Origin: Methanosarcina sp. Ant1
Lineage (GTDB): Archaea; Halobacteriota; Methanosarcinia; Methanosarcinales; Methanosarcinaceae
Length of the DNA stretch: 64,000 nt
NCBI GenBank assembly: GCA_001714685.2
Contig: MDTP02000005.1
Location: 1 to 64,000, forward strand
Reading direction: 5' to 3'
Below the pieces are notes generated by a model. It saw only the letters and a program-made list of their open reading frames with translations, did no database searches and was not told where the DNA came from. The position numbers and the translations under genes were made by a program. Shown in pieces: positions 1 to 64,000 of this stretch. Position 1 is the stretch's first letter; every line of letters begins with the position of its first letter.

Positions 1-126
1 TCTCTGGCTCAACTAATCAGAGAAAAAAGTACATTGAATTGAAAATCAAGGTTTTCCGCTTAACTTGAAGAGGATACCATTTTCCCTTTATCGATAGCCG
101 GGGAAAGTAACCCGGAGTGATTTCTA

Positions 127-555
127 ATGATTTGTTTTACGAAGTACCACCCCCGATCCAATACCTATGTGATTGAAAAAAGAGCTTTTTTTGAGGAGGA
201 TCTTGTTCTGGACGGCAATGTAATTGTCGGGCAGGAGGTTAAGTTATGGAGAAACCTTATCGTGACTGGCAAGCTTGAACTCGGGAAAGGTTCGCTTGTT
301 CAGGGCAATGTGAAAGCCGAAAGTGCTCTTGTCTGTGCAGCAGCAAAAATTATGGGAAATATCGAGACAGTATCCGAACTTGTCCTTCTCGATAGAGCTA
401 GTGTAAATTCCGCGGTCTGCCAGGGAGATATTCGCGCCAGGCCGGGATGTACTATCGGCTCTGTAAAAGCAGGAGGGACTCTCGAGCTTGTAGGAAAGGT
501 TACTGTAAAGAGAGTAGAACCATTAACAAAAGTGATTATCCGGGCCGAAAATTGA
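127..555 (+). CDS. Bactofilin-like polymer-forming protein
   Basis: A 142-residue protein made almost entirely of short beta-strand repeats with alternating hydrophobic residues and regularly placed glycines (for example VIVTGKLELGKGSLVQGNV and GDIRARPGCTIGSVKAGG). This is the signature of a right-handed beta-helix of the bactofilin/polymer-forming family. Such proteins form filaments or scaffolds at the membrane; the archaeal role is unknown. There is no signal peptide or membrane segment. An SD-like CGGAGTGAT lies just upstream of the ATG. The gene converges on the ABC transporter operon, with 44 nt between the stops. The fold is fairly sure, the function is not. Confidence 0.7.
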   Translation: MICFTKYHPRSNTYVIEKRAFFEEDLVLDGNVIVGQEVKLWRNLIVTGKLELGKGSLVQGNVKAESALVCAAAKIMGNIETVSELVLLDRASVNSAVCQGDIRARPGCTIGSVKAGGTLELVGKVTVKRVEPLTKVIIRAEN

Positions 556-599
556 CTTAGGCTCGTTCATGATTTTAGTCTCTATTTTCCCTCTGCAAT

Positions 600-1364
600 T
601 CACTTTTTGAACCTTTCTTCTTCCAGAAGTTTTAGAACATAATCTCTTAAACGGTTAGCTTCGGGACCCGTCCGACATCGTGGCCTGGGCAGATCTATAT
701 TTACAATCTCCTTTATCCTTCCTGGTCTTGAGGTCATGACCACTACCCTGTCCGAGAGAAAAACCGCCTCATCTACGCTGTGGGTCACAAAGAGGAAAGT
801 CACATGTTTTTGGTCCCATATTTTCAGGAGTTCGTCCTGAAGGATATTTCGAGTCTGAGCATCGAGGGCTCCAAAAGGCTCGTCCATGAGGAGGACTTCG
901 GGCTCATTGGCAAGGGCTCTTGCAATGGCTGCTCGCTGCTGCATGCCTCCAGATAGTTCATATGGATAGCTATTTTTGAACTGCTCCAGGCCCACAAGAT
1001 CTATATATTTCTCCACCTGCTTCCTGGCTTCAACTTTCTGAATTCCCTGCATTTCGAGCCCAAAGGTGATATTATCGATAACAGTTCTCCAGGGAAATAG
1101 TGAATATTGCTGGAAGACCATGCCTCTTTTAGGATCCGGGCCGACTATAGGAACCCCATTGAGCGTTATTTCTCCAGAGGTAAGGGTTTCAAGCCCTGCA
1201 GCTATACGGAGCAGAGTGGTCTTTCCGCAGCCAGACGGTCCCAGAAGGCAGATGAACTCCCCGTCCTCAACATCAAAGCTTACGTTGTGTAGAGCCTCTG
1301 TTCCGGACCCATCTTCTTTTTTCGTAAAGATTCGTGAAACATTTTTTACGTTTACTCTGCCCAT
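600..1364 (-). CDS. ABC transporter ATP-binding protein, nitrate/sulfonate/taurine family
   Basis: Full-length (254 aa) nucleotide-binding subunit. Visible motifs are Walker A GPSGCGKTT (residues 42-50), signature LSGGMQQR (about 138-145), Walker B LLMDEPFGALD (about 159-169) and the H-loop in FVTHSVDEA. It resembles SsuB/TauB/NrtD, which energise uptake of sulfonates, taurine, nitrate or thiamine precursors. It is the last gene of a three-gene minus-strand operon: its start sits 1 nt after the permease stop, implying translational coupling. The substrate cannot be read from the sequence. Confidence 0.92.
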   Translation of the reverse strand: MGRVNVKNVSRIFTKKEDGSGTEALHNVSFDVEDGEFICLLGPSGCGKTTLLRIAAGLETLTSGEITLNGVPIVGPDPKRGMVFQQYSLFPWRTVIDNITFGLEMQGIQKVEARKQVEKYIDLVGLEQFKNSYPYELSGGMQQRAAIARALANEPEVLLMDEPFGALDAQTRNILQDELLKIWDQKHVTFLFVTHSVDEAVFLSDRVVVMTSRPGRIKEIVNIDLPRPRCRTGPEANRLRDYVLKLLEEERFKK

Positions 1365-1365
1365 T

Positions 1366-2154
1366 TTATATCACAGTTCCTGCCTTCCATCTCAGTAATT
1401 TTGCATCTACATAGTATCTGAAGAAGCGATCGATGAGAAGGCCTACGAATCCGAGCAGGAGCATATAAACGAGTACAAAATCCATCCTGTGCAGATAATA
1501 GTTGTGCCAGATCTGGTACCCAAGTCCCCTGTTGCTGACCCCGAACATTTCTGCAGCAACAAGGCACATCCAGCCTACACCCATGGCAACCCTGATTCCT
1601 GCAACTATTGAAGGCATGGCTGAGGGGATAGCAATGAAACGTATGAGATCTATATTTTGGGTACAGCCAAGGACCTTTGCCGCTTCAACATAAACTTTTG
1701 GGATATTTTTAAAACCTGTATAGGTATTGATAACAATAGGAAAGATCATTCCTACAAACACAACGAAACCTGCAGCTTGATGCGTAAGCCCAAACCATAC
1801 GATTGCAAATGGAATCCAGGCAAGAGGAGGAATCGGACGCAGTATCTCGATTATAGGGTCAATTGCCCTATCTGCTTTTTTGAACCATCCCATAGATATT
1901 CCAAGGGGAATTCCAATTACAAAAGCAGCAACAATGCCGATTGAAAAGTGAAGTAGACTTGTCAATATATCCGTAAAAATTAGCCCGCTTTTGACGATGG
2001 CGAAGAAAGAGATTATAACATCATAAAAACTAGGCAGAAGAAATTTGTTGTGCACGACTCTATCTGCTACAATCTGCCATATCGCGACTGCGGCTATGAG
2101 AGACAATGCTTCAATACCTTTTTCTTCTATTGTTTTTATAAAACTCATTTTCAT
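1366..2154 (-). CDS. ABC transporter permease, SsuC/TauC type
   Basis: A 262-residue inner-membrane permease with about six hydrophobic helices. The coupling-loop EAA motif is visible as VEAAKVLGCTQ...IPSAMPSIVAGIRVAMG (about 157-195). It pairs with the downstream ATPase and the upstream lipoprotein as a type I importer. The start ATGAAAATG offers two in-frame ATGs; the first is used here. The gap to the binding-protein gene upstream is about 140 nt, so transcription may continue from the same promoter with partial termination. Confidence 0.92.
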   Translation of the reverse strand: MKMSFIKTIEEKGIEALSLIAAVAIWQIVADRVVHNKFLLPSFYDVIISFFAIVKSGLIFTDILTSLLHFSIGIVAAFVIGIPLGISMGWFKKADRAIDPIIEILRPIPPLAWIPFAIVWFGLTHQAAGFVVFVGMIFPIVINTYTGFKNIPKVYVEAAKVLGCTQNIDLIRFIAIPSAMPSIVAGIRVAMGVGWMCLVAAEMFGVSNRGLGYQIWHNYYLHRMDFVLVYMLLLGFVGLLIDRFFRYYVDAKLLRWKAGTVI

Positions 2155-2293
2155 ATCTAACTAAAAGAATTCTTACTTTTTTATCTTTCCGGCAGAATTC
2201 GTTTTTCAGAAAAATAAGGGTTCAAATTGCCCTTCTGAAAACAGAGGCATTTGAACACTTTGTTTAAATTTCTATTTGCTATTTACTCCTGAT

Positions 2294-3319
2294 TTATTTT
2301 CCACTGATAACTTTATCATAGAAGCTTGTATCAAAGATTTCTTCTTTTGTCAGAGGTTTCTTGATGTACCCAAGATCAGACTGAATTTTTGAGTAATTGA
2401 GAGTTGAGTTTTCAATCAGTGCTGGATCTGTAATCCAGGCTCCATCCCATTCCTTAAGAGATGCCCTTACAGTTTCAAGATCCTCTGTAGTTTTATTTGA
2501 ATAAATCTTAGCGGCTTCATCCACATTCGCCTTGTTGTATTCGGTCGCCTTAATGTGTGTCTTTACAATCTGCTCCACAATATCCGGGTGCTCCCTAATA
2601 AGTTTCCCGCTTACTAAGAGTACACAGCAGGCATGGTTTGGTTCCATCTGTCCGGATTGTACGATTATACGCCCGTTACCCTGCCTTTCAATAGACGTAG
2701 GGGAAGGGTGAGGCAGGAAGACAGCATCGACCTTTTTGGCTGAAATAGCGGTAGCAGCGTCTCCACCGGTCATTCCAAGTATTGTTACATCTTTTTCAGG
2801 GTCAAGTCCGTTTTCCTTGAGCCACTCTCTGAGCAGGGTATCCTGAATTGTTCCTGATTGGTAGGTAGCGATTTTAAGCCCCTTTAAGTCTTTAGGGTTT
2901 TCATACTTGTATTCGGGCCTGAGGACAAGACTTGAGCCATTTATCTGTACAGGCTCAACAATCTTTGCATCAAGACCCTGGCTGAGAGCGGGAATCACAG
3001 GGGCTGCCCCAACGTAAGCAACATCCAAATCTCCAGCCATCATAGCCTGCATTTCAGGAGCTCCTGTCGGGAACACATTATCTTTGATATTCTTGACTCC
3101 ATAAGGTGCAAGATCTTCTTTCCACCATCCTTTTTCTGCTGCAGTCATATATGCAATCTGGTGGGTACTTGGCTGATAGCCAAATCTCAGTTCGGTAATT
3201 GCAGACGCTTCCTTAGCTCCACTTTCATTAGTGGATACGTTTCCTTTATTGGATGCGCAACCGGATACGAAGACAGATGCGACCAGCAATAAAGCAAGTA
3301 TAATGCCTAGTTTTTTCAA
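2294..3319 (-). CDS. Substrate-binding lipoprotein of NMT1/SsuA-type ABC importer
   Basis: A 341-residue extracytoplasmic binding protein. It has a lipoprotein signal (hydrophobic residues 5-19, lipobox FVSGC, Cys21) followed by a Ser/Asn-rich linker. The body resembles NMT1/SsuA-like proteins (LRFGYQPSTHQIAYMTAAEKG near the N-terminus, DLDVAYVGAAPVIPAL about 97-112). This family binds sulfonates, nitrate, riboflavin or pyrimidine precursors, and specificity is not predictable here. First gene of the importer operon. A minus-strand TATA-like element (about 3558-3575) implies a leader of roughly 200 nt, and the divergent regulator gene may control it. Confidence 0.9.
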   Translation of the reverse strand: MKKLGIILALLLVASVFVSGCASNKGNVSTNESGAKEASAITELRFGYQPSTHQIAYMTAAEKGWWKEDLAPYGVKNIKDNVFPTGAPEMQAMMAGDLDVAYVGAAPVIPALSQGLDAKIVEPVQINGSSLVLRPEYKYENPKDLKGLKIATYQSGTIQDTLLREWLKENGLDPEKDVTILGMTGGDAATAISAKKVDAVFLPHPSPTSIERQGNGRIIVQSGQMEPNHACCVLLVSGKLIREHPDIVEQIVKTHIKATEYNKANVDEAAKIYSNKTTEDLETVRASLKEWDGAWITDPALIENSTLNYSKIQSDLGYIKKPLTKEEIFDTSFYDKVISGK

Positions 3320-3599
3320 AGCTTCACCTCAATATCTCTATAACTGATAATAATCCCTATAATTAGTAACAGTAGTAACTTTCACTATCTTAATAACGTC
3401 TTCTGAAATAGGACTTTCTTAAGGAAAATCCACAGGCTTTTCCATTCACCTTCTATCATTTTTTGTAAACTCTTTTTTTAAAAAGCCATCTAATCATTCA
3501 AAGAAGAAATCCAGTGAAAATAAAAAGCATATACCTTAAAGCGTTACTATTTTTTGAAATTTACTATATATACTTTCTCAAAGGTTTCTTGATTCTATC

Positions 3600-3621
3600 C
3601 CAAATGTATTAATACATTTGG
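3600..3621. promoter_or_regulatory. Perfect 22-bp palindrome, candidate operator
   Basis: The half-site CCAAATGTATT is followed directly by its exact reverse complement. It lies in the 384-bp divergent spacer between the binding-protein gene and the HTH regulator gene, beside a minus-strand TATA-like stretch (about 3558-3575) and about 45 bp upstream of a plus-strand TATA-like AAATATTTATAT. A dimeric regulator could control both directions from here. Function is inferred from position and symmetry. Confidence 0.55.
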
Positions 3622-3712
3622 ACATATTTCTCATTTAGGACTAAAACTCCTGTGAAATGTAAATATTTATATCTATCGACTGTTTTTCACAGGATTTCAG
3701 AGGTTGAATTTT

Positions 3713-4234
3713 ATGAATGCTGCAGATAAGGTTATCAAATCCGCTTTCGAATCCGATGAGGTATTTCAAAAAACATTTTCGACTGTGATTAAGGAGGATC
3801 TTAACCTCACTGCCGTGGATTTTGCCAAAAAAGCAAATATCCCCCCAAGTACCCTCTATAAGATCCTTTCAGGCAACCGGGATCCGAATATCAAAACCCT
3901 CCGCCAGATCGTGAAAACTATCCGTGAAATCAAGCAATCAGATAGTGGAGATTTTATCGCTGTAATTGCAGCTCGCTCAGTACTTGATAATATTGTAGAA
4001 ACGAAGAAAAAGATCGCTGGCAGGCTGGTCACAATAAGGGAATACTCAGCAACCTCAATGGAAGAAGCAATAATAGCAGCCGTTAACGCTGAAAGAGACG
4101 GAGCTAAGGCTCTGGTCTGTGCTCCCATAGTAAGTCCGACTGTGGAAAAAATTCTGAATATTCCTGTTACAACTATTATTCCAAAAAACAGCCTTATAGA
4201 TGCTATCGAACTTGCGCTCAAAAAGATGGAGTAA
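3713..4234 (+). CDS. XRE-type HTH transcriptional regulator with PrpR-N-like sensor domain
   Basis: A 173-residue protein when started at the ATG preceded by AGAGGTTG; a TTG three codons upstream is less likely. Residues about 30-65 form a helix-turn-helix (AVDFAKKANIPPSTLYKILSG). The C-terminal ~100 residues (FIAVIAARSVLDNI..., ARDGAKALVCAPIV) resemble the effector domain of PrpR-type sensors, although no ligand is evident. It is divergent from the ABC importer with a palindrome between them, so autoregulation and control of the importer is a reasonable inference. A hairpin follows the stop. Confidence 0.75.
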   Translation: MNAADKVIKSAFESDEVFQKTFSTVIKEDLNLTAVDFAKKANIPPSTLYKILSGNRDPNIKTLRQIVKTIREIKQSDSGDFIAVIAARSVLDNIVETKKKIAGRLVTIREYSATSMEEAIIAAVNAERDGAKALVCAPIVSPTVEKILNIPVTTIIPKNSLIDAIELALKKME

Positions 4235-4258
4235 AACTTAGATAAATCAAAAGAAAAC

Positions 4259-4278
4259 CCGCGTTTTGATTAACGCGG
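4259..4278. terminator. Hairpin between convergent genes
   Basis: Stem CCGCGTT / AACGCGG with a 6-nt loop lies 25 nt after the regulator stop, followed by an AT-rich run. The surface-protein gene converges from the other side, so the hairpin could serve both. Confidence 0.5.
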
Positions 4279-4333
4279 AAATTATATGTTTTTATTCTTT
4301 TTTGTTTTCGCTTTGTTCAGTTTCCTGTTGTTT

Positions 4334-7300
4334 TTACTTTTTTGGCTTTATAGAGTTAATAAGCTCCTGTACTTTTTCCTGCAGCATTGACATATCCCCA
4401 CCGCCCTTGGTAAAGAAGTAAGCAGCTCCGCCGATTATTAACAGGACAACAGCTCCAAGAGCGTAAAGTAGCAAAGAAGACTTTTCTTTTACCGTGTAGG
4501 TGGCGGTCTGTCCTCCTAATTCTACCTTATATGTTCCTGGCACTTCTTCACCATGCTCAAAGTTTACAGTTGTATTGTTTCCAACGTCAAGGGAAACTTC
4601 CTTTGAGTCAGTTACGTTTCCGTTCACAGACAGTGTTGCATTATATTTTCCCGCAGCATTGCCTGTGTTCTCGACATTAGCTGAGATTGTTGTATTCTTT
4701 CCGGCACTTACTTCTATAGGGTCAACTGCCAGGTTGGAAACCTTGAAGATAGCTTCAAAGTCTTTCACTTTTACGTTAATGGTTTTATTATTGAAGCTTT
4801 CCTTGGCAGCAATAACCTTAATTGTACCATTTTTCTCTGTCTTGTATGTAATTTTTCCATCGGATCCGGTTTCTCCAAGGGCTTTGCCATCGATTGAGAC
4901 ATTTACACCCTCGATCGGATCTCCTCCAATCTTTTTTAAGGTTCCGATAGTGATGTTGTCCCCTATGTATACTGTTTCAGGAGAGACACTGAGGATCATC
5001 TCCTCTTTCGGAGGGATAACAGTGACATCTTTGTTTACAGTTGTATATCCTTCCTTTTCTGCAGTTAACCTTAGGGTTCCTTTATTTTCTGCAGTGTACT
5101 GAACGGTCCCATTCGCAGAGGTTTTGCCTGTACTGTTTGTGTTAACCTTTACAGTCACACCTTCTACCGGGCTTCCACTTGCAGTCACTGTAATATCAAA
5201 AGTATTGCCTACGATGATCTCATCAGGAACAGTTATGTTCAGTCCATTGGCTGTACCTCCGCTTCCAACCGTCACGAAGGGATAGAACCTGAGGATGTCG
5301 GCATCAGCGGTCTTGAAACTGACATTATTCATGACCTCGGTGGTTTCACCTTTGTCAAGCCCGATATCGTCACTGTTTTTCATTGTGATGCCGCTATCAG
5401 AGACGCTGGTAACCTCCATCTTGCCAAAGGTATCTCCATCGTTGATTCCAGTGTAATCATCCGAGATCTGGAAGATGCCCTGTACGAAGACAGCAGAGGT
5501 CTCAGTACCTGAAAAAACTGTGCCGAAATGGACTATAATAAGAGGTATGTCCGTAGCTTTGCCAACGTCTGTTTTGTAAACATAGTCCTTACCAGCAGAA
5601 ACGAAGCCATCGTCCACAACTTTTCCGTCCTTTTCTAGCTGGATCCAGACACTATTCCCATTGACATCAACTTCCTTGATGCTCAAAGAATAACCGTTTT
5701 CAAGGGCAAGGGCAGAACCTGAGGACATAGACTCTTTGTCATCGCTGTCTATAAGGACTTTGGAAAGAATATTATTCGAGAGAAGACTTACTCGGTCAAC
5801 TTCTCCGTTGACAGCCCCGTCAGGATACCCTGCAAAGTACTTGTCCGCCATAAACCCGACAACTGTGAAATTGCCCCAATTACTATGTTCGAACTTGACA
5901 GCTTGTGGTGAGGACTGATAGACCAGTTTATCTGAAGGTATGTCACTACCGTCAAGTTGTTCGACTTTCAGCTCTTCGGTTCCTATTCCTTCATCGATAT
6001 TATAGTAGAATCCTTCGAAGTTAAAGGGAGTCCATATAGGAAGAGAATTTCCATTTACACTTTTATCGTATACAGTCCCGCGCAGTTCGTAATTACCGGC
6101 TTCTGAGGTGTCCACAATAGGGGAAAAACGCAGTTTACTGTCATCGGCAACCTGTATCTTTATTTTGCCCATAAGGTCAATTGTCTCCCCCTTATCAAGC
6201 CCGACACTGTCAGTGTTTTCCATTTTTATTTCACTGCTGCTGATGGATTTTACTTCCATTTCCCCAAAGGTGTCGCCATTTTTGACTTCTACATAGTTGC
6301 CCGATATCTGGAAGAGACCCTGTACGAAGACAGCAGAGGTTTCGCTTCCTGAAAAAACTGTGCCGAAATGAATTATAATGAGGGGTACATCCGTAGCTTT
6401 GCCAAGGTCAGCTTTGTAGACGTAGTCACCACCCGACGAAATGAAACCATCGTCTACCACTTTTCCGTCCTTTTCTAGCTGGATCCAGACACTGTTCCCG
6501 TTAACATCGACTTCCTTGATGCTCATAGAATAACCCTCGTCAAGAACAAGGGAATCTCCAGAACTCACTGATTTTTTATCGTCACTGTCGATTAGGATCT
6601 TGGAAAGGATACCGTCGGAAATCGGGCTTACGTCGTCCCCTATAACTGTGGAATTTTGTTTGCTATAACCTCCAAAGTATTTCTCTGCCATGAACCCTAT
6701 TATCTGGTACGAACCCCAGCTATTGTGTTCAAATTTAGTTTCAGTAGGTCTTGTAACGTACTCGACGTTCCCTGATTTTATGCTTCTCCCTATATCAGTG
6801 ATGGTCATCTCTTCTGAGGATACTCCAGAGTCGAGGTCATAATAGAAGCCTGAGAAACTTTGGGCGTCCCATGTGTATGTAGTAGGCATATTCTGGCTTT
6901 CATCCCAGATCCTGTTTCCAGTTGAATTGTCTGCGGACTTGGCGTTAACAGTCCATGTCCAAGATTTCGGTTCTGCGGTTTCGTTTTTTGCATTTCGTGC
7001 TTCAACTTTAATTGTGTGCGTGCCCTGAGTTGCAGAACTATTAGTATATGATGACTGAGTTACCGAATTATCTGTTTTAACAGAGGTGCCGTCAAGAGAC
7101 CATACAACATCCGAAGTCTGGCTCACAGTAGCAGTGAATGTTTTTGCTTCTCCTATATTAGTACTAACACTCGACGATGAAGGGTCAGATAAGGTTATCA
7201 CTGGAAATCCTGTTGTACCTACCACATCCCATCTCGTTATTTGCCCTACTCCTTCTATGGCAGCCGTCACCTGATACGAACCCGACTGAATGACATGATT

Positions 7301-7543
7301 AAGAGTTGCAATATTGCCGCTATCAGTTTGTGTTGTTGTCTGATTCCCATTTTCAGTCCATGTGACAGTTGCTGTTTCATTTAAGGGAATAGTGAAAGGT
7401 TGAGTTGCACCAACTGTCCCTGTAACAACAGTAGAGTTCGAGGGCGATATAACTCCATTTATACTTGGAACTGCAGTCGCAGCTCCGCAGAATAGCCCTA
7501 AAACCAGAAATGCTGTAAATATTTGTAAAATAGCTCTCTTCAT
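4334..7543 (-). CDS. Large S-layer-type surface protein with duplicated S-layer domain
   Basis: A 1069-residue exported protein. Order: signal peptide (1-24, ending GAATA); two Ig-like regions (about 27-200); two tandem S-layer domains of the Methanosarcina family (DUF1608; about 210-475 and 488-765); two Ig/carboxypeptidase-regulatory-like domains (about 780-950); a CARDB-like domain (about 955-1030); one membrane helix (LLLYALGAVVLLIIGGAAYFF); and a short lysine-rich tail. The two S-layer domains are close copies, sharing stretches such as SIKEVDVNGNSVWIQLEKDG. N-glycosylation sequons are frequent. As I recall, the main Methanosarcina S-layer protein is about 670 aa, so this looks like a longer accessory paralogue. 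Single gene. Confidence 0.88.
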   Translation of the reverse strand: MKRAILQIFTAFLVLGLFCGAATAVPSINGVISPSNSTVVTGTVGATQPFTIPLNETATVTWTENGNQTTTQTDSGNIATLNHVIQSGSYQVTAAIEGVGQITRWDVVGTTGFPVITLSDPSSSSVSTNIGEAKTFTATVSQTSDVVWSLDGTSVKTDNSVTQSSYTNSSATQGTHTIKVEARNAKNETAEPKSWTWTVNAKSADNSTGNRIWDESQNMPTTYTWDAQSFSGFYYDLDSGVSSEEMTITDIGRSIKSGNVEYVTRPTETKFEHNSWGSYQIIGFMAEKYFGGYSKQNSTVIGDDVSPISDGILSKILIDSDDKKSVSSGDSLVLDEGYSMSIKEVDVNGNSVWIQLEKDGKVVDDGFISSGGDYVYKADLGKATDVPLIIIHFGTVFSGSETSAVFVQGLFQISGNYVEVKNGDTFGEMEVKSISSSEIKMENTDSVGLDKGETIDLMGKIKIQVADDSKLRFSPIVDTSEAGNYELRGTVYDKSVNGNSLPIWTPFNFEGFYYNIDEGIGTEELKVEQLDGSDIPSDKLVYQSSPQAVKFEHSNWGNFTVVGFMADKYFAGYPDGAVNGEVDRVSLLSNNILSKVLIDSDDKESMSSGSALALENGYSLSIKEVDVNGNSVWIQLEKDGKVVDDGFVSAGKDYVYKTDVGKATDIPLIIVHFGTVFSGTETSAVFVQGIFQISDDYTGINDGDTFGKMEVTSVSDSGITMKNSDDIGLDKGETTEVMNNVSFKTADADILRFYPFVTVGSGGTANGLNITVPDEIIVGNTFDITVTASGSPVEGVTVKVNTNSTGKTSANGTVQYTAENKGTLRLTAEKEGYTTVNKDVTVIPPKEEMILSVSPETVYIGDNITIGTLKKIGGDPIEGVNVSIDGKALGETGSDGKITYKTEKNGTIKVIAAKESFNNKTINVKVKDFEAIFKVSNLAVDPIEVSAGKNTTISANVENTGNAAGKYNATLSVNGNVTDSKEVSLDVGNNTTVNFEHGEEVPGTYKVELGGQTATYTVKEKSSLLLYALGAVVLLIIGGAAYFFTKGGGDMSMLQEKVQELINSIKPKK

Positions 7544-7715
7544 GTTTTATCCTTCTGAACCTTGTGCATAAATTAGATCTTTTAACTTTTATGCTAGACT
7601 TCTTTAAATCTACTCCAATTTGGTGATATGTGCAGAGTTTCCCAATCAATAATTCTTACTTCTCTCTACTCAAGTTTTGACTTGGGGGTTAAGTTAGTTT
7701 AAATCGGAAAATTTA

Positions 7716-8726
7716 TCAACGGTATTCAGCTTTTAGCTGCTGGTATCCCCGCTGTTCTATTGTTGTCAGCCTGCATCCAGGGGATTCAAGCACAATGCCT
7801 GCTTCATACTTTGTGCATTCTCCTATAACGGTTAAGTTACATATATTTTGTACTTTTTTCATCTGCTGGGGGTCAATTGTAATAAGAAGTTCAAAGTCTC
7901 CACCTGTGTAAAGGGAAAGTTCCAGCATTTCTTCATAACCTGAAACAAATTCCCTGACTTCCTTAAGAATAGGAAGGGTACTTTCCCGGATTCTGAAGCC
8001 CACATGACTTTCCCTGGCAAGGTCATAAAGGGACATGGCAAGGCCGTCGCTTGTATCCATCATGGATGTAACCGCCCCGGATTCAGCCAATATCCGGGCT
8101 TCTTTTGTGCGGGGGATAGGTTCGAAAAGAGTTTTGAGGACCTCTTCACTTACTGGCTTTTTAGATTGAAGAGCCTCAAGAGCGGCTCCTGCAGAGCCTG
8201 TATGTCCTGTAATACAGACAATGTCTCCTGGTTTTGCTCCACGGCGGAGAAGGAGCTGGCTTTTTCTTACCCTGCCCAGCGCTGTCCCTGTAACTGTCAG
8301 TTCTGCATGGGTATCAAGATCTCCTCCGATAATTGAAGTTCCGCAGAATTCGGCACATGCCTGCATGCCTTTTGCAAGTTCTTCGACAAAAACAATATCA
8401 GTATCCGCAGGCATGCCGATTGCCATAAGGAGCCCGGTAGGTTCTGCACCCATGGCTGCTATATCACTCAGGTTCACGGCCGCAGACATCCAGCCCATCT
8501 GCCAGGGTGTCATTTCTACTGGAAAATCTGTGGTTCTGTGCAGCATATCTGTGGTAACAACAAGGCAGTCTTCGCCATTCAGATCAATAACGGCACAGTC
8601 ATCTGAACCCGCACCTATGAGGATTCCTTTCTGTCCGCTCTCCTTGCCCCCCTGGGCTTTGAAAATCTCAGATAAGCGAGAGATTAAAGCGCGCTCTCCG
8701 ACCGAAGATACTTTTGTTTCTTTCAT
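7716..8726 (-). CDS. thiL: Thiamine-monophosphate kinase
   Basis: A 336-residue ThiL that phosphorylates thiamine monophosphate to thiamine diphosphate. Family landmarks are the N-terminal GERALISRLSEIF, the acidic GAGSDDCAVIDL (about 38-49), the metal site VVTTDMLHRTTDFP (about 57-70), INLSDIAAMGA-like NLSDIAAMGA (about 90-99) and MMDTSDGLAMSLYDLA (about 217-232). Length is normal for the family. It is monocistronic; a minus-strand TATA-like ATCTATATAA (8761-8770) and the palindrome AGTTATAACT (8741-8750) lie upstream. The product cofactor would serve 2-oxoacid enzymes, including the decarboxylase at 61.7 kb. Confidence 0.93.
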   Translation of the reverse strand: MKETKVSSVGERALISRLSEIFKAQGGKESGQKGILIGAGSDDCAVIDLNGEDCLVVTTDMLHRTTDFPVEMTPWQMGWMSAAVNLSDIAAMGAEPTGLLMAIGMPADTDIVFVEELAKGMQACAEFCGTSIIGGDLDTHAELTVTGTALGRVRKSQLLLRRGAKPGDIVCITGHTGSAGAALEALQSKKPVSEEVLKTLFEPIPRTKEARILAESGAVTSMMDTSDGLAMSLYDLARESHVGFRIRESTLPILKEVREFVSGYEEMLELSLYTGGDFELLITIDPQQMKKVQNICNLTVIGECTKYEAGIVLESPGCRLTTIEQRGYQQLKAEYR

Positions 8727-8740
8727 GGTCTTATTCTGGA

Positions 8741-8770
8741 AGTTATAACTTTTACTTTCTTTATATAGAT
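8741..8770 (-). promoter_or_regulatory. thiL promoter region
   Basis: TATA-like ATCTATATAA on the minus strand is about 35 nt upstream of the thiL ATG. The 10-bp palindrome AGTTATAACT lies between it and the start. This would give a very short leader. Confidence 0.4.
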
Positions 8771-9059
8771 ACTCGCCCTTATCCGGGCTGAAATGGACTG
8801 AGTTTCTCTCCTTTATTTAATTTTTGTAATTTTCCAGTATTACATAAAATTTGGTAGTATCAATAGAGGAGTTATCATATTCAGCGGGATTACTATGGCA
8901 AAATTCTGACACCGATTCACGAATATTGAGCGAATAAATTTCCTCCCCTGTGTTTCACTTGTGTCTTCTGTCTCTTGAATGTACTGTGTCTTTCATCTTT
9001 GGATGTATAAGACTTTTGTAAACTTCAAATTCATTTGAACTTAAAACCATTTTTCTGTA

Positions 9060-9200
9060 AAAAACCTGAGAAAGGGAAGTATTGAAAACTTAAACAGGAA
9101 TTGAAAAGAGAAGTTGAAAAAAGAAACTGAAAGAGAGATTGGAAAGAGAAACTGGGAAAAAGGAACTGAAAAAAATTGGAAAAAGGAAAACTGATTAAAG
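9060..9200. repeat. Purine-rich degenerate microrepeat tract
   Basis: About 140 bp of almost pure A/G on the plus strand, made of imperfect 12-15-nt units of the form AA(C/T)TGAAAAGAG. A short inverted repeat TTCAAAT-TC-ATTTGAA precedes it (9024-9039). It lies in the 537-bp spacer between the end of nrdG and the start of thiL. A minus-strand transcript would be U/C-rich here, which could terminate the nrd operon. The 63-codon open frame on the minus strand is pure Phe/Leu/Ser repeat and is not counted as a gene. Confidence 0.6.
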
Positions 9201-9285
9201 TTTTTCTGATAGACGTAGACAAAAACGCAAGAAAGATATCGATATTGCTTCGGATGGTATAGATAGTATCAGATATTTCTCGACG

Positions 9286-10056
9286 TCAGATAATCTCTTC
9301 TCCGGCTTCTTTTGTCCTTATTCTGACATTTTTAAGGAATTTTTTTGCTATTTTTCCCAGTTCGTATAATTCTTCCCTTTCTAAAACTCGTGTTTTCCTG
9401 AGATTCTCCTGCAGGCTATGTTCCGGAATTCCCTGCTGCAGTACATAGATGACTTCTCTGTTTTTCACTTTTTTCGAAATCCAGGCAGCTATGCTGGCAA
9501 TATCTTCTTCGCTTCCTATAAAATCCCTGATGACTGTTGTTCGGAGTTCCAGTTCCAGGCCACTTGAATCTGCGATTTCGATCGTTTCTATGACAGCTGC
9601 AGTTATCTCTTCAGGAGTCTTTTTTACGGCTTCGTATTTTTCGCAGCCTGTGACTTTTCCGTAAATCTCGGGAGCGCTCAGGGGGGCTTTTACATCAATG
9701 AAAAACTTATCAACCAATTTTTGCTTAATCAACTCTGTTACCATTTCCGGATGGCAGCCATTTGTGTGAATTCCGACTAAAAGGCCAAGTCCTTTTGCAA
9801 ACTCTGCAAGAGGCACAACTGCCTTCTGCATTAGGGGCTCTCCTCCAGAAAATACAACTGAGCTTACAAAGGGGCTAGAGTTTCTCATTTGCTCCTTCAC
9901 AAAATCCAGTTCCACAAGCTCTGACTCCTCAAGATAAGGGTAGTTCTGGCAGTAAGGGCAGCGAAGAGAACATCCTCGAAAAAAGATAGTGACTGCAGCC
10001 TTTCCCCCCCAGTCAAGTGTTGAGAGAGGGATAGTGCCTGCATAGTTTACTTTCAT
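9286..10056 (-). CDS. nrdG: Anaerobic ribonucleotide reductase activating protein (radical SAM)
   Basis: About 256 residues from ATG 10056; a GTG at 10077 is an alternative start. The radical-SAM cluster motif is CSLRCPYC (CxxxCxxC) near residue 30, followed by the SAM-binding VFSGGEPLMQ (about 68-77). NrdG-type enzymes install the glycyl radical on NrdD using S-adenosylmethionine. It lies about 50 nt downstream of nrdD and ends the redoxin-nrdD-nrdG operon, which supports the assignment over other small radical-SAM activases. Confidence 0.9.
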   Translation of the reverse strand: MKVNYAGTIPLSTLDWGGKAAVTIFFRGCSLRCPYCQNYPYLEESELVELDFVKEQMRNSSPFVSSVVFSGGEPLMQKAVVPLAEFAKGLGLLVGIHTNGCHPEMVTELIKQKLVDKFFIDVKAPLSAPEIYGKVTGCEKYEAVKKTPEEITAAVIETIEIADSSGLELELRTTVIRDFIGSEEDIASIAAWISKKVKNREVIYVLQQGIPEHSLQENLRKTRVLEREELYELGKIAKKFLKNVRIRTKEAGEEII

Positions 10057-10107
10057 AGCATTCACACCGCTTCTCACGATGTTAAGTATAAAAAGGTTAA
10101 GGAACTC

Positions 10108-12492
10108 TTACCTGAGTTCCCTTGTACTATATCGTTTTCTGTCCAGCAATTCCTGACGTTTGCCTCTGTTCCAGCCTTCCACGGACTGGAGGTATCCTGT
10201 GATTCTTGAAAGATGCTGCACGTTTTCAGATCCGCATTTAGGGCACTTGTCCAGTAAGCCTGCGGCTACATACCCCTCGTCAGTGCACACAGTCATATCT
10301 CTGGTGAAGGCAAAGTAACCGGTCTGTGTATTCTTTGCTATGTGCATTGCAAGTTCCTGCAGGCCATCAGGATCCGGCTTTCCTTCTCCAAGCCAGATAT
10401 GCATGATATTTCCACCATCCACGATCGGGAAGAAAGTATGTTCATACTTTATCCTTTCAGGCAGAGACACATCTGCACCCGGTGGGATATGGGTTCCATT
10501 GGTATAGTAGATGGGCAGGTCGTGAGTCTCATTTAACTCTCTCTTTGCAGTTTTCAGGTCCCCTTTAATTGTGAGTTCGGCTTTGTCGGCATATTCCCTG
10601 TGCAGGAGGTCTGAAACTGCAAAGCGTTGGGCTGTAGTTTCCGCAGGTGTTCTTGCAAGGGCAATTTCCATACCGTTTTCCTTCGAGAGCTTCTGAGCAT
10701 GCATTTTCATTTCAAACATAGCTCTGATAGCAAGCTTATATGCAGCAGGAGACTCGTGGATCTGGTAGCCGGTATGGTACTGAACCATCTCATTAATCCC
10801 TACTACTCCAATAGTATATACAAGACTGTCGAAATCCACAGCCATAGCCCCTTTTTCCCCCGTATTCGGATCCTTGGGGCACTGGGCTGCAAAGGGAATC
10901 CTGTTTTTCTTGATCAGGCTGTTCATCCATTTTCGCTTGATCTTGAAAACTTCCACACCCCTGTTCATCAGGGTTTTGAGTTCATTGAAAAGCTTTTCAT
11001 CATTATCTTCGGCTCGGTATGCTGCCCTGGGGCAATTTAAAGACAGGACCATCCATGACCCCATTGAAAAGTGTTTTCCATTTATGAAATGGATCTTGTC
11101 ATCGAATTCGTGATCATCTGTCGGGTTTGCAGAGAACTGGTAAGCGCAACATTGATAACATGATATTCCTTCTCCTGAGCCCCTATACTCGGGAAGCTGA
11201 TTATCAAAGTAAGGAGTTCCGAATTTTGCAGCCAGCTCGAAAGTCATCCTGTAAAGCTCTTTATATGTCGGGAGTTCAGCGTGATCCTTGTTGAAATTCT
11301 CGTCCTCTTCCATAAAGTCAGGCTCAAGGGAAATTTCGGGCTTCGGGAAGCTGAAAGGTTTGCCCCAGGCATCTCCTTCAAGCATAACATCCATCAGAGC
11401 TTTGAATCCAAGGCGGACTTCTTTTTCGAATTCCCCATAGACTCTTAGTGGGGCCTGTTTGCCGTCCCAGACCTTACCCATAGCAACAATCGGGACATTC
11501 TTCCAGAGCTTCGGAACACCAGGGGAGAGCTGCACTGATGAAAAGACAGTCTGTCCGCCTCTTGCGCACATCATCTGCATCATTTCATAGACGAACATCT
11601 GCATAAGCTGCCTGATCTCGGTCTCTGACTTGCCTTCCAAATAGGGGGCGATAAAGGTTAGAAAATTGTAAAAACCCTGTCCACCTGCGAAATTTGTCTG
11701 AGCCGATCCCATGGCCTTTACCGCATGAAGGAAAGCTACTTCTGCATTCTTTGCGGGCTTTGCCACGCTGGATTGGGTCCCGACGCCGTCAGGCATGAGC
11801 CCGTAATAAAAAAAGTAGCGGAGATCCCAGTCCATACAGAAAGGCCTTGTGCCCATGTATTCAAGGTCGTGGATATGGAAGTCCCCATTCAGGTGCAGGT
11901 CCGCAAGCTCTTTTGGCATCAGAAGGAGATTTTGCTCTTTGGACATTTTGTCGGCTTTTCTTTTATGTGAGGTTTCGGCATTATTCAGCTGGTTTGCGTT
12001 GTCATTTGCCTCAAAGCCGTATCCTGTATCGATCTCGTAGGCATCGTAGACAGAAGCCCCGACTCTTGTCATTATATTTCTCCATTCCACATGCCCTCTG
12101 TCAAGAAGAATATTGTTTACTATCTCTCGGATAAGAGGACCTGAGAGAAACTGAATATTCATCTTTTTGATAATTCTTTCCGCTTCTTTTGCGATATCAA
12201 CGGCTTCTTCTTTCGTGATTGCAGGTTTGTTGTAGAAGATCTCGCTTAATTTTGTTTCTTTAAGGAGCTGGTTTACGATACTGTTCCTGTCCCAGTTAAC
12301 CATGAAACCGTCTGTAGTCCTTACTTTAGGCAGAGGAGAGACGGAACGCCCATCTAGTGTCTTTTGCACTGGCTGGTTGTCAGATAAATGGCCATCTTTG
12401 GGGAGGGAAGAGATGGAGAGCCCGTCAAGTACCTTTCGTACTGGCTGGTTATCAGATAAATTATCATCGGGTAAGAGGATCTCGCCTGTCAT
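10108..12492 (-). CDS. nrdD: Anaerobic (class III) ribonucleoside-triphosphate reductase
   Basis: A 794-residue glycyl-radical enzyme making deoxynucleotides. Residues 1-52 are an unusual leader holding two near-identical ~26-residue units (LSDNQPV.K.LDG.S.S.LPK). An ATP-cone follows (VRTTDGFMVNWDRNSIV onward, about 57-150), then the catalytic barrel. The C-terminus has CPKC (Cys750, Cys753) and the glycyl-radical loop SRITGYL with Gly766. Only one further Cys (about 736) precedes the pair, so the usual four-Cys zinc site looks incomplete. The adjacent redoxin gene fits the redoxin-dependent Methanosarcina class III enzyme described in M. barkeri. Confidence 0.95.
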   Translation of the reverse strand: MTGEILLPDDNLSDNQPVRKVLDGLSISSLPKDGHLSDNQPVQKTLDGRSVSPLPKVRTTDGFMVNWDRNSIVNQLLKETKLSEIFYNKPAITKEEAVDIAKEAERIIKKMNIQFLSGPLIREIVNNILLDRGHVEWRNIMTRVGASVYDAYEIDTGYGFEANDNANQLNNAETSHKRKADKMSKEQNLLLMPKELADLHLNGDFHIHDLEYMGTRPFCMDWDLRYFFYYGLMPDGVGTQSSVAKPAKNAEVAFLHAVKAMGSAQTNFAGGQGFYNFLTFIAPYLEGKSETEIRQLMQMFVYEMMQMMCARGGQTVFSSVQLSPGVPKLWKNVPIVAMGKVWDGKQAPLRVYGEFEKEVRLGFKALMDVMLEGDAWGKPFSFPKPEISLEPDFMEEDENFNKDHAELPTYKELYRMTFELAAKFGTPYFDNQLPEYRGSGEGISCYQCCAYQFSANPTDDHEFDDKIHFINGKHFSMGSWMVLSLNCPRAAYRAEDNDEKLFNELKTLMNRGVEVFKIKRKWMNSLIKKNRIPFAAQCPKDPNTGEKGAMAVDFDSLVYTIGVVGINEMVQYHTGYQIHESPAAYKLAIRAMFEMKMHAQKLSKENGMEIALARTPAETTAQRFAVSDLLHREYADKAELTIKGDLKTAKRELNETHDLPIYYTNGTHIPPGADVSLPERIKYEHTFFPIVDGGNIMHIWLGEGKPDPDGLQELAMHIAKNTQTGYFAFTRDMTVCTDEGYVAAGLLDKCPKCGSENVQHLSRITGYLQSVEGWNRGKRQELLDRKRYSTRELR

Positions 12493-12571
12493 TTTCTCAT
12501 CTTCAGTAGCTATTTTAAGAATGAATCATGCAAAATAATTTAATTCATTTCAACGCTTCGGACGTCTTTTG

Positions 12572-12823
12572 TCACAAAATCCCCAGAATTTGTTCCGAGT
12601 TCACTTCTTCCCCGCGGAAGAGATCCTCGTGGGTCAGGAAGGTGTCATTGATCTGCAAAACCGGCGCTGTCACCGTAAAGACCCCATTGAAACGCAGTTC
12701 TGTAAGAGCTTCCGGAGTAGCCATTTCTGCTACTTCGAAGAGGACTGAATTTGCTTCCAGGAATTGTTTTAATTTGTTGCATTTCGGGCAGCGTTCCGTT
12801 GTGTAGACGATTATTTTTGCCAT
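12572..12823 (-). CDS. Glutaredoxin/NrdH-like redoxin
   Basis: An 83-residue thioredoxin-fold protein with active site TTERCPKCNKL (CPKC, Cys12/Cys15) and the cis-Pro region TVTAPVLQIND (about 51-61). First gene of the nrd operon, 80 nt before nrdD. In M. barkeri a protein of this kind passes electrons from a ferredoxin-disulfide reductase to the class III reductase; the same role is inferred here from position. No membrane segment. Confidence 0.88.
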   Translation of the reverse strand: MAKIIVYTTERCPKCNKLKQFLEANSVLFEVAEMATPEALTELRFNGVFTVTAPVLQINDTFLTHEDLFRGEEVNSEQILGIL

Positions 12824-12913
12824 GCTTTACGACCTTCTGATTTCTCACTACTACTCACTACTATTTCGTGTACATCGTGTAAATACTAGTTTTATTTCCA
12901 TTGTGTGGGGAGT

Positions 12914-13000
12914 GAGCGCGCCGGTGCATAGCGCTCCATAGCAAGAAAACAAAACTCCACAAGGGTTACTATTCCTCAGCTAACCCTATAATTTATATAA
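12914..13000 (-). promoter_or_regulatory. nrd operon promoter with inverted repeats
   Basis: On the minus strand a TATA-like TTATATAAAT (12991-13000) is followed by the inverted repeat AGGGTTA...TAACCCT (12962-12968 / 12981-12987), which lies where transcription should start. A second hairpin GAGCGC...GCGCTC (12914-12919 / 12931-12936) would lie in the ~140-nt leader. The first is a possible operator and the second a possible leader structure. No known regulator box is recognised. Confidence 0.45.
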
Positions 13001-13135
13001 ATGTATATTTTTCAAATATTTTCAAGCATCAATCAGCAATATTGGAATGGGGTACAGCTTAAAAAAGTGTCCCCTGAGATATCGTTTTTCACTCAAATGA
13101 GTGAAGATTCCCTTTCTTTTCAGGTAAATACTCTA

Positions 13136-13394
13136 AATGCCCTAACAGTTAATAATGGTTTTTCAACTCAGATCTGGATACAATAACCCTCTTGATTTGT
13201 ATACAAAGATCTCCTTTTGTTATCATGTCTGATAACAAACCAGGAGGCTTCCGTTTTTGAAAAACTGCCTGACGTGAAAGGACATTTTCAAGTACATAAG
13301 GCTTTATCTAATGTGGAAGCCACTTTACTGGATAAAGGTATGGATACCATATATAAGGCATTATTCCTCGAAAACTTTATAATATATTAGAAGA
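13136..13394. repeat. Direct repeat, copy A
   Basis: The first 59 bp (13136-13194, from AATGCCCTAACAG to CCCTCTTG) are identical to 14147-14205. Weaker similarity continues to about 13394, including the shared TATA-like ACCATATATAAGGCATTATT. An open stretch reading LSNVEATLLDKGMDTIYKAL lies inside, but no start with an SD was found. Confidence 0.8.
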
Positions 13395-13700
13395 AGACAA
13401 TCCCTGTAAATCTCTGTCAAGTAAAAAAAGAGATGCGTCTTGTAGCAAAAAGGCGTTGCTAAAAATAAACGAAGACAAGTTATTACTTTATTATTCATTT
13501 TTATCCACTTATTAAAAAAAGAAAGTTAAGCAGGCTATCTCAAAGCCACATTTGATTCTACAATTGGGACAAAATATTCCACTATAAGATCAATTTATAC
13601 CTGAATTTTGAATGATTTCCTATCTGAATTTAAAGTCAACAATGCCCATTATCCAATTGTAGAAATTGATCGAGTTTTGAGGCAACCTGTAAGGTTAATT

Positions 13701-13820
13701 TTACTTTTCTTTTTTAAAGCTCGCTGTTATTTTTTCATAGAGTTCCATTACATTCTTTATTCCATTTGCTAATTCAAATAAAAATTTTGCAAATTCAATA
13801 GCACTAGCTAAACTGATCAT
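13701..13820 (-). CDS. Possible 39-residue amphipathic small protein
   Basis: ATG at 13820 is preceded by AAGGAG at 4-nt spacing and opens 39 codons ending in TAA. The product starts MISLASAIEFAKFLFELANG and ends with a lysine-rich ITASFKKEK. It would form a single amphipathic or membrane-seeking helix with a basic tail. It sits alone in the gene-poor zone between the two direct-repeat copies. No family is recognised. A good SD and sensible composition support it, but it is short and unconfirmed. Confidence 0.45.
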   Translation of the reverse strand: MISLASAIEFAKFLFELANGIKNVMELYEKITASFKKEK

Positions 13821-14146
13821 ACTTCTCCTTATTTTTAATGCACTTTGGGAGGTTTTCTGACAATTCAATTTTTAAAAAAGATATGGATGGCACTAGCTAA
13901 GTCTATGTTATTCATTTGACATCGACAGCTTTTTATGCCTCAAAACGATCATATTAACTTGAAGTAAATAATGATGTTATCCACATCGTACTTATTAAGA
14001 GCTTTATAGATTTTTCCGGAATCCATAAAGCCTAATTTTGTTTATTTAGCTCTCATCCTCCTTTTTCTACTAGTTATGAGGTTTTTTGTTTTCTTATTAG
14101 CGGTTTTTTTGTATTCAAACTAAATCTGTAACTGCCAACGTCTATT

Positions 14147-14397
14147 AATGCCCTAACAGTTAATAATGGTTTTTCAACTCAGATCTGGATACAATAACCC
14201 TCTTGGCTTATGTGTAAAGATTGTTTCTTTTTTGCTGAGTATTACTCTGATTTCAAAATCTTGTGTTTCGAAAAATGCCTGCTTTTTGAGAATATTTTCG
14301 AGCACATAAGGCTTATCTAATAAATGCAGCCACTTTACTGAATACAGGTATGAATACCATATATAAGGCATTATTCCTTGAAAACTTTATAACATAT
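14147..14397. repeat. Direct repeat, copy B, upstream of radB
   Basis: Second copy of the segment at 13136-13394, ending about 175 bp before radB. It shares the exact 59-bp core and a diverged tail with the same TATA-like block. The radB promoter region may therefore have been duplicated, or both copies may be remnants of one mobile unit. Confidence 0.75.
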
Positions 14398-14570
14398 TAA
14401 TAAGGGATAGCTTCCAATTCGAGCATACTGCTGGAAAATCTTTTATCCATCGTTTCAGAAGAGAACTAGCACTGAGTGTTTATTCCATGTCCATTTTATC
14501 ATTTTTATTTCATTAAGAAGATCTTTAAACTCTCAGAAAAGGATGAAGATAACAAAAAAGCGTTATATCA

Positions 14571-15284
14571 TTGGTCATTCATACATCTGTCAAGCGCAAA
14601 AAGAGGTGTCATTCCATAGAGAAATTACTGTCTTCAGGCTGCAAACCCCTTGACGAACTTTTAGGGGGAGGGTTCGAGATTGGGATTGTGACTCAAATCT
14701 TCGGAGCTGCAGGAACCGGAAAAACAAATATTTGCATTCAGCTTGCAGTGGAGTGTGTAAAGCAGGGGCAGAAAGTAATTTTCATAGATACCGAAGGACT
14801 TTCTCCTGTTCGTTTCAAACAAATCGCAGGGGAAAACGCAAAGGAAATAGCAAGGAATATAATCATCTACGAGCCCCTGAGTTTTGAAGAGCAGTATGCG
14901 GCCGTAAGAGAGGTGGAGAGAATAGCCGGCGAGAACATCGGTCTAGTGATTCTAGACTCTGCAACCTCATACTACAGGTTTGAGCTCGAAGATGAAGAAA
15001 CAGGCATTAAAAATCGCAGAGAGCTTGCCAGTCAGATAGGGTTTCTGCATGCCCTGGCCCGCAAACACGGCTTAGCTGCAGTGATAACCAACCAGGTATA
15101 CTCCGATATTATCTCAGGAGGGGTGCGCCCATTGGGCGGCAGTTCCCTGGAGCATATATCAAAGGCGATTATCCAGCTGGAAAAAGCAGGGGAAGGAACC
15201 AGGCGCGCCATTCTGTACAAACACCGTTCCCGTCCGGAAGGCTTAAGCGCGGAATTTAGAATTACGGCCGAGGGAATCCGTTAA
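14571..15284 (+). CDS. radB: DNA repair and recombination protein RadB
   Basis: A RecA-fold RadA paralogue of about 237 residues. Walker A is GAAGTGKTN (about 44-52) and Walker B is GLVILDSATSYYRF (about 123-136), followed by GGVRPLGGSSLEHIS. It lacks the N-terminal HhH domain of RadA, as RadB does. RadB assists RadA in recombination and repair. No ATG lies near the family's usual start (LLSSGCKPLDELLGGG); the TTG at 14571 is the only good upstream choice and adds a basic leader VKRKKRCHS. The exact start is uncertain. Confidence 0.9.
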   Translation: MVIHTSVKRKKRCHSIEKLLSSGCKPLDELLGGGFEIGIVTQIFGAAGTGKTNICIQLAVECVKQGQKVIFIDTEGLSPVRFKQIAGENAKEIARNIIIYEPLSFEEQYAAVREVERIAGENIGLVILDSATSYYRFELEDEETGIKNRRELASQIGFLHALARKHGLAAVITNQVYSDIISGGVRPLGGSSLEHISKAIIQLEKAGEGTRRAILYKHRSRPEGLSAEFRITAEGIR

Positions 15285-15433
15285 CTGATAAAGAAAAATT
15301 GAGATAAATTTCGTGGAAAATATTTCAGAATAGAAAAAAATGTAAAATTCCCGGATGTTTCAGGGATTTTCCAGCATCAAAACTACCTTCAATAAAAATT
15401 CTTTCTTCTCTGGGAGTTTTTCTCCTTCCCGCT

Positions 15434-16534
15434 TCAACGTTCCCGGGTGCCAGCTATGAATTCTTCTGTCCTTCTGTAGGCTTCGTCATCCGGGTACTGG
15501 ATCGCCGGGTGTTTCATAAAGTAGGATGCCGGAGAATAAAGTACGCCTCCTATCCCACGGTCAAGAGCCAGCTTACAGCAGCGAATAGCATCAATTACCA
15601 CACCTGCGGAGTTAGGGGAATCTTCTACAGAGAGCCGGAGTTCAAGGTTCATGGGCACGTCCCCAAAGAGCCTGCCTTCCATTCTCAGGAAACACACCTT
15701 ATTATCTTTTTGCCAGGCTACGTAGTCGCTAGGTCCGATGTGGATGTTTTCGTCCTCAAGCTTATGGGAGAGCACGGATTGGACAGCTTCGGTTTTTGAT
15801 TCCCTTTTGGAAGCAAGTCTGCTCCTGTCGAGCATATTAAGAAAATCAGTGTTTCCCCCTGTATTCAGCTGATATGTCCTGTCGAGTCTTACGCCTCGTT
15901 TTTCGAAAAGGTCTGCAAGGATCCTGTGGGTAATGGTTGCTCCAAGCTGGGCTTTAATATCATCGCCAACGATAGGGATGTTTTTTTCTTCAAACCTTTT
16001 TGCCCATTCAGGATCACTTGCAATAAAAACAGGCATATTATTAATTAAAGCCACACCGGCTTCAAGAGCGCACTCGGCATAGAAACGGACTGCGTCCTCA
16101 GAACCTACAGGCAGGTAATTGAGAAGCATCTCTGCGCCTGAATTCTTCAGTTCATTTACTATGTCTGCTTTTGTAGCTTCCGGTTCCCTGCTGACAACGA
16201 AAGTATATTTTTCCTCATAGGTCTTCATGTGCTCAGAGACACCATCAAGGACCCTGCCCATTTTAACCTTCACGCCTGTAGCCGGAACGTCAGGGCAAAA
16301 AATCGCTGTGCAGTTCGGGGGAGCAAAGATGGCCTCAGCCACGTCTCGTCCTACTTTCCTGGCGTCAATGTCAAAGGCAGCAACAACTTTGATGTCTTTG
16401 GGTTTATACCCGCCAAGATCCCAGTGCATCAGCCCGATAGCTTCTTTATTTTCGGCTTTATAATATTCAATGCCCTGTATCAAAGAGCTTGCACAGTTCC
16501 CGATTCCTGCAATTGCTATTTTTATCTTTGTCAT
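15434..16534 (-). CDS. ino1: Myo-inositol-1-phosphate synthase
   Basis: A 366-residue NAD-dependent enzyme converting glucose 6-phosphate to inositol 1-phosphate. The N-terminal Rossmann motif is [18 protein letters not shown] (about 8-25). Family blocks include the [20 protein letters not shown] region (about 215-234) and [17 protein letters not shown] [16 protein letters not shown] (about 257-272). In Methanosarcina the product feeds inositol phospholipids (archaetidylinositol). Monocistronic and divergent from mtnA across a 548-bp spacer with TATA-like stretches on both strands. Confidence 0.93.
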
Positions 16535-17082
16535 AAGAGCTTACTCTCCGATGAATGCCCTGATTTCATAAACCGCATTAATAGAATGACATATCTTTTA
16601 CAGTGTTAAAATTTACAGACTCGGATTTACGGATTCAAGGTCCCTGAAATTTATGCGTTTATATTCATGAAATTACGAGTCTTCCTGTATCTCAGCTATG
16701 GGTTTTAAATCTTCTCTTAGTTTGTGTTACTACCCTATAAATCTATTATATCTAAGTTTGCCTTTCTGGGAAAAAAAGATTATAATTACTTATGTATCAT
16801 AAAGCTCACTTCTAATTGCCTGAATAAAATTCTTGCCTTCAGATAAGGTCGCTGAATACTTCATTTATCACTTTCTCTTCATTATTGATCTATTTAAAGA
16901 TAATGAGGGCTCCAACAGAATTTCATATTAAGTTACTCAGCTTGCCCGAATAATTAAAGGAAAAGGATCAACGGATCCTCTCAGGGCGTTGAGTTGAATA
17001 AGTTTTTATTAGATGGGAAGCTTGAAGAGGGAGTCGGAGGATTTTTCGGCAGAACCTGATACTTACATCGGAAAGTGATTTA
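16535..17082. promoter_or_regulatory. Divergent spacer between ino1 and mtnA
   Basis: A 548-bp AT-rich region without a credible gene. CCTATAAATC at about 16733 could be a minus-strand TATA element, and ATAAGTTTTTATTAG near 17000 could serve mtnA. A small inverted repeat CAACG...CGTTG lies at about 16968-16994. Nothing else is recognised. Confidence 0.3.
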
Positions 17083-18102
17083 ATGAGGACAATTGACTGG
17101 AAGGAAGAGTCGAACTCCGTGGTGCTGGTAGATCAGACCCTGCTCCCGAAAGAGTACAGGATAATTGAATGCAAAACTTTAAGTTCCCTCTGTGAAGCTA
17201 TAAAGTCTCTCAGGATAAGGGGTGCGCCTGCTCTCGGCGCTGCAGGAGGTTTCGGGATTGCCCTTGAAGCTTTCCTGAGTGAGGCCAAAGATCTAGAAAC
17301 AATGGTAAAAGACCTCGAGGTAGCAGGAAAAGCTCTTAAGTCGACCCGTCCTACGGCAGTAAATCTCGGATGGGGTGTGGAAAGGGTCTTAAAAGCAATT
17401 TCAGATGCCTTTGATATCCAAGACGTCCGGAATATTGCCCTTCAAGAAGCCAGGGATATTGCGGAAGAAGATGTGGTCACTAACAAGCTAATAGGCAAAT
17501 ATGGGGCCAAATTCCTGAAGGACGGAGATACAGTACTCACACACTGTAACGCAGGCAGGCTCGCCTGTGTGGACTGGGGCACAGCCCTTGGAGTTGTGCG
17601 TTCGGCTATTGCTGAAGGCAAAGAGATCAAGGTTATCGCCTGTGAGACCAGGCCCCTGAACCAGGGAAGCAGGATCACTACCTGGGAACTGATGCAGGAC
17701 AAGATTCCAGTAACCCTGATTGCAGATTCGATGGCCGGGTGGGCAATGCATCAGGGACTTGTAGACAGCGTGCTCGTAGGAGCTGACAGGATCACACAGG
17801 ATGTTATTTTTAATAAGATAGGGACTTATACGCATTCCATCCTTGCAAAAGAGCATGAAATCCCCTTCTATGTAGCAGCCCCAGTCTCTAGTTTCGATTT
17901 CAACGGCTGGGAAGGCAGTGTAAAAATAGAAATGCGAGACCCTGACGAGCTGCGATTCTTCGGTTCAGAACAGCTAGCCCCGAAAGATGTGGAAGTTTAC
18001 AATCCTGCTTTTGATACGACTCCCATGGAAAATGTGACTGCGATAATCACGGAAAAGGGAGTTTTTTACCCGCCATTCCTATTGGACGAGGTACTTGTTT
18101 GA
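17083..18102 (+). CDS. mtnA: S-methyl-5-thioribose-1-phosphate isomerase (MtnA/eIF2B-like)
   Basis: A 339-residue member of the eIF2B-related sugar-phosphate isomerases. Visible are RIRGAPALGAAGGFG (about 46-60), the catalytic-Cys region THCNAGRLACVDWGTALG (about 153-170) and the catalytic Asp in VLVGADRITQDVIFNKIGTY (about 232-251). It converts MTR-1-P to MTRu-1-P in methylthioadenosine salvage; methanogens use a variant of that route. Related ribose-1,5-bisphosphate isomerases are the main alternative, but the motifs fit MtnA better. Confidence 0.88.
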   Translation: MRTIDWKEESNSVVLVDQTLLPKEYRIIECKTLSSLCEAIKSLRIRGAPALGAAGGFGIALEAFLSEAKDLETMVKDLEVAGKALKSTRPTAVNLGWGVERVLKAISDAFDIQDVRNIALQEARDIAEEDVVTNKLIGKYGAKFLKDGDTVLTHCNAGRLACVDWGTALGVVRSAIAEGKEIKVIACETRPLNQGSRITTWELMQDKIPVTLIADSMAGWAMHQGLVDSVLVGADRITQDVIFNKIGTYTHSILAKEHEIPFYVAAPVSSFDFNGWEGSVKIEMRDPDELRFFGSEQLAPKDVEVYNPAFDTTPMENVTAIITEKGVFYPPFLLDEVLV

Positions 18103-18194
18103 GAAATTACCCCGTTTTTGGAAACATAATGGGTTATAATGGATTCCACCTTAAACCTTCTAAATACGAGCTACTCAGAAATTTCTCTGCTGGA

Positions 18195-18204
18195 TTTATA
18201 TATC
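18195..18204 (+). promoter_or_regulatory. TATA-like box upstream of Sec61-beta
   Basis: TTTATATATC in the 276-bp spacer after mtnA. With a start about 25 nt downstream, the leader would be about 150 nt. Confidence 0.4.
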
Positions 18205-18378
18205 AGAACTATAAATTATGTGGTGATAACTAAAGTTGACAGGAAATTTAACAGTTAGTTTACATTTTCTAATTTCCAGATAGGCATTATAACACATGCC
18301 ACAACAATCTACAACTGTAGTTATTATAGGCAATGAAATTGAGATTCAAATTACGTTCATTCTTAAAGGTGTTAACTT

Positions 18379-18546
18379 ATGGCTAAAAAATCAGGTCCCG
18401 GACTCCAGTCTTCTGCAGGGCTCATGCGCTACTATGAAGCAGACAAAAATGCAATTCATGTCCAGCCCAAAACAGTGCTGATTGTCGGCGCACTTGTGGG
18501 TATAGCAGTATTATTTTTATGTGCTGCAAACGGCTTCTGGCCGTAA
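18379..18546 (+). CDS. secG: Preprotein translocase Sec61-beta subunit
   Basis: A 55-residue protein (MAKKSGPGLQSSAGLMRYYE...NGFWP) with the archaeal Sec61-beta layout: a Gly/Ser-rich cytosolic N-terminus, the SAGLMRYYEADKNAIHVQP block, then one membrane helix (TVLIVGALVGIAVLFLCAA). It is the small accessory subunit of the SecYE channel. The size and the conserved GLMRYYE block make the call secure although the gene is easily missed. The hydrolase gene follows after 24 nt and is probably cotranscribed. Confidence 0.93.
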   Translation: MAKKSGPGLQSSAGLMRYYEADKNAIHVQPKTVLIVGALVGIAVLFLCAANGFWP

Positions 18547-18570
18547 TTACAATTTTCTGGTAGGGTTCCC

Positions 18571-19554
18571 TTGAGCAGGCATAATTCAGGAAAAAAAGAA
18601 AGCAAAAAAAAAGCTTCTTCAAGGACCAAAATTCCTAAGCCCAAGTTTCTTCTTCTGGGTTTTCTTCTCATACTTGTGGGCGTCTTCGGAGTCTTCTACA
18701 ATCCTTCCAATTCTAACCACGCCGCAGCTCCCTGGGAAGTATCGGAAGCAGGCACTCTATCTTTCCCCCAAAGGGGAGAGCCTGTATTTACAGCTAAGGA
18801 AATCAAAGATGTATACGCCCCTGAAAAATCAGACACCTTGAAACTGCTGTCTTTTGAGAGCAAAGGGGACAAAATTCAGGCTCTCTTGAGGATTCCTGCA
18901 AATTCTAACTCTTCTTCTTCGGCTTCTCCCGGAATAGTCCTTCTCCCGGGAGCAACAGTTAGCAAGGAAGCCGAACAGGGATTGGCTGTGGAACTTTCAA
19001 AAATGGGGTATGCAACCCTTACCATTGACCAGCGCAATCTCGGCGGCGTAAATGTCGAAAAGGATCTTGAACTTTTCAGGAATGGCCTTGAACCTACTGA
19101 ATATACCATGGTTTATGATGCTCTTAAAGCCGCAGATGTGCTTGCTGCTCAGCCGGAAATCGACCCCAAAAAGCTTGCAATTCTAGGGGAAAGTAACGGC
19201 GGAAGATTTGCAGTTCTTGCCTGTGCCCTTGATCCTTCCCTTAAAGGAGTTATTGGAATCAGTACTTCAGGATACGGCACTGAAGATCTCAATCCTGCTA
19301 CCGTTGCCGATGCTAAGACTTACCGCTTTTATAGGTCAGTTGATCCGGATACATATATCCCTAAACTGCCACCTGCGAAATTCATGCTGATTCATTCTTT
19401 AAACGATACCTTAATTCCTCATGAGACAGCACTCAAAACCTTTGCACTTGCAAAAGAGCCGAAAGCAATGTATAACGTTAGTGATGCAACGCACGGGTAT
19501 ACAGCTTCAATGCGCCCTTATCTTGAAAAAGAACTTGCTCTTCTCCTAAACTAA
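18571..19554 (+). CDS. Membrane-anchored alpha/beta hydrolase
   Basis: A 327-residue protein from a TTG start. A basic N-terminus (SGKKESKKKASSRTK) precedes one membrane helix (residues about 26-45, FLLLGFLLILVGVFGVF), so the catalytic domain is probably outside the cell. The hydrolase fold shows the nucleophile elbow AILGESNGGRF (GESNG, about 191-201) and a final DATHGY His. It resembles dienelactone-hydrolase/peptidase-like esterases; the substrate is unknown. Start 24 nt after the Sec61-beta stop. Confidence 0.75.
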   Translation: MSRHNSGKKESKKKASSRTKIPKPKFLLLGFLLILVGVFGVFYNPSNSNHAAAPWEVSEAGTLSFPQRGEPVFTAKEIKDVYAPEKSDTLKLLSFESKGDKIQALLRIPANSNSSSSASPGIVLLPGATVSKEAEQGLAVELSKMGYATLTIDQRNLGGVNVEKDLELFRNGLEPTEYTMVYDALKAADVLAAQPEIDPKKLAILGESNGGRFAVLACALDPSLKGVIGISTSGYGTEDLNPATVADAKTYRFYRSVDPDTYIPKLPPAKFMLIHSLNDTLIPHETALKTFALAKEPKAMYNVSDATHGYTASMRPYLEKELALLLN

Positions 19555-19612
19555 AAGGATACAGGCTTTGGAGCCTGACCTAATAATTTATTGAAACAAA
19601 AGTGTTTTGCAT

Positions 19613-21763
19613 ATGATATATACTCAGCCGCTATCAAGCCTGCGGGAACTTCATGGAATAGGTGAACGAGTAGCCGACAGGCTGGTCGAGTACTTTGGGA
19701 GTGAAGATGCGGCTCTCAAGGTTATTTGTGAAGGAGATATAGCCTCGCTTTCTGAAGTAAATGGAATCAGCCATAACTTTGCCCTTTCTATTGCCAGGGA
19801 TGCCAGATCCAGAGTCGAAGGGTGCTCAATTTCCGATTTTCTCAAGACAAAAGAAGCCCTTGACCTTTATTCCCGCCTTCTCGAGCTGATTAAAAGTTTT
19901 GCCCATACAACCCATGCCAGGGACAAGCTGAATCTTTTTTACCCGGTCCCAGCCTCGCGCATGGACCTTGTTCAGGAAAGACAGGCTTTTGTAGGAGAAT
20001 ATCTGGAACTGGCCTATGCCCTTTCCGAGAATTCCGAATTTCTGCACCTGCTTTCCAGAGTTAGAAAACTAAGGCAAGTACCAGGGAATCTGAAGATTAG
20101 AGACCGGATTATCCTCTGCGGAGACCAAAAAACTCTGGAAGCAGCCAGAGAAAAATTCCAGACATTTTTGCCTGTTCAGGCTGCGGAGAGTCTCTCTGAA
20201 TTTGTGGATCTTGCCAGAGGCTATTCCAGTGTAATCGTCTTTGATGACACCTACCTTAGATTTGATCTTCCAGAAGACATTGAGCCCGAATACTTTCAGG
20301 ACCTTTCAAAATCTGAGTTCTGGCAGATCTTGCCTGAAAAAGAACTGGCTTTTTTTGCACAGAACCTTGATTGTATCCGGGCCTGCCTGAATATATTATC
20401 TGCTTTGCGTTCCAGAGATTTTAATTTCTTTGAGGAACTTCCCGTAGAGAGGCTTGATACACTCGATGCAGGTCTTTCAAAGCTCGGAGAGGACGGAAAG
20501 TTTGTTGAAGGTTTTGACCCGGAACTTGACAGACTCGTAAAAGCCCTGAAAAACCTTAATCCTGCACTTACTTCTGCCCTGAATGAAGCTAACCAGCGAA
20601 TGAACCGGACTCTTGAGGCAAGTTCGCTTACTTTAAGCGGGCAGGAACTCGTCAAGCTTGTTAGCGGGGGAATAGAAATAAAAGACCTGCTTGCAAAGGA
20701 ACTCAGTCGAATCTACAAAGGCGAGATTGAAGCCTTAAAAGAAGAGCTTGCTGAAAAGCTCAGCCTTCAAAAACAGGAAAAATTGATGCTTGACTCTCTG
20801 TTTGCTGATGAAATCTCCTATCCTCTAAGTGCAGACAGGTCTAAACTGCAGCGTCTCAAGCAAAAATTGAGCATGGACCTTGAAAGAACAAGGCTTACTC
20901 GAAAAAGAGAGCTTGCAAAAACCTTCTCAACCTTTCGCCAGCCTGTAGAAAGACTTGTAAGGGAAGTCCTGGATTTTGACCTTGGCTTTTCAATAGCCTG
21001 TTTTTCGGCAAAGTTCAAACTAAAAATGCCGGAACTTATCCCTGAAGCCGGAATAGGCTTTAAAGCCGGAGAAAATCTCTTTTTAAAAGCCCGTCATGGA
21101 AAAATCGATCCTGTCAACTACTCTGTCGGAAAAACTTGTTTTTCTCCTGCGGGCCTTGAAAGTCGGGTTGTACTTTTGAGCGGAGTGAATTCCGGAGGCA
21201 AAACTTCGTTGCTCGAGCTTCTTGCTCAGTGCGTGATCCTTGGGTACATGGGATTTCCAGTCCCTGCAAAAGAACTTGAACTCGGGCATGTAGAAGAGTT
21301 CTACTATTTTGGGAAATCAAAGGGAACTTTGGATGCGGGGGCTTTTGAGACTACTCTCAGGCAATTCTCCGTGCTTTCTGAGGCGTCGGGAAAACTGGTA
21401 CTTGCAGATGAACTGGAATCAATAACCGAACCTGGAGCCTCGGCCCGAATTATAGCAGGAATCCTGGAGTATCTGTCCAGAAACGAGCAGAGCTTTGGAA
21501 TTTTTGTTTCCCACCTTTCGGAACTGATACTTGAAAATACCGAAGCAGAAGTCAGAGTAGATGGAATTGAGGCAGAAGGGCTGGATTCTCATCTTGAACT
21601 GATCGTAAACCGAAATCCCATATACAACCATGTTGCACGAAGCACTCCCGAATTGATTGTGGAAAGGCTGCTCAGGAAGACTACAGGAAAAGAACGGGAT
21701 TTCTATACCCATTTAAAGGGTAAATTTAAAACTAACTTAAAAGCTGACTTTCGAGAGAAATAG
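19613..21763 (+). CDS. Archaeal MutS-like ATPase with N-terminal helix-hairpin-helix
   Basis: About 716 residues from ATG 19613; a TTG two codons upstream is possible. The N-terminus carries helix-hairpin-helix repeats (LRELHGIGERVADRLVEYFG and a second near residue 50). A long helical lever/clamp region follows. The C-terminal MutS ATPase has Walker A LSGVNSGGKTSLLELL (about 519-534) and Walker B LVLADELESITEPGAS (about 592-607). It lacks the MutS mismatch-recognition domain and the Smr nuclease of MutS2. Such archaeal proteins probably bind branched DNA; the function is untested. Confidence 0.82.
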   Translation: MIYTQPLSSLRELHGIGERVADRLVEYFGSEDAALKVICEGDIASLSEVNGISHNFALSIARDARSRVEGCSISDFLKTKEALDLYSRLLELIKSFAHTTHARDKLNLFYPVPASRMDLVQERQAFVGEYLELAYALSENSEFLHLLSRVRKLRQVPGNLKIRDRIILCGDQKTLEAAREKFQTFLPVQAAESLSEFVDLARGYSSVIVFDDTYLRFDLPEDIEPEYFQDLSKSEFWQILPEKELAFFAQNLDCIRACLNILSALRSRDFNFFEELPVERLDTLDAGLSKLGEDGKFVEGFDPELDRLVKALKNLNPALTSALNEANQRMNRTLEASSLTLSGQELVKLVSGGIEIKDLLAKELSRIYKGEIEALKEELAEKLSLQKQEKLMLDSLFADEISYPLSADRSKLQRLKQKLSMDLERTRLTRKRELAKTFSTFRQPVERLVREVLDFDLGFSIACFSAKFKLKMPELIPEAGIGFKAGENLFLKARHGKIDPVNYSVGKTCFSPAGLESRVVLLSGVNSGGKTSLLELLAQCVILGYMGFPVPAKELELGHVEEFYYFGKSKGTLDAGAFETTLRQFSVLSEASGKLVLADELESITEPGASARIIAGILEYLSRNEQSFGIFVSHLSELILENTEAEVRVDGIEAEGLDSHLELIVNRNPIYNHVARSTPELIVERLLRKTTGKERDFYTHLKGKFKTNLKADFREK

Positions 21764-22285
21764 AAACATCTTCTAAAATAAATTAACCAAAGTTTGTATG
21801 AATGTTTTCAATCTTTTCTTATAATTGTTTATTACTTTCTTCTTTTTGAACTCTCGGACTTTTATCTTTTAGCGTTTTATCTAATTGTTGTTAAGAGATA
21901 ATGTTATAAATCTTTAGTTCTATATAGTAGTTAGTTAGCTGGGGTTCTGGAAAATCCTGAAAATTTTGTTGATCCAAAAGAATATATAGGTGTTAGTGTC
22001 AATGCATCTCCGATCAATGAATAAGGAGACTTGCCTTCCCTGATGAAGGAAACGAAAATTCTAGCCGGCTAAAGGGGTTAATATTTGATTCAAGGGAAAC
22101 TCCCTTAAAAAACGACATGCGGTTATTTGAATGGATCAGGGAACTATCTTCTTTTTAACCCAGTAAAACCAGTTGATTATCAGGTAATGAAATTTAATTA
22201 TGAAACACAGAGATCTTATAAGATTTTCTATTATTTTTGAGGACGGATCTGAAGAAGTACAAAACCCAGATCACGTGTGATAACA
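21764..22285. other. Spacer upstream of ppk1
   Basis: About 520 bp without a credible gene. It contains an 8-codon open frame after ATGAATAAGGAG (about 22017), the palindrome TAGCCGGCTA (about 22063-22072), and the hairpin AAGGGA-AAC-TCCCTT near 22090-22106. Together these may form a structured ppk1 leader, but nothing known was recognised. Confidence 0.3.
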
Positions 22286-24472
22286 ATGGAGCGTAACTTC
22301 CCAATTCGGTGGGCAGATTTTGATAGGTTAGTTATGGACAATATTGAAGGGGCTCGGGCAGAGGTTTCCGGCATGCCTGATCTGAGCGACCCCTGTCTAT
22401 ATACAGACCGTGAATACAGCTGGCTCCAGTTCAATGATAGGGTATTAGAAGAAGCTTTCGACGAGCGCAATCCCCTACTTGATAGAGTCAAGTTCCTTTC
22501 CATTTTTGGGAGCAATCTTGACGAGTTTTTTATGGTCAGGGTTTCAGGAATTCAGAAAAGAATAGTGGAAGGAGTAAAGGATGACCGGGCAGATGAGCTG
22601 GCTCAGCAGCAGCTTCGTATCATCCGGGAAGAGCTTCTCAGGCAGCTTCCTCTCAATGACAGTTGCTGGAACGAAGTGCTTGAGCCGGCTCTCAGAGAAA
22701 AAGGAATTAAAGTTACAAACTATTTTGAACTGTCTGGGGAGGAAAGGGAAAAGCTCAGAGATTACTTTGAGAGAAACATTTTTCCTTTACTTACCCCTCT
22801 GGGCTTTGATTCGGGGCATCCTTTTCCCCACATTTCAAACCTGAGCCTTAACCTGGCAGTACTCATTGACGATCCGGACTACGGGGAGCGTTTTGCCAGA
22901 GTCAAAATCCCCCCGATATTCACGAGGTTGATTGCAGTTCCTGACAATGGTCAGGAAAGAATAACTTCCAATTTTGAGGAGTTAAAAACAGGGCTTTTCG
23001 TTTGGATTGAACAGCTTATTGCTGCAAATCTTGATCTCCTGTTTCCTGGACAGCGTATCCTTGGAGCTTACCCATTCCGGGTCACGCGAGATGCAGATCT
23101 AGGATTCGATGAGGACGGGGATAAAGACCTTCTGACAGCTGTAAAGCAGAGAGTTGGAAGAAACTATTTTGGGCCAGCTGTTAGACTTGAGACCGACAAT
23201 ACAATGCCCCCTAGAGTTTCTGATATCCTTCTTAAGAACCTGGATCTTACTGCTTCCTTGATGTTCAGGTCGGCAGCCCCTCTGGGTCTCTCAAGCCTGA
23301 TGAAACTTGCGCAGATTAACCGTCCGGAAATTAAGTACAAGCCTTTAGAACCGAAAAAACATCCCCGTCTGGTTGAAAAAGAAAAAATTTTTGCGGTTCT
23401 GAAAAAGAGAGATGTACTTCTCTACCACCCCTATGACAGTTTCGAATCGGTAATTGATTTCGTAGAAGAAGCTGCTGATGATCCGGATGTCCTGGCAATC
23501 AAAATGACTTTATACAGAGTAGATGACAATTCCAGGATTATTCAGGCCCTTATGAAGGCTGCAGACCGAAAAAAGCAGGTGGCGGTCCTGGTGGAGCTTA
23601 AAGCTCGCTTTGACGAAGAGAACAACATAGGCTGGGCAAAAGAACTTGAGCGTAAAGGCGTTCACGTAGCCTATGGCTTCCCAGGGCGCAAAACCCATGC
23701 CAAGATGTGCCTTGTGGTTAGGGCTGAAAATGAAGGTATCAGATATTATGTGCACATGAGCACAGGAAACTATAACGCTGTGACAGGAAAGCTCTATACC
23801 GACTTCGGCTACCTGACAAGTGACTCATTCATAGGTAAAGATATCTCTGACCTTTTTAATGCCCTTACAGGTTATTCGAGAAAGGACCATTATATCAAGC
23901 TGCTTGTAGCCCCCCAGACACTCAGGCACCAGATTCTGGAGCGTATCAGGCGTGAGATTGACCTGCACGAGAAGTACGGAAATGGACACCTGATCTTCAA
24001 GATGAATTCTCTTGTGGATTACCAGTGCATCCGGGAACTATACAGGGCTTCCCGCGTCGGAGTAAAGGTAGACCTTCTTATCAGGGGAATCTGCTGCCTC
24101 AGACCCGGCATCTATGGGCTCAGTGAAAATATCAGGGTCACTTCAATAGTTGGCCGTTTTCTGGAGCACTCCAGGGTATACTACTTTAGAAACGACGGAA
24201 AAGAAGAAATCTTTATTGGCAGTGCCGATCTCATGCCGCGCAACCTGGACAACAGGGTAGAAATCCTCTTTCCAGTATCTGCCGAATATATTCCTATCGT
24301 TAGGGAAGTTATCCTCGGTACCCAACTTAAGGATAATGTAAAAGCTCGCCTGTTGCTTCCTAACGGCAAGACAGAAAGGATCTACCCGCAGCCCGAAGAA
24401 GAAGAACTGGATTCCCAGCTGTGGATGCTTGAAAATACTGGAAGCTGGGATCTGAGTCGTCAGAAAAGCTGA
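22286..24472 (+). CDS. ppk1: Polyphosphate kinase 1
   Basis: About 728 residues from the ATG preceded by GTGAT; a GTG three codons upstream is possible. It makes inorganic polyphosphate reversibly from ATP. N-domain: YSWLQFNDRVLEEA (about 42-55). The two catalytic HKD-like domains include YHPYDSFESVIDFVEEAA, the phospho-His motif GRKTHAKMCLV (His about 470), STGNYNAVTGKLYTD, and the second-His region EHSRVYYF and GSADLMPRNLDNRVEI. Length is normal. Upstream partner of the ppx gene in a polyphosphate module. A hairpin with a T-run follows. Confidence 0.95.
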   Translation: MERNFPIRWADFDRLVMDNIEGARAEVSGMPDLSDPCLYTDREYSWLQFNDRVLEEAFDERNPLLDRVKFLSIFGSNLDEFFMVRVSGIQKRIVEGVKDDRADELAQQQLRIIREELLRQLPLNDSCWNEVLEPALREKGIKVTNYFELSGEEREKLRDYFERNIFPLLTPLGFDSGHPFPHISNLSLNLAVLIDDPDYGERFARVKIPPIFTRLIAVPDNGQERITSNFEELKTGLFVWIEQLIAANLDLLFPGQRILGAYPFRVTRDADLGFDEDGDKDLLTAVKQRVGRNYFGPAVRLETDNTMPPRVSDILLKNLDLTASLMFRSAAPLGLSSLMKLAQINRPEIKYKPLEPKKHPRLVEKEKIFAVLKKRDVLLYHPYDSFESVIDFVEEAADDPDVLAIKMTLYRVDDNSRIIQALMKAADRKKQVAVLVELKARFDEENNIGWAKELERKGVHVAYGFPGRKTHAKMCLVVRAENEGIRYYVHMSTGNYNAVTGKLYTDFGYLTSDSFIGKDISDLFNALTGYSRKDHYIKLLVAPQTLRHQILERIRREIDLHEKYGNGHLIFKMNSLVDYQCIRELYRASRVGVKVDLLIRGICCLRPGIYGLSENIRVTSIVGRFLEHSRVYYFRNDGKEEIFIGSADLMPRNLDNRVEILFPVSAEYIPIVREVILGTQLKDNVKARLLLPNGKTERIYPQPEEEELDSQLWMLENTGSWDLSRQKS

Positions 24473-24473
24473 A

Positions 24474-24510
24474 AAAGAAAAATTTTCCCTTTTTCTTTTT
24501 TGTTTATTGT
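24474..24510 (+). terminator. Terminator after ppk1
   Basis: Just after the stop, GAAAAAG...CTTTTTC pairs and runs into a T-stretch. The next 200 bp are also strongly T-rich, and the small open frames there are compositional. Confidence 0.5.
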
Positions 24511-24700
24511 CGTTCTCTTTTTTCTTTTTTGCTACATTTTTCTATTTTTGTTGTCACTTTCCCTTATTATCCATATTATTCCATTTGTCCATACGGGATC
24601 TGCTTTTGGTCTCCATTACCTGCATTTTTATTTTCTTCTTGTTTCCCTCAATGTTTCCCCTTTTACAACTTCAGATGGGCAGATTTTTTGAACTCACAAT

Positions 24701-24710
24701 TTTATATATA
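24701..24710 (+). promoter_or_regulatory. TATA-like box for ppx
   Basis: TTTATATATA about 140 bp upstream of the ppx start, inside the 377-bp spacer after ppk1. It suggests ppx has its own promoter. Confidence 0.45.
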
Positions 24711-24849
24711 GAGGAGTAAACAAGGAGATTACAAATCTGAGAAATAAACATCAAATAGAATAAAAATCAGAATGGATATTGTAAGATTTACTGTAGGAAT
24801 CTTGACCCCTTCAAGGAAAACGAAAGACGGGGCTTTCAGGTGGTAGTCA

Positions 24850-26499
24850 ATGGAACTCGAGAAAACTTCCGACGGCAGGGTTGTTGCATTTATCGATATC
24901 GGGACTAACTCGATCCGTCTCCTCTTGGTCCGGATTAATCCCAATGGATCTTTCCAGCCCCTTACCAAGCAGAAGGAAACAGTCCGGCTTGGTGATAAGG
25001 AATTCATAGATCGAATTTTGCAGCCGCAGGCGATCGAGCGCGCAGTTATTGTCTGTAAAAAATTCATGGAACTTGCCAGAGCCTACCGGGCAGAAGAAGT
25101 CGTAGCAGTAGCTACCTCGGCGACACGGGATGCGAGCAATAAGGTTCAACTTCTCGAAATGTTGAAAAAAGAGGCAAACCTGGAGGTCTGCACGATTTCA
25201 GGAATGGAAGAAGCCCGGCTGATCTACCTTGGGGTCTCAAGTGGGCTTCGGCTAGGGTACTTAAAAGCCCTGTTCATTGATATCGGAGGTGGAAGTACCG
25301 AAGTATCAGTTGGGGACCAGAGGCATTGTTACTTCCTTGACTCCCTTAACCTTGGAGCCGTTCGTCTGACAAATATGTTTCTCCCGGATGAGACAGGCCC
25401 CGTTTCCGAAGAACAGTATGAACAGATTAAAACCTATATCCGGCGCGAGGCATCGGATGTAACAAAAGAGCTTTCCAAATACACGGTAAGCTGTGTGGTT
25501 GGAAGTTCAGGGACAATAGAAAACCTTGCCAGGATTGCTTTTGTTTATCTGCGCGGGACAGCACATGAAAGCTATGAGAAACTGGAGTATGAACATCTGA
25601 AGAAGATTGTCAGGGCTATGTCCGCCCTGCCCCTTGAAGAGCGGCGCAAGTTTCCTGGGATCAATGCTCAGAGGGCGGATATTATCATCTCAGGGGCTGC
25701 AATTATCGAGACTTTTATGGAGGAACTGGGGCTTTCCGAAATCAGGGTCAGTAAATACGGGCTGAGAGAAGGACTGCTCGTAGATTACATTTCAAAGAGT
25801 GAGTTTTCCTACATGATTACCCAGATGTCTGTAAGAAAGCGCAGCATTATGCAGCTTGGACTTACCTGCAACTTCGACGAGGAACATGCCCATACCGTCA
25901 CCAGACTGGCTCTAGAACTCTTTGACAGTATTCAGGCGCTTGGAATCTATGAGTTCAGGGAAGGGGAAAGAGAGCTTCTTGAGTACGGTTCGACTCTGCA
26001 CGACATCGGGACATTTCTTTCCTACGACACCCATCAGGCCCATGCTTATCACCTTATAAGGGAGAGCAACCTTCCAGGTTTTCAGCCTGAAGAAATCGAA
26101 ATCATTGCAAACCTTGCCTATTTTCACAGGAAAAACACTCCGAAGAAGAAACATCCCAATCTCACAGGACTTAATAAAGATGCAATAAATAGCATTAAGG
26201 TCCTGAGTGCCCTTCTCCGCATAGCAGAAGGTCTTGACCGTTCCCATACCTGTATTGTTTCCCATGTTCGATTCTACATTGCCTCTACCGACAGCCTGGT
26301 TCTTGAAATGCACGCTCAGCGAGAGTGCCAGCTAGAGATATGGGAGGTAGAGAAGCAGAAAAAATATTTCAAGAAAATCTTTGGGTACGGTCTCCAATCC
26401 AAAGTTCTTATAGAACAGGGCGCAGAAGCTCCTTTAGTTCTTGAAGGAAATGCAGAACTGGAGGACACTCCTGAAGTTAAAATATCCTCAAAAAATTAA
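24850..26499 (+). CDS. ppx: Exopolyphosphatase / Ppx-GppA phosphatase with C-terminal HD domain
   Basis: A 549-residue enzyme of the actin-like Ppx/GppA family that releases phosphate from polyphosphate or pppGpp. Phosphate-binding loops are AFIDIGTNSIRLLLV (about 13-27) and LFIDIGGGSTEVSVG (about 141-155), with VVGSSGTIENLARI in between. An HD domain follows from about residue 330, with LHDIGTFLSYDTHQAHAYHL holding the His-Asp pair and LLRIAEGLDRSH near 458. It follows ppk1, so polyphosphate turnover is the likely role. An SD-like GGTGGT lies before the ATG. Confidence 0.92.
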   Translation: MELEKTSDGRVVAFIDIGTNSIRLLLVRINPNGSFQPLTKQKETVRLGDKEFIDRILQPQAIERAVIVCKKFMELARAYRAEEVVAVATSATRDASNKVQLLEMLKKEANLEVCTISGMEEARLIYLGVSSGLRLGYLKALFIDIGGGSTEVSVGDQRHCYFLDSLNLGAVRLTNMFLPDETGPVSEEQYEQIKTYIRREASDVTKELSKYTVSCVVGSSGTIENLARIAFVYLRGTAHESYEKLEYEHLKKIVRAMSALPLEERRKFPGINAQRADIIISGAAIIETFMEELGLSEIRVSKYGLREGLLVDYISKSEFSYMITQMSVRKRSIMQLGLTCNFDEEHAHTVTRLALELFDSIQALGIYEFREGERELLEYGSTLHDIGTFLSYDTHQAHAYHLIRESNLPGFQPEEIEIIANLAYFHRKNTPKKKHPNLTGLNKDAINSIKVLSALLRIAEGLDRSHTCIVSHVRFYIASTDSLVLEMHAQRECQLEIWEVEKQKKYFKKIFGYGLQSKVLIEQGAEAPLVLEGNAELEDTPEVKISSKN

Positions 26500-26551
26500 G
26501 AGATTCTCAATTAAAATTGAGTGAGTTTTTCGGGAAAAAACTCGGTAAAAA

Positions 26552-29128
26552 TCATGCAGGATTTTCGTACAGGCTTTTGATTGCGCTTTCAATCCTTCCC
26601 CTGAACTCTCCATTCCGTATTTTTTCCCAGGCTTCAGGGAATTTATCGAGTAGCATTTGAAGTTCTTCTTCCCTATATTCGCGATAGGCTTCAATTCCTT
26701 CCATACATTCGGAGAACGCTTCTTTCCCGGAGATTTTCCCATCTTCGACAGAGCCCAATTTCCCGGTTCCTAGGCAGGAGCCCAGCAGACCAACTTCAAC
26801 TATTGCGTCATGCAGGTTCCCCAGATGGTCCTGGAGATTTTTGAACTCTGTTATCAAGGCTTTTGCATCTTCTCCAAGCACGCCCTCAAAGAACTCAAGA
26901 GTATAACGCATCCCCTTTGCTGCAATCCTGAGCCTGTGCAGGCGGCCCACAGGAAGGTAAGGTCCTTCTACCCATTCGGAGTAAGCGTTAATGTCAGCCA
27001 AGCGTGCATAAAGTATCGAAGGAAGCACATCCCTTACCCTGTGGGGCAAAGCATCATATTTTTTGTTAGTTGCCTGGAGAGTCAGAGTTTCGGGAGAGGT
27101 AAGAGCATCCGAAAAATCCTTCTTGAAACGGCTATACTTTTCGCTGTCTAGATAATCAAGCATGTCTTTCCTGGCTTTTTCTCTCTCCTTTTCAAGTAAT
27201 GCAAAAAGCGGGTCCAGATCGTGTTCATGCCCTGAAGGAAGGGTTTTCAAGTATTTTTCCGCTTTTTCCTGGAAAACATCCAGATCCCTGACCTTCCCAA
27301 GTGAGCCAAGTGTTCTCTTGAGCCCTTTAAGATGGGGCTCCAGCTTTTCGGAATCAAGATAAGCCTCAAAGACTTTCGCTGCTGCCCTTATCCTTCGGAC
27401 TGCAACGCGCATATCATGCACTTCCTCGATTTCTTCTCCTTTTATGGTTCCCTTTTCATGTGAGAGCATACAGGAGAATTGAAAGGAAATTATCCTGCAG
27501 GCAAGCCAGGCCATGGAGTCTATGGGTTTGACAGTCACCTTTTTCGATGAGATACATTTTTTCTTTTCTGACTTTTTTTCCTTCCCGATTTCTTTCTTTG
27601 TTCTAAATCCTTCTTCGGTTCCTACTTTTTCTTCCTCAGAAACCTGCGTGAATAGGAGTTTCCTTCCGAAGAGAGATTTCCAGAGTTCACTTTTTCTCTC
27701 AGTTATCTTTGCAGCTTTTTTAGTCTCAACTCCTATTACTTCTATCTCAAGAGCATCTCCAAGCTGTCTTATCATTCCTGGCCGGGCTTCGTATGGAGAT
27801 TCGAAAAGGTCTGCAATTCGCATGATAGCCGCAAGCATAAGGGCTTTATTCTGGAAACCTGGAGGCAGTTTAGTATGGGAGCTTTTAAGGATCGAAATAA
27901 TATTTTTGTCACTTATGTATGGGTTCTGAAGTTTTGTGATAAGGTCAAGCATTAGAATTTCATGGAGCTTGAGTCCTTTTATGGGATGCGTTAGAAAAAT
28001 TTCCCCGCTCATGCGAGTTTTTTCTTCAGAAAATACCGAACTGCCGACGTCCTTCAGGAAGGCGGCAAGGCCAAGAAGTTTTCTCTCTTCCTGCTCCATT
28101 CTGTGACATGTAAATAGCCCATCAAAAAGAGTAAAAGCATGATCTCTGGCATTTTCTGCCCTTTTTTCATCTGCTCCGTAATATTCAAGAAGGCTTTCTG
28201 CGTTCCATTCGTTAAATTCTATCCTTTTATTTTCTTTTTTTAAAGCACAGCTTGTAGACTGGAGATAGAAAGTCTGGTCTTTGTTTTTATCCGTTGTAAA
28301 AGGAAAAATAGAAAGCCTTTCTTTTTTAAACTTTGAGTACAGGGCTTCTATCTTGGTTTGAGGGACTTTCAGAAGGAAACTCAGTTCAGCACAGGTTTTG
28401 CCTTCATCAAAAGCCAGGAGAATTTTAGCCTGCTTTCCGTATACGTTTTTCTGATCTACAAGTTGTGCACAAAAGGCTTTTTCTGTCAGGCTGAGGAAGG
28501 TTTTCTCAGGAAGATTATCCATGAAAATGGAAGCTCTCTCAAACTTGGAAAAAGGACTTTCGGCCAGGTTGTAGTGCTTGAGCAGGAAACCCCGAATAGT
28601 TTCCAGGTCTTCAAAAGTTCCTTCGCTTTGAAGTTCTACTTCAAATTCATTATAGCGCTTTTCTCTGCCCTCACTTTTCAGATTCACTCTATCAAGGTAA
28701 GTTTTGGCTAGAATTTTTTCCCCCATTTTCACCTGGCGTATAATCCTTTTCTGTTTGAGGGACAGGAGGGGAAAAAGGTCAAGTCCTGCAGTAAATTCGA
28801 AAATCATGTTTCTGACACGGGAATCAGAGCACTCAAGCACAGACGCCTCTTCAGGCAGAAAACTGACAAATTCTTCTCTTCTATGAGTTCCATCTTCGAA
28901 GCCCCCCAGGCTTTTAATAGTTACCCAGCTGCCATTCTCCCCCAGCGCTTTTCTAACTCGCAGGTAGTATCCTGCAGCCATAATGGATCTGTTCTCAGTA
29001 TCAAGAAAAGTATCCTCAATTAACTGGGTTTCGGCTTCAGAAAGGACGTATGAAGCAAGCCCAGAAAGGTTTTCAAGTGCCTGAAAATCTGTCTCTTCCG
29101 TTACCAGAAATTTAGATTCTATTTCCAT
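26552..29128 (-). CDS. CYTH / degenerate HD / CHAD fusion protein
   Basis: About 858 residues from the ATG after AAAAGGAG; an upstream frame to 29185 adds 19 residues without an SD. The N-terminal CYTH domain starts MEIESKFLV (ExExK motif) with YYLRVRKALGENG. The middle (about 310-480) resembles the HD region of the neighbouring Ppx, but its His-Asp pair reads AAFLKDVG, so the metal His is lost. A charged linker precedes the C-terminal CHAD domain (about 540-858) with HDMRVAVRRIRAAAKVFEAY and HRLRIAAKGMRYTLEFFEG. CYTH enzymes act on triphosphates and CHAD helices bind polyphosphate. Convergent with ppx (52 nt between stops). The middle-domain homology is my reading. Confidence 0.85.
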   Translation of the reverse strand: MEIESKFLVTEETDFQALENLSGLASYVLSEAETQLIEDTFLDTENRSIMAAGYYLRVRKALGENGSWVTIKSLGGFEDGTHRREEFVSFLPEEASVLECSDSRVRNMIFEFTAGLDLFPLLSLKQKRIIRQVKMGEKILAKTYLDRVNLKSEGREKRYNEFEVELQSEGTFEDLETIRGFLLKHYNLAESPFSKFERASIFMDNLPEKTFLSLTEKAFCAQLVDQKNVYGKQAKILLAFDEGKTCAELSFLLKVPQTKIEALYSKFKKERLSIFPFTTDKNKDQTFYLQSTSCALKKENKRIEFNEWNAESLLEYYGADEKRAENARDHAFTLFDGLFTCHRMEQEERKLLGLAAFLKDVGSSVFSEEKTRMSGEIFLTHPIKGLKLHEILMLDLITKLQNPYISDKNIISILKSSHTKLPPGFQNKALMLAAIMRIADLFESPYEARPGMIRQLGDALEIEVIGVETKKAAKITERKSELWKSLFGRKLLFTQVSEEEKVGTEEGFRTKKEIGKEKKSEKKKCISSKKVTVKPIDSMAWLACRIISFQFSCMLSHEKGTIKGEEIEEVHDMRVAVRRIRAAAKVFEAYLDSEKLEPHLKGLKRTLGSLGKVRDLDVFQEKAEKYLKTLPSGHEHDLDPLFALLEKEREKARKDMLDYLDSEKYSRFKKDFSDALTSPETLTLQATNKKYDALPHRVRDVLPSILYARLADINAYSEWVEGPYLPVGRLHRLRIAAKGMRYTLEFFEGVLGEDAKALITEFKNLQDHLGNLHDAIVEVGLLGSCLGTGKLGSVEDGKISGKEAFSECMEGIEAYREYREEELQMLLDKFPEAWEKIRNGEFRGRIESAIKSLYENPA

Positions 29129-29185
29129 ACTCCTTTTCCCCTGAATGTACACCTTAATACACGTCGTTATTCTGTTTATTTTCAT

Positions 29186-29516
29186 TTATTCTTCTAAGGT
29201 CGTTTTTTGCCTTTACAGCATTAATCTATACTCGTTGTTCTTTTATCGTTTTTGCGGATGAAACAACATAGGAATGTTAATTCCAAAAAGCTAAAATGCA
29301 GTAAAACATATCTATTAAAAATTTAAAAAGAAAAATAGATATATTCATCAAAAATTTAGCTTATTTATATTAAATGCTGGCCTCAATCTTTAGAGATCTT
29401 CCCATCCAAAATGCGGAACTTATCTTACTTCCTTTCTCTATTAATCCTTTAAGCTCCGCTCCAGCAAAACATGCTTTCACAGCCCCTTCCTTTCAATATC
29501 ATTCAATAATATACAT
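29186..29516. other. AT-rich spacer upstream of cdc6 with inverted repeat
   Basis: About 330 bp without a gene. It holds the inverted repeat ATATCTATT...AATAGATAT (29308-29316 / 29334-29342) around an A/T-only core and repeats of (T/C)(T/A)(T)CAAAAATTT type. Archaeal origins often lie beside cdc6 genes, but I see no clear ORB motif, so an origin is only a possibility. Confidence 0.35.
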
Positions 29517-30653
29517 ATGGAGCAACTTCCCTTGACAGGTAATGACATTTTACTCTGGGATGAGACCCTATTTAAGGACCTTTCCGTGCTTGAGCCTGAC
29601 TATCTTCCGGAATATTTCCCCCATAGGGAGGCACAATTAAACTCTATAAGGTTTGCGTTCAGGCCAGCCCTGCGCGGCATGCGTCCTCTGAATTGTTTGC
29701 TGGTAGGCCCTCCCGGAACAGGAAAGACCAGCGCAGTTATGAAAGTGTTCAAAGAAGTTGAGGCTCATGCTTCAAGTGTTGTTGCTGTTAAAGTCAATTG
29801 CCAGATTGATTCCACACGCTTTGCGGTAATCTCAAGGATTTACAGAAAACTTTTCGGGATCTCTCCTCCTAATTCTGGAATTGCATTTCGTAAGATCTTC
29901 GAAACCGTTGTTAATTTCCTTGTCTCGTCAGAAAAGGTTTTGCTTGTTGCCCTTGATGACCTCAATTATCTCTGTTACGAAGGGCATGCCAATGAAGTGA
30001 TGTACTCCCTGCTCAGGGCTCATGAGCAGTATCCTGGAGCTAAAATCGGGGTAATCGGGATTGTAAATGACACATCCGATCTCTATTGTATAGATTCAAG
30101 GGTTAATTCGGTTTTTCTGCCGGAAGAGATCTCTTTTCCAAGATACGGGTACAAGGAAATTCTCGATATTCTCAAGGACAGGGTAAAATACGGCTTTTAT
30201 CCGAAGGTAATTTCTGATGAATTACTGGAACTTGTAGTCTCATATGTCGAAAAGACAGGAGATCTCAGGGTTGGGATTGATCTTCTTAAGCGTTCCGGTT
30301 TTAATGCCGAACGCAGGGGAAGCCGTACGATCTCCTCTGCAGATATAGAAAAAGCTTATGAAGCATCCAAATTGCTTCATCTTTGCAGGGGCATAAGTCT
30401 CCTATCAGATCCTGAAAAACATTTACTCGAGTTAATAGCAAGAAAAGGAGAGGTCCAGGCAGGTGAGCTGTATAAGTCCTTCCATGAACTGACACAGCTT
30501 GGATATACCCGTTTTTACGGAATGGTCAACCGGCTCCAGGTGCTTAACTACGTTGATGCGGATTTTACGGGGAAGGGACAGAGAGGCAGAACCAGAATCA
30601 TAAAAACAAAGTATGAGGCAGAGGATATCCTTAACTGTCTTGAAAAAAGCTGA
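29517..30653 (+). CDS. cdc6: Orc1/Cdc6-family replication initiation protein
   Basis: A 378-residue AAA+ initiator. Landmarks are the N-terminal DYLPEYFPHREAQLNSI (about 28-44), Walker A LVGPPGTGKTSAV (about 62-74), Walker B LLVALDDLNYLCYEG (about 142-156), sensor regions, and a C-terminal winged-helix (from about 285). Orc1/Cdc6 binds origins and loads MCM. The GPPGTGKT P-loop and divergence suggest the Cdc6-2-type paralogue; that is a guess. No SD precedes the ATG, only AT-rich sequence, so a leaderless transcript is possible. Confidence 0.9.
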   Translation: MEQLPLTGNDILLWDETLFKDLSVLEPDYLPEYFPHREAQLNSIRFAFRPALRGMRPLNCLLVGPPGTGKTSAVMKVFKEVEAHASSVVAVKVNCQIDSTRFAVISRIYRKLFGISPPNSGIAFRKIFETVVNFLVSSEKVLLVALDDLNYLCYEGHANEVMYSLLRAHEQYPGAKIGVIGIVNDTSDLYCIDSRVNSVFLPEEISFPRYGYKEILDILKDRVKYGFYPKVISDELLELVVSYVEKTGDLRVGIDLLKRSGFNAERRGSRTISSADIEKAYEASKLLHLCRGISLLSDPEKHLLELIARKGEVQAGELYKSFHELTQLGYTRFYGMVNRLQVLNYVDADFTGKGQRGRTRIIKTKYEAEDILNCLEKS

Positions 30654-30696
30654 ATAGAGGTTTTGAAGAAATTTCCGAATTTCAGAAAAATAAAAG

Positions 30697-30763
30697 GCCT
30701 GAAAAAGAGAAAAGAGATTCACATGGATTTCCGGTGAGAGTCCGGAAAAGATGTTTTTCAGGC
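30697..30763. terminator. Nested hairpin between convergent cdc6 and thermosome genes
   Basis: Outer arms GCCTGAAAAA (30697-30706) and TTTTTCAGGC (30754-30763) pair perfectly over 10 bp and enclose an inner hairpin TTTCCGG / CCGGAAA (30728-30734 / 30742-30748). With A/T-rich flanks on both sides it could end transcription from both genes. A small structured RNA cannot be excluded. Confidence 0.5.
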
Positions 30764-30863
30764 TTGAATCTTTTTCGAGACTAAAAAGGTTAAGAAAGCA
30801 CAGCTTGAAGACCGTACTTCTTCCAGTTTAGCCCGAATTGATTTCAGAAATTCTTTTTTGGAA

Positions 30864-32519
30864 TTACATCATTCCTGGGGGCATTCCGCCCATTCCTGGC
30901 ATTCCGCCCATTCCCGGAGGCATTCCGCCCATACCTTCTTCAGGGCCGGCTGAACGGGTAGAAGCTATAATATCGTCGATCCTGAGGATCATAACTGCGG
31001 ATTCGGTAGCTGCGTTGATGACCTGGGTCTTGACTCTGAGAGGCTCAACTACGAATTCCTCCCACATGTCAACAACCTTGCCTTCGAAAACGTTAAGTCC
31101 TGCAGTTTTTATACCCTTCTCGTGCTGGGAGCGCAACTCCATGAGCATGTCAATGGGGTCGAGTCCGGCATTTTCTGCAAGAGTTCTCGGAATAACTTCG
31201 AGAGCTTCGGCATAGGCCTTGACTGCAAGCTGTTCTCTGCCTTCAAGTGTTGCTGCGTATTCCTGGAGCCTGAGTGCAACTTCAACTTCAGGAGAGCCGC
31301 CGCCGGCAACGATCTTCCCATCCTCGATTACAACTGCTACCACACGGAGAGCATCTTCAAGAGCGCTGGTGACACTGTCAACTACATGCTCTGTGCCGCC
31401 GCGCAGCAGGATGGTCACAGCTTTCGGGTTGTGGCAACCTGTGACAAAGGTCATGCTGTCTCCACCGACCTTCTTCTCTTCCACGAGTCCTGCGTATCCA
31501 AGATCTTCAGGAACGATCTCATCCATATTGGTAATGAGTTTGCCGCCTGTTGCTCTTGCGAGTTTTTCCATATCGCTCTTCTTAACCCTGCGGACAGCAA
31601 AAATTCCTGCCTTTGCAAGATAGTGCTGGGCAAGATCTTCAATTCCTTTCTGGCAGAAGACAACATTTGCCCCGCTACCGATGACCTTCTGGACGATTCT
31701 CTTGAGCATCTGTTCTTCCTGGTCAAGGAAGGATTGGAGCTGGTCAGGAGAAGTGATAGAGATTTCAGCATCTACTTCGGTGTCCTTGAGTTCGATTGCG
31801 GAGTTAAGGAGAATGATCTTTGCATCTTTAACCTTTTGAGGCATATTGGTGTGGATTCTTTCCTTATCAATGATCATGCCCTTAATAAGTTCGGAATCTT
31901 CCACCTTGCCGCCGACCTTCTTAACAACATTGATGTTATCCCTATCAACGCTGTTCTTTCCGTTTGTGTCCACAACGCTTACGACAGCATCAACTGCGAT
32001 ATTGGAGAGAAGTTTTTTGGAAGACTCTGCACCCTTTCCGGTCATTGCGGTTTCAGCGATGCTGACTAGCAAGTCCCGGTTGGATATTTCTACAGTCATT
32101 GCAAGGGAGTTCAGGACTTCCACGGCTTTTTCAGCTGCAAGTCTGTACCCTGATGCGATAATTGTCGGGTGGATTTCCTGCTCGATTAAGTCCTCGGCTT
32201 TCTTTAAGAGTTCGCCTGCGACCACAGCTGCACTGGTAGTCCCGTCCCCTACTTGTTCGTCCTGGGTTTTGGCTACTTCTACTACCATCTTTGCTGCAGG
32301 GTGTTCGATGTCCATCTCTTTCAGAATGGTTGCCCCGTCGTTCGTAATGACCACATCTCCCATGGAATCCACGAGCATTTTGTCCATGCCCTTGGGACCG
32401 AGGGTTGTTCTGACTGCTTCTGCTACTGCTTTTGCAGCCATGATGTTATTACTCTGGGCATCCCTGCCTCTAGTTCGTTTACTTCCTTCTTTTAAAATGA
32501 ATATTGGCTGTCCTGCCAT
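30864..32519 (-). CDS. Thermosome subunit (group II chaperonin)
   Basis: A 551-residue ATP-dependent protein-folding subunit. Visible are [27 protein letters not shown] (in pieces: [10 protein letters not shown] about 43-52, [12 protein letters not shown] about 60-71), the catalytic [15 protein letters not shown] (about 92-106) and the C-terminal Gly-Met tail (GGMPPGMGG repeats). Length is normal for an archaeal Ths subunit; whether it is alpha, beta or a third paralogue is not clear. Monocistronic, with its own TATA box and an adjacent inverted repeat upstream. Long open frames on the opposite strand are shadows. Confidence 0.96.
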
Positions 32520-32590
32520 GATTTAATCCTCCATTAGTGTGAGTTTGGAAATAGTTCTGTAATTAAAATCGCATTTTACATGTTTGTACT

Positions 32591-32621
32591 TCTATATAAA
32601 CTCATCCCACTGAAACCAGTG
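32591..32621 (-). promoter_or_regulatory. Thermosome promoter with abutting inverted repeat
   Basis: Minus-strand TATA TTTATATAGA (32591-32600) lies about 75 nt upstream of the start. Directly upstream of it is the inverted repeat CACTG-N4-CAGTG (32608-32621), where it would overlap the TFB contact region. It is a candidate site for heat-shock control; no known box is recognised. Confidence 0.45.
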
Positions 32622-32904
32622 AGATATAGGGATTTTGAGTAGGGGCTTTTCTCAAGAATAGCTGAGATAAATCGATGGCTATACCGGTTTTTTCGCAGAC
32701 CTGTGAAGTGCCGGCTGTGAACAAGCTCGATTTAAAATTTTAACTTTTACTTTAGTTTATTGGAGATATTTGCGGTTTTTGTTTGCTTGGAAGGGCGCAA
32801 CTCTTAAAAACAGATGTAAATGTAAGATGAGTATCCAAAATAAATAATGCTGTTGTTTAACCCGCCGCTGTTTTTTTGAAGTACGGCTATTTATATTACG
32901 AAGC

Positions 32905-33345
32905 GTAAAACCCCTGAGTCTTTAGCTCAGGGGATATAAGCGTCAACTTCAACCCTGGTTCCGTATATAATATTCTGCTGCCTTTTTACTAACATTTCCG
33001 ATTGTAGAAGCAAAATATCCATCACTCCATAACGTATTTTCATTCCAATAGTATTTTCTCAAATATTCCTTTTGAGTTTTCCATAACCTAATAGTTGACT
33101 CTTGTTTTAATCTTCTAACAATCGAAAGAACATTAACTTTATGTTCGCTCTTAATCAAGAAATGGATATGATCTTCGTCTGTCTCCATTTCGAGGATCTT
33201 AAAATCAGATTCCTTCGATTTACCGTCTCTATTCCGGTTATAAGGAAAAGATTTGAAGCCGATTTTGCTGGAAAATCGATAGCTTTCAGGCAAAATAGCT
33301 CCTTAACAGGTGACCAATGAGATTCTCTTAAATTTATACTCTACA
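32905..33345 (-). mobile_element. Decayed IS200/IS605-family element
   Basis: Contains a TnpA relic and, just past its stop, a sub-terminal hairpin CCCCTGAG / CTCAGGGG (32911-32918 / 32926-32933) typical of IS200/IS605 ends. Upstream of the relic the minus strand still reads EYKFKRISLV, like the start of such transposases, but an internal deletion and a stop separate it from the rest. No tnpB is present. The outer limits are approximate. Confidence 0.65.
32949..33293 (-). pseudogene. IS200/IS605 Y1 transposase TnpA, N-terminally broken
   Basis: 114 codons keep the HUH motif (DEDHIHFLI), the VRRLKQESTIRLW helix, LWSDGYFASTIGNVS, and the catalytic-Tyr helix AAEYYIRNQG. The start is a TTG after an in-frame stop. 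The usual N-terminal strand and the YH(I/L)VF block are missing, so it is judged inactive. TnpA moves single-stranded element DNA through 5'-phosphotyrosine links. Confidence 0.75.
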
Positions 33346-33427
33346 CATTTAAGGCTTTGAAGATGGATACTATAAATTAACTAACTCATCTTTCAATTAA
33401 TCCAGTTCGAAGGGGGTTGAGAAATTG

Positions 33428-34081
33428 ATGTCACTTTTTAATGATAGGGCAGATGCCGGAAAAAAGCTGGCGAAAAAACTTTCAGAGTATGCAAACCGTT
33501 CAGATGTAATTATACTGGCACTTCCTCGCGGAGGGGTCCCGGTTGCTTTTGAAGTTGCAAAGGAACTGAATGTAAAAATGGACGTTTTTATAGTACGAAA
33601 ATTAGGAGTACCAGGGAACGAAGAACTGGCAATGGGAGCGATCGCTTCTGACAACACTCGTGTATTGAATGAAGACGTTATAAGGTCTTTCCAGATACCT
33701 CAGAGTGTAATCGACGAGGTAGCTGTTAATGAACTTAGAGAGTTGGAACGCAGGGAGCGTCTCTATCGTGGGAACCGTCCGAAGCCAGATATAAGTGGTT
33801 CGACTGTTATTTTGATAGATGATGGGCTTGCAACAGGTGCAACGATGCGTGCAGCTGCTGCTGCTGTTAAAACTAAAAACCCGGCTAAAATAGTTATTGC
33901 AGTTCCTACAGCGGCGTCTGATACTTGTAGTGCCTTTGAGAATGAAGTAGATAAGACTATATGTGTTGCTACCCCGGAACCTTTTTATGGTGTAGGTGCC
34001 TGGTATGAAGACTTCAGTCAAACTACTGATAAGGAAGTTTGCGAATTATTAAACAAAGCCGCGAAAATTAAACCAAAGTAA
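33428..34081 (+). CDS. Phosphoribosyltransferase-family protein
   Basis: 217 residues from the ATG; a TTG one codon upstream is unlikely. The PRPP-binding loop is [14 protein letters not shown] (about 127-140) and the N-terminal block is [19 protein letters not shown] (about 29-47) with [16 protein letters not shown]. This matches the COG1926-type PRTases of unknown substrate. It is followed 61 nt later by an alpha/beta hydrolase; in some bacteria, as I recall, these two types occur fused, which supports a joint function. Confidence 0.82.
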
Positions 34082-34142
34082 TAATTACAGTAAAATTACA
34101 GTAAATTTGCTATTCACAGGTGAACTTATCTGGGGGGTCAAT

Positions 34143-34811
34143 ATGAAAGAATCATCGGGTAAAAGCAAAAATAATAGTGAAATTCGAATCCCAATTAATT
34201 CGATTACTCTTGAAGGAAATCTCATTATTCCTGAAGGAGCGAAGGGAATTGTTGTTTTTGCACATGGAAGTGGGAGCAGTCGCCATAGCTCACGGAATCA
34301 ATATGTTGCACGGGAACTTCAGAAAGAAGGCCTTGGAACACTGCTATTTGATTTATTGACAGCTGATGAAGGAAGAATTGACATGGTAACGGCTCATCTC
34401 AGGTTTGATATTGATCTTCTTGCAAATCGGCTTGTTGATGTAACAAACTGGCTTTTAAATAATCCTGACACTGAGAATCTTAACATTGGTTATTTTGGTG
34501 CCAGTACGGGGGCGGCAGCTGCACTTATAGCTGCAAAAGAGCATTCGAAATCAGTAAAAGCAGTCGTTTCCAGAGGAGGAAGGCCTGATTTAGCTGAAAA
34601 AGCTCTGCCTGGTGTAAAAGCACCAACATTGTTTATTGTGGGTGGAGAGGATTTTCAAGTAATAGATATGAATCAATGGGCATTTGACAGATTAACCGTA
34701 AAAGAAAAACAACTCAAGATTGTTCCAGGAGCAACCCATCTTTTTGAAGAAGCGGGGACATTAGAAGAAGTCGCATATCTAGCTGGGGAATGGTTTAAAA
34801 GATACCTGTAA
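34143..34811 (+). CDS. Alpha/beta hydrolase (dienelactone-hydrolase-like)
   Basis: 222 residues from the ATG preceded by GGGGGGT; an upstream TTG at 34107 lacks an SD. The fold shows the oxyanion region VFAHGSGSSRHS (about 37-48), nucleophile elbow NIGYFGASTGAA (about 115-126) and a C-terminal VPGATHLFEE His. It is a small cytosolic esterase/hydrolase of unknown substrate. Likely cotranscribed with the preceding phosphoribosyltransferase. Downstream begins the gene-poor accessory region. Confidence 0.82.
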   Translation: MKESSGKSKNNSEIRIPINSITLEGNLIIPEGAKGIVVFAHGSGSSRHSSRNQYVARELQKEGLGTLLFDLLTADEGRIDMVTAHLRFDIDLLANRLVDVTNWLLNNPDTENLNIGYFGASTGAAAALIAAKEHSKSVKAVVSRGGRPDLAEKALPGVKAPTLFIVGGEDFQVIDMNQWAFDRLTVKEKQLKIVPGATHLFEEAGTLEEVAYLAGEWFKRYL

Positions 34812-35036
34812 ATGAGACAACCTTGGCTATACACAGCCATGTTAATAATTTTTAGATCCTTATCAAAAATTGCCAACAAAGATTGGAAACCGTACTGTGA
34901 TCCACTCTGATAAAATATTGGTCGGAGAAAAATTCGCAAATTACGTAAATAATCTTATCGTTAGTTGTTGCCTTCTCGAAAAGAGAGTAACCCTTTTAGC
35001 TGACGAATACTTCACAGAACCTTCAATACAAAAATT

Positions 35037-35126
35037 GGCTCTCCGGTGTTTCGTGTGGATATCATCACAAAAACCAATGCGGGTAAATTGAAAAAGCATC
35101 TTATCCATAAGGAATAGCGAAGAGCC
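35037..35126. mobile_element. Miniature element family 3, copy 1
   Basis: A 90-bp unit with ends GGCTCTCCG...CGAAGAGCC. It is the inverted counterpart of the 90-bp unit at 42847-42936 and shares internal blocks such as GTGTGGATATC and CATCTTATCCA. The ends resemble those of ISL3-family elements as I remember them. Similarity extends about 10 bp past one end, so the unit may be part of a larger relic. Confidence 0.65.
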
Positions 35127-35137
35127 TATCTTTCTGT

Positions 35138-35230
35138 TCTCTTGGAGCAACAAATCAAAATGAGCGTGCCAGCTTTTTTGTGAAGAGACGGTTTATGCAA
35201 CTATTTCCATGCTGTGTATTATTTGAGACT
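35138..35230 (+). pseudogene. Fragment of an extradiol dioxygenase gene, 3' end
   Basis: About 93 bp nearly identical to the 3' end of the broken dioxygenase gene (37353-37445), encoding the remnant SLGATNQNERASFF and the following bases with small indels. It abuts the family-3 miniature element. It is either a leftover of a second gene copy or of a local duplication. Confidence 0.75.
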
Positions 35231-35282
35231 AAAAAAGTATAAAAAAGGAAGGATTTTCGCTGTTTCGAGTTGATATCCTAAT

Positions 35283-35396
35283 AGGACTTACGCGGTTGAA
35301 CTAAAAAACAATAGCAGGAGATCTCAAATCGTCGAACTTACAATATTTGTGAAAGACCTGTTCATGCTTATTTTGCTCCTTAACTGCATAAGTCCT
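35283..35396. mobile_element. Miniature inverted-repeat element family 1, copy 1
   Basis: A 114-bp unit with terminal inverted repeats AGGACTTACGCGGTTGAAC and, at the other end, the complement of AGGACTTATGCAGTTAAG. It matches copies at 42374 and 60919. There is no coding capacity. No clear target duplication remains here. Confidence 0.75.
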
Positions 35397-35575
35397 ATCA
35401 AGAAAGACCCTCTAATAAATATTAAACTTTTTATTATGTTAAGGATCTCAATGCCTCTGTAGTTCGACATAGGACTGTTTAAATGAGTCGTTATCGGTCT
35501 ACATTTCATAGCCAGCTTAGTCCGTGGTCCGACTTGTCAATAGTTGAAAAGTCCAATCGTTGACGAAATAACTGT

Positions 35576-35908
35576 TCAAGCACAATTACAGTCGTCGCCT
35601 AACCAATCGTTGTTCCAATCATCGCCTAACCAATCGTTGTTCCAATCGTTGCCCCAACCCTCGTTATTACCGTTGCCGCCCCTCAAGTTGCCAAACATAT
35701 TTTTGTCTGCGAAGTCTAACAAACGGTTGCCTAATTCTGTGTTTTGCTTTTCCGTAAGTTTGTTATCACCTTTATCGCTGGCCAACTTGTTCTTGACGTT
35801 TTTCGTAGAACAGGCGCTTGCTGACGCAGCCGTAAATGATACCACAAGAAAGACTGCCAGTAAAATAGCGAGTGCCTTTTTTATTTTGTCAAATGTTTGT
35901 TTTCTCAT
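35576..35908 (-). CDS. Small secreted Asp/Asn/Trp-repeat protein
   Basis: 110 residues with a clear signal peptide (KKALAILLAVFLVVSFTAASASA, described in two parts: basic KIKKA then a hydrophobic run ending ASASA). The mature part is hydrophilic and ends in tandem 9-residue repeats (DDWNNDWLG twice) followed by a Cys pair CNCA. The DNA shows matching 27-bp repeats. An SD GGAGAG precedes the ATG. Its signal peptide and 5' leader match those of the secreted Cys-rich protein at 37.7 kb. No family recognised; cell-surface or secreted. Confidence 0.68.
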   Translation of the reverse strand: MRKQTFDKIKKALAILLAVFLVVSFTAASASACSTKNVKNKLASDKGDNKLTEKQNTELGNRLLDFADKNMFGNLRGGNGNNEGWGNDWNNDWLGDDWNNDWLGDDCNCA

Positions 35909-36015
35909 CTGTCGACTCTCCTGTATTTTTTCTCAATTGATACAATTTCAATGCTATTAGTTTTTCAATCCACTTTCTATGGGCAAATACACTCATTTTA
36001 CCAATTAATCATCCA
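35909..36015 (-). promoter_or_regulatory. Leader shared with the second secreted protein gene
   Basis: The ~105 bp upstream align with 38046-38160: shared blocks ACTCTCC, TTGATACAATT, CCACTT and ACCAATTAAT in the same order. A minus-strand TATA-like stretch ATTATATATAAG lies further up (about 36162-36173). Common regulation of the two genes is inferred. Confidence 0.5.
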
Positions 36016-36462
36016 CATCCATTTCTGGAAGACTCTGCCATTATTATAATTCTATTGTTTTGTATTTGCCGTTGAACGTGATTTTTAATTGTATCACTAG
36101 TGTATTATTATCCAGAGAATATAATAATTAAAGAAATATTAATTAGGATCTATACATCGAGAATTATATATAAGAAACCGATATTAATTAAAACCCGGTG
36201 TTCTCTAGTCTGATTTCCATATATGTCTACAACGATGGGATTTATTACAGCAAATTCTCATCAAATATGTTATTTTTTCCTTAATTTCTCTAAGTCTGTA
36301 ATTTGAGTTCCTGTGTCTTCAGTTAAGCGAGGACTCATGATAAATTGTCTATTTCTACAATAGCTCTCAAAAATATTCATTAATCTAATGTTGGATAAAA
36401 GGCAACGATTTCAGTTTTGATGTTCGAAAGTAAGGGCTAATTTTTGCTCAAATTCTGATCAT

Positions 36463-36494
36463 GAATCAGCCGCTATACCGCCAAGACACAACGC
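36463..36494 (-). pseudogene. tRNA-Thr fragment, D-arm and anticodon-arm half
   Basis: GAATCAGCCGCTATACCG (36463-36480) is identical to the intact tRNA-Thr at 43405, and the next 14 bp match imperfectly. The anticodon arm is still seen (CTGAT...ATCAG) but reads CAT. The T-arm half is missing on this side. Confidence 0.7.
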
Positions 36495-36501
36495 TTTTAA
36501 A

Positions 36502-36533
36502 CTTGATTTTGCACCTCAAATGCGTATAGTCCT
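36502..36533. mobile_element. Miniature element family 1, solo end
   Basis: About 32 bp (CTTGATTTTGCACCTCAAAT then GCGTATAGTCCT) match the complement of the left end of the copy at 60919. Only one end remains, directly beside the tRNA fragment. Confidence 0.5.
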
Positions 36534-36568
36534 CTAATAGCTAAAAAATAATTAAACAAGGTTAAAAC

Positions 36569-37457
36569 ATGGAAAAAATTATGCCAGTATTATTTGTAGG
36601 TCATGGTTCACCCATGAACGCCATCGAAGACAATGAGTTTACAAGCAGTTGGATAAATATTTCCAAAAAATTCCAAAACCTAAAGCAATACTGGCAATAT
36701 CCGCACACTATGACAGACAGGATACGAGTGTTACTTCAAACGAGAGACTTAAAATAACCACGATTTTTATGGATTTCCACAAGAATTATATGACCAAAAA
36801 TATGATTGTCCTGGTTCAAAGAAACTGATTATAAGTAAAAGACCTGGTTAAAGAGGTCAATCTTGATACTAAATGGGCGTTGATCATGGAGTGGTGTGTA
36901 CTTTCTAAGATGTATCCTGATGCTGAAATTCCTGTAGTTGAACTGAGTATAAATCGAAAACGTAGGAATGGTTAAAAACAACTTCAAGTTTTCACTTTGG
37001 GATAGCTCTATAATTCATTTTCCCAAATAATCATCAGAGAAAATATAGGTGAAAGAAATATTGAAATTATATTTTCGTCATTCCTTAGTATGCAACAGCA
37101 TTAGAACTGGGAACGAAACTCTATAAATTAAGAGAAGAAGCAATTGTTATCTTTTGCACTGGAAACATCGTGCATAATCTAACGATAGCAAGAATGTCCG
37201 GAAGTCCATATAAATGGGCAATAAGTTTTGATGAAAAAGTGAAAAAGTTTGTTACAGCCAGAGATTATCTAAAACTGGTAAATTATGAGTTAATTGGAGA
37301 AGATGCATTATTATCTGTCAATTCCGCTGAACATTATTTCCCTTTAATATATTCTCTTGGCGCAACAAATCAAAATGAGCGTGCAAGCTTTTTTTGTGAA
37401 AAGATAATTTATGCAACTATTTCCATGTTGTGTATATTATTTGAAAGTTCATCTTAA
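36569..37457 (+). pseudogene. Class III extradiol dioxygenase (DODA/YgiD-like), broken
   Basis: The N-terminus is intact (MPVLFVGHGSPMNAIEDNEF, with the metal-site HGSP) and starts at a good ATG. Frameshifts follow; DFYGFPQELYDQKYDCPGS, WCVLSKMYPDAEIPVVELSI and GNIVHNLTIARMSGSPYKW are recovered in different frames. A 122-bp miniature element interrupts it at 36964. The family opens aromatic rings or acts as DOPA dioxygenase. It is judged a dead gene of foreign or accessory origin. Confidence 0.82.
36964..37085. mobile_element. Miniature inverted-repeat element family 2, copy 1
   Basis: A 122-bp unit with ends AGGAATG...CATTCCT, inserted in the dioxygenase pseudogene exactly where the protein alignment breaks (after VVELSI, before ALELGTKLYKL). 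A copy in the opposite orientation lies at 39339-39463. TA or TTA flanks suggest a TA-type target. Confidence 0.75.
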
Positions 37458-37540
37458 AACTCAAAATCTGTTTCTTGACTCTTATAGTTCGAATAATCTA
37501 TCAAGTTCTCGACAAGAAAGCAATCCTGGTAAAAGTATAA

Positions 37541-37561
37541 AGCCTTCGGAGGGACTTGAAC
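37541..37561 (-). pseudogene. tRNA-Thr fragment, T-arm and 3' end
   Basis: CGGAGGGACTTGAAC (37547-37561) is identical to the T-arm/3' side of the tRNA-Thr at 43405, with a similar AAAGCC lead-in. The rest of the tRNA is absent here. It is a possible att-like scar. Confidence 0.55.
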
Positions 37562-37682
37562 GAAAGACCCTCTCCTCTTGCATATTACAAATTATCCTTG
37601 AGTCGAGGGTCTCACGTCTTATTTACATAAGTTTGGAATGCACTGAGGGTAGCCTTCTATTTGACACTTTTAAATATATCAG

Positions 37683-38045
37683 TTACAAGGCCAGCAAGCC
37701 GTTGAGCCCGATGCCAAGATCATTACAACCGCTCCAGCATTCGAACCCATCATTTTTGAACGCAGCGAAACATTCCTGCCATGTAGGACCGGCGCATTTC
37801 TTTAAACAGCAGTGATGGACACAATCCCAACCACAGCCGCAATTAGGGCCGCAAACATGGGCGCAATTGCAAGTCGGGCAATGATAGCCGCAACCGCAAC
37901 TTGGGGCACAATTTGGTGCGCTGCTCGGAGCGAAATCCCCGATCCAACCCGGTACCGCTGCACTCACAGACGCAGCGGACAATGATAATACAAACAAAAC
38001 AGCCAGTAAAACACCAACTGTCTTTTTTACGATTTGTTTTCCCAT
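37683..38045 (-). CDS. Small secreted cysteine-rich protein
   Basis: 120 residues. A signal peptide (GVLLAVLFVLSLSAASVSA) precedes a mature domain with about 17 cysteines arranged as two similar units: NCAPSCGCGYHC and VCGPNCGCGWDC, then VHHCCLKKC and WQECF...CWSGC. The pattern suggests disulfides or metal binding outside the cell (metallothionein-like), which is inference. SD GGGAGAG precedes the ATG. Its signal peptide and leader match the gene at 35.6 kb, with the dead dioxygenase between them. No modification enzyme or transporter adjoins it. Confidence 0.68.
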   Translation of the reverse strand: MGKQIVKKTVGVLLAVLFVLSLSAASVSAAVPGWIGDFAPSSAPNCAPSCGCGYHCPTCNCAHVCGPNCGCGWDCVHHCCLKKCAGPTWQECFAAFKNDGFECWSGCNDLGIGLNGLLAL

Positions 38046-38160
38046 ATATTTTCACTCTCCCAATTTTTGTTTAAGTTGATACAATTATAAAAATGTGTTT
38101 TTAAGCCACTTCCCATCGACAGAAGCACTTCGTAGGTATTGTTCCACCAATTAATTCCCA
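38046..38160 (-). promoter_or_regulatory. Leader shared with the first secreted protein gene
   Basis: Aligns in order with 35909-36015 (ACTCTCC, TTGATACAATT, CCACTT, ACCAATTAAT). The similarity stops beyond this, which points to a duplicated regulatory segment attached to different mature proteins. Confidence 0.5.
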
Positions 38161-38923
38161 GTTTTGCGTTTTTAGAGAACAGCACGCTGTTAAAAGTTAG
38201 CTTATTTATATCTGTAGATCGGAAGACTTAATAATTGTATTATACAGATATTATTAGTCAAACAATATAATTTATAGCGAAATTTAATTTAGAAACACAT
38301 ATATTTTTTAATTATAGCTAAATTAGCTTAATTTTTCCAACAAAAGTTTAATTAAATATTCATTCGATTAATTTTACTAACAAATGGGTATAATTATTCT
38401 TTTAGGAGGATTAAAATCCCCCGTTCTCAATCCTTGATAAACGTTCGAATATTGTGAATCATGTCGAATAATTAGGAATTATTTTTGATACGAGATTTAA
38501 GTTCACAAAACTACGTTGATTGTCAAGTATTTGATTAGTTATGCAAAAACAACAAGGATTTTGATTCAGGCCGTCAAAAAAGGAGTCTTATTTCTTATCA
38601 GGGTCAGTCAGATAACTTTCTCTAAGAGCCTGTCTTAAAATTCAAACCATTTCTCCAATTGGATAATAGGCAACGTTAGGATTTTTCGTACACTTCCCCT
38701 GTTTACGAATTAAGAATATAAGCAAAACAACAACGGGGGGAACTATGCAATTAGGATATTTTACAAAAAATGGGTTTCAGAATTGATACAGGATTTGCTC
38801 TGCAGGGTTAATGGGTTATCCCTAGAAGTTGCAACTCATCAATGAGAACTGCAGAAATGATTTAGAAAATAGTTAATACATTTCTATGTTCTGAAATGAT
38901 ATGCCGATACTAATCCGCCCACC
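38161..38923. other. Gene-poor AT-rich stretch
   Basis: No credible gene. A 13-codon frame begins after an excellent SD (GGGGGGAACT, ATG about 38745) and reads MQLGYFTKNGFQN, perhaps the head of a lost gene. Confidence 0.3.
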
Positions 38924-39058
38924 ATGAAGAGAAGCCCAATAGTAAAAACAGCACGTGTAATGAGACTGTATATTGATCGAATACAGAATCAAACCAGTAC
39001 AATCGCAAAAAAAGCTAAAATACCAAAAACATCTTTAATTAAGCTCACCGTAAAATAA
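38924..39058 (+). CDS. Possible 44-residue basic protein
   Basis: ATG opens 44 codons (MKRSPIVKTARVMRLYIDRI then QNQTSTIAKKAKIPKTSLIK). The middle could be a helix-turn-helix-like segment (TIAKKAKIPKTSLI). There is no clear SD. It may equally be a scrap of a regulator gene. Very uncertain. Confidence 0.22.
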   Translation: MKRSPIVKTARVMRLYIDRIQNQTSTIAKKAKIPKTSLIKLTVK

Positions 39059-39338
39059 ATCCCTCTTTCTATTTACAAATATGCCACCATTTTTTTCTTA
39101 TCTCTCGGTGCTTCAATTGACTTTGTGTTAGAAAATTGATACTTTGAGCTGGAAGCCTAGACAGATTGAGGCACTAAGGGGATACACAAAAATTAGCTCT
39201 CCCACGAATCTCCATTTAGAGTGTTTGTTTCCCAAGCAAACTGCCTATTACATGATAATGCTACTTGATAAACCCCATATGGCACCTGAAAAAATGCGTA
39301 ATTAAAACAAAAACGAGAATCCCTTTTAGCAATTCCTT

Positions 39339-39463
39339 AGGAATGACAAAAATATAATTTCAAGTATTTCTGTCACCGATATTCTCTCTGATGATTATTT
39401 GGGGAAATGGGATTATAGAGCCATTCCCAAAGTGAAAACTTGAAGTTATTTTTAACTATTCCT
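39339..39463. mobile_element. Miniature inverted-repeat element family 2, copy 2
   Basis: About 125 bp, the reverse complement of the element at 36964-37085 with roughly 85% identity by eye. Ends are AGGAATGAC and ...ACTATTCCT, with TTA on the left and TTAA on the right. It is 190 bp upstream of the lipoprotein gene. Confidence 0.75.
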
Positions 39464-39653
39464 TAAAAATTTTCAATGCCCATAAAACTATAATTACATT
39501 ACTAAAAAAATAATTTCAGTTAAAATATTCCAATATTGGTCTACAAAACTTTAAAACAGGTATTAAATAAAAATAAACTATAGGTATTTATATTCAGAAA
39601 TGAATTTGTGTCACAAAGCTTCATTTTATAACTCAGGAGTTCGAGGTGATTGT

Positions 39654-40208
39654 TTGAAGAAATATACGTATCACATTTTCTTTGTTTTGCTGGCTACATT
39701 AATAGTAGCTGGATGTTCAGGGTCAAGTAATGATACTGCTCCTTATACCCAAAATAATTCATCTCAGATTAAAGCAAGTCCGCAAAATTCCACTAACAGT
39801 GTTACATATCAAGATGCTGAATGGGTAAATGATGTTGAGAATAATAGAGATTTAATAAATGCTGATTTAAACAAGAGTACACATGCAACAATAATATCAG
39901 ATTACAAAACACTAGCTACATCTGGAAAAAATTTATTTAATGACTCACAAAATGCATTAAACCAAAGTAACCAGTTTAGTGTATCTCCTGTATATAAAAA
40001 TGCACAGAAAGAATGGAAATTAAGTCTTGAAAATGTAAGCAATGTAGGAAAATATGCAATATTGGTCGCAAATGATGGTGAAAATGAGTCAGTTACTCAA
40101 TCTGTTATGAATGAAGATATTAAAAAGATGGCATTTTATTATAATTCAGCTGTATTTCATTCACAAAGAGCAAGAATTTGCATAAAGAGTGCTCAAAAAA
40201 ATAGCTAA
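39654..40208 (+). CDS. Small lipoprotein of unknown function
   Basis: 184 residues from a TTG preceded by GAGGTGATT; an upstream ATG at 39600 lacks an SD and would hide the signal. Signal: KKYTYHIFFVLLATLIVAGC with lipobox VAGC, then a Ser/Asn-rich linker. The mature domain is mostly helical (NDVENNRDLINADLNKSTHA...), with no catalytic motif. It is AT-rich like its surroundings. No family recognised; membrane-anchored outside the cell. Confidence 0.7.
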   Translation: MKKYTYHIFFVLLATLIVAGCSGSSNDTAPYTQNNSSQIKASPQNSTNSVTYQDAEWVNDVENNRDLINADLNKSTHATIISDYKTLATSGKNLFNDSQNALNQSNQFSVSPVYKNAQKEWKLSLENVSNVGKYAILVANDGENESVTQSVMNEDIKKMAFYYNSAVFHSQRARICIKSAQKNS

Positions 40209-40719
40209 TCCTGGAGAATGGATGGATAATCACTTGAACAATATATACAGTTTATAATTTCCTGAATGGGTAATTTATTTTTTCTTTACTCAGTGTTACA
40301 ACCTAACCGTATGTAAACCGTAAGTTCTTTTCCTTACTTATACTTCATTTTAGAATTAGAAAACAATTTAATTCATTCTTAACTATTCCTTTTATTATAT
40401 CCACAGCTTGAGACGTTATACAGTTAACTTTCTTGAAAGAAGTACAAACGATTTTTTATCCTATTTTTCCTCTTTATTATTATATCTTTATTTTTTGTTA
40501 TCTGGAACCATTAATTTCAGGTCTTTTGAAGATAGGTCAATTCCAAAATGAACTGCGAGTAAGTTTTGCAAGTTGAGGCATCATAAAAGTAGCAAATTGT
40601 AAAAACTTAAACTACATTCTTAGATCACGAAATGAAAGATACGTTAATATATTCTAGTAGTTTACTATTAATTACAGTAAATAAAGGAGATACGGACTTG
40701 AACAAAAAATAAACGAGAG
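40209..40719. other. AT-rich spacer
   Basis: No credible gene. A small GGACTTGAAC block (40694-40703) repeats the tRNA-derived motif found just downstream. Confidence 0.3.
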
Positions 40720-40791
40720 CAGTCGGAGGGACTTGAACCCTCTGCCCACTGATAACAAATCCGCCTTTATACAGCTAATCCAGAGCGATGC
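40720..40791 (-). pseudogene. Decayed tRNA-Thr-like gene
   Basis: The T-arm is perfect (GAGGGTTCAAGTCCCTC on the minus strand). The anticodon loop reads TTTGTTA, giving UGU (Thr), but its stem has a mismatch. The D-arm is poor and the acceptor ends do not pair. It aligns over its length with the intact tRNA-Thr at 43405. Not functional by inspection. Confidence 0.65.
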
Positions 40792-41060
40792 GATTTTAAC
40801 ACCATTTGAGCAAAAACTTTAGGTTCATAGCCTGATTTCGTTTATTGATATAATTGAATAAGATTTAACGAGCCAATATATAAACTATTTTTTTTGAATT
40901 CCTTTTGTATCTGAGGGTTTGCCAAAATAGACAAAAATGCTTTAAAACCTAAAAAATAGATAATAAATGCTTATTTTTCCCAAAATATTACATTTAAATC
41001 CTTTATTCATAACCTGAAAACACTGAAGGGCATGAATAACTTAATCAAGAAACGTTATAA

Positions 41061-41139
41061 CCCCGGAAAACGCGGAAAGTGCGGAAGGATTGTGCCCTTG
41101 TTTCCTTTATTTCCGTTCTTTCCGTGCTTTCCGTGCTTT
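41061..41139. repeat. Palindromic GCGGAAAG / CTTTCCGT repeat
   Basis: CGGAAA-rich left arm and TTTCCG-rich right arm form an imperfect inverted repeat around TTGTGCCC. The central block CGGAAG(G/A)ATTGTGCCC recurs at 61054-61100. It is probably a dispersed REP-like sequence. Confidence 0.55.
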
Positions 41140-41313
41140 ACTTTTTCGTTTTTAAACGATTAAAACTCTCCTCATTTAAAATTATTGGCATAATAATGCA
41201 TTAAATTGATTTTAAGTTATTTTAAGAATAAATTTTCGCAAAATAAGTTTTGTTATCAAATATTATTGGAAAAGAAGGAATATAGTGGAAAATGGCAAAA
41301 CCTCATCTAAGAA

Positions 41314-41355
41314 TGTTTAACGCTATTGATTTTTCAGTTCAACTGCATAAGTCCT
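41314..41355. mobile_element. Miniature element family 1, right-end fragment
   Basis: GTTTAACGCTATTGATTTTT then CAGTTCAACTGCATAAGTCCT matches the right third of the copy at 60919. The left part is missing. Confidence 0.6.
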
Positions 41356-42119
41356 AATAATAAATATAGGAGAAGGACTAAATGCAAAAATTACTAGATT
41401 TTGGATCAGAGTCAATTTTAACGTTATTAAATAAAAGAATATAAAAACAGTATGGCTATGAAATAAAAACAATGTTACCTGAAAACAGGTAACCATATAT
41501 TATTTCATTTATAAGTTGCTTGAATGGTTCAGGAATTTACCAGCACGACTGGCTAAATTCAATGCAAGTTTTTTGATAGAAAAATGTAACACAACTGTAG
41601 CTGAAGTGTATGAAGCTGCCCATTATATTCCCTCCAAACGGTGTATTTTTTTATATATTGGTGTTTTTATAGGTTCTTGTTTCCACGGGTGAACCTATAA
41701 TCGCCTTCATTAGCATATTTTATTATGGAAATTAAATTATATATAATTAATAGAAATCTTTTTTCTAATAACACATAATTAATTACAATTTGTATAATTA
41801 AAATTTATATGGAATAAAATGAATATTTAAAAAATAAATATAATATAAATATACATTAAGGGGAAATTGCGGGCATATTAGTAGACATATTAGAAATGTA
41901 CAAACAGTATGAAAAAATTAGAAATCCGCGTGGGTGAAATGATGATACATTTCATTAATTTTGGAACAGATGCTCAATCCCTTTAAGGTCTGATTTTAAT
42001 TTTTTAGCTTGTTTCAAAACTACTTTCGATCCTCCGGTGCCATATTTAGAATTGAGAAACCAAAATCATTAGAACTGAATGGAATGCCTGTTTTTTGCCA
42101 AAAACATAAATAGCCAAAA
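41356..42119. other. Gene-poor AT-rich stretch
   Basis: No credible gene. A 20-codon frame follows GGAGAAGGAC (ATG about 41381, MQKLLDFGSESILTLLNKRI), possibly a gene remnant. Confidence 0.3.
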
Positions 42120-42176
42120 TTTAGAAACCAGCTCGTTATTAAATTTGTGTAAATAGAAAAATCGCCTTTGTAGAAA
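42120..42176. repeat. Direct repeat, copy 1
   Basis: TTTAGAAACCAGCTCGTTAT and the next ~35 bp match 42991-43048 with few changes. The nature is unknown. Confidence 0.6.
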
Positions 42177-42373
42177 CCTGTCTAAATAAGCTGCAAAAGG
42201 CTGAAAAATAAACAAGTAAAAACATATCAGGCTATTCAGTTCAAATTAAGAGGAATTCTTGTGCTCATGGTTTTCAATAACTGGAGGACACGGCCCGATT
42301 TATAGATCTTTCCAATGCTGTTCCGAAAACTTATTTTTTCAAAGATACCGGGTACGAACAAAATAACTTGGAT

Positions 42374-42490
42374 GGGACTTACGCAGTTGAACTAAGAAAT
42401 CAATAACATTAAGCCTTCAACTGTCTGAATAATGAATTTGACCACATTCGTATACTGTACTTAATTTTAGACCTCAAGTGCGTAAGTAGT
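42374..42490. mobile_element. Miniature inverted-repeat element family 1, copy 2
   Basis: About 117 bp with left end GGGACTTACGCAGTTGAAC and right end CCTCAAGTGCGTAAGT. It is the same family as 35283 and 60919, with a degraded right end. Confidence 0.65.
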
Positions 42491-42846
42491 ATAATAAAGA
42501 AGGTTGGTAAATAGAAGGCAAAAGTAGAAGTAAAACAGTATAAGAATCCCAGAAGCACTGAACCTCTGTTCCTGTATCCCCCAATACAGTTACTCCGAAA
42601 TTACGCTCCCCCAAGCATACTGTCCGAAGAAGGATCAATAACCCTAGAAATGTCTTTTGTGTGGTAGATTACCCCTATTTACTTCCCAACCCTGCTAATT
42701 ACTAATAACGAAAACTATTTTAAATTAATTATGCAAAAAATTGTATCCTAAAGAAAATTATTGCTAGATTAAAAATTAAAAGCCAACATAAATTGTGCGT
42801 AACATCAATTTTTAATCGATAAGTGTATTTTAAATTCTAATTTTTA

Positions 42847-42936
42847 GGCTCTTCGTCATCTCTTTGGATAAGATGATTCTCAATTCAAGACCGCGTTGGT
42901 TTTCATGAGGATATCCACACAAAAAAACGAAGAGCC
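42847..42936. mobile_element. Miniature element family 3, copy 2
   Basis: 90 bp bounded by GGCTCTTCG and CGAAGAGCC, perfectly complementary ends. It is in inverted orientation relative to 35037-35126. No coding capacity. Confidence 0.7.
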
Positions 42937-42990
42937 AATTTTTATTCATTTCTTTATGCATTCCATAATGTACGGGCATCATAGTGTAAT

Positions 42991-43048
42991 TTTAGAAACC
43001 AGCTCGTTATTATATTTGTGCGAAATAGAATAATCGGCTTTATCGAAA
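42991..43048. repeat. Direct repeat, copy 2
   Basis: Second copy of the block at 42120-42176 (TTTAGAAACCAGCTCGTTAT...). Confidence 0.6.
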
Positions 43049-43278
43049 TCAATTTAATTTGAATTGCAAGCATTTTTAGGTTTGAAATGTACTTTAAAAT
43101 ACGTTGTTGCCCTAACCCTTCAACAAAACAATTTTCAACAAAATTTAGAATCAACTGTTTATTAACTTCAGATATGTTTGCATTTTTAAGGATTCTAATC
43201 TTTTGTTAAGATTTAAATTATAAAAATCTTTATTCACGTTGTACCACTCCACGAAAGGGTTATGAGAGTGAGTTGTTG

Positions 43279-43338
43279 AAAAACGTGAGCAAAAGAATCT
43301 CTACATTTCCCTTGAACACGGGAGATGTGCTCGTTTTT
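43279..43338. ncRNA. Two-part stem structure near tRNA-Thr
   Basis: An outer stem AAAAACG-(TG)-AGCA / TGCT-CGTTTTT and an inner stem CATTTCCC / GGGAGATG (8-nt loop) are separated by a 12-nt one-sided loop. On the minus strand it lies 67 nt beyond the 3' end of tRNA-Thr and ends in T5, so it may be that transcript's terminator. A small structured RNA or a miniature element is an alternative. Confidence 0.4.
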
Positions 43339-43404
43339 CTGATTTGATCAATAGCTCACGGAACACGACCCACGAAAGAGAGGGCATTAAACAAAAACTA
43401 TAAA

Positions 43405-43476
43405 AGCCGCCGGAGGGACTTGAACCCTCGGCCTGCTGATTACGAATCAGCCGCTATACCGCTAAGCCACGACGGC
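43405..43476 (-). tRNA. tRNA-Thr (CGU)
   Basis: Complete cloverleaf: acceptor GCCGTCG / CGGCGGC (one G-U pair), short D-arm, anticodon arm GCTGA-TTCGTAA-TCAGC with anticodon CGU, 5-nt variable loop, and T-arm GAGGG-TTCAAGT-CCCTC. Discriminator U; CCA is not encoded. Three partial copies lie at 36.5, 37.5 and 40.7 kb. It marks the right edge of the accessory region. Confidence 0.95.
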
Positions 43477-43592
43477 ACTTGAGAAGAGAGGATAAGCAGA
43501 CTTAAAATAACAATCAAGAATTTAATTATTTCGCTCGTGCAGGATCGTTCCTTTAATTCGAGACCTCAAATAAGTTACGTTAATTCAAAAAC

Positions 43593-44603
43593 TTAAATAA
43601 TCCTGGCCTCGATGCATATATTATACTGGTGTGGAGCATAAGAACGGACCACCCTTTTCTCCAGTACTTCTACTTTCCTTCCTGCTCTTTCAGCAGCTCC
43701 TCTTATAAGTTTGATAGAGCTTTCGTAAAGGTTGTCTTCTGGAGTTATTCCGTAATAATGGATAATTCCTCCCGGCTTTGTAAGGAGAACAGCAGAGTCA
43801 AGAAACTCGTGGGCATTATGAGGGAGGTTCATAACCACATGGTCAGCAGTGCCTGCAAACTTCTTTGCTTCTTCCCTTGCATCGCCTTCGATTGCTTCGA
43901 TGTTTTTTGCAGAATTAAGGTTTATATTTTCTTTCAGGTAATGCACTGCGTCAGGATTTTTATCAATTGCTATAACCTTTGAAGGCTTTTTGCTTTTTGC
44001 AAGCAGAATGCTGTAAGGGCCTACACCTGCAAACATGTCTACAATGGTGTCCCCTTCCTTAATCCAGGAGAGAATCCTTGAGCGTTCGGTAGAAAGGCGT
44101 GGGGTGAAATAGGCTCTTGAAATGTCAACTTTGTAGCGGCAACCGTATTCCCTGTGAATTGTTTCTGTCGTGGGCACGCCTGCTACAACCTCAAATTCCC
44201 GGACTCTGAATTCTCCAATTACAGGGGTAAGAGGTTTGAGCACAGTTTTTATATTCGGCTGAGTCCGGAGGAGAGCGTCGGCAATTCTTGAAGCTTTCTG
44301 CGAATCGAGGTCCGTATCTTCCAGAAGCGCAATATCTCCTATGACTTCATAAGAGGGACTGAAACCAAGGAGGTCTTCAGGGGCAGGTTTTTTTTGCTGG
44401 AGCTCGAAATCGAAAGCAATAAGTTCGGTTTCCTCAAGAAAACTTTCCAATTCACCAGGTGCAGGCTTTCTAGAAAGGGGGAGATAAAGAAATGCCTCGT
44501 CCACGCCTATCTTTAGGGAATTGTCAAGGATTTCAAGCTCAAGGAGCATTTTCCTTACAGGTTCTCCTTTCTTTTTAAGGACTTTTACGCACTGCTGTTT
44601 CAT
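43593..44603 (-). CDS. Trm5-family tRNA (guanine-37-N1)-methyltransferase
   Basis: 336 residues. An N-terminal D1-like region (CVKVLKKKGEPVRKMLLELE) is followed by REYGCRYKVDISRAYFTPRL and the SAM-binding VDMFAGVGPYSILLAK (about 188-203), IAIDKNPDAVHYLKENI, and the catalytic NLPHNAHEFL (about 258-267). Archaeal Trm5 methylates G37 of tRNAs to prevent frameshifting. Related TYW2-type enzymes share this fold, so the exact product is not certain. Monocistronic, next to tRNA-Thr. Confidence 0.88.
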   Translation of the reverse strand: MKQQCVKVLKKKGEPVRKMLLELEILDNSLKIGVDEAFLYLPLSRKPAPGELESFLEETELIAFDFELQQKKPAPEDLLGFSPSYEVIGDIALLEDTDLDSQKASRIADALLRTQPNIKTVLKPLTPVIGEFRVREFEVVAGVPTTETIHREYGCRYKVDISRAYFTPRLSTERSRILSWIKEGDTIVDMFAGVGPYSILLAKSKKPSKVIAIDKNPDAVHYLKENINLNSAKNIEAIEGDAREEAKKFAGTADHVVMNLPHNAHEFLDSAVLLTKPGGIIHYYGITPEDNLYESSIKLIRGAAERAGRKVEVLEKRVVRSYAPHQYNICIEARII

Positions 44604-44803
44604 GAGAATTTACCTTCCGGAATTCTAAAGTTACCCTTTTGTTATTAAGCTATCCAAATCTTGCTAAAAATTCGTGCCTGAAAATTATACTATCAGAAAA
44701 CGTTTGTAAACATTTCCTTTTTCGAATATATCAACGTACTAAAGAATAATTAAGAGTTTCCACGCTTAAAAACAATTTTATTTTCGGAAATAAAATTCCG
44801 CGC

Positions 44804-45469
44804 TCATGACAGCTGAAAAGAATTGTTGTAATTAAGCATGAAATAAAAACCGAAGACTACCAGAAATATTCCACATGCATAAAGAATATACCTGTGCGCT
44901 TTATGGGATAGCAGGACTTTTCCCCGGCTGAATGATCCTGATACGGCAGTAAACCAGCTAATGTCTGCTGTCCAGTGCCCTAAAATGTAAGCCACTGAAA
45001 TGATAGATCCCAGTTCATATTCCCTGAGTAGAAGAGCGCTGCCCGCAGTTAACCACCAGATCCAGAAGTAAGGATTCGAAACAGAGGTAACCATGCCTAT
45101 TATGGCAGGGCTGGATTTCAGTTTCAAATTTGATGAATTCTGAGAGACCCTTGCGGAAGAAGCGGCACCCCTAGCATCCTTTACCGTAAGCAGGCCAAAG
45201 ACCACAAGTGCAAGCCCACCGATTAGGGAAATCACGGAGATAGTACCGTCACCGAAAAATGAAGTCACTCCAAAGAGAATGAAAACACAGAGAACCAGCT
45301 CAACAAGTATATGCCCCAGAACGAACTCTGGGCCTGCAATCCATCCTTTTTTAAGGGAGGCCTGTATAGTTGCAAAAAGCATTGGTCCCGGTACCAGGGC
45401 ACCTGTAAGCCCTACAGTGAAACCTATTAGAAGAGCTTTCAAAATTTCAATTGCCAGCATATTAACCAA
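44804..45469 (-). CDS. LysE/RhtB-family exporter
   Basis: 221 residues with about six membrane helices. The family signature GLTGALVPGPMLFATIQASLKKGW lies at about 19-42 (read as GLTGALVPGP and ATIQASLKKG), with VTSVSNPYFWIWWLTAGS (about 126-143) in the middle. LysE-type proteins export amino acids or derivatives; the substrate is unknown. Single gene between the methyltransferase and tfb. Confidence 0.85.
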   Translation of the reverse strand: MVNMLAIEILKALLIGFTVGLTGALVPGPMLFATIQASLKKGWIAGPEFVLGHILVELVLCVFILFGVTSFFGDGTISVISLIGGLALVVFGLLTVKDARGAASSARVSQNSSNLKLKSSPAIIGMVTSVSNPYFWIWWLTAGSALLLREYELGSIISVAYILGHWTADISWFTAVSGSFSRGKVLLSHKAHRYILYACGIFLVVFGFYFMLNYNNSFQLS

Positions 45470-45613
45470 AAATTTAGATGAATTCTTTTAAAATAATTTT
45501 AGATATGAATAGAAAGGTCTGCCTAAAAAATATATAAAAAAATAGGACATGTCTGTCCCACTAACTTAGGAACAGAACCTGAAGCCGAGCTGGAGTAAAA
45601 AAAAGGGGAGAAG

Positions 45614-46627
45614 TTAGAGGATAATCTCAATATCCAATTCTTCTGCAAGCTCTTTATATCTATTCCGAATGGTGACTTCCGTAACCCCGGCTACATCTGC
45701 GACTTCACGCTGAGTCCTCCGCTCGCCGCATAGAATGGACGCGATATAAATTGCAGCTGCAGCGACCCCAGTAGGGCCTCTTCCGCTTGTCAGTTCTTTT
45801 TCGGAAGCCTGTCTCAGGATCTCAACACTTTTGGACTGAACTTCTCCTTTCAGATTAAGACCAGAGCAGAACCTTGGAACGTAATCGATTGGGGAAGTCG
45901 GCATGAGCTTTAATGCAAGTTCCCTGGAAATAAAGCGGTAGGTTCGTCCGATTTCTTTCCGGCTGACCCTGGATACTTCTTCAATTTCATCAAGAGTCCT
46001 TGGGACACTGCACTGGCGGCAAGCAGCGTAAAGAGCAGCTGCAGCCACACCTTCAATGCTTCTTCCACGTATGAGGTTCTTGTCCACAGCTTTCCTGTAG
46101 ACAACAGCAGCCGTTTCTCTAACAGTTCTCGGGAGACCGAGAGCAGAGGCCATCCTGTCCAATTCGGAAAGGGCGAAAGCAAGGTTTCTTTCAGTTGCGT
46201 TGCTTACACGAATTCTACGCTGCCATTTTCTTAAACGGTAGAGTTGAGCACGGTTTTTGGAGGAGATCGATTTTCCGTAGGAATCCCGATTCCTCCAGTC
46301 AATCATTGTGGAAAGCCCTTTGTCGTGGATTGTGTATGTCATGGGCGCACCCACACGGGAGCGCTTCATGCGTTGATCGTGATCGAAAGCTCGCCATTCG
46401 GGTCCTTCATCTACAAAATCAGCATCAATGACAAGTCCGCAGTCACCGCACACGAGCTCGGCTCGCTCGTAGTCATGAACAAGGTTCCTGCTGCCGCATT
46501 CCGGACACACGACCTTTTCGTTCTCAAAACTTTGCTCTTTTTGCTTTTCTTTGCGAGCTTTGATCATGGCACGTATTTTTTCTCTTTCAAGAGTGTCCGA
46601 ATAGCGAACTCTTTCGACTTCTACCAT
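45614..46627 (-). CDS. tfb: Transcription initiation factor IIB
   Basis: 337 residues. The N-terminal zinc ribbon has Cys41, Cys44, Cys60 and Cys63 (CPECGSRN...CGDCG). The B-finger region [16 protein letters not shown] is followed by two cyclin-like repeats (from about 135 and 230) with the [17 protein letters not shown] and [15 protein letters not shown] motifs, and a recognition helix [16 protein letters not shown]. It recruits RNA polymerase to TBP-bound promoters. Length is typical plus a ~35-residue charged leader. Single gene. Confidence 0.96.
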
Positions 46628-46822
46628 ATTATATCACCTATACAAGTTAACATGACATCTTTATGATTCCCTGTAATCCAAAACCTGCACCAAATTAAAG
46701 AAAATAATATTTATAAAAAATGGGACAAGAACATCTCACGGCGATAACTAGCAAAAAACATATAAACCAGTTAAAATTAAACCATAACAAAGGATTCATA
46801 TTTGTATCGAATTTCAGAGACC

Positions 46823-47092
46823 TCACCGAATATAGACTCTTTCATTGACCATAACCCGAAACTCAGAATCAGGAATTCGCTTAAAGCCCTTAACTAAAAA
46901 ATATGGATGGTTTACAGGTCCGAAGACACTGACAATTGCACCAATCTGATTCAGGGCCTTATCCACAATAATCGAATTCAACTTTGGAAGACTACCTGAT
47001 GTTTTATCGGATTTGATCTCATCCCCTATGACTATCAGATTTTTGACACCTGATCTATGCAGCACTGTACCGAGTCGTTTCATATCAGCCAC
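46823..47092 (-). CDS. gar1: H/ACA ribonucleoprotein protein Gar1
   Basis: 89 residues (MADMKRLGTVLHRSG...VNERVYIR), a small beta-barrel matching archaeal Gar1 in size and in VDKALNQIGAIVSVFGPVNHPYFLVK. Gar1 helps Cbf5-containing H/ACA particles pseudouridylate rRNA. In other archaea it adjoins tfb, as here (same strand, 195 nt apart), which supports the call. Confidence 0.9.
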   Translation of the reverse strand: MADMKRLGTVLHRSGVKNLIVIGDEIKSDKTSGSLPKLNSIIVDKALNQIGAIVSVFGPVNHPYFLVKGFKRIPDSEFRVMVNERVYIR

Positions 47093-47180
47093 AAATAATT
47101 AATAGCAATTAATAGCTACGCTTCGGCTCAGGGCAAAAATACCCCAGCTTTGAGCGAGTGAGACTGTCAGCCTTAAATGA

Positions 47181-47220
47181 GAAAGCATATTGTAGACTGA
47201 AAAGCATATGTAGTCTATGT
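47181..47220. repeat. Direct repeat upstream of gar1
   Basis: Two ~19-bp units, AAAGCATATTGTAGACTG and AAAAGCATATGTAGTCTATG, lie back to back. They sit between the gar1 start and a minus-strand TATA-like CTTTATATAG near 47230, so within the gar1 leader. Confidence 0.45.
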
Positions 47221-47317
47221 TTATGCTATATAAAGATATCGCAAGACGTATATTATACAAAACTTTCAAGTAAAATTAAGACTATAATGTAAAATAGAGG
47301 GGAAAGTGAACCACAGG

Positions 47318-47329
47318 CTTATATATGAA
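47318..47329 (+). promoter_or_regulatory. TATA-like box for ppdK
   Basis: CTTATATATGAA about 90-100 bp upstream of the ppdK start. Confidence 0.4.
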
Positions 47330-47419
47330 ATAAACATTGTTGGCAACAATCAGACCAGAGGTCTGGGTATATCCAGACATTAACTCCTATTAATGACCTC
47401 GTTCCAGGGAGGATACTCA

Positions 47420-50071
47420 TTGTCCAAGTTCGTATATTTTTTTGGAAAGGATGTAACTGATGGCAAAAGTAGCATGAAAGACCTGCTTGGAGGTAAGGGT
47501 GCAAATCTTGCCGAGATGGCAAATCTTGGAGTCCCCGTACCACCTGGCTTCACAATAACAACTGAAGTCTGTGTACTCTATCTGAAAAATAAGAAATATT
47601 CTGAAGAAACACTCAGACAGGTAGAAGAGGCAATTGACAGGCTCGAGACCTTAAACAACAAAAAACTAGGAGACCAAAATGATCCGCTGCTTGTTTCAGT
47701 AAGGTCCGGAGCCAGAGTTTCCATGCCGGGGATGATGGATACCGTCCTTAACCTTGGGCTCACGGACAAATCCGTGGTCGGGCTCACTAATAAAGTCAAT
47801 GATGAAAGATTCGCTTACGATTGCTACCGCAGATTTATCGCCATGTTTGGGGATGTGGTAATGGGAGTCGAATTTAGAAAATTCGAGTCCCTCATAGAGG
47901 ATAAGAAGAAGGAACTGGGAGTCAATTCCGACACTGATCTCGATGCAAAATCATTAAAAGAGCTGGCTGAGAGGTTCAAGGAAGTAATTAAACTCGAAAA
48001 GGGTATTGAGTTTCCTCAGGATCCGAAAGTTCAGCTTCAGATGGCAATTGATGCTGTTTTTGAATCTTGGAATAATTCTAGAGCCATCACTTACAGGAAA
48101 CTTAATGAAATTGATGAAAGCTGGGGCACGGCTGTCAATGTACAGACCATGGTCTACGGGAACAGAGGAAACACCTCTGGCACAGGAGTTGCTTTTACAA
48201 GAAACCCATCCACAGGGGAAAAGAGATTTTTTGGAGAATACCTTATCAACGCTCAGGGCGAAGATGTGGTTGCAGGCACCCGGACTCCGGACTTTATTGA
48301 TACCCTTGAGAACAAGATCCCAGAGGCTTATAAGCAGCTTATAGATATCTGTCAGAGGCTTGAAGCTCATTTCAAAGATATGCAGGACATAGAGTTTACC
48401 ATCCAGGAAGGAACACTTTATATGCTGCAAACCAGGACAGGGAAACGAACAGCTGCCGCAGCCGTGAAGATTGCAAAGGATATGGTAGCAGAAGGGCTGA
48501 TAGATAAGGAAACAGCAGTCACAAGGGTAAAAGCCGAACATATTGACCTGCTCCTACACCCGAGAATTGACCCCAAAGTAAAACTAGAAGTAATCGCAAA
48601 GGGACTTCCAGCATCACCTGGGGCCGCTGTAGGAAAAGTTGTGTTTACTGCCGAAGCCGCAGAGTCAATGGCCGAGATCGGGGAAAAAACAATTCTCGTC
48701 CGAACCGAAACCTCCCCTGAAGACATAGGAGGAATGGCAGCTGCCCAGGGTGTTCTTACCGTGCGCGGAGGGATGACTTCTCACGCAGCAGTCGTTGGAA
48801 GAGGCATGGGTAAACCCTGTGTTGTTGGCTGCGGAGCGATCTCAATCGACATAAAGAGCGGTTTCTTCATGGTAAATGGTCACACTATCAAGGAACATGA
48901 CTATATTACTATTGATGGAAGCGCCGGAAATGTCATCATTGGGAAAGTAGAGCTGATTGATGCCGAAATTAATCACGACCTGAAGCAGGTTCTCCTCTGG
49001 GCTGATGAAATCAGGACTCTCGGGGTAAGAACAAATGCAGACACCCCGGCAGATGCAATTATAGCCCGCGAACTAGGTGCAGAGGGTATAGGACTCTGCA
49101 GAACTGAACATATGTTCTTCGGAGAAGACAGGATTCCTGCAGTCAGGGAAATGATAATGGCCGAAGACGAAAAATCCAGGAAAAAAGCCCTTAAGAAACT
49201 GCTCCCGATGCAGAAAAATGATTTCCTTGGTATCTTCCGCAGCATGGAAGGTCTGCCAGTAACTATCAGGCTGCTTGATCCGCCTCTCCATGAGTTCCTC
49301 CCGGACAAGGAAGAACTGGATGCAAAGCTCAGGGAACTTGAAGCCTCAGGAGATTGCGGGAAGATCGATGAAGTAAAGAAAATTATCCGGCGTGTAGTTT
49401 CCCTTAAGGAACTCAACCCTATGCTCGGGCACAGGGGATGCAGGCTCGGCATCACTTACCCCGAAATATACGACATGCAGGTACGCGCAATCATGGAGGC
49501 AGCCTGCGAGCTTGCAGCCGAGGGAATGCAGATTGTTCCTGAAATTATGATCCCATTAGTGGGTCTAGTAAAGGAACTAACCCTGACCAGGAATGAAGTT
49601 TGCAAGATGGCAGACATGGTCATGGCTGAGAAAGGCATAAAGATCGATTATCATGTAGGAACAATGATCGAACTGCCAAGAGCCACAATTATCGCAGACA
49701 AGATCGCAGCGGAAGCCGACTTCTTCTCCTTCGGGACAAACGACCTGACCCAGACAACATTCGGGTTTAGTCGTGACGACGTGTCCAAATTCGTGCCTAT
49801 CTACCAGAAGGCAGGTATCATTGAACACGACCCCTTTGCAGTCCTGGACCAGGAAGGCGTTGGCGAGTTAATGAAGATCGGAATAAAAAAAGGTCGCTCT
49901 GTCAAACCTGACCTTAAGATCGGAATCTGCGGAGAACACGGTGGGGAGCCAAGGTCTATCCACTTCGCCCACAAAATAGGTATAGATTATGTGAGCTGCT
50001 CCCCCTATAGAGTCCCAATCGCAAGACTCGTTGCTGCTCAGAGCACAATTGAATCAAGAAAGGCGAAATAA
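47420..50071 (+). CDS. ppdK: Pyruvate, phosphate dikinase
   Basis: 883 residues from a TTG preceded by GGGAGGATA (an in-frame ATG nine codons earlier has no SD and adds non-family residues). It interconverts pyruvate/ATP/Pi and PEP/AMP/PPi for gluconeogenesis. N-terminal ATP-grasp: FFGKDVTDGKSSMKDLLGGKGANLAEM-type start and VSVRSGARVSMPGMMDT. Central phospho-His: GGMTSHAAVVGRGMGKPCVV (His about 455). C-terminal PEP/pyruvate domain: GLCRTEHMFF and FGTNDLTQTTFGFSRDD. Length is standard. Monocistronic, with a strong terminator. Confidence 0.96.
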   Translation: MSKFVYFFGKDVTDGKSSMKDLLGGKGANLAEMANLGVPVPPGFTITTEVCVLYLKNKKYSEETLRQVEEAIDRLETLNNKKLGDQNDPLLVSVRSGARVSMPGMMDTVLNLGLTDKSVVGLTNKVNDERFAYDCYRRFIAMFGDVVMGVEFRKFESLIEDKKKELGVNSDTDLDAKSLKELAERFKEVIKLEKGIEFPQDPKVQLQMAIDAVFESWNNSRAITYRKLNEIDESWGTAVNVQTMVYGNRGNTSGTGVAFTRNPSTGEKRFFGEYLINAQGEDVVAGTRTPDFIDTLENKIPEAYKQLIDICQRLEAHFKDMQDIEFTIQEGTLYMLQTRTGKRTAAAAVKIAKDMVAEGLIDKETAVTRVKAEHIDLLLHPRIDPKVKLEVIAKGLPASPGAAVGKVVFTAEAAESMAEIGEKTILVRTETSPEDIGGMAAAQGVLTVRGGMTSHAAVVGRGMGKPCVVGCGAISIDIKSGFFMVNGHTIKEHDYITIDGSAGNVIIGKVELIDAEINHDLKQVLLWADEIRTLGVRTNADTPADAIIARELGAEGIGLCRTEHMFFGEDRIPAVREMIMAEDEKSRKKALKKLLPMQKNDFLGIFRSMEGLPVTIRLLDPPLHEFLPDKEELDAKLRELEASGDCGKIDEVKKIIRRVVSLKELNPMLGHRGCRLGITYPEIYDMQVRAIMEAACELAAEGMQIVPEIMIPLVGLVKELTLTRNEVCKMADMVMAEKGIKIDYHVGTMIELPRATIIADKIAAEADFFSFGTNDLTQTTFGFSRDDVSKFVPIYQKAGIIEHDPFAVLDQEGVGELMKIGIKKGRSVKPDLKIGICGEHGGEPRSIHFAHKIGIDYVSCSPYRVPIARLVAAQSTIESRKAK

Positions 50072-50089
50072 ATCCTGAATTTAAAATCC

Positions 50090-50123
50090 GGTAGGATCAT
50101 ATCCTACCTCTGATCTTCTTTTT
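50090..50123 (+). terminator. ppdK terminator
   Basis: Perfect hairpin GGTAGGAT-CAT-ATCCTACC (50090-50108) 19 nt after the stop, followed by TCTTCTTTTTT. Confidence 0.75.
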
Positions 50124-50503
50124 TGGTGATTATCCAGCTGGATAAACAACATCATCAACCATTTTATTGATATTTAATAGGCGAGTTTTTAGGAAACTTA
50201 TTTTCATTAACTGTTGTTTATAAATCGTATTTTTCGATTTTGAAATGATTAGCGATTACTCACTTTTTACAACCCAAATAAACATCAATAGAGTGATTTT
50301 TGCTAGCTGAGTAATTACCTTTTTTGGAAAAAAACCTTTAATTGAGGTAGCAAATATGAAATCCTCCAGAATACCCAGACTTATGAACTGGTTAAGGAGT
50401 CTAAGCTCTTGACCACCGCATACTGGTATTAAGAAGAAAAGTTTTGGTTGCGAATAGAATTTATGGAGCAGTTGAGAAAAAAGCTTTATGGAAATACGGG
50501 TCA

Positions 50504-50527
50504 TTGCAGCTCTAATTAGCTGCAATC
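50504..50527 (-). terminator. Hairpin after idsA
   Basis: Perfect 9-bp stem ATTGCAGCT / AGCTGCAAT with a 6-nt loop, 28 nt beyond the idsA stop. It probably ends the isoprenoid operon. The rest of the 480-bp spacer back to ppdK shows no credible gene. Confidence 0.55.
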
Positions 50528-50554
50528 CCCCTAAAACCTCCGATCATTCAGAGA

Positions 50555-51529
50555 TTAGTATTTCCTTGCAATCATATAGTCGGCAATCTGAAGGAGAAGC
50601 TCCTTCTCAGGGCAATCTTCGAGAGCATCCAGCTTTGCTTTGCCTTCGTTAATGTATGAAATTGCAAGATCCTTTACATAACCAATGGATCCACACTCTG
50701 TCAGAATCCGGACAGCCTCGTCCGTTTCTTCCTGAGTAGATTTTCCTTTTGCGAATATATCCAATTTCACACCCTTTTGGAAAGCATCAATTACAATGAG
50801 GGTATGCTTCCCTTCCATAAGGTCACTACCTCTCACTTTTCCAAGAACTTCCTGGGGAGTGACCATATCCAGAACGTCATCATACATCTGGAAGCCGATC
50901 CCTATAAGGCGCCCATACTCGGATAAGGCATCGGCAATCTCATCAGGAGCCCCTCCAAGAAGGGCTCCGATCTTGGCAGCAGCTGCATAAAGAACTGAGG
51001 TCTTTTTTTCCACCATCTCAATATATTCGGATTCTGTAACCCTTTCCCTCTTCTCAAACTCAATATCAAGCCACTGCCCTTCGCAGATTTCAGTACAGGT
51101 TTTTGAGAGAATATTCATGCATTTCAAAATCCTTAAAGGTTCATTTTCAACCTTTGAGAGGATCTCGAAAGCTTTGGAATAAAGAGTGTCTCCTGCAAGA
51201 ATCGCTCCGTCTTCACCCCATATCGTATGGACCGCAGGCATTCCCCTGCGGATATCGTCTTTGTCCATTATATCATCATGGATCAGGGTGAAATTATGTA
51301 CAAGTTCCACGGCAACTGCTGCAGGTAAAACAGATTTGAGATCTGAACCTACAGCTTCAGCTGCCAGGATCAGGACTGCCGGGCGGAGACGTTTTCCCCC
51401 AGCATCCACCAGGTAGCGAGAGGCTTTGTACAGCTCCTCGGGATGAGTTACTGGAAGTAGCTCATTAATCGCGGCATCTACATGGACACTTCTTTTTTTG
51501 ATCTCATCAGTCAGCGTCATAATCATCAC
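50555..51529 (-). CDS. idsA: Geranylgeranyl/farnesyl diphosphate synthase
   Basis: 324 residues from GTG 51529; ATGs at 51526 and 51520 are alternatives. It is a trans-polyprenyl synthase with first Asp-rich motif LIHDDIMDKDD (about 87-97), second motif FQMYDDVLD (about 216-224) and the GGKRLRPAVLILAAEA block (about 49-64). It extends DMAPP/IPP to the C15/C20 chains of archaeal membrane lipids. Last gene of the mevalonate/isoprenoid cluster, 27 nt after RNase J. Confidence 0.94.
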   Translation of the reverse strand: MMIMTLTDEIKKRSVHVDAAINELLPVTHPEELYKASRYLVDAGGKRLRPAVLILAAEAVGSDLKSVLPAAVAVELVHNFTLIHDDIMDKDDIRRGMPAVHTIWGEDGAILAGDTLYSKAFEILSKVENEPLRILKCMNILSKTCTEICEGQWLDIEFEKRERVTESEYIEMVEKKTSVLYAAAAKIGALLGGAPDEIADALSEYGRLIGIGFQMYDDVLDMVTPQEVLGKVRGSDLMEGKHTLIVIDAFQKGVKLDIFAKGKSTQEETDEAVRILTECGSIGYVKDLAISYINEGKAKLDALEDCPEKELLLQIADYMIARKY

Positions 51530-51556
51530 GAGATTACGGAATATACTTCCTATTAA

Positions 51557-52900
51557 TTATTCTTCTATATATAGCACTTCACCGTTTCTGAGGAGGTGAA
51601 CTGTATCTCCGAGTACATACCCGGCGTCTTCCGCCATCTCGATGTAGTGCCCGTGCATCTCCAGATCCCCATGGGCAGGGATTACATGTTCCGGATTCAC
51701 CATGCGCAGAAGTTCCCAGTGGTCTTCCCTGTATGCGTGCCCTGATACGTGCACATTGTCATAGATTCTGGCACCCCGCATCCTGAGTTTGGTCTCAAGA
51801 GCATAGCGGTTGGCCTGAGTCATAGGGCTTGGGATCACATTTGCAGAGAAAATAACCCTGTCTCCGGGCTCAATTGCATAGGGAGTTTCCCCGTTCGCGA
51901 CGCGCACAAGGATGGAACCTGGTTCTCCCTGATGACCGGTAACGATTGGAAGATACTTATTCTTCCCTTCCTGCATGATGCGTTTGAAGGCTCGATCGAC
52001 ATCTTTCCTGAGGCCGTAAATCTCTACATTGGAAGGCAGCTCCAGATAGCCAACATCCCTGGCAGCTCCAACATAACGTTCCATTGAACGACCCATAAGT
52101 ACAGGAATTCTACCCATCTCCTCAGCCGCTTCAATGATCGCTTTTAGCCTGGCAATATGAGAGGCAAAGGTTGTGATAATCATACCGACGTCGGACTCTT
52201 CTGTTCCGAGCAGTACATCCCTTACCATATCCTTTGCAATCTGTTCCGAAGGAGTCTTTCCTGAGCGTCCGGCGTTCGTGCTCTCTGTAATCATTGCAAT
52301 GACTCCTTCCTTCCCAAGGGCTTTGAGACGTTCGAAGTCAGGAGCTTCTCCCATTGTAGGAGTCCGATCCAGTTTGAAGTCACAGGCGTAAAGAACTGCC
52401 CCTACTGGAGTGTGAATAGCTGCAATAACGCAGTCTATTATACTGTGCTGGACGCGGATGAATTCGATGGAAATGTCTTCCGTAACCTGGTAAGTCCCAC
52501 CTGCGTTGAGGGGAATAACCCTATTACAAACCTCGAACTTGCGCTCGGCCTCTATCTGCTGTTTGATAATGGCTGCCGTATATGGGGTAGCAAGAATCGG
52601 AGCATTATACCTGTGGGCAAGTTTCGGAATCGCACCTACGTGATCAAGGTGTCCGTGAGTACATACAATTGCCCGGACAGTCCCATTAATTTCTTTCATG
52701 ATGGTATCATCAGGAATTGCCCCCATCTCGATCAATTCGAGAGAATGCATTTTGTCGATTTCAACATCTTCGTGAATCTGAACTCTATCGAGCCGAAGCC
52801 CCATGTCCAGAATAATAACATCTTCACCTATTATGACTGCAGTCATATTACGGCCCATTTCGTTATAGCCGCCGACTGCAACAATTCCTATTTCACTCAT
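51557..52900 (-). CDS. rnj: RNase J-family beta-CASP ribonuclease
   Basis: 447 residues. The metallo-beta-lactamase core motif is CTHGHLDHVGAIP (about 76-88), with DMGLRLDR and a beta-CASP insertion (FASHIARLKAIIEAAEEMGR). C-terminal motifs are VTGHQGEPGS (about 313-322) and VSGHAYREDHWELLRMVNPEHVIPAHGD. Archaeal RNase J is a 5'-3' exonuclease in RNA processing and decay. It sits inside the isoprenoid cluster before idsA, an arrangement also seen in other archaea. A minus-strand TATA-like ATATATATTT (about 53121-53131) gives it its own promoter. Confidence 0.92.
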   Translation of the reverse strand: MSEIGIVAVGGYNEMGRNMTAVIIGEDVIILDMGLRLDRVQIHEDVEIDKMHSLELIEMGAIPDDTIMKEINGTVRAIVCTHGHLDHVGAIPKLAHRYNAPILATPYTAAIIKQQIEAERKFEVCNRVIPLNAGGTYQVTEDISIEFIRVQHSIIDCVIAAIHTPVGAVLYACDFKLDRTPTMGEAPDFERLKALGKEGVIAMITESTNAGRSGKTPSEQIAKDMVRDVLLGTEESDVGMIITTFASHIARLKAIIEAAEEMGRIPVLMGRSMERYVGAARDVGYLELPSNVEIYGLRKDVDRAFKRIMQEGKNKYLPIVTGHQGEPGSILVRVANGETPYAIEPGDRVIFSANVIPSPMTQANRYALETKLRMRGARIYDNVHVSGHAYREDHWELLRMVNPEHVIPAHGDLEMHGHYIEMAEDAGYVLGDTVHLLRNGEVLYIEE

Positions 52901-53915
52901 ATTTTTTAACCTCTTATTTGATTTTTATCCCTTTGAAACCGAAACCTCATAAAACGAATTCGGTAACGGCCTAAAGCAATGACCATGAATGCAAAGAGTG
53001 TAAGTATAGTAATATAGAATCAGCCTTAGAACAGCCACTTCTAGATTCTTCCCTCAGGAAGAAATCCACTTCGGAGGTAAATGAATTAGGCTATAATCTA
53101 TTGCAGAAGAATACCACTTTAAATATATATTTGTTTCATTATACAAATATTCCAATGCCTATTAAGAATGTCGATGACTAAGTTCAATCCTTCATTCTCT
53201 CAATTACATTTTAAAGGATTTTCCCTGCCCAATCAGATGAATTAGGGGTATGAACTCAATTAACAGGCATCTTTAGCGTACTCTTCCTTTAAGGCTATTA
53301 TTCTTAAATCTTAATTCACACTAAACCATTCTTACTTAAACTATTCTTACTGTGATGACTTTCACCAGGTAATCTTTAATTTAATGACTTTTATGGATGA
53401 CTTGCTTTACTAATGAGTGGCTTAATATCATACGTAAGCCTGAGCAATTATGAGATTGACTCTCTAATTTTATCTACAACGAGATTGATTCTATAATTTT
53501 ATCTACTTTACAGAAATTAATAATTCGGCTAACTTGTGATTATATTGACCAGCAAATTTCCAATTTAATTGCTTACCAAATTTCAGATAAATATAGAATT
53601 AGTCTGGCATTATCCAGATAATTCCAGATAAAGACATATCTTCTATTTAGGCATCCCTAAAGAACAATTAACTATCCCTAAGATAATAAACTAATTATAT
53701 TTTTCCTCAATACAGGAACATAAGCTGCTTATCCTATCTTTCCTGAGAAAATGAACCATTGTTCATTTAATATTAACGATTTCTTCTGAACATTACATTC
53801 ATATTATGTATAAATATTGTTATGGGACGAGCATTTATTGAACGAATCTGGTATTATACCTTACCGGTAAATGTAAATTTCAACAAAAATACGTTAAAAG
53901 GCAAATATCTATGCT
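52901..53915. other. 1-kb spacer within the isoprenoid cluster
   Basis: No credible gene. It holds the RNase J promoter (TATA-like at about 53121-53131) and a tandem pair of ~29-bp units GAGATTGA(C/T)TCT(C/A)TAATTTTATCTAC (53452-53480 and 53481-53508). It is strongly AT-rich and unusually long for this otherwise compact cluster. Confidence 0.5.
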
Positions 53916-55013
53916 TTAAAGCATTTCCCTTGATATGGAGTAGTCCTTTACATTAAAGCCACGCTGGCCAAGGTATTCAAGAGTCCAGCCAGTAACGACC
54001 ACCGGGGCATTACGCAGATCCTGTATGTTTGCACAGCCACAGAGAAACATTGCGGTTCTGAACTCATCCAGCATACGAGAAAGAATGCTCACAACAGGCT
54101 CTTTCCCTTTAAGAGCAGAGCCTACAAAAGGCAGTGCTGCACTTGCCGCACTGGCTCCAAGAGCAATGGATTTAGCGATATCAAGGCCTGTCCTGACTCC
54201 GCCGGTTGCGATAATCTGAAGGGAAACCCTGGATTCTATGATGCTGGCAACAGTTGGAATTCCAAAGTCCCAGAAGAGTTCCCCGAGGTGTTCTGAGGTA
54301 GAATCTCCACTTTCCCTGGCCCTGTATACCTCAACTCCTGCCCAGCTAGTGCCTCCTACGCCTCCGACGTCAATTGCAGATACGCCTGCTTTCTGGAGGA
54401 GAAGGGCATCTTCCCTTGAGATTCCAGCTCCTGTTTCTTTAATGATCACTGGAGTACCCAGTGAAGAGCAGATCTCTCTAATCGTATCCAGACAGCCAGT
54501 TGCATCTTTATCTCCTTCTGGTTGAATGGCTTCCTGTAAAAAGTTAAGGTGAATGGCAAGGGCGTCGGCATCGATCATTTCGACAAGCTTTTCAACCCCT
54601 TCAACCCCGTACTTGCGGATCTGAGCAGCACCTACATTCCCATAGACAAAAGCATTTGGAGCTTCGTCCCTGACAACCCTGAAAGATTCTTCCTGTGCAG
54701 GGTCATCGATCGCAGCTCTCTGGCTGCCAACCCCTATTCCTACTCCCAGCTCCTCGGCTGCAGCTGCAAGGGCAGAATTTACTGGAATAGTGTCAGGGTG
54801 ACCTCCGGTGATCGAGGCAATCAAAAAAGGAGCTCGTAGCCGTTTTCCGAGAAAGTCCACAGATAGGTCCAGCTTATTCATATCAAGTTCCGGAAGCGCC
54901 CTGTGGATAAGGGTTACATCCTCAAAGCCTGCACTGACCTTTCGTGATTCCACTGAGCTTGTAGCACATATTTTCAGGTGTTCGATCTTTCGCCTTGAGG
55001 TAGTATTGATCAT
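53916..55013 (-). CDS. fni: Type 2 isopentenyl-diphosphate delta-isomerase
   Basis: 365 residues, FMN- and NADPH-dependent, interconverting IPP and DMAPP. Motifs: RKIEHLKICATSSVE near the N-terminus, FLIASITGGHPD (about 60-71), GVGVGSQRAAI-type GIGVGSQRAAIDDP, HLNFLQEAIQPEGD (about 154-167), and the FMN site IDVGGVGGTSWAGVE with ATGGVRTGLDIAKSIALGA. It is the standard archaeal isomerase. Start is 3 nt after the ipk stop, so the two are translationally linked. Confidence 0.95.
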   Translation of the reverse strand: MINTTSRRKIEHLKICATSSVESRKVSAGFEDVTLIHRALPELDMNKLDLSVDFLGKRLRAPFLIASITGGHPDTIPVNSALAAAAEELGVGIGVGSQRAAIDDPAQEESFRVVRDEAPNAFVYGNVGAAQIRKYGVEGVEKLVEMIDADALAIHLNFLQEAIQPEGDKDATGCLDTIREICSSLGTPVIIKETGAGISREDALLLQKAGVSAIDVGGVGGTSWAGVEVYRARESGDSTSEHLGELFWDFGIPTVASIIESRVSLQIIATGGVRTGLDIAKSIALGASAASAALPFVGSALKGKEPVVSILSRMLDEFRTAMFLCGCANIQDLRNAPVVVTGWTLEYLGQRGFNVKDYSISREML

Positions 55014-55016
55014 ACT

Positions 55017-55799
55017 TCATACCCTTTCATCCGGACTAATTCTGGTCCCTATGGATTCCCCATTTAAGAACCTGTTTATGTTATCTGCTTTTCCTGCATT
55101 GAATATATATGAAGTAATACAAGACGTTTTGCTAAGCTCCAGAAGCTCCTGTACCTTCCCTAGCATGCCGCCCGTAACATCAGTGCTTCCTGAGCCTCCT
55201 ATATAACGCTTCAAATTTTCAAATTTTTCCGGGGTAATTTCAGGCAAAGGCTTTCCGTCCTTATCAAGCACTCCATCTTCTGCAGAGCCTAGACCTAGCC
55301 TGGTAATTCCGAGCTCCTTTGCAAGGTAGGGAACTATCTGATCCCCTGAGAGAACGCATGCCCCTAGCTCAAGATCCATAACAACGTCTCCGTGCAGCAC
55401 CGGGACAAGATTATTCTTGAGCATGAGCTTTATGTTGTCAAGGTACATGCTCTCTATCCGCCCTTTCCTGCAAACCGTGCAGCCCATAGGATGTACAGCT
55501 ACAGCCCGGATTCCGAAACGGTTAAGGGAATCTACCACCCGGGAAGCAAGTTTCTTGACGGATTCATGGGTTATAATCACCCCTTCAGGATCAAAATTCA
55601 TGTCAAGCCTGTATTTCTTAGCGTAGGTATGCCCGAATGAGCCTGCACCATGCACAATAATCATTTTTCCCCGAAATTCGGAGACTTCCCGCGCAATCCT
55701 TAGGAGATCAGCTTCTCTTACAATTCCTTCATCTGCGCCCTTATCAGTAATGACGCTGCCTCCAAGTTTCAGGATAACTGGTTCAGTTGAGACTATCAT
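55017..55799 (-). CDS. ipk: Isopentenyl phosphate kinase
   Basis: 260 residues of the amino-acid-kinase fold. It starts LKLGGSVITDKGADEG (Gly-rich phosphate loop, about 11-26), then IIVHGAGSFGHTYAKKY (catalytic His region, about 47-63) and LSGDQIVPYLAKELG. It converts isopentenyl phosphate to IPP in the archaeal variant mevalonate pathway. Between mvk and fni, as in other archaea. Confidence 0.94.
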   Translation of the reverse strand: MIVSTEPVILKLGGSVITDKGADEGIVREADLLRIAREVSEFRGKMIIVHGAGSFGHTYAKKYRLDMNFDPEGVIITHESVKKLASRVVDSLNRFGIRAVAVHPMGCTVCRKGRIESMYLDNIKLMLKNNLVPVLHGDVVMDLELGACVLSGDQIVPYLAKELGITRLGLGSAEDGVLDKDGKPLPEITPEKFENLKRYIGGSGSTDVTGGMLGKVQELLELSKTSCITSYIFNAGKADNINRFLNGESIGTRISPDERV

Positions 55800-55817
55800 G
55801 CCATATCACTTAATGCC

Positions 55818-55871
55818 TTATCAAATAACTTTCAATTATCAAATAACTTTCAATTATCAAATAACTTTCAA
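55818..55871. repeat. Three perfect 18-bp tandem repeats
   Basis: Unit TTATCAAATAACTTTCAA, three copies head to tail, fills the spacer between mvk and ipk. Confidence 0.9.
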
Positions 55872-55915
55872 TTTCTTTTATAAATAACCGCTAAATAACG
55901 AGATGTTCGAACTGC

Positions 55916-56821
55916 TTAGTCGAGCTTCAGACCCTGTTCAGTTGGTTTTGTAATGGTCACCTTACCTCCTGCCTCTGACATGGCTTCAGCAACCTGTGCG
56001 CATCTATCAGTTGAAGTAAGTGCAACCATACATCCTCCACCTCCAGCGCCTGTGATCTTTGCTCCGAAGGCCCCAGCTCTCCTGGCAGAGTAAATTAATC
56101 TGGAAAGTTCAAGAATATTTACTCCCAGAGCGTCCAGAAGTCCCTGGTTTACATTCATAAGCCTGCCAATGGAAGAATAGTCACCTGCCATGACAAGGGA
56201 TTCCCCTATTTTAGAGATTCTGCCAATAGAAGCCATGAGGGGTTCGATTAATTCGGGATAACTTTCACGGAGCTTTCTGACATTTGCCACAAGCTCCTTT
56301 GTAGAAGAGAAAATTCCTGTGTCTCCGATCACAATCCCGCAATCGGGCGTCCTCAGTTTCCTCCTTTCAGGGATGGTAACAACCCCTCCGAATGTAGATA
56401 CATAGGTATCTGTTGGGCTTGCGGCTCCCTGGACTCGGATCTCCATTTCATGCCCAAGTTTTGCAATTTCTTCTAAAGTAAGGCCGCAGCCAAACACCTC
56501 ATTGAGAGCACCTATACATGCAATCGTCACAGCAGCAGATGATCCGAGTCCGGAACCTACAGGAATCTCGGAATCAACTTCCAGAAAAACACCTTTTATC
56601 GGTGCAATTTCCCTCATTTTCTCAATAACTGAGGAGACATAGGGATGTTTTTCAAAATCAATTCCTGTCCTGCCAATTTGCGACTGGATTATTATCGAGT
56701 CGTTAAGTTCTGCCCTCACCCGGGTTCTTAATTCAATCGCACATGCTATTGCGGTTTCTCCGTAGACAACCGCATGTTCTCCGAAAAGATAAATTTTCCC
56801 GGGTGCAGAGCACGAAATCAT
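55916..56821 (-). CDS. mvk: Mevalonate kinase
   Basis: 301 residues of the GHMP-kinase family. Motifs: SAPGKIYLFGEHAVVYGETA (about 5-24), the ATP loop EIPVGSGLGSSAAVTIA (about 86-102), and C-terminal KITGAGGGGCMVAL (about 260-273). It phosphorylates mevalonate to 5-phosphomevalonate. Catalytic residues are intact and length is normal. Member of the isoprenoid cluster; its leader carries three tandem 24-bp repeats. Confidence 0.95.
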   Translation of the reverse strand: MISCSAPGKIYLFGEHAVVYGETAIACAIELRTRVRAELNDSIIIQSQIGRTGIDFEKHPYVSSVIEKMREIAPIKGVFLEVDSEIPVGSGLGSSAAVTIACIGALNEVFGCGLTLEEIAKLGHEMEIRVQGAASPTDTYVSTFGGVVTIPERRKLRTPDCGIVIGDTGIFSSTKELVANVRKLRESYPELIEPLMASIGRISKIGESLVMAGDYSSIGRLMNVNQGLLDALGVNILELSRLIYSARRAGAFGAKITGAGGGGCMVALTSTDRCAQVAEAMSEAGGKVTITKPTEQGLKLD

Positions 56822-56878
56822 ATTACTCCTCTGAAATTCTTAAGTTTAGCTGAAGTATGTAAAGCAGTGGATTTATTA

Positions 56879-56950
56879 TTTGAATTTGTGGACGAACTTT
56901 AATTTGAATTTGTGAACTAATTTTAATTTGAATTTGTGAACTAATTTTAG
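56879..56950. repeat. Three 24-bp tandem repeats in the mvk leader
   Basis: Unit TTTGAATTTGTGAACTAATT followed by TTAA (first copy with three changes), three copies, just upstream of the mvk start in the 255-bp spacer after the MEMO gene. Confidence 0.9.
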
Positions 56951-57076
56951 AGACTAATGTGTAGTTCTATAAAAGTAAAATTTAAAAAACTTATCCGGGC
57001 ATAAGCAACTATAACTATCCCGGGTTTCTTCACTAGAAGAAAAAACAAGCGACCTTATTTTCCCGCAGAATTCCTC

Positions 57077-57874
57077 TTACTCTACAATAATCGCGGCATA
57101 TCCTACAACTGCGTTCAGATCTCCGGAAATATCTCCACTGTTTGAGTAATTCAGAAGATTAGCCCGATTTCCGCCAAGCTTTTTGGAAGCTGTAAGCATT
57201 GCAGCAATTGGCCCATATCCGCACACAGATGCGTTTCTACGATATAGCCGCTCATATATTCCCGAAACATCCAGATTCAGGATAGCGCCAATGATTTCAT
57301 TATCGATTTCCCTTGCAAGTTCTGCAGGCTGATAGTGAGTAAAATCACTGGATGCAATAAAGACCACTTTTTTTCCGCTTTCGGAAATAAGGTTGGCAAT
57401 AAGACCCCCTACCTCAACTGCGGTCTCCTCATCCTGAATACCCATACAGATAGGAAGAATTTTGAAATCCCTTTCGAAACGATACTGAAGAAAAGGAAGC
57501 TGAACTTCGATGGAATGTTCGTATCTGTGCCCAATTTCGTCCACATCAACGATGCTCCCTAAAAACCCGTCGGCGAGTTCGGTATCAACCTCAATAGTTC
57601 CCAGGGGAGTTTTCCACGTGTCCCTGGATACCGACACAGGTGAGCCGTATCCCGTATGATTGGGACCAAAAAGCACATAGGTATCGGCTTTGGGGAGGGT
57701 TGCATAGGCATGCGCGGCCACTTTTCCAGAATAAACATATCCGGCATGCGGGCAAACAGCCCCGAGGACGTCTCTTTCCCGGATCTCCACGCCTTCAAAA
57801 CATCGCTTAAGTTCTTTCTCCAGATATTCAGGACGCAGGGGATAGAACTGCCCTGCAACTGCTGGCTGTCTCAT
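57077..57874 (-). CDS. MEMO1-family protein (AmmeMemoRadiSam protein B)
   Basis: 265 residues starting RQPAVAGQFYPLRPEYL. Conserved family blocks are PHAGYVYSGKVAAHAY (about 42-57), LFGPNHTGYGSPVSVS (about 69-84), and IASSDFTHYQP (about 176-186) with candidate metal His residues. The archaeal function is unknown; related human MEMO1 is an iron-binding protein. It lies between rps2 and mvk, its usual archaeal place. A 7-bp inverted repeat sits just before the start. Confidence 0.9.
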   Translation of the reverse strand: MRQPAVAGQFYPLRPEYLEKELKRCFEGVEIRERDVLGAVCPHAGYVYSGKVAAHAYATLPKADTYVLFGPNHTGYGSPVSVSRDTWKTPLGTIEVDTELADGFLGSIVDVDEIGHRYEHSIEVQLPFLQYRFERDFKILPICMGIQDEETAVEVGGLIANLISESGKKVVFIASSDFTHYQPAELAREIDNEIIGAILNLDVSGIYERLYRRNASVCGYGPIAAMLTASKKLGGNRANLLNYSNSGDISGDLNAVVGYAAIIVE

Positions 57875-57883
57875 TTACAATCA

Positions 57884-57925
57884 CCCATATCTAATATGGG
57901 TCATTTTTATATAGCCTTGCAGTAT
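57884..57925 (-). promoter_or_regulatory. MEMO gene promoter with inverted repeat
   Basis: Minus-strand TATA-like GCTATATAAAAA (about 57912-57923) and the perfect inverted repeat CCCATAT-CTA-ATATGGG (57884-57900) between it and the start. The repeat would lie at or near the transcript 5' end. Confidence 0.45.
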
Positions 57926-57944
57926 GCAGGACTGCCTTTCGGGA

Positions 57945-58694
<750 letters not shown>

Positions 58695-58755
58695 TCATAA
58701 TATAGAATCAACAATAAAACATATTCAGTATATGAAAATGCATCCCACTAAGTTT

Positions 58756-59007
<252 letters not shown>

Positions 59008-59052
59008 TTAGTACATATATACCTGAAAACCAGTACCCTGAAAATAGGGAAA

Positions 59053-59127
59053 TGGGACCGCTGAGATTCGAACTCAGGTTCCGGCGTCCCGAACGCCGAA
59101 GGATGGACCAAGCTACCCTACGGTCCC
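59053..59127 (-). tRNA. tRNA-Pro (CGG)
   Basis: Acceptor GGGACCG / CGGTCCC, anticodon arm CGGCG-TTCGGGA-CGCCG with anticodon CGG, T-arm CTGAG-TTCGAAT-CTCAG, discriminator A; CCA not encoded. It lies directly after rpoN in the ribosomal/polymerase operon, so it may be cut from the operon transcript. Confidence 0.95.
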
Positions 59128-59316
59128 TTACTGGTACGGCGAAAGCACATCAACAAGTTCGACATGGCTTAAGATCATTCTGCGACAGCAGTAGCGGGTG
59201 ATCCCGAGATCGTCCAGTACTGCAGCACCGTCTTCGCCATCATTGACGCGTTTTTTGTACTCATCCCAATAGTTTGAGACTACTTTTCCACATGAGAAAC
59301 ATCGGACTGGGATCAT
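59128..59316 (-). CDS. rpoN: RNA polymerase subunit N
   Basis: 62 residues from [10 protein letters not shown]; an upstream in-frame ATG adds 17 non-family residues and overlaps rps9. The zinc-binding set is CFSCGKVV (CxxC) and RYCCRRM (CC), as in Rpb10/RpoN. The gene ends immediately before tRNA-Pro. A core polymerase assembly subunit. Confidence 0.97.
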
Positions 59317-59320
59317 AGTT

Positions 59321-59731
<411 letters not shown>

Positions 59732-59738
59732 TCACCCT

Positions 59739-60582
<844 letters not shown>

Positions 60583-60918
60583 TTACTCACGCGGAATAAA
60601 CTTCTTATCGCGTTCGAACATCGCTATAATTGCCTCTCCGAAACCTTAAGCCCGGAAACAGCAAATAAAAATCAAGCGATTAGTCGGAATTGGTATGCTC
60701 TGAATAACATTTCTAGTACATAAAGATTATGTGCATCATGAGTTCCGAGCTGCTATAACTCCAAATGGCAAAAAGTGTTTACTTCTTCGACATCCGTTCA
60801 TACATCTCATAGTGTTCCTAAATCAAAGTTGCGCTGTTACACCCCATTGCAAACAGCGTGCATAACAAGTTAGAATGCATATGTTAAAACATTCTTGATA
60901 AGTTTTTTCAAAATATGT

Positions 60919-61035
60919 AGGACTTACGCACTTGAAGTACAAAATCAAGTACATTCGACTTTAAGGTTAAAGTCATACTTCAGGCAGTTTGAGGTTTAAA
61001 GCTTATTGATTTTTCTGTTCAACCGCGTAAGTCCT
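60919..61035. mobile_element. Miniature inverted-repeat element family 1, copy 3, with target duplication
   Basis: A 117-bp unit with ends AGGACTTACGCACTTGAA and the complement of AGGACTTACGCGGTTGAA. It is flanked by perfect 7-bp direct repeats AATATGT (60912-60918 and 61036-61042). It is the best preserved copy and shows the element moved as a unit. Confidence 0.85.
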
Positions 61036-61167
61036 AATATGTACAAAAAAGTACGGAAGAATTGTGCCCGTGTTTCCTTAATTCCGTGTTTTTACGTGGT
61101 TCTCAACATCACTTTTGCAAATTAGTCCGCTTGAACGAGCGAAGTGCGTGAAACGGACGGGGTACCA

Positions 61168-61209
61168 TTGCACTTGCAGTGCAACTTCCAGAAAATCTCC
61201 GATTTTCTG
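61168..61209. repeat. Two adjacent perfect hairpins
   Basis: TTGCACT-TGC-AGTGCAA (61168-61184) and CAGAAAATC-TCC-GATTTTCTG (61189-61209). Both have 3-nt loops. They may be REP-like repeats or a terminator/leader structure. Confidence 0.55.
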
Positions 61210-61724
61210 TGATGCCGAAGCAGAACTCGGCTGTTTGAACTAATTAATCTTGATTTAAGAAGTGTTTATCAAATTAGAAAGTCGATGTTCCGGGTTAATT
61301 TTGGGAGGCAGGGGATGCATTAGAAAGAAGGCCTAGTTTTATAATAGTAAAGGAATTATAGTATTTGGGGAACGATCAATGTGGTGGAAACGATCAATAT
61401 CGTGTCGTTTAGTATCCGGTCTGCAGGCAGGCGCTGAGCGGAGATTAGATTTTTTTGGAAATTTCAAAATGGAGGCTGAAGGTTGGTCGAGCCGCAAGGA
61501 GAAGAAGGCCGCGCTATTGGCCAGGGTTGCGCACATACTGATGTGTAGTGGTCACCGGTTACTGTTATGGATCAGGCGGCATAAACGCACTGCCCTCAAA
61601 GTCTTATTAATGGCCGGTATCAAAATGCAGATGATACATGGTAATCCAGATTTTTGTGGATTGATGAATACTGGGCTTTGCCCAAAATGATGAAACAAGC
61701 AAACATGAACTTGGTGATACTATT

Positions 61725-63356
61725 ATGCCTCAGACAGTAATTCAATATCTTCTGAATCGATTAAAACAGCTGGGCATCAGGGATATTTTCGGCGTGCCAG
61801 GAGACTATGCATTTCCTATCAACAATGCCATCTGTGACGATAAGGAGCTACGCTGGATCGGCTGCTGCAATGAACTGAACGCCGCTTACGCTGCCGACGG
61901 TTATGCTCGTATCAATGGCATGTCAGCGCTGTCTACTACATATGGGGTAGGTGAACTGTCCGCGCTATGCGGTATAGCAGGCTCATATGCGGAACATAAT
62001 CTGGTATTCCACATTGTCGGGATGCCGAAAATGCAGGCTCAGGAGAGACATGCCATAGTACATCATACGCTTGGCGACGGAGAGTTCGACACATTCATGA
62101 CCATGGCTACACCAGTCGTATGTGCGAAAGCGATGCTTACTCCGGAAAACTGCATTCAAGAAGTCGAACGTGTCATCGCGGCAGCTCTTGAGTATCACCG
62201 ACCCGCCTACATTGCTATCCCTCACAACTATGTGCACGAAAATATCGTACCCTCCACGGCATCTGCGAATTTACCTGTAAAAAGCAATCATGAAGCGCTG
62301 GAAGAAGTGGTTTCGGCCATAGTAAATAAGTTGTCGAATGCAAAGAAAGCCTGCATTATGCCAGGTATTCTTGTTGACCGTTTCGGGCTCAAGGACTTGA
62401 CCACGGCCGTTGTTACTGCTTCCGGCTTGCCTTATGTGACCATGGCATTAGATAAATCAGTGCTTGACGAGACTAATCCCTCCTACCTGGGATTATACAT
62501 CGGACAGCTTGCAAATCCTGAAATTAGCGAGTTCGTGGAATCCTGCGACTGCATACTTGCTATCGGCAGTATCCTGTCTGATACCAATATGGGTGGATTC
62601 ACGGCAAAACTGGACAAATCCCACATCATCAATATCATTCCTTACGATGTGCATATAGGGTATGCTGATTATACCAATCTAAAAATGTCTGATGTACTGG
62701 AGGAACTTGCCAAAAGACTTCATAAGCGTACTGATGTCAGGGGTCCTGCGGCAAAGAGTCCCACAACACCAGATGTAGACGCTGACGACCCGATAACGGC
62801 TGATTACTTATACGCGAGCTACGCGAAATTTTTTAAGCCTGACGATGTCATCATAGTGGATTCAGGCACATCCTTTTATGGCTTACTGCCAATATTTTTA
62901 CCGAAAGGAGCTAGGTTCCATAGCCAGACGCTCTGGGGGGCTATAGGCTGGGCTACCCCTTCTTCCTTTGGCGCCGCACTGGCTGCGCCTAATCGGCGAG
63001 TAATTCTCATAACTGGAGAAGGGGCACACCAGATGACCGCTCAGGAGGTCAGCCATTTTTACCGCTATGGTCTGAAGCCTATTATTTTCGTGCTGAATAA
63101 TCATGGCTACCTGATAGAAAGGATGCTATCCAAGAAGATCGATTACTATTACAATGACCTTACACAGTGGCAATATCATAAATTGCCAGAGGTACTTGGA
63201 TGCGATGGCTGGATGATGATAAAGGCCACCACCTGCGGCGATCTGGATAAGATCATGGCAGAACTGGATAATACTAAAACAGGCGCATACGTAGAGATAG
63301 TTACACCAGAGATGTCGGCACCCCCACTGATGGAGGCAATTCATAAAAATTTGTAG
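61725..63356 (+). CDS. Thiamine-diphosphate 2-keto-acid decarboxylase (pyruvate/indolepyruvate decarboxylase type)
   Basis: 543 residues, full length for the PDC/IPDC family, which decarboxylates pyruvate or other 2-keto acids to aldehydes. Catalytic residues sit at the positions I recall for Zymomonas PDC: Asp27 (GVPGDYAF), Glu50 (GCCNELNAAYA) and His113-His114 (AIVHHTLGDGEFD). The ThDP/Mg motif runs from GEGAHQMTAQEVS to LNNHGYLIE (about 431-464), with Glu464 matching the last catalytic Glu. There is no neighbouring alcohol dehydrogenase. Isolated between repeats and a terminator, so acquisition from bacteria is likely. Substrate unknown. Confidence 0.9.
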   Translation: MPQTVIQYLLNRLKQLGIRDIFGVPGDYAFPINNAICDDKELRWIGCCNELNAAYAADGYARINGMSALSTTYGVGELSALCGIAGSYAEHNLVFHIVGMPKMQAQERHAIVHHTLGDGEFDTFMTMATPVVCAKAMLTPENCIQEVERVIAAALEYHRPAYIAIPHNYVHENIVPSTASANLPVKSNHEALEEVVSAIVNKLSNAKKACIMPGILVDRFGLKDLTTAVVTASGLPYVTMALDKSVLDETNPSYLGLYIGQLANPEISEFVESCDCILAIGSILSDTNMGGFTAKLDKSHIINIIPYDVHIGYADYTNLKMSDVLEELAKRLHKRTDVRGPAAKSPTTPDVDADDPITADYLYASYAKFFKPDDVIIVDSGTSFYGLLPIFLPKGARFHSQTLWGAIGWATPSSFGAALAAPNRRVILITGEGAHQMTAQEVSHFYRYGLKPIIFVLNNHGYLIERMLSKKIDYYYNDLTQWQYHKLPEVLGCDGWMMIKATTCGDLDKIMAELDNTKTGAYVEIVTPEMSAPPLMEAIHKNL

Positions 63357-63374
63357 ACGATATAAGTAAAATCT

Positions 63375-63409
63375 ATTAAGAGTGTTATCCTCGCGGAAGC
63401 ACTCTTAAT
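63375..63409 (+). terminator. Terminator after the decarboxylase gene
   Basis: Perfect 10-bp stem ATTAAGAGTG / CACTCTTAAT, 18 nt after the stop. The next ~220 bp to 63634 contain a short open frame I do not support as a gene. Confidence 0.6.
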
Positions 63410-63634
63410 CTAAACTGCTTGAGAAATGGGTCTAAAATGCTTGAGCCGGTTGAGAGGGAAATGTCACTTATGGTTGGAAAAGGAGATCAATCTCCCTGCC
63501 TGATCCAACTGGCATTACCAAAAGAATCCATGTTATCCCGTGAGGCTCCATACAGATACGCACAAAACCCCATTCAGCTCGTATCCCAGCTGCAACTGCG
63601 GCTTCTGATCCGATTTGAACGCTGAGGAAATCCA

Positions 63635-64000
63635 TTAAAAGGAGACGCTGAGAACAGACCGGGAAACCTTCCCAAGGATTGCTTCTATATCGCAGCCGAA
63701 CTTCCTTGCCACAAAAAGTGCCACGATCCGGATATCCACAAGGTAAGAAAGCCTTTCCTGCATAGAGTTAATTTCAGAAACAAGCTTTTGTCTGTTTACT
63801 CCTGTATCTGCGGAAATAAACTCAAGGACTTGCTCAAAGGAGATCTCTTCCTTGAGAGAAGAGGCTTTTCCTTTGGAATTTTCCTGGCTTTCGAGAAAAT
63901 TTTCCGACGGCTTAAAGGCATGAGGAAGTCGGACACTTTCCACATCAAAGGCAGGTATAAGAGTACCATCCTTAAGGGAGAGCAGACCTACTTCAAGGGC
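63635..64000 (-). CDS. DUF2240-like archaeal protein, 5' end outside window
   Basis: The frame runs open to the window edge, so an ATG at 63943 is probably internal. The visible 122 residues include EVGLLSLKDGTLIPAFD, VRLPHAFKPSENF, and a helical C-terminus (YLVDIRIVALFVARKFGCDIEAIL). The order, a short beta-hairpin domain then FKPSE and a C-terminal helix bundle, resembles the DUF2240 family found in euryarchaea. Function unknown. Confidence 0.6.
   Translation of the reverse strand, partial: ALEVGLLSLKDGTLIPAFDVESVRLPHAFKPSENFLESQENSKGKASSLKEEISFEQVLEFISADTGVNRQKLVSEINSMQERLSYLVDIRIVALFVARKFGCDIEAILGKVSRSVLSVSF

Follow-up and report, generated by a model that had tools for sequence, protein, structure and literature searches.

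When a stretch of 64,000 nucleotides from Methanosarcina sp. Ant1 (contig MDTP02000005.1, positions 1 to 64,000; the window in what follows) was annotated from its sequence, a gene for a complete decarboxylase of the pyruvate/indolepyruvate type (PDC/IPDC) was predicted near its right end. According to a 2013 review, no report of a PDC homologue had by then come from any archaeon (PMC4030962). The locus raises the questions of what such an enzyme would do in a methanogen, how its gene came to be there and whether it is specific to this strain.

The gene is intact. The reading frame extends from ATG to TAG with no internal stops, and the Pfam domains TPP_enzyme_N, TPP_enzyme_M and TPP_enzyme_C all score well over their cut-offs within one chain, as expected for the family, in which the N, M and C ThDP domains are combined in about 540-560 aa. 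In phmmer searches, residues 2-541 align with the Enterobacter cloacae IPDC (EcIPDC, 1ovm; E 4.4e-116), which bears out the prediction of a complete PDC/IPDC-type gene. A stretch similar to the possible ribosome binding site precedes most of the 16 aligned gene copies, and its pairing with the Methanosarcina 16S rRNA is our assumption. Structure prediction from eight Methanosarcina sequences (mean pLDDT 48.8, pTM 0.36) was too poor to be used for the fold or the pocket. The same genome encodes two further ThDP enzymes with 25-36% identity (C119, 9096-10487, and C75, 2336-3712), which are probably acetolactate synthase-like, although this is a guess.

Table 1. Features of the decarboxylase locus (positions are those of the window)
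Feature	Position	Strand	Basis and remarks
Ribosomal protein L18e, conserved left neighbour	60172..60552	-	ORF list, locus comparison; name presumed from sequence and gene neighbourhood
Miniature inverted-repeat element, incidental to the gene	60918..61036	.	Repeat and genome-match searches
Possible ribosome binding site TTGGTGAT	61711..61718	+	6 bases 5' of the ATG; read from the sequence
2-oxo acid decarboxylase (PDC/IPDC/KDC type, GEG clade)	61725..63356	+	543 aa; ORF list, Pfam/NCBIfam profiles, phmmer, alignment
Catalytic Asp27 codon	61803..61805	+	Alignment
Glu50 codon (ThDP activation)	61872..61874	+	Alignment; role of Glu50 from PMC10418658
His113-His114 (HH) motif codons	62061..62066	+	Alignment
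Phe384-Tyr385 codons, opposite EcIPDC Ala387-Phe388 and KdcA/KivD Phe-Phe	62874..62879	+	Alignment
Gly431-Glu432-Gly433 codons, GEG form of the GDG cofactor motif	63015..63023	+	Alignment
Catalytic Glu465 codon	63117..63119	+	Alignment
DUF-like protein, 168 aa, conserved right neighbour	63635..64000	-	Starts just past the window; serA is the next gene, also outside

The catalytic residues of the family, namely the Asp, the HH pair, Glu50 and the C-terminal Glu, are all present. Alignment confirmed the predicted Asp27, Glu50, His113 and His114, but the C-terminal glutamate, originally placed at about 464, is Glu465. Wherever they can be read, these residues are conserved across the 19 Methanosarcina copies (one contig, that of G020, is without the N-terminal part). 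A feature overlooked by the original prediction is the Mg/ThDP motif, which reads G431-E432-G433-X24-N458-N459, with GEG in place of GDG and a spacing of 24 residues versus GDG-X(25-30)-NN in the family. GEG occurs in 22 rows of a 45-row alignment and GDG in 23; the GEG rows comprise all 19 Methanosarcina sequences, the 51% relative from Proteus, a Streptomyces protein and one from Bacillota. Our literature search for variants of the GDG motif found none. In a cyanobacterial alpha-ketoglutarate decarboxylase of the same superfamily, Microcystis KGD (MaKGD), the Asp435Glu substitution yields 120% of the wild-type activity, and Asp435Ala and Asp435Asn show no activity, as given in section 2.6 of PMC10418658. 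Because this Asp435Glu variant is fully active, GEG is plausible as a working motif and no sign of a dead enzyme, and by analogy the GEG-form enzyme should be active.

Within Methanosarcina the gene is widespread, being found in 19 of 30 genomes (15 of 23 if only near-complete genomes are counted), and its full-length copies share 77-87% identity with the window protein. The carriers include what we take to be M. acetivorans and M. barkeri, which are genetically tractable. Outside the genus, homologues are rare and distant. The order-wide scan matched 22 of 185 genomes, that is, the 19 Methanosarcina and 3 of the 155 other Methanosarcinales, at 28-38% identity and in another clade; in the phylum sample, 23 of 392 genomes matched, 11 Methanosarcina and 12 others at 30-34%. 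The original claim that such an enzyme is unusual in methanogens thus stands with regard to its rarity among them, but not as a peculiarity of this organism, and broad presence in Methanosarcinales, which had been named in advance as a refutation, is seen within the genus but not beyond it. Many close relatives share both the gene and its location, so Methanosarcina acquired it long ago and it is no oddity of a single strain.

The nearest relatives of the gene product are bacterial. In a plasmid collection 742 records matched, none reaching 60% identity, and the best came from Proteus (51%) and Streptomyces (49%); a scan of 398 genomes from the phylum of G508 (a Clostridia record) yielded one relative at 38%. 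The homologues from Proteus mirabilis (L045) and Streptomyces sp. NBC_00316 (L046) align over nearly the whole protein and share with it GEG and all catalytic residues; the pocket stretch differs (TGTSSMG and TGTVSLG, respectively, in these bacterial hosts versus SGTSFYG in the window protein). We know of no matched activity for either homologue. In the gene tree, from which G020, with its gene split over two contigs, was omitted, a clade with support 100 unites Methanosarcina with Proteus and Streptomyces, the next to join is a Bacillota group, again with support 100, and EcIPDC and KdcA/KivD fall in separate clades. The phylogenetic check originally proposed against bacterial enzymes accordingly places the protein with bacterial homologues but with none of these reference decarboxylases, and agrees with the idea of a bacterial-type decarboxylase in a methanogen. 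Given that the nearest relatives are bacterial, one old acquisition from bacteria appears most likely. More than one transfer may have occurred, since monophyly of Methanosarcina has a support of only 71; an arrangement with Streptomyces nearer than Proteus was not rejected by the AU test (p-AU 0.128). The G+C content of the gene (0.473, neighbours 0.43-0.48) is like that of its surroundings, as expected for an old acquisition. Nine other archaeal homologues, drawn from the 15 found outside the genus (an earlier tree also contained nine, partly the same), group with the cyanobacterial homologue from Synechocystis with support 100, apart from Methanosarcina. Among the cyanobacterial relatives of these other archaeal PDC-like proteins (L033-L041, L122-L124), 2-oxoglutarate decarboxylases are known.

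The chromosomal site is conserved as well. The gene is alone on its strand, as predicted, both flanking genes running in the opposite direction, and rpl18e is the end of an rps2-rps9-rpl13-rpl18e cluster; the names DUF-like and serA are our reading of the sequences. Among 17 stretches fetched around full-length gene copies, 16 have the gene between rpl18e and the DUF-like gene with serA, and the G020 contig retains the right half of this arrangement, so that the usual site is occupied in 17 of the 18 gene-bearing genomes in which it can be read (the G015 contig lies outside this comparison). The exception is G016 (L050), where the gene adjoins ORFs that read as methyltransferase-like and a different contig carries the usual right neighbours. 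In the 11 gene-less genomes, the right neighbour was found in nine and both neighbours in eight, seven of which have a clean gap of 182-191 nt; in the eighth, G024, about 3.1 kb of other DNA separates the DUF-like gene from rpl18e (L089). In gene-less G009 (L075-L076), the DUF-like neighbour appears as two separate matches in different frames, as if frameshifted. Each of eight stretches representing other genera in the family shows rpl18e - DUF-like - serA without the decarboxylase gene, and the genomes of these stretches gave no match to the gene in the order and phylum scans. Because other genera have the same neighbours and no gene, the unoccupied arrangement is the ancestral one, and the gene was gained at the base of Methanosarcina or inside the genus. 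The earliest branch in the neighbour-gene tree, G021, has no decarboxylase gene; a gain after that split would need about four losses, to which repeated spread by recombination between the flanks is an alternative.

The original prediction placed the gene between a transposed miniature element and a terminator. The element is real: it is about 119 bp long, with 31-nt arms that are 81% complementary and ATATG on both flanks. The genome contains 42 matches to it, itself included, and at least two of the others fall on the same contig, near 41.3 and 42.4 kb. That it lies about 690 bases 5' of the ATG could suggest a recent insertion of the gene carried by it, a reading to which we assign practically no probability and which we reject. 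The gene occupies the same site in nearly all readable gene-bearing genomes, its G+C content matches that of its neighbours, and a search of the other 16 gene-bearing stretches revealed no complete element, but only a 42-bp partial match (G002) and a 24-bp match (G007); nor was the element found in 12 further stretches searched. Placement of the gene by the element is not supported. Downstream of the gene there is a perfect 10-bp inverted repeat (63375-63384/63400-63409), as supposed, but its 15-nt loop, the absence of a T run and the fact that a terminator scan did not list it speak against a terminator, and a script search did not find the repeat 3' of the other 16 copies.

The decarboxylase is under purifying selection, as befits a gene in use: its dN/dS against nine relatives is 0.14-0.20 (dS 0.47-0.95), a weaker constraint than on serA (0.05-0.11). 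Its history within the genus differs from that of its neighbours. In the neighbour-gene tree, the window's group (G000, the genome of the window, with G002, G016 and G018) joins what we take to be a barkeri-like group with support 100, and in the decarboxylase tree it joins a presumably acetivorans-like group with support 98. With G015 counted in the window's group, AU tests on the decarboxylase rejected the full neighbour-gene arrangement (p 4.5e-5) and monophyly of that group (p 0.0035); the joining of window and barkeri-like sequences was not rejected (p 0.113). Relative to G019, G001 and G007, dS of the decarboxylase (0.47, 0.61 and 0.69) is below that of serA (1.01, 1.11 and 1.09), and relative to G018 it is above (0.60 versus 0.45). 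Vertical descent without exchange is doubtful in view of this conflict between the decarboxylase tree and dS and the neighbour genes. The data suggest allele exchange at this site between the acetivorans-like and the window's lineages, subject to long-branch rooting and to neighbour data that are short and partly fragmentary (G015 was dropped for too few sites; G016, G020, G023 and G024 were kept with 602-694 of about 1600 sites).

Taken as a whole, the evidence makes it probable in our view that the product is a functional member of the PDC/IPDC/KivD family that decarboxylates a broad range of 2-oxo acids, its gene having been acquired from bacteria with subsequent losses. The product would be a ThDP/Mg-dependent non-oxidative 2-oxo acid decarboxylase in which, by the family mechanism, Glu50 would activate ThDP, the ylide would add to the 2-oxo acid and CO2 would leave, after which the Asp27/His113/His114/Glu465 set would protonate the intermediate and allow release of the aldehyde; Glu432 would replace the usual Asp as the Mg ligand. 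The substrates are most likely several medium-sized (branched, straight and aromatic) 2-oxo acids from amino acids, with pyruvate as a secondary substrate, and the aldehyde would then be reduced to an alcohol or oxidised. The bacterial gene would have entered the Methanosarcina lineage in the rpl18e - DUF-like - serA interval, and would have been inherited with several losses and probably exchanged between lineages at that site.

The predicted substrate range rests on comparison of pocket residues and on characterized relatives. The phenylalanine of the KdcA/KivD pocket (Phe381 and Val461 in KivD numbering) is present as Phe384, and the valine is replaced by the bulkier Ile464; pyruvate-type PDCs have Ile at that position, which would favour smaller substrates. 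Phe384 is opposite Ala387 of EcIPDC, a residue that affects specificity according to PMC9045302. The position of EcIPDC Gln383 is S or L among Methanosarcina copies, beside G, S or T, and, because it varies, specificity may differ between species. A decarboxylase of P. mirabilis JN458 is described as broad in specificity: 4-methyl-2-oxopentanoate is its best substrate, and it accepts pyruvate as well as indole, aromatic and branched keto acids. This species carries two genes of the kind, 52% and 35% identical to that of the window, and the assayed enzyme could be the product of either. The original suggestion of a substrate other than pyruvate is plausible.

A true pyruvate decarboxylase, which would turn pyruvate into acetaldehyde and, via an Fe-dependent alcohol dehydrogenase (Fe-ADH), into ethanol as an electron outlet, is unlikely. 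The phmmer score against yeast PDC (365 bits) nearly equals that against IPDC (392; KivD/KdcA 358/355), but Zymomonas/Acetobacter-type PDCs, far from being the closest, reach only about 245-272 bits (Zymomonas PDC 261-266). Ile464 would suit such an enzyme, whereas Phe384 is that of KdcA/KivD. A strong Fe-ADH match is present in 17 of 19 gene-bearing versus 4 of 11 gene-less genomes (Fisher p 0.004, with kinship among these related genomes uncorrected and the cut chosen after inspection of the table), which also lends weak support to aldehyde reduction in general; AOR, an alternative partner for the aldehyde, showed no association (7 of 19 versus 6 of 11). Against this reading are also the gene-less species, which do without the gene, and the ferredoxin oxidoreductase route already available for pyruvate (PMC4030962).

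An indolepyruvate/phenylpyruvate decarboxylase, whose aryl acetaldehyde products would be converted to aryl acetates or alcohols, is distinctly unlikely. The protein's best solved match and best NCBIfam model (TIGR03393, the equivalog) are indolepyruvate decarboxylases, and the M. barkeri gene is labelled ipdC under tryptophan metabolism in a table of PMC12195604; yet the TIGR03393 score of 476.8 bits is well under the curated cut-off of 946, and EcIPDC, although similar in fold family (by sequence), length and catalytic residues, has GDG, belongs to a different clade and carries Ala387 where Phe384 should narrow the pocket. KdcA/KivD (2vbf, 9msa) likewise share the catalytic residues, and the Phe, but differ in GDG, in Val for Ile464 and in clade. 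A main role other than decarboxylation, such as acyloin formation by a ThDP carboligase or regulation by a decarboxylase-like protein, is very improbable. Enzymes of the family are known to carry out carboligation as a side reaction, and we know of no characterized member of the GEG clade, but purifying selection has preserved the decarboxylase residues, Glu465 among them.

Beyond the broad-range decarboxylase that we favour, the GEG clade might constitute a distinct ThDP decarboxylase subfamily in which a Glu metal ligand comes with its own metal preference or substrate, and which in Methanosarcina would provide an Ehrlich-like outlet from amino acids to aldehydes and alcohols, not described in methanogens and passed between species at one site; as a whole we regard this proposal as speculative and doubtful.

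In the literature searched we found no characterization of a Methanosarcina decarboxylase of this type, and the one direct mention is a row in a table of a 2025 study, which lists M. barkeri MS MSBRM_0475 as "ipdC, pyruvate decarboxylase" (PMC12195604). MSBRM_0475 is very likely the orthologue of the window gene, because a single gene of this kind occupies this site in the majority of the Methanosarcina genomes examined. It was reported up 2.56-fold in co-culture with Geobacter, but exactly the same figure stands in no fewer than four of the table's rows, which points to low read counts. The gene has thus already been annotated in M. barkeri, and what is new here is a family member with an unusual motif variant. 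A full-length bacterial-type homologue is present in most of the Methanosarcina genomes examined despite the statement in the 2013 review, and its GEG motif makes it possible to ask in a natural enzyme how far the GDG metal motif tolerates change. If active, the enzyme would allow methanogens to convert 2-oxo acids to aldehydes independently of ferredoxin.
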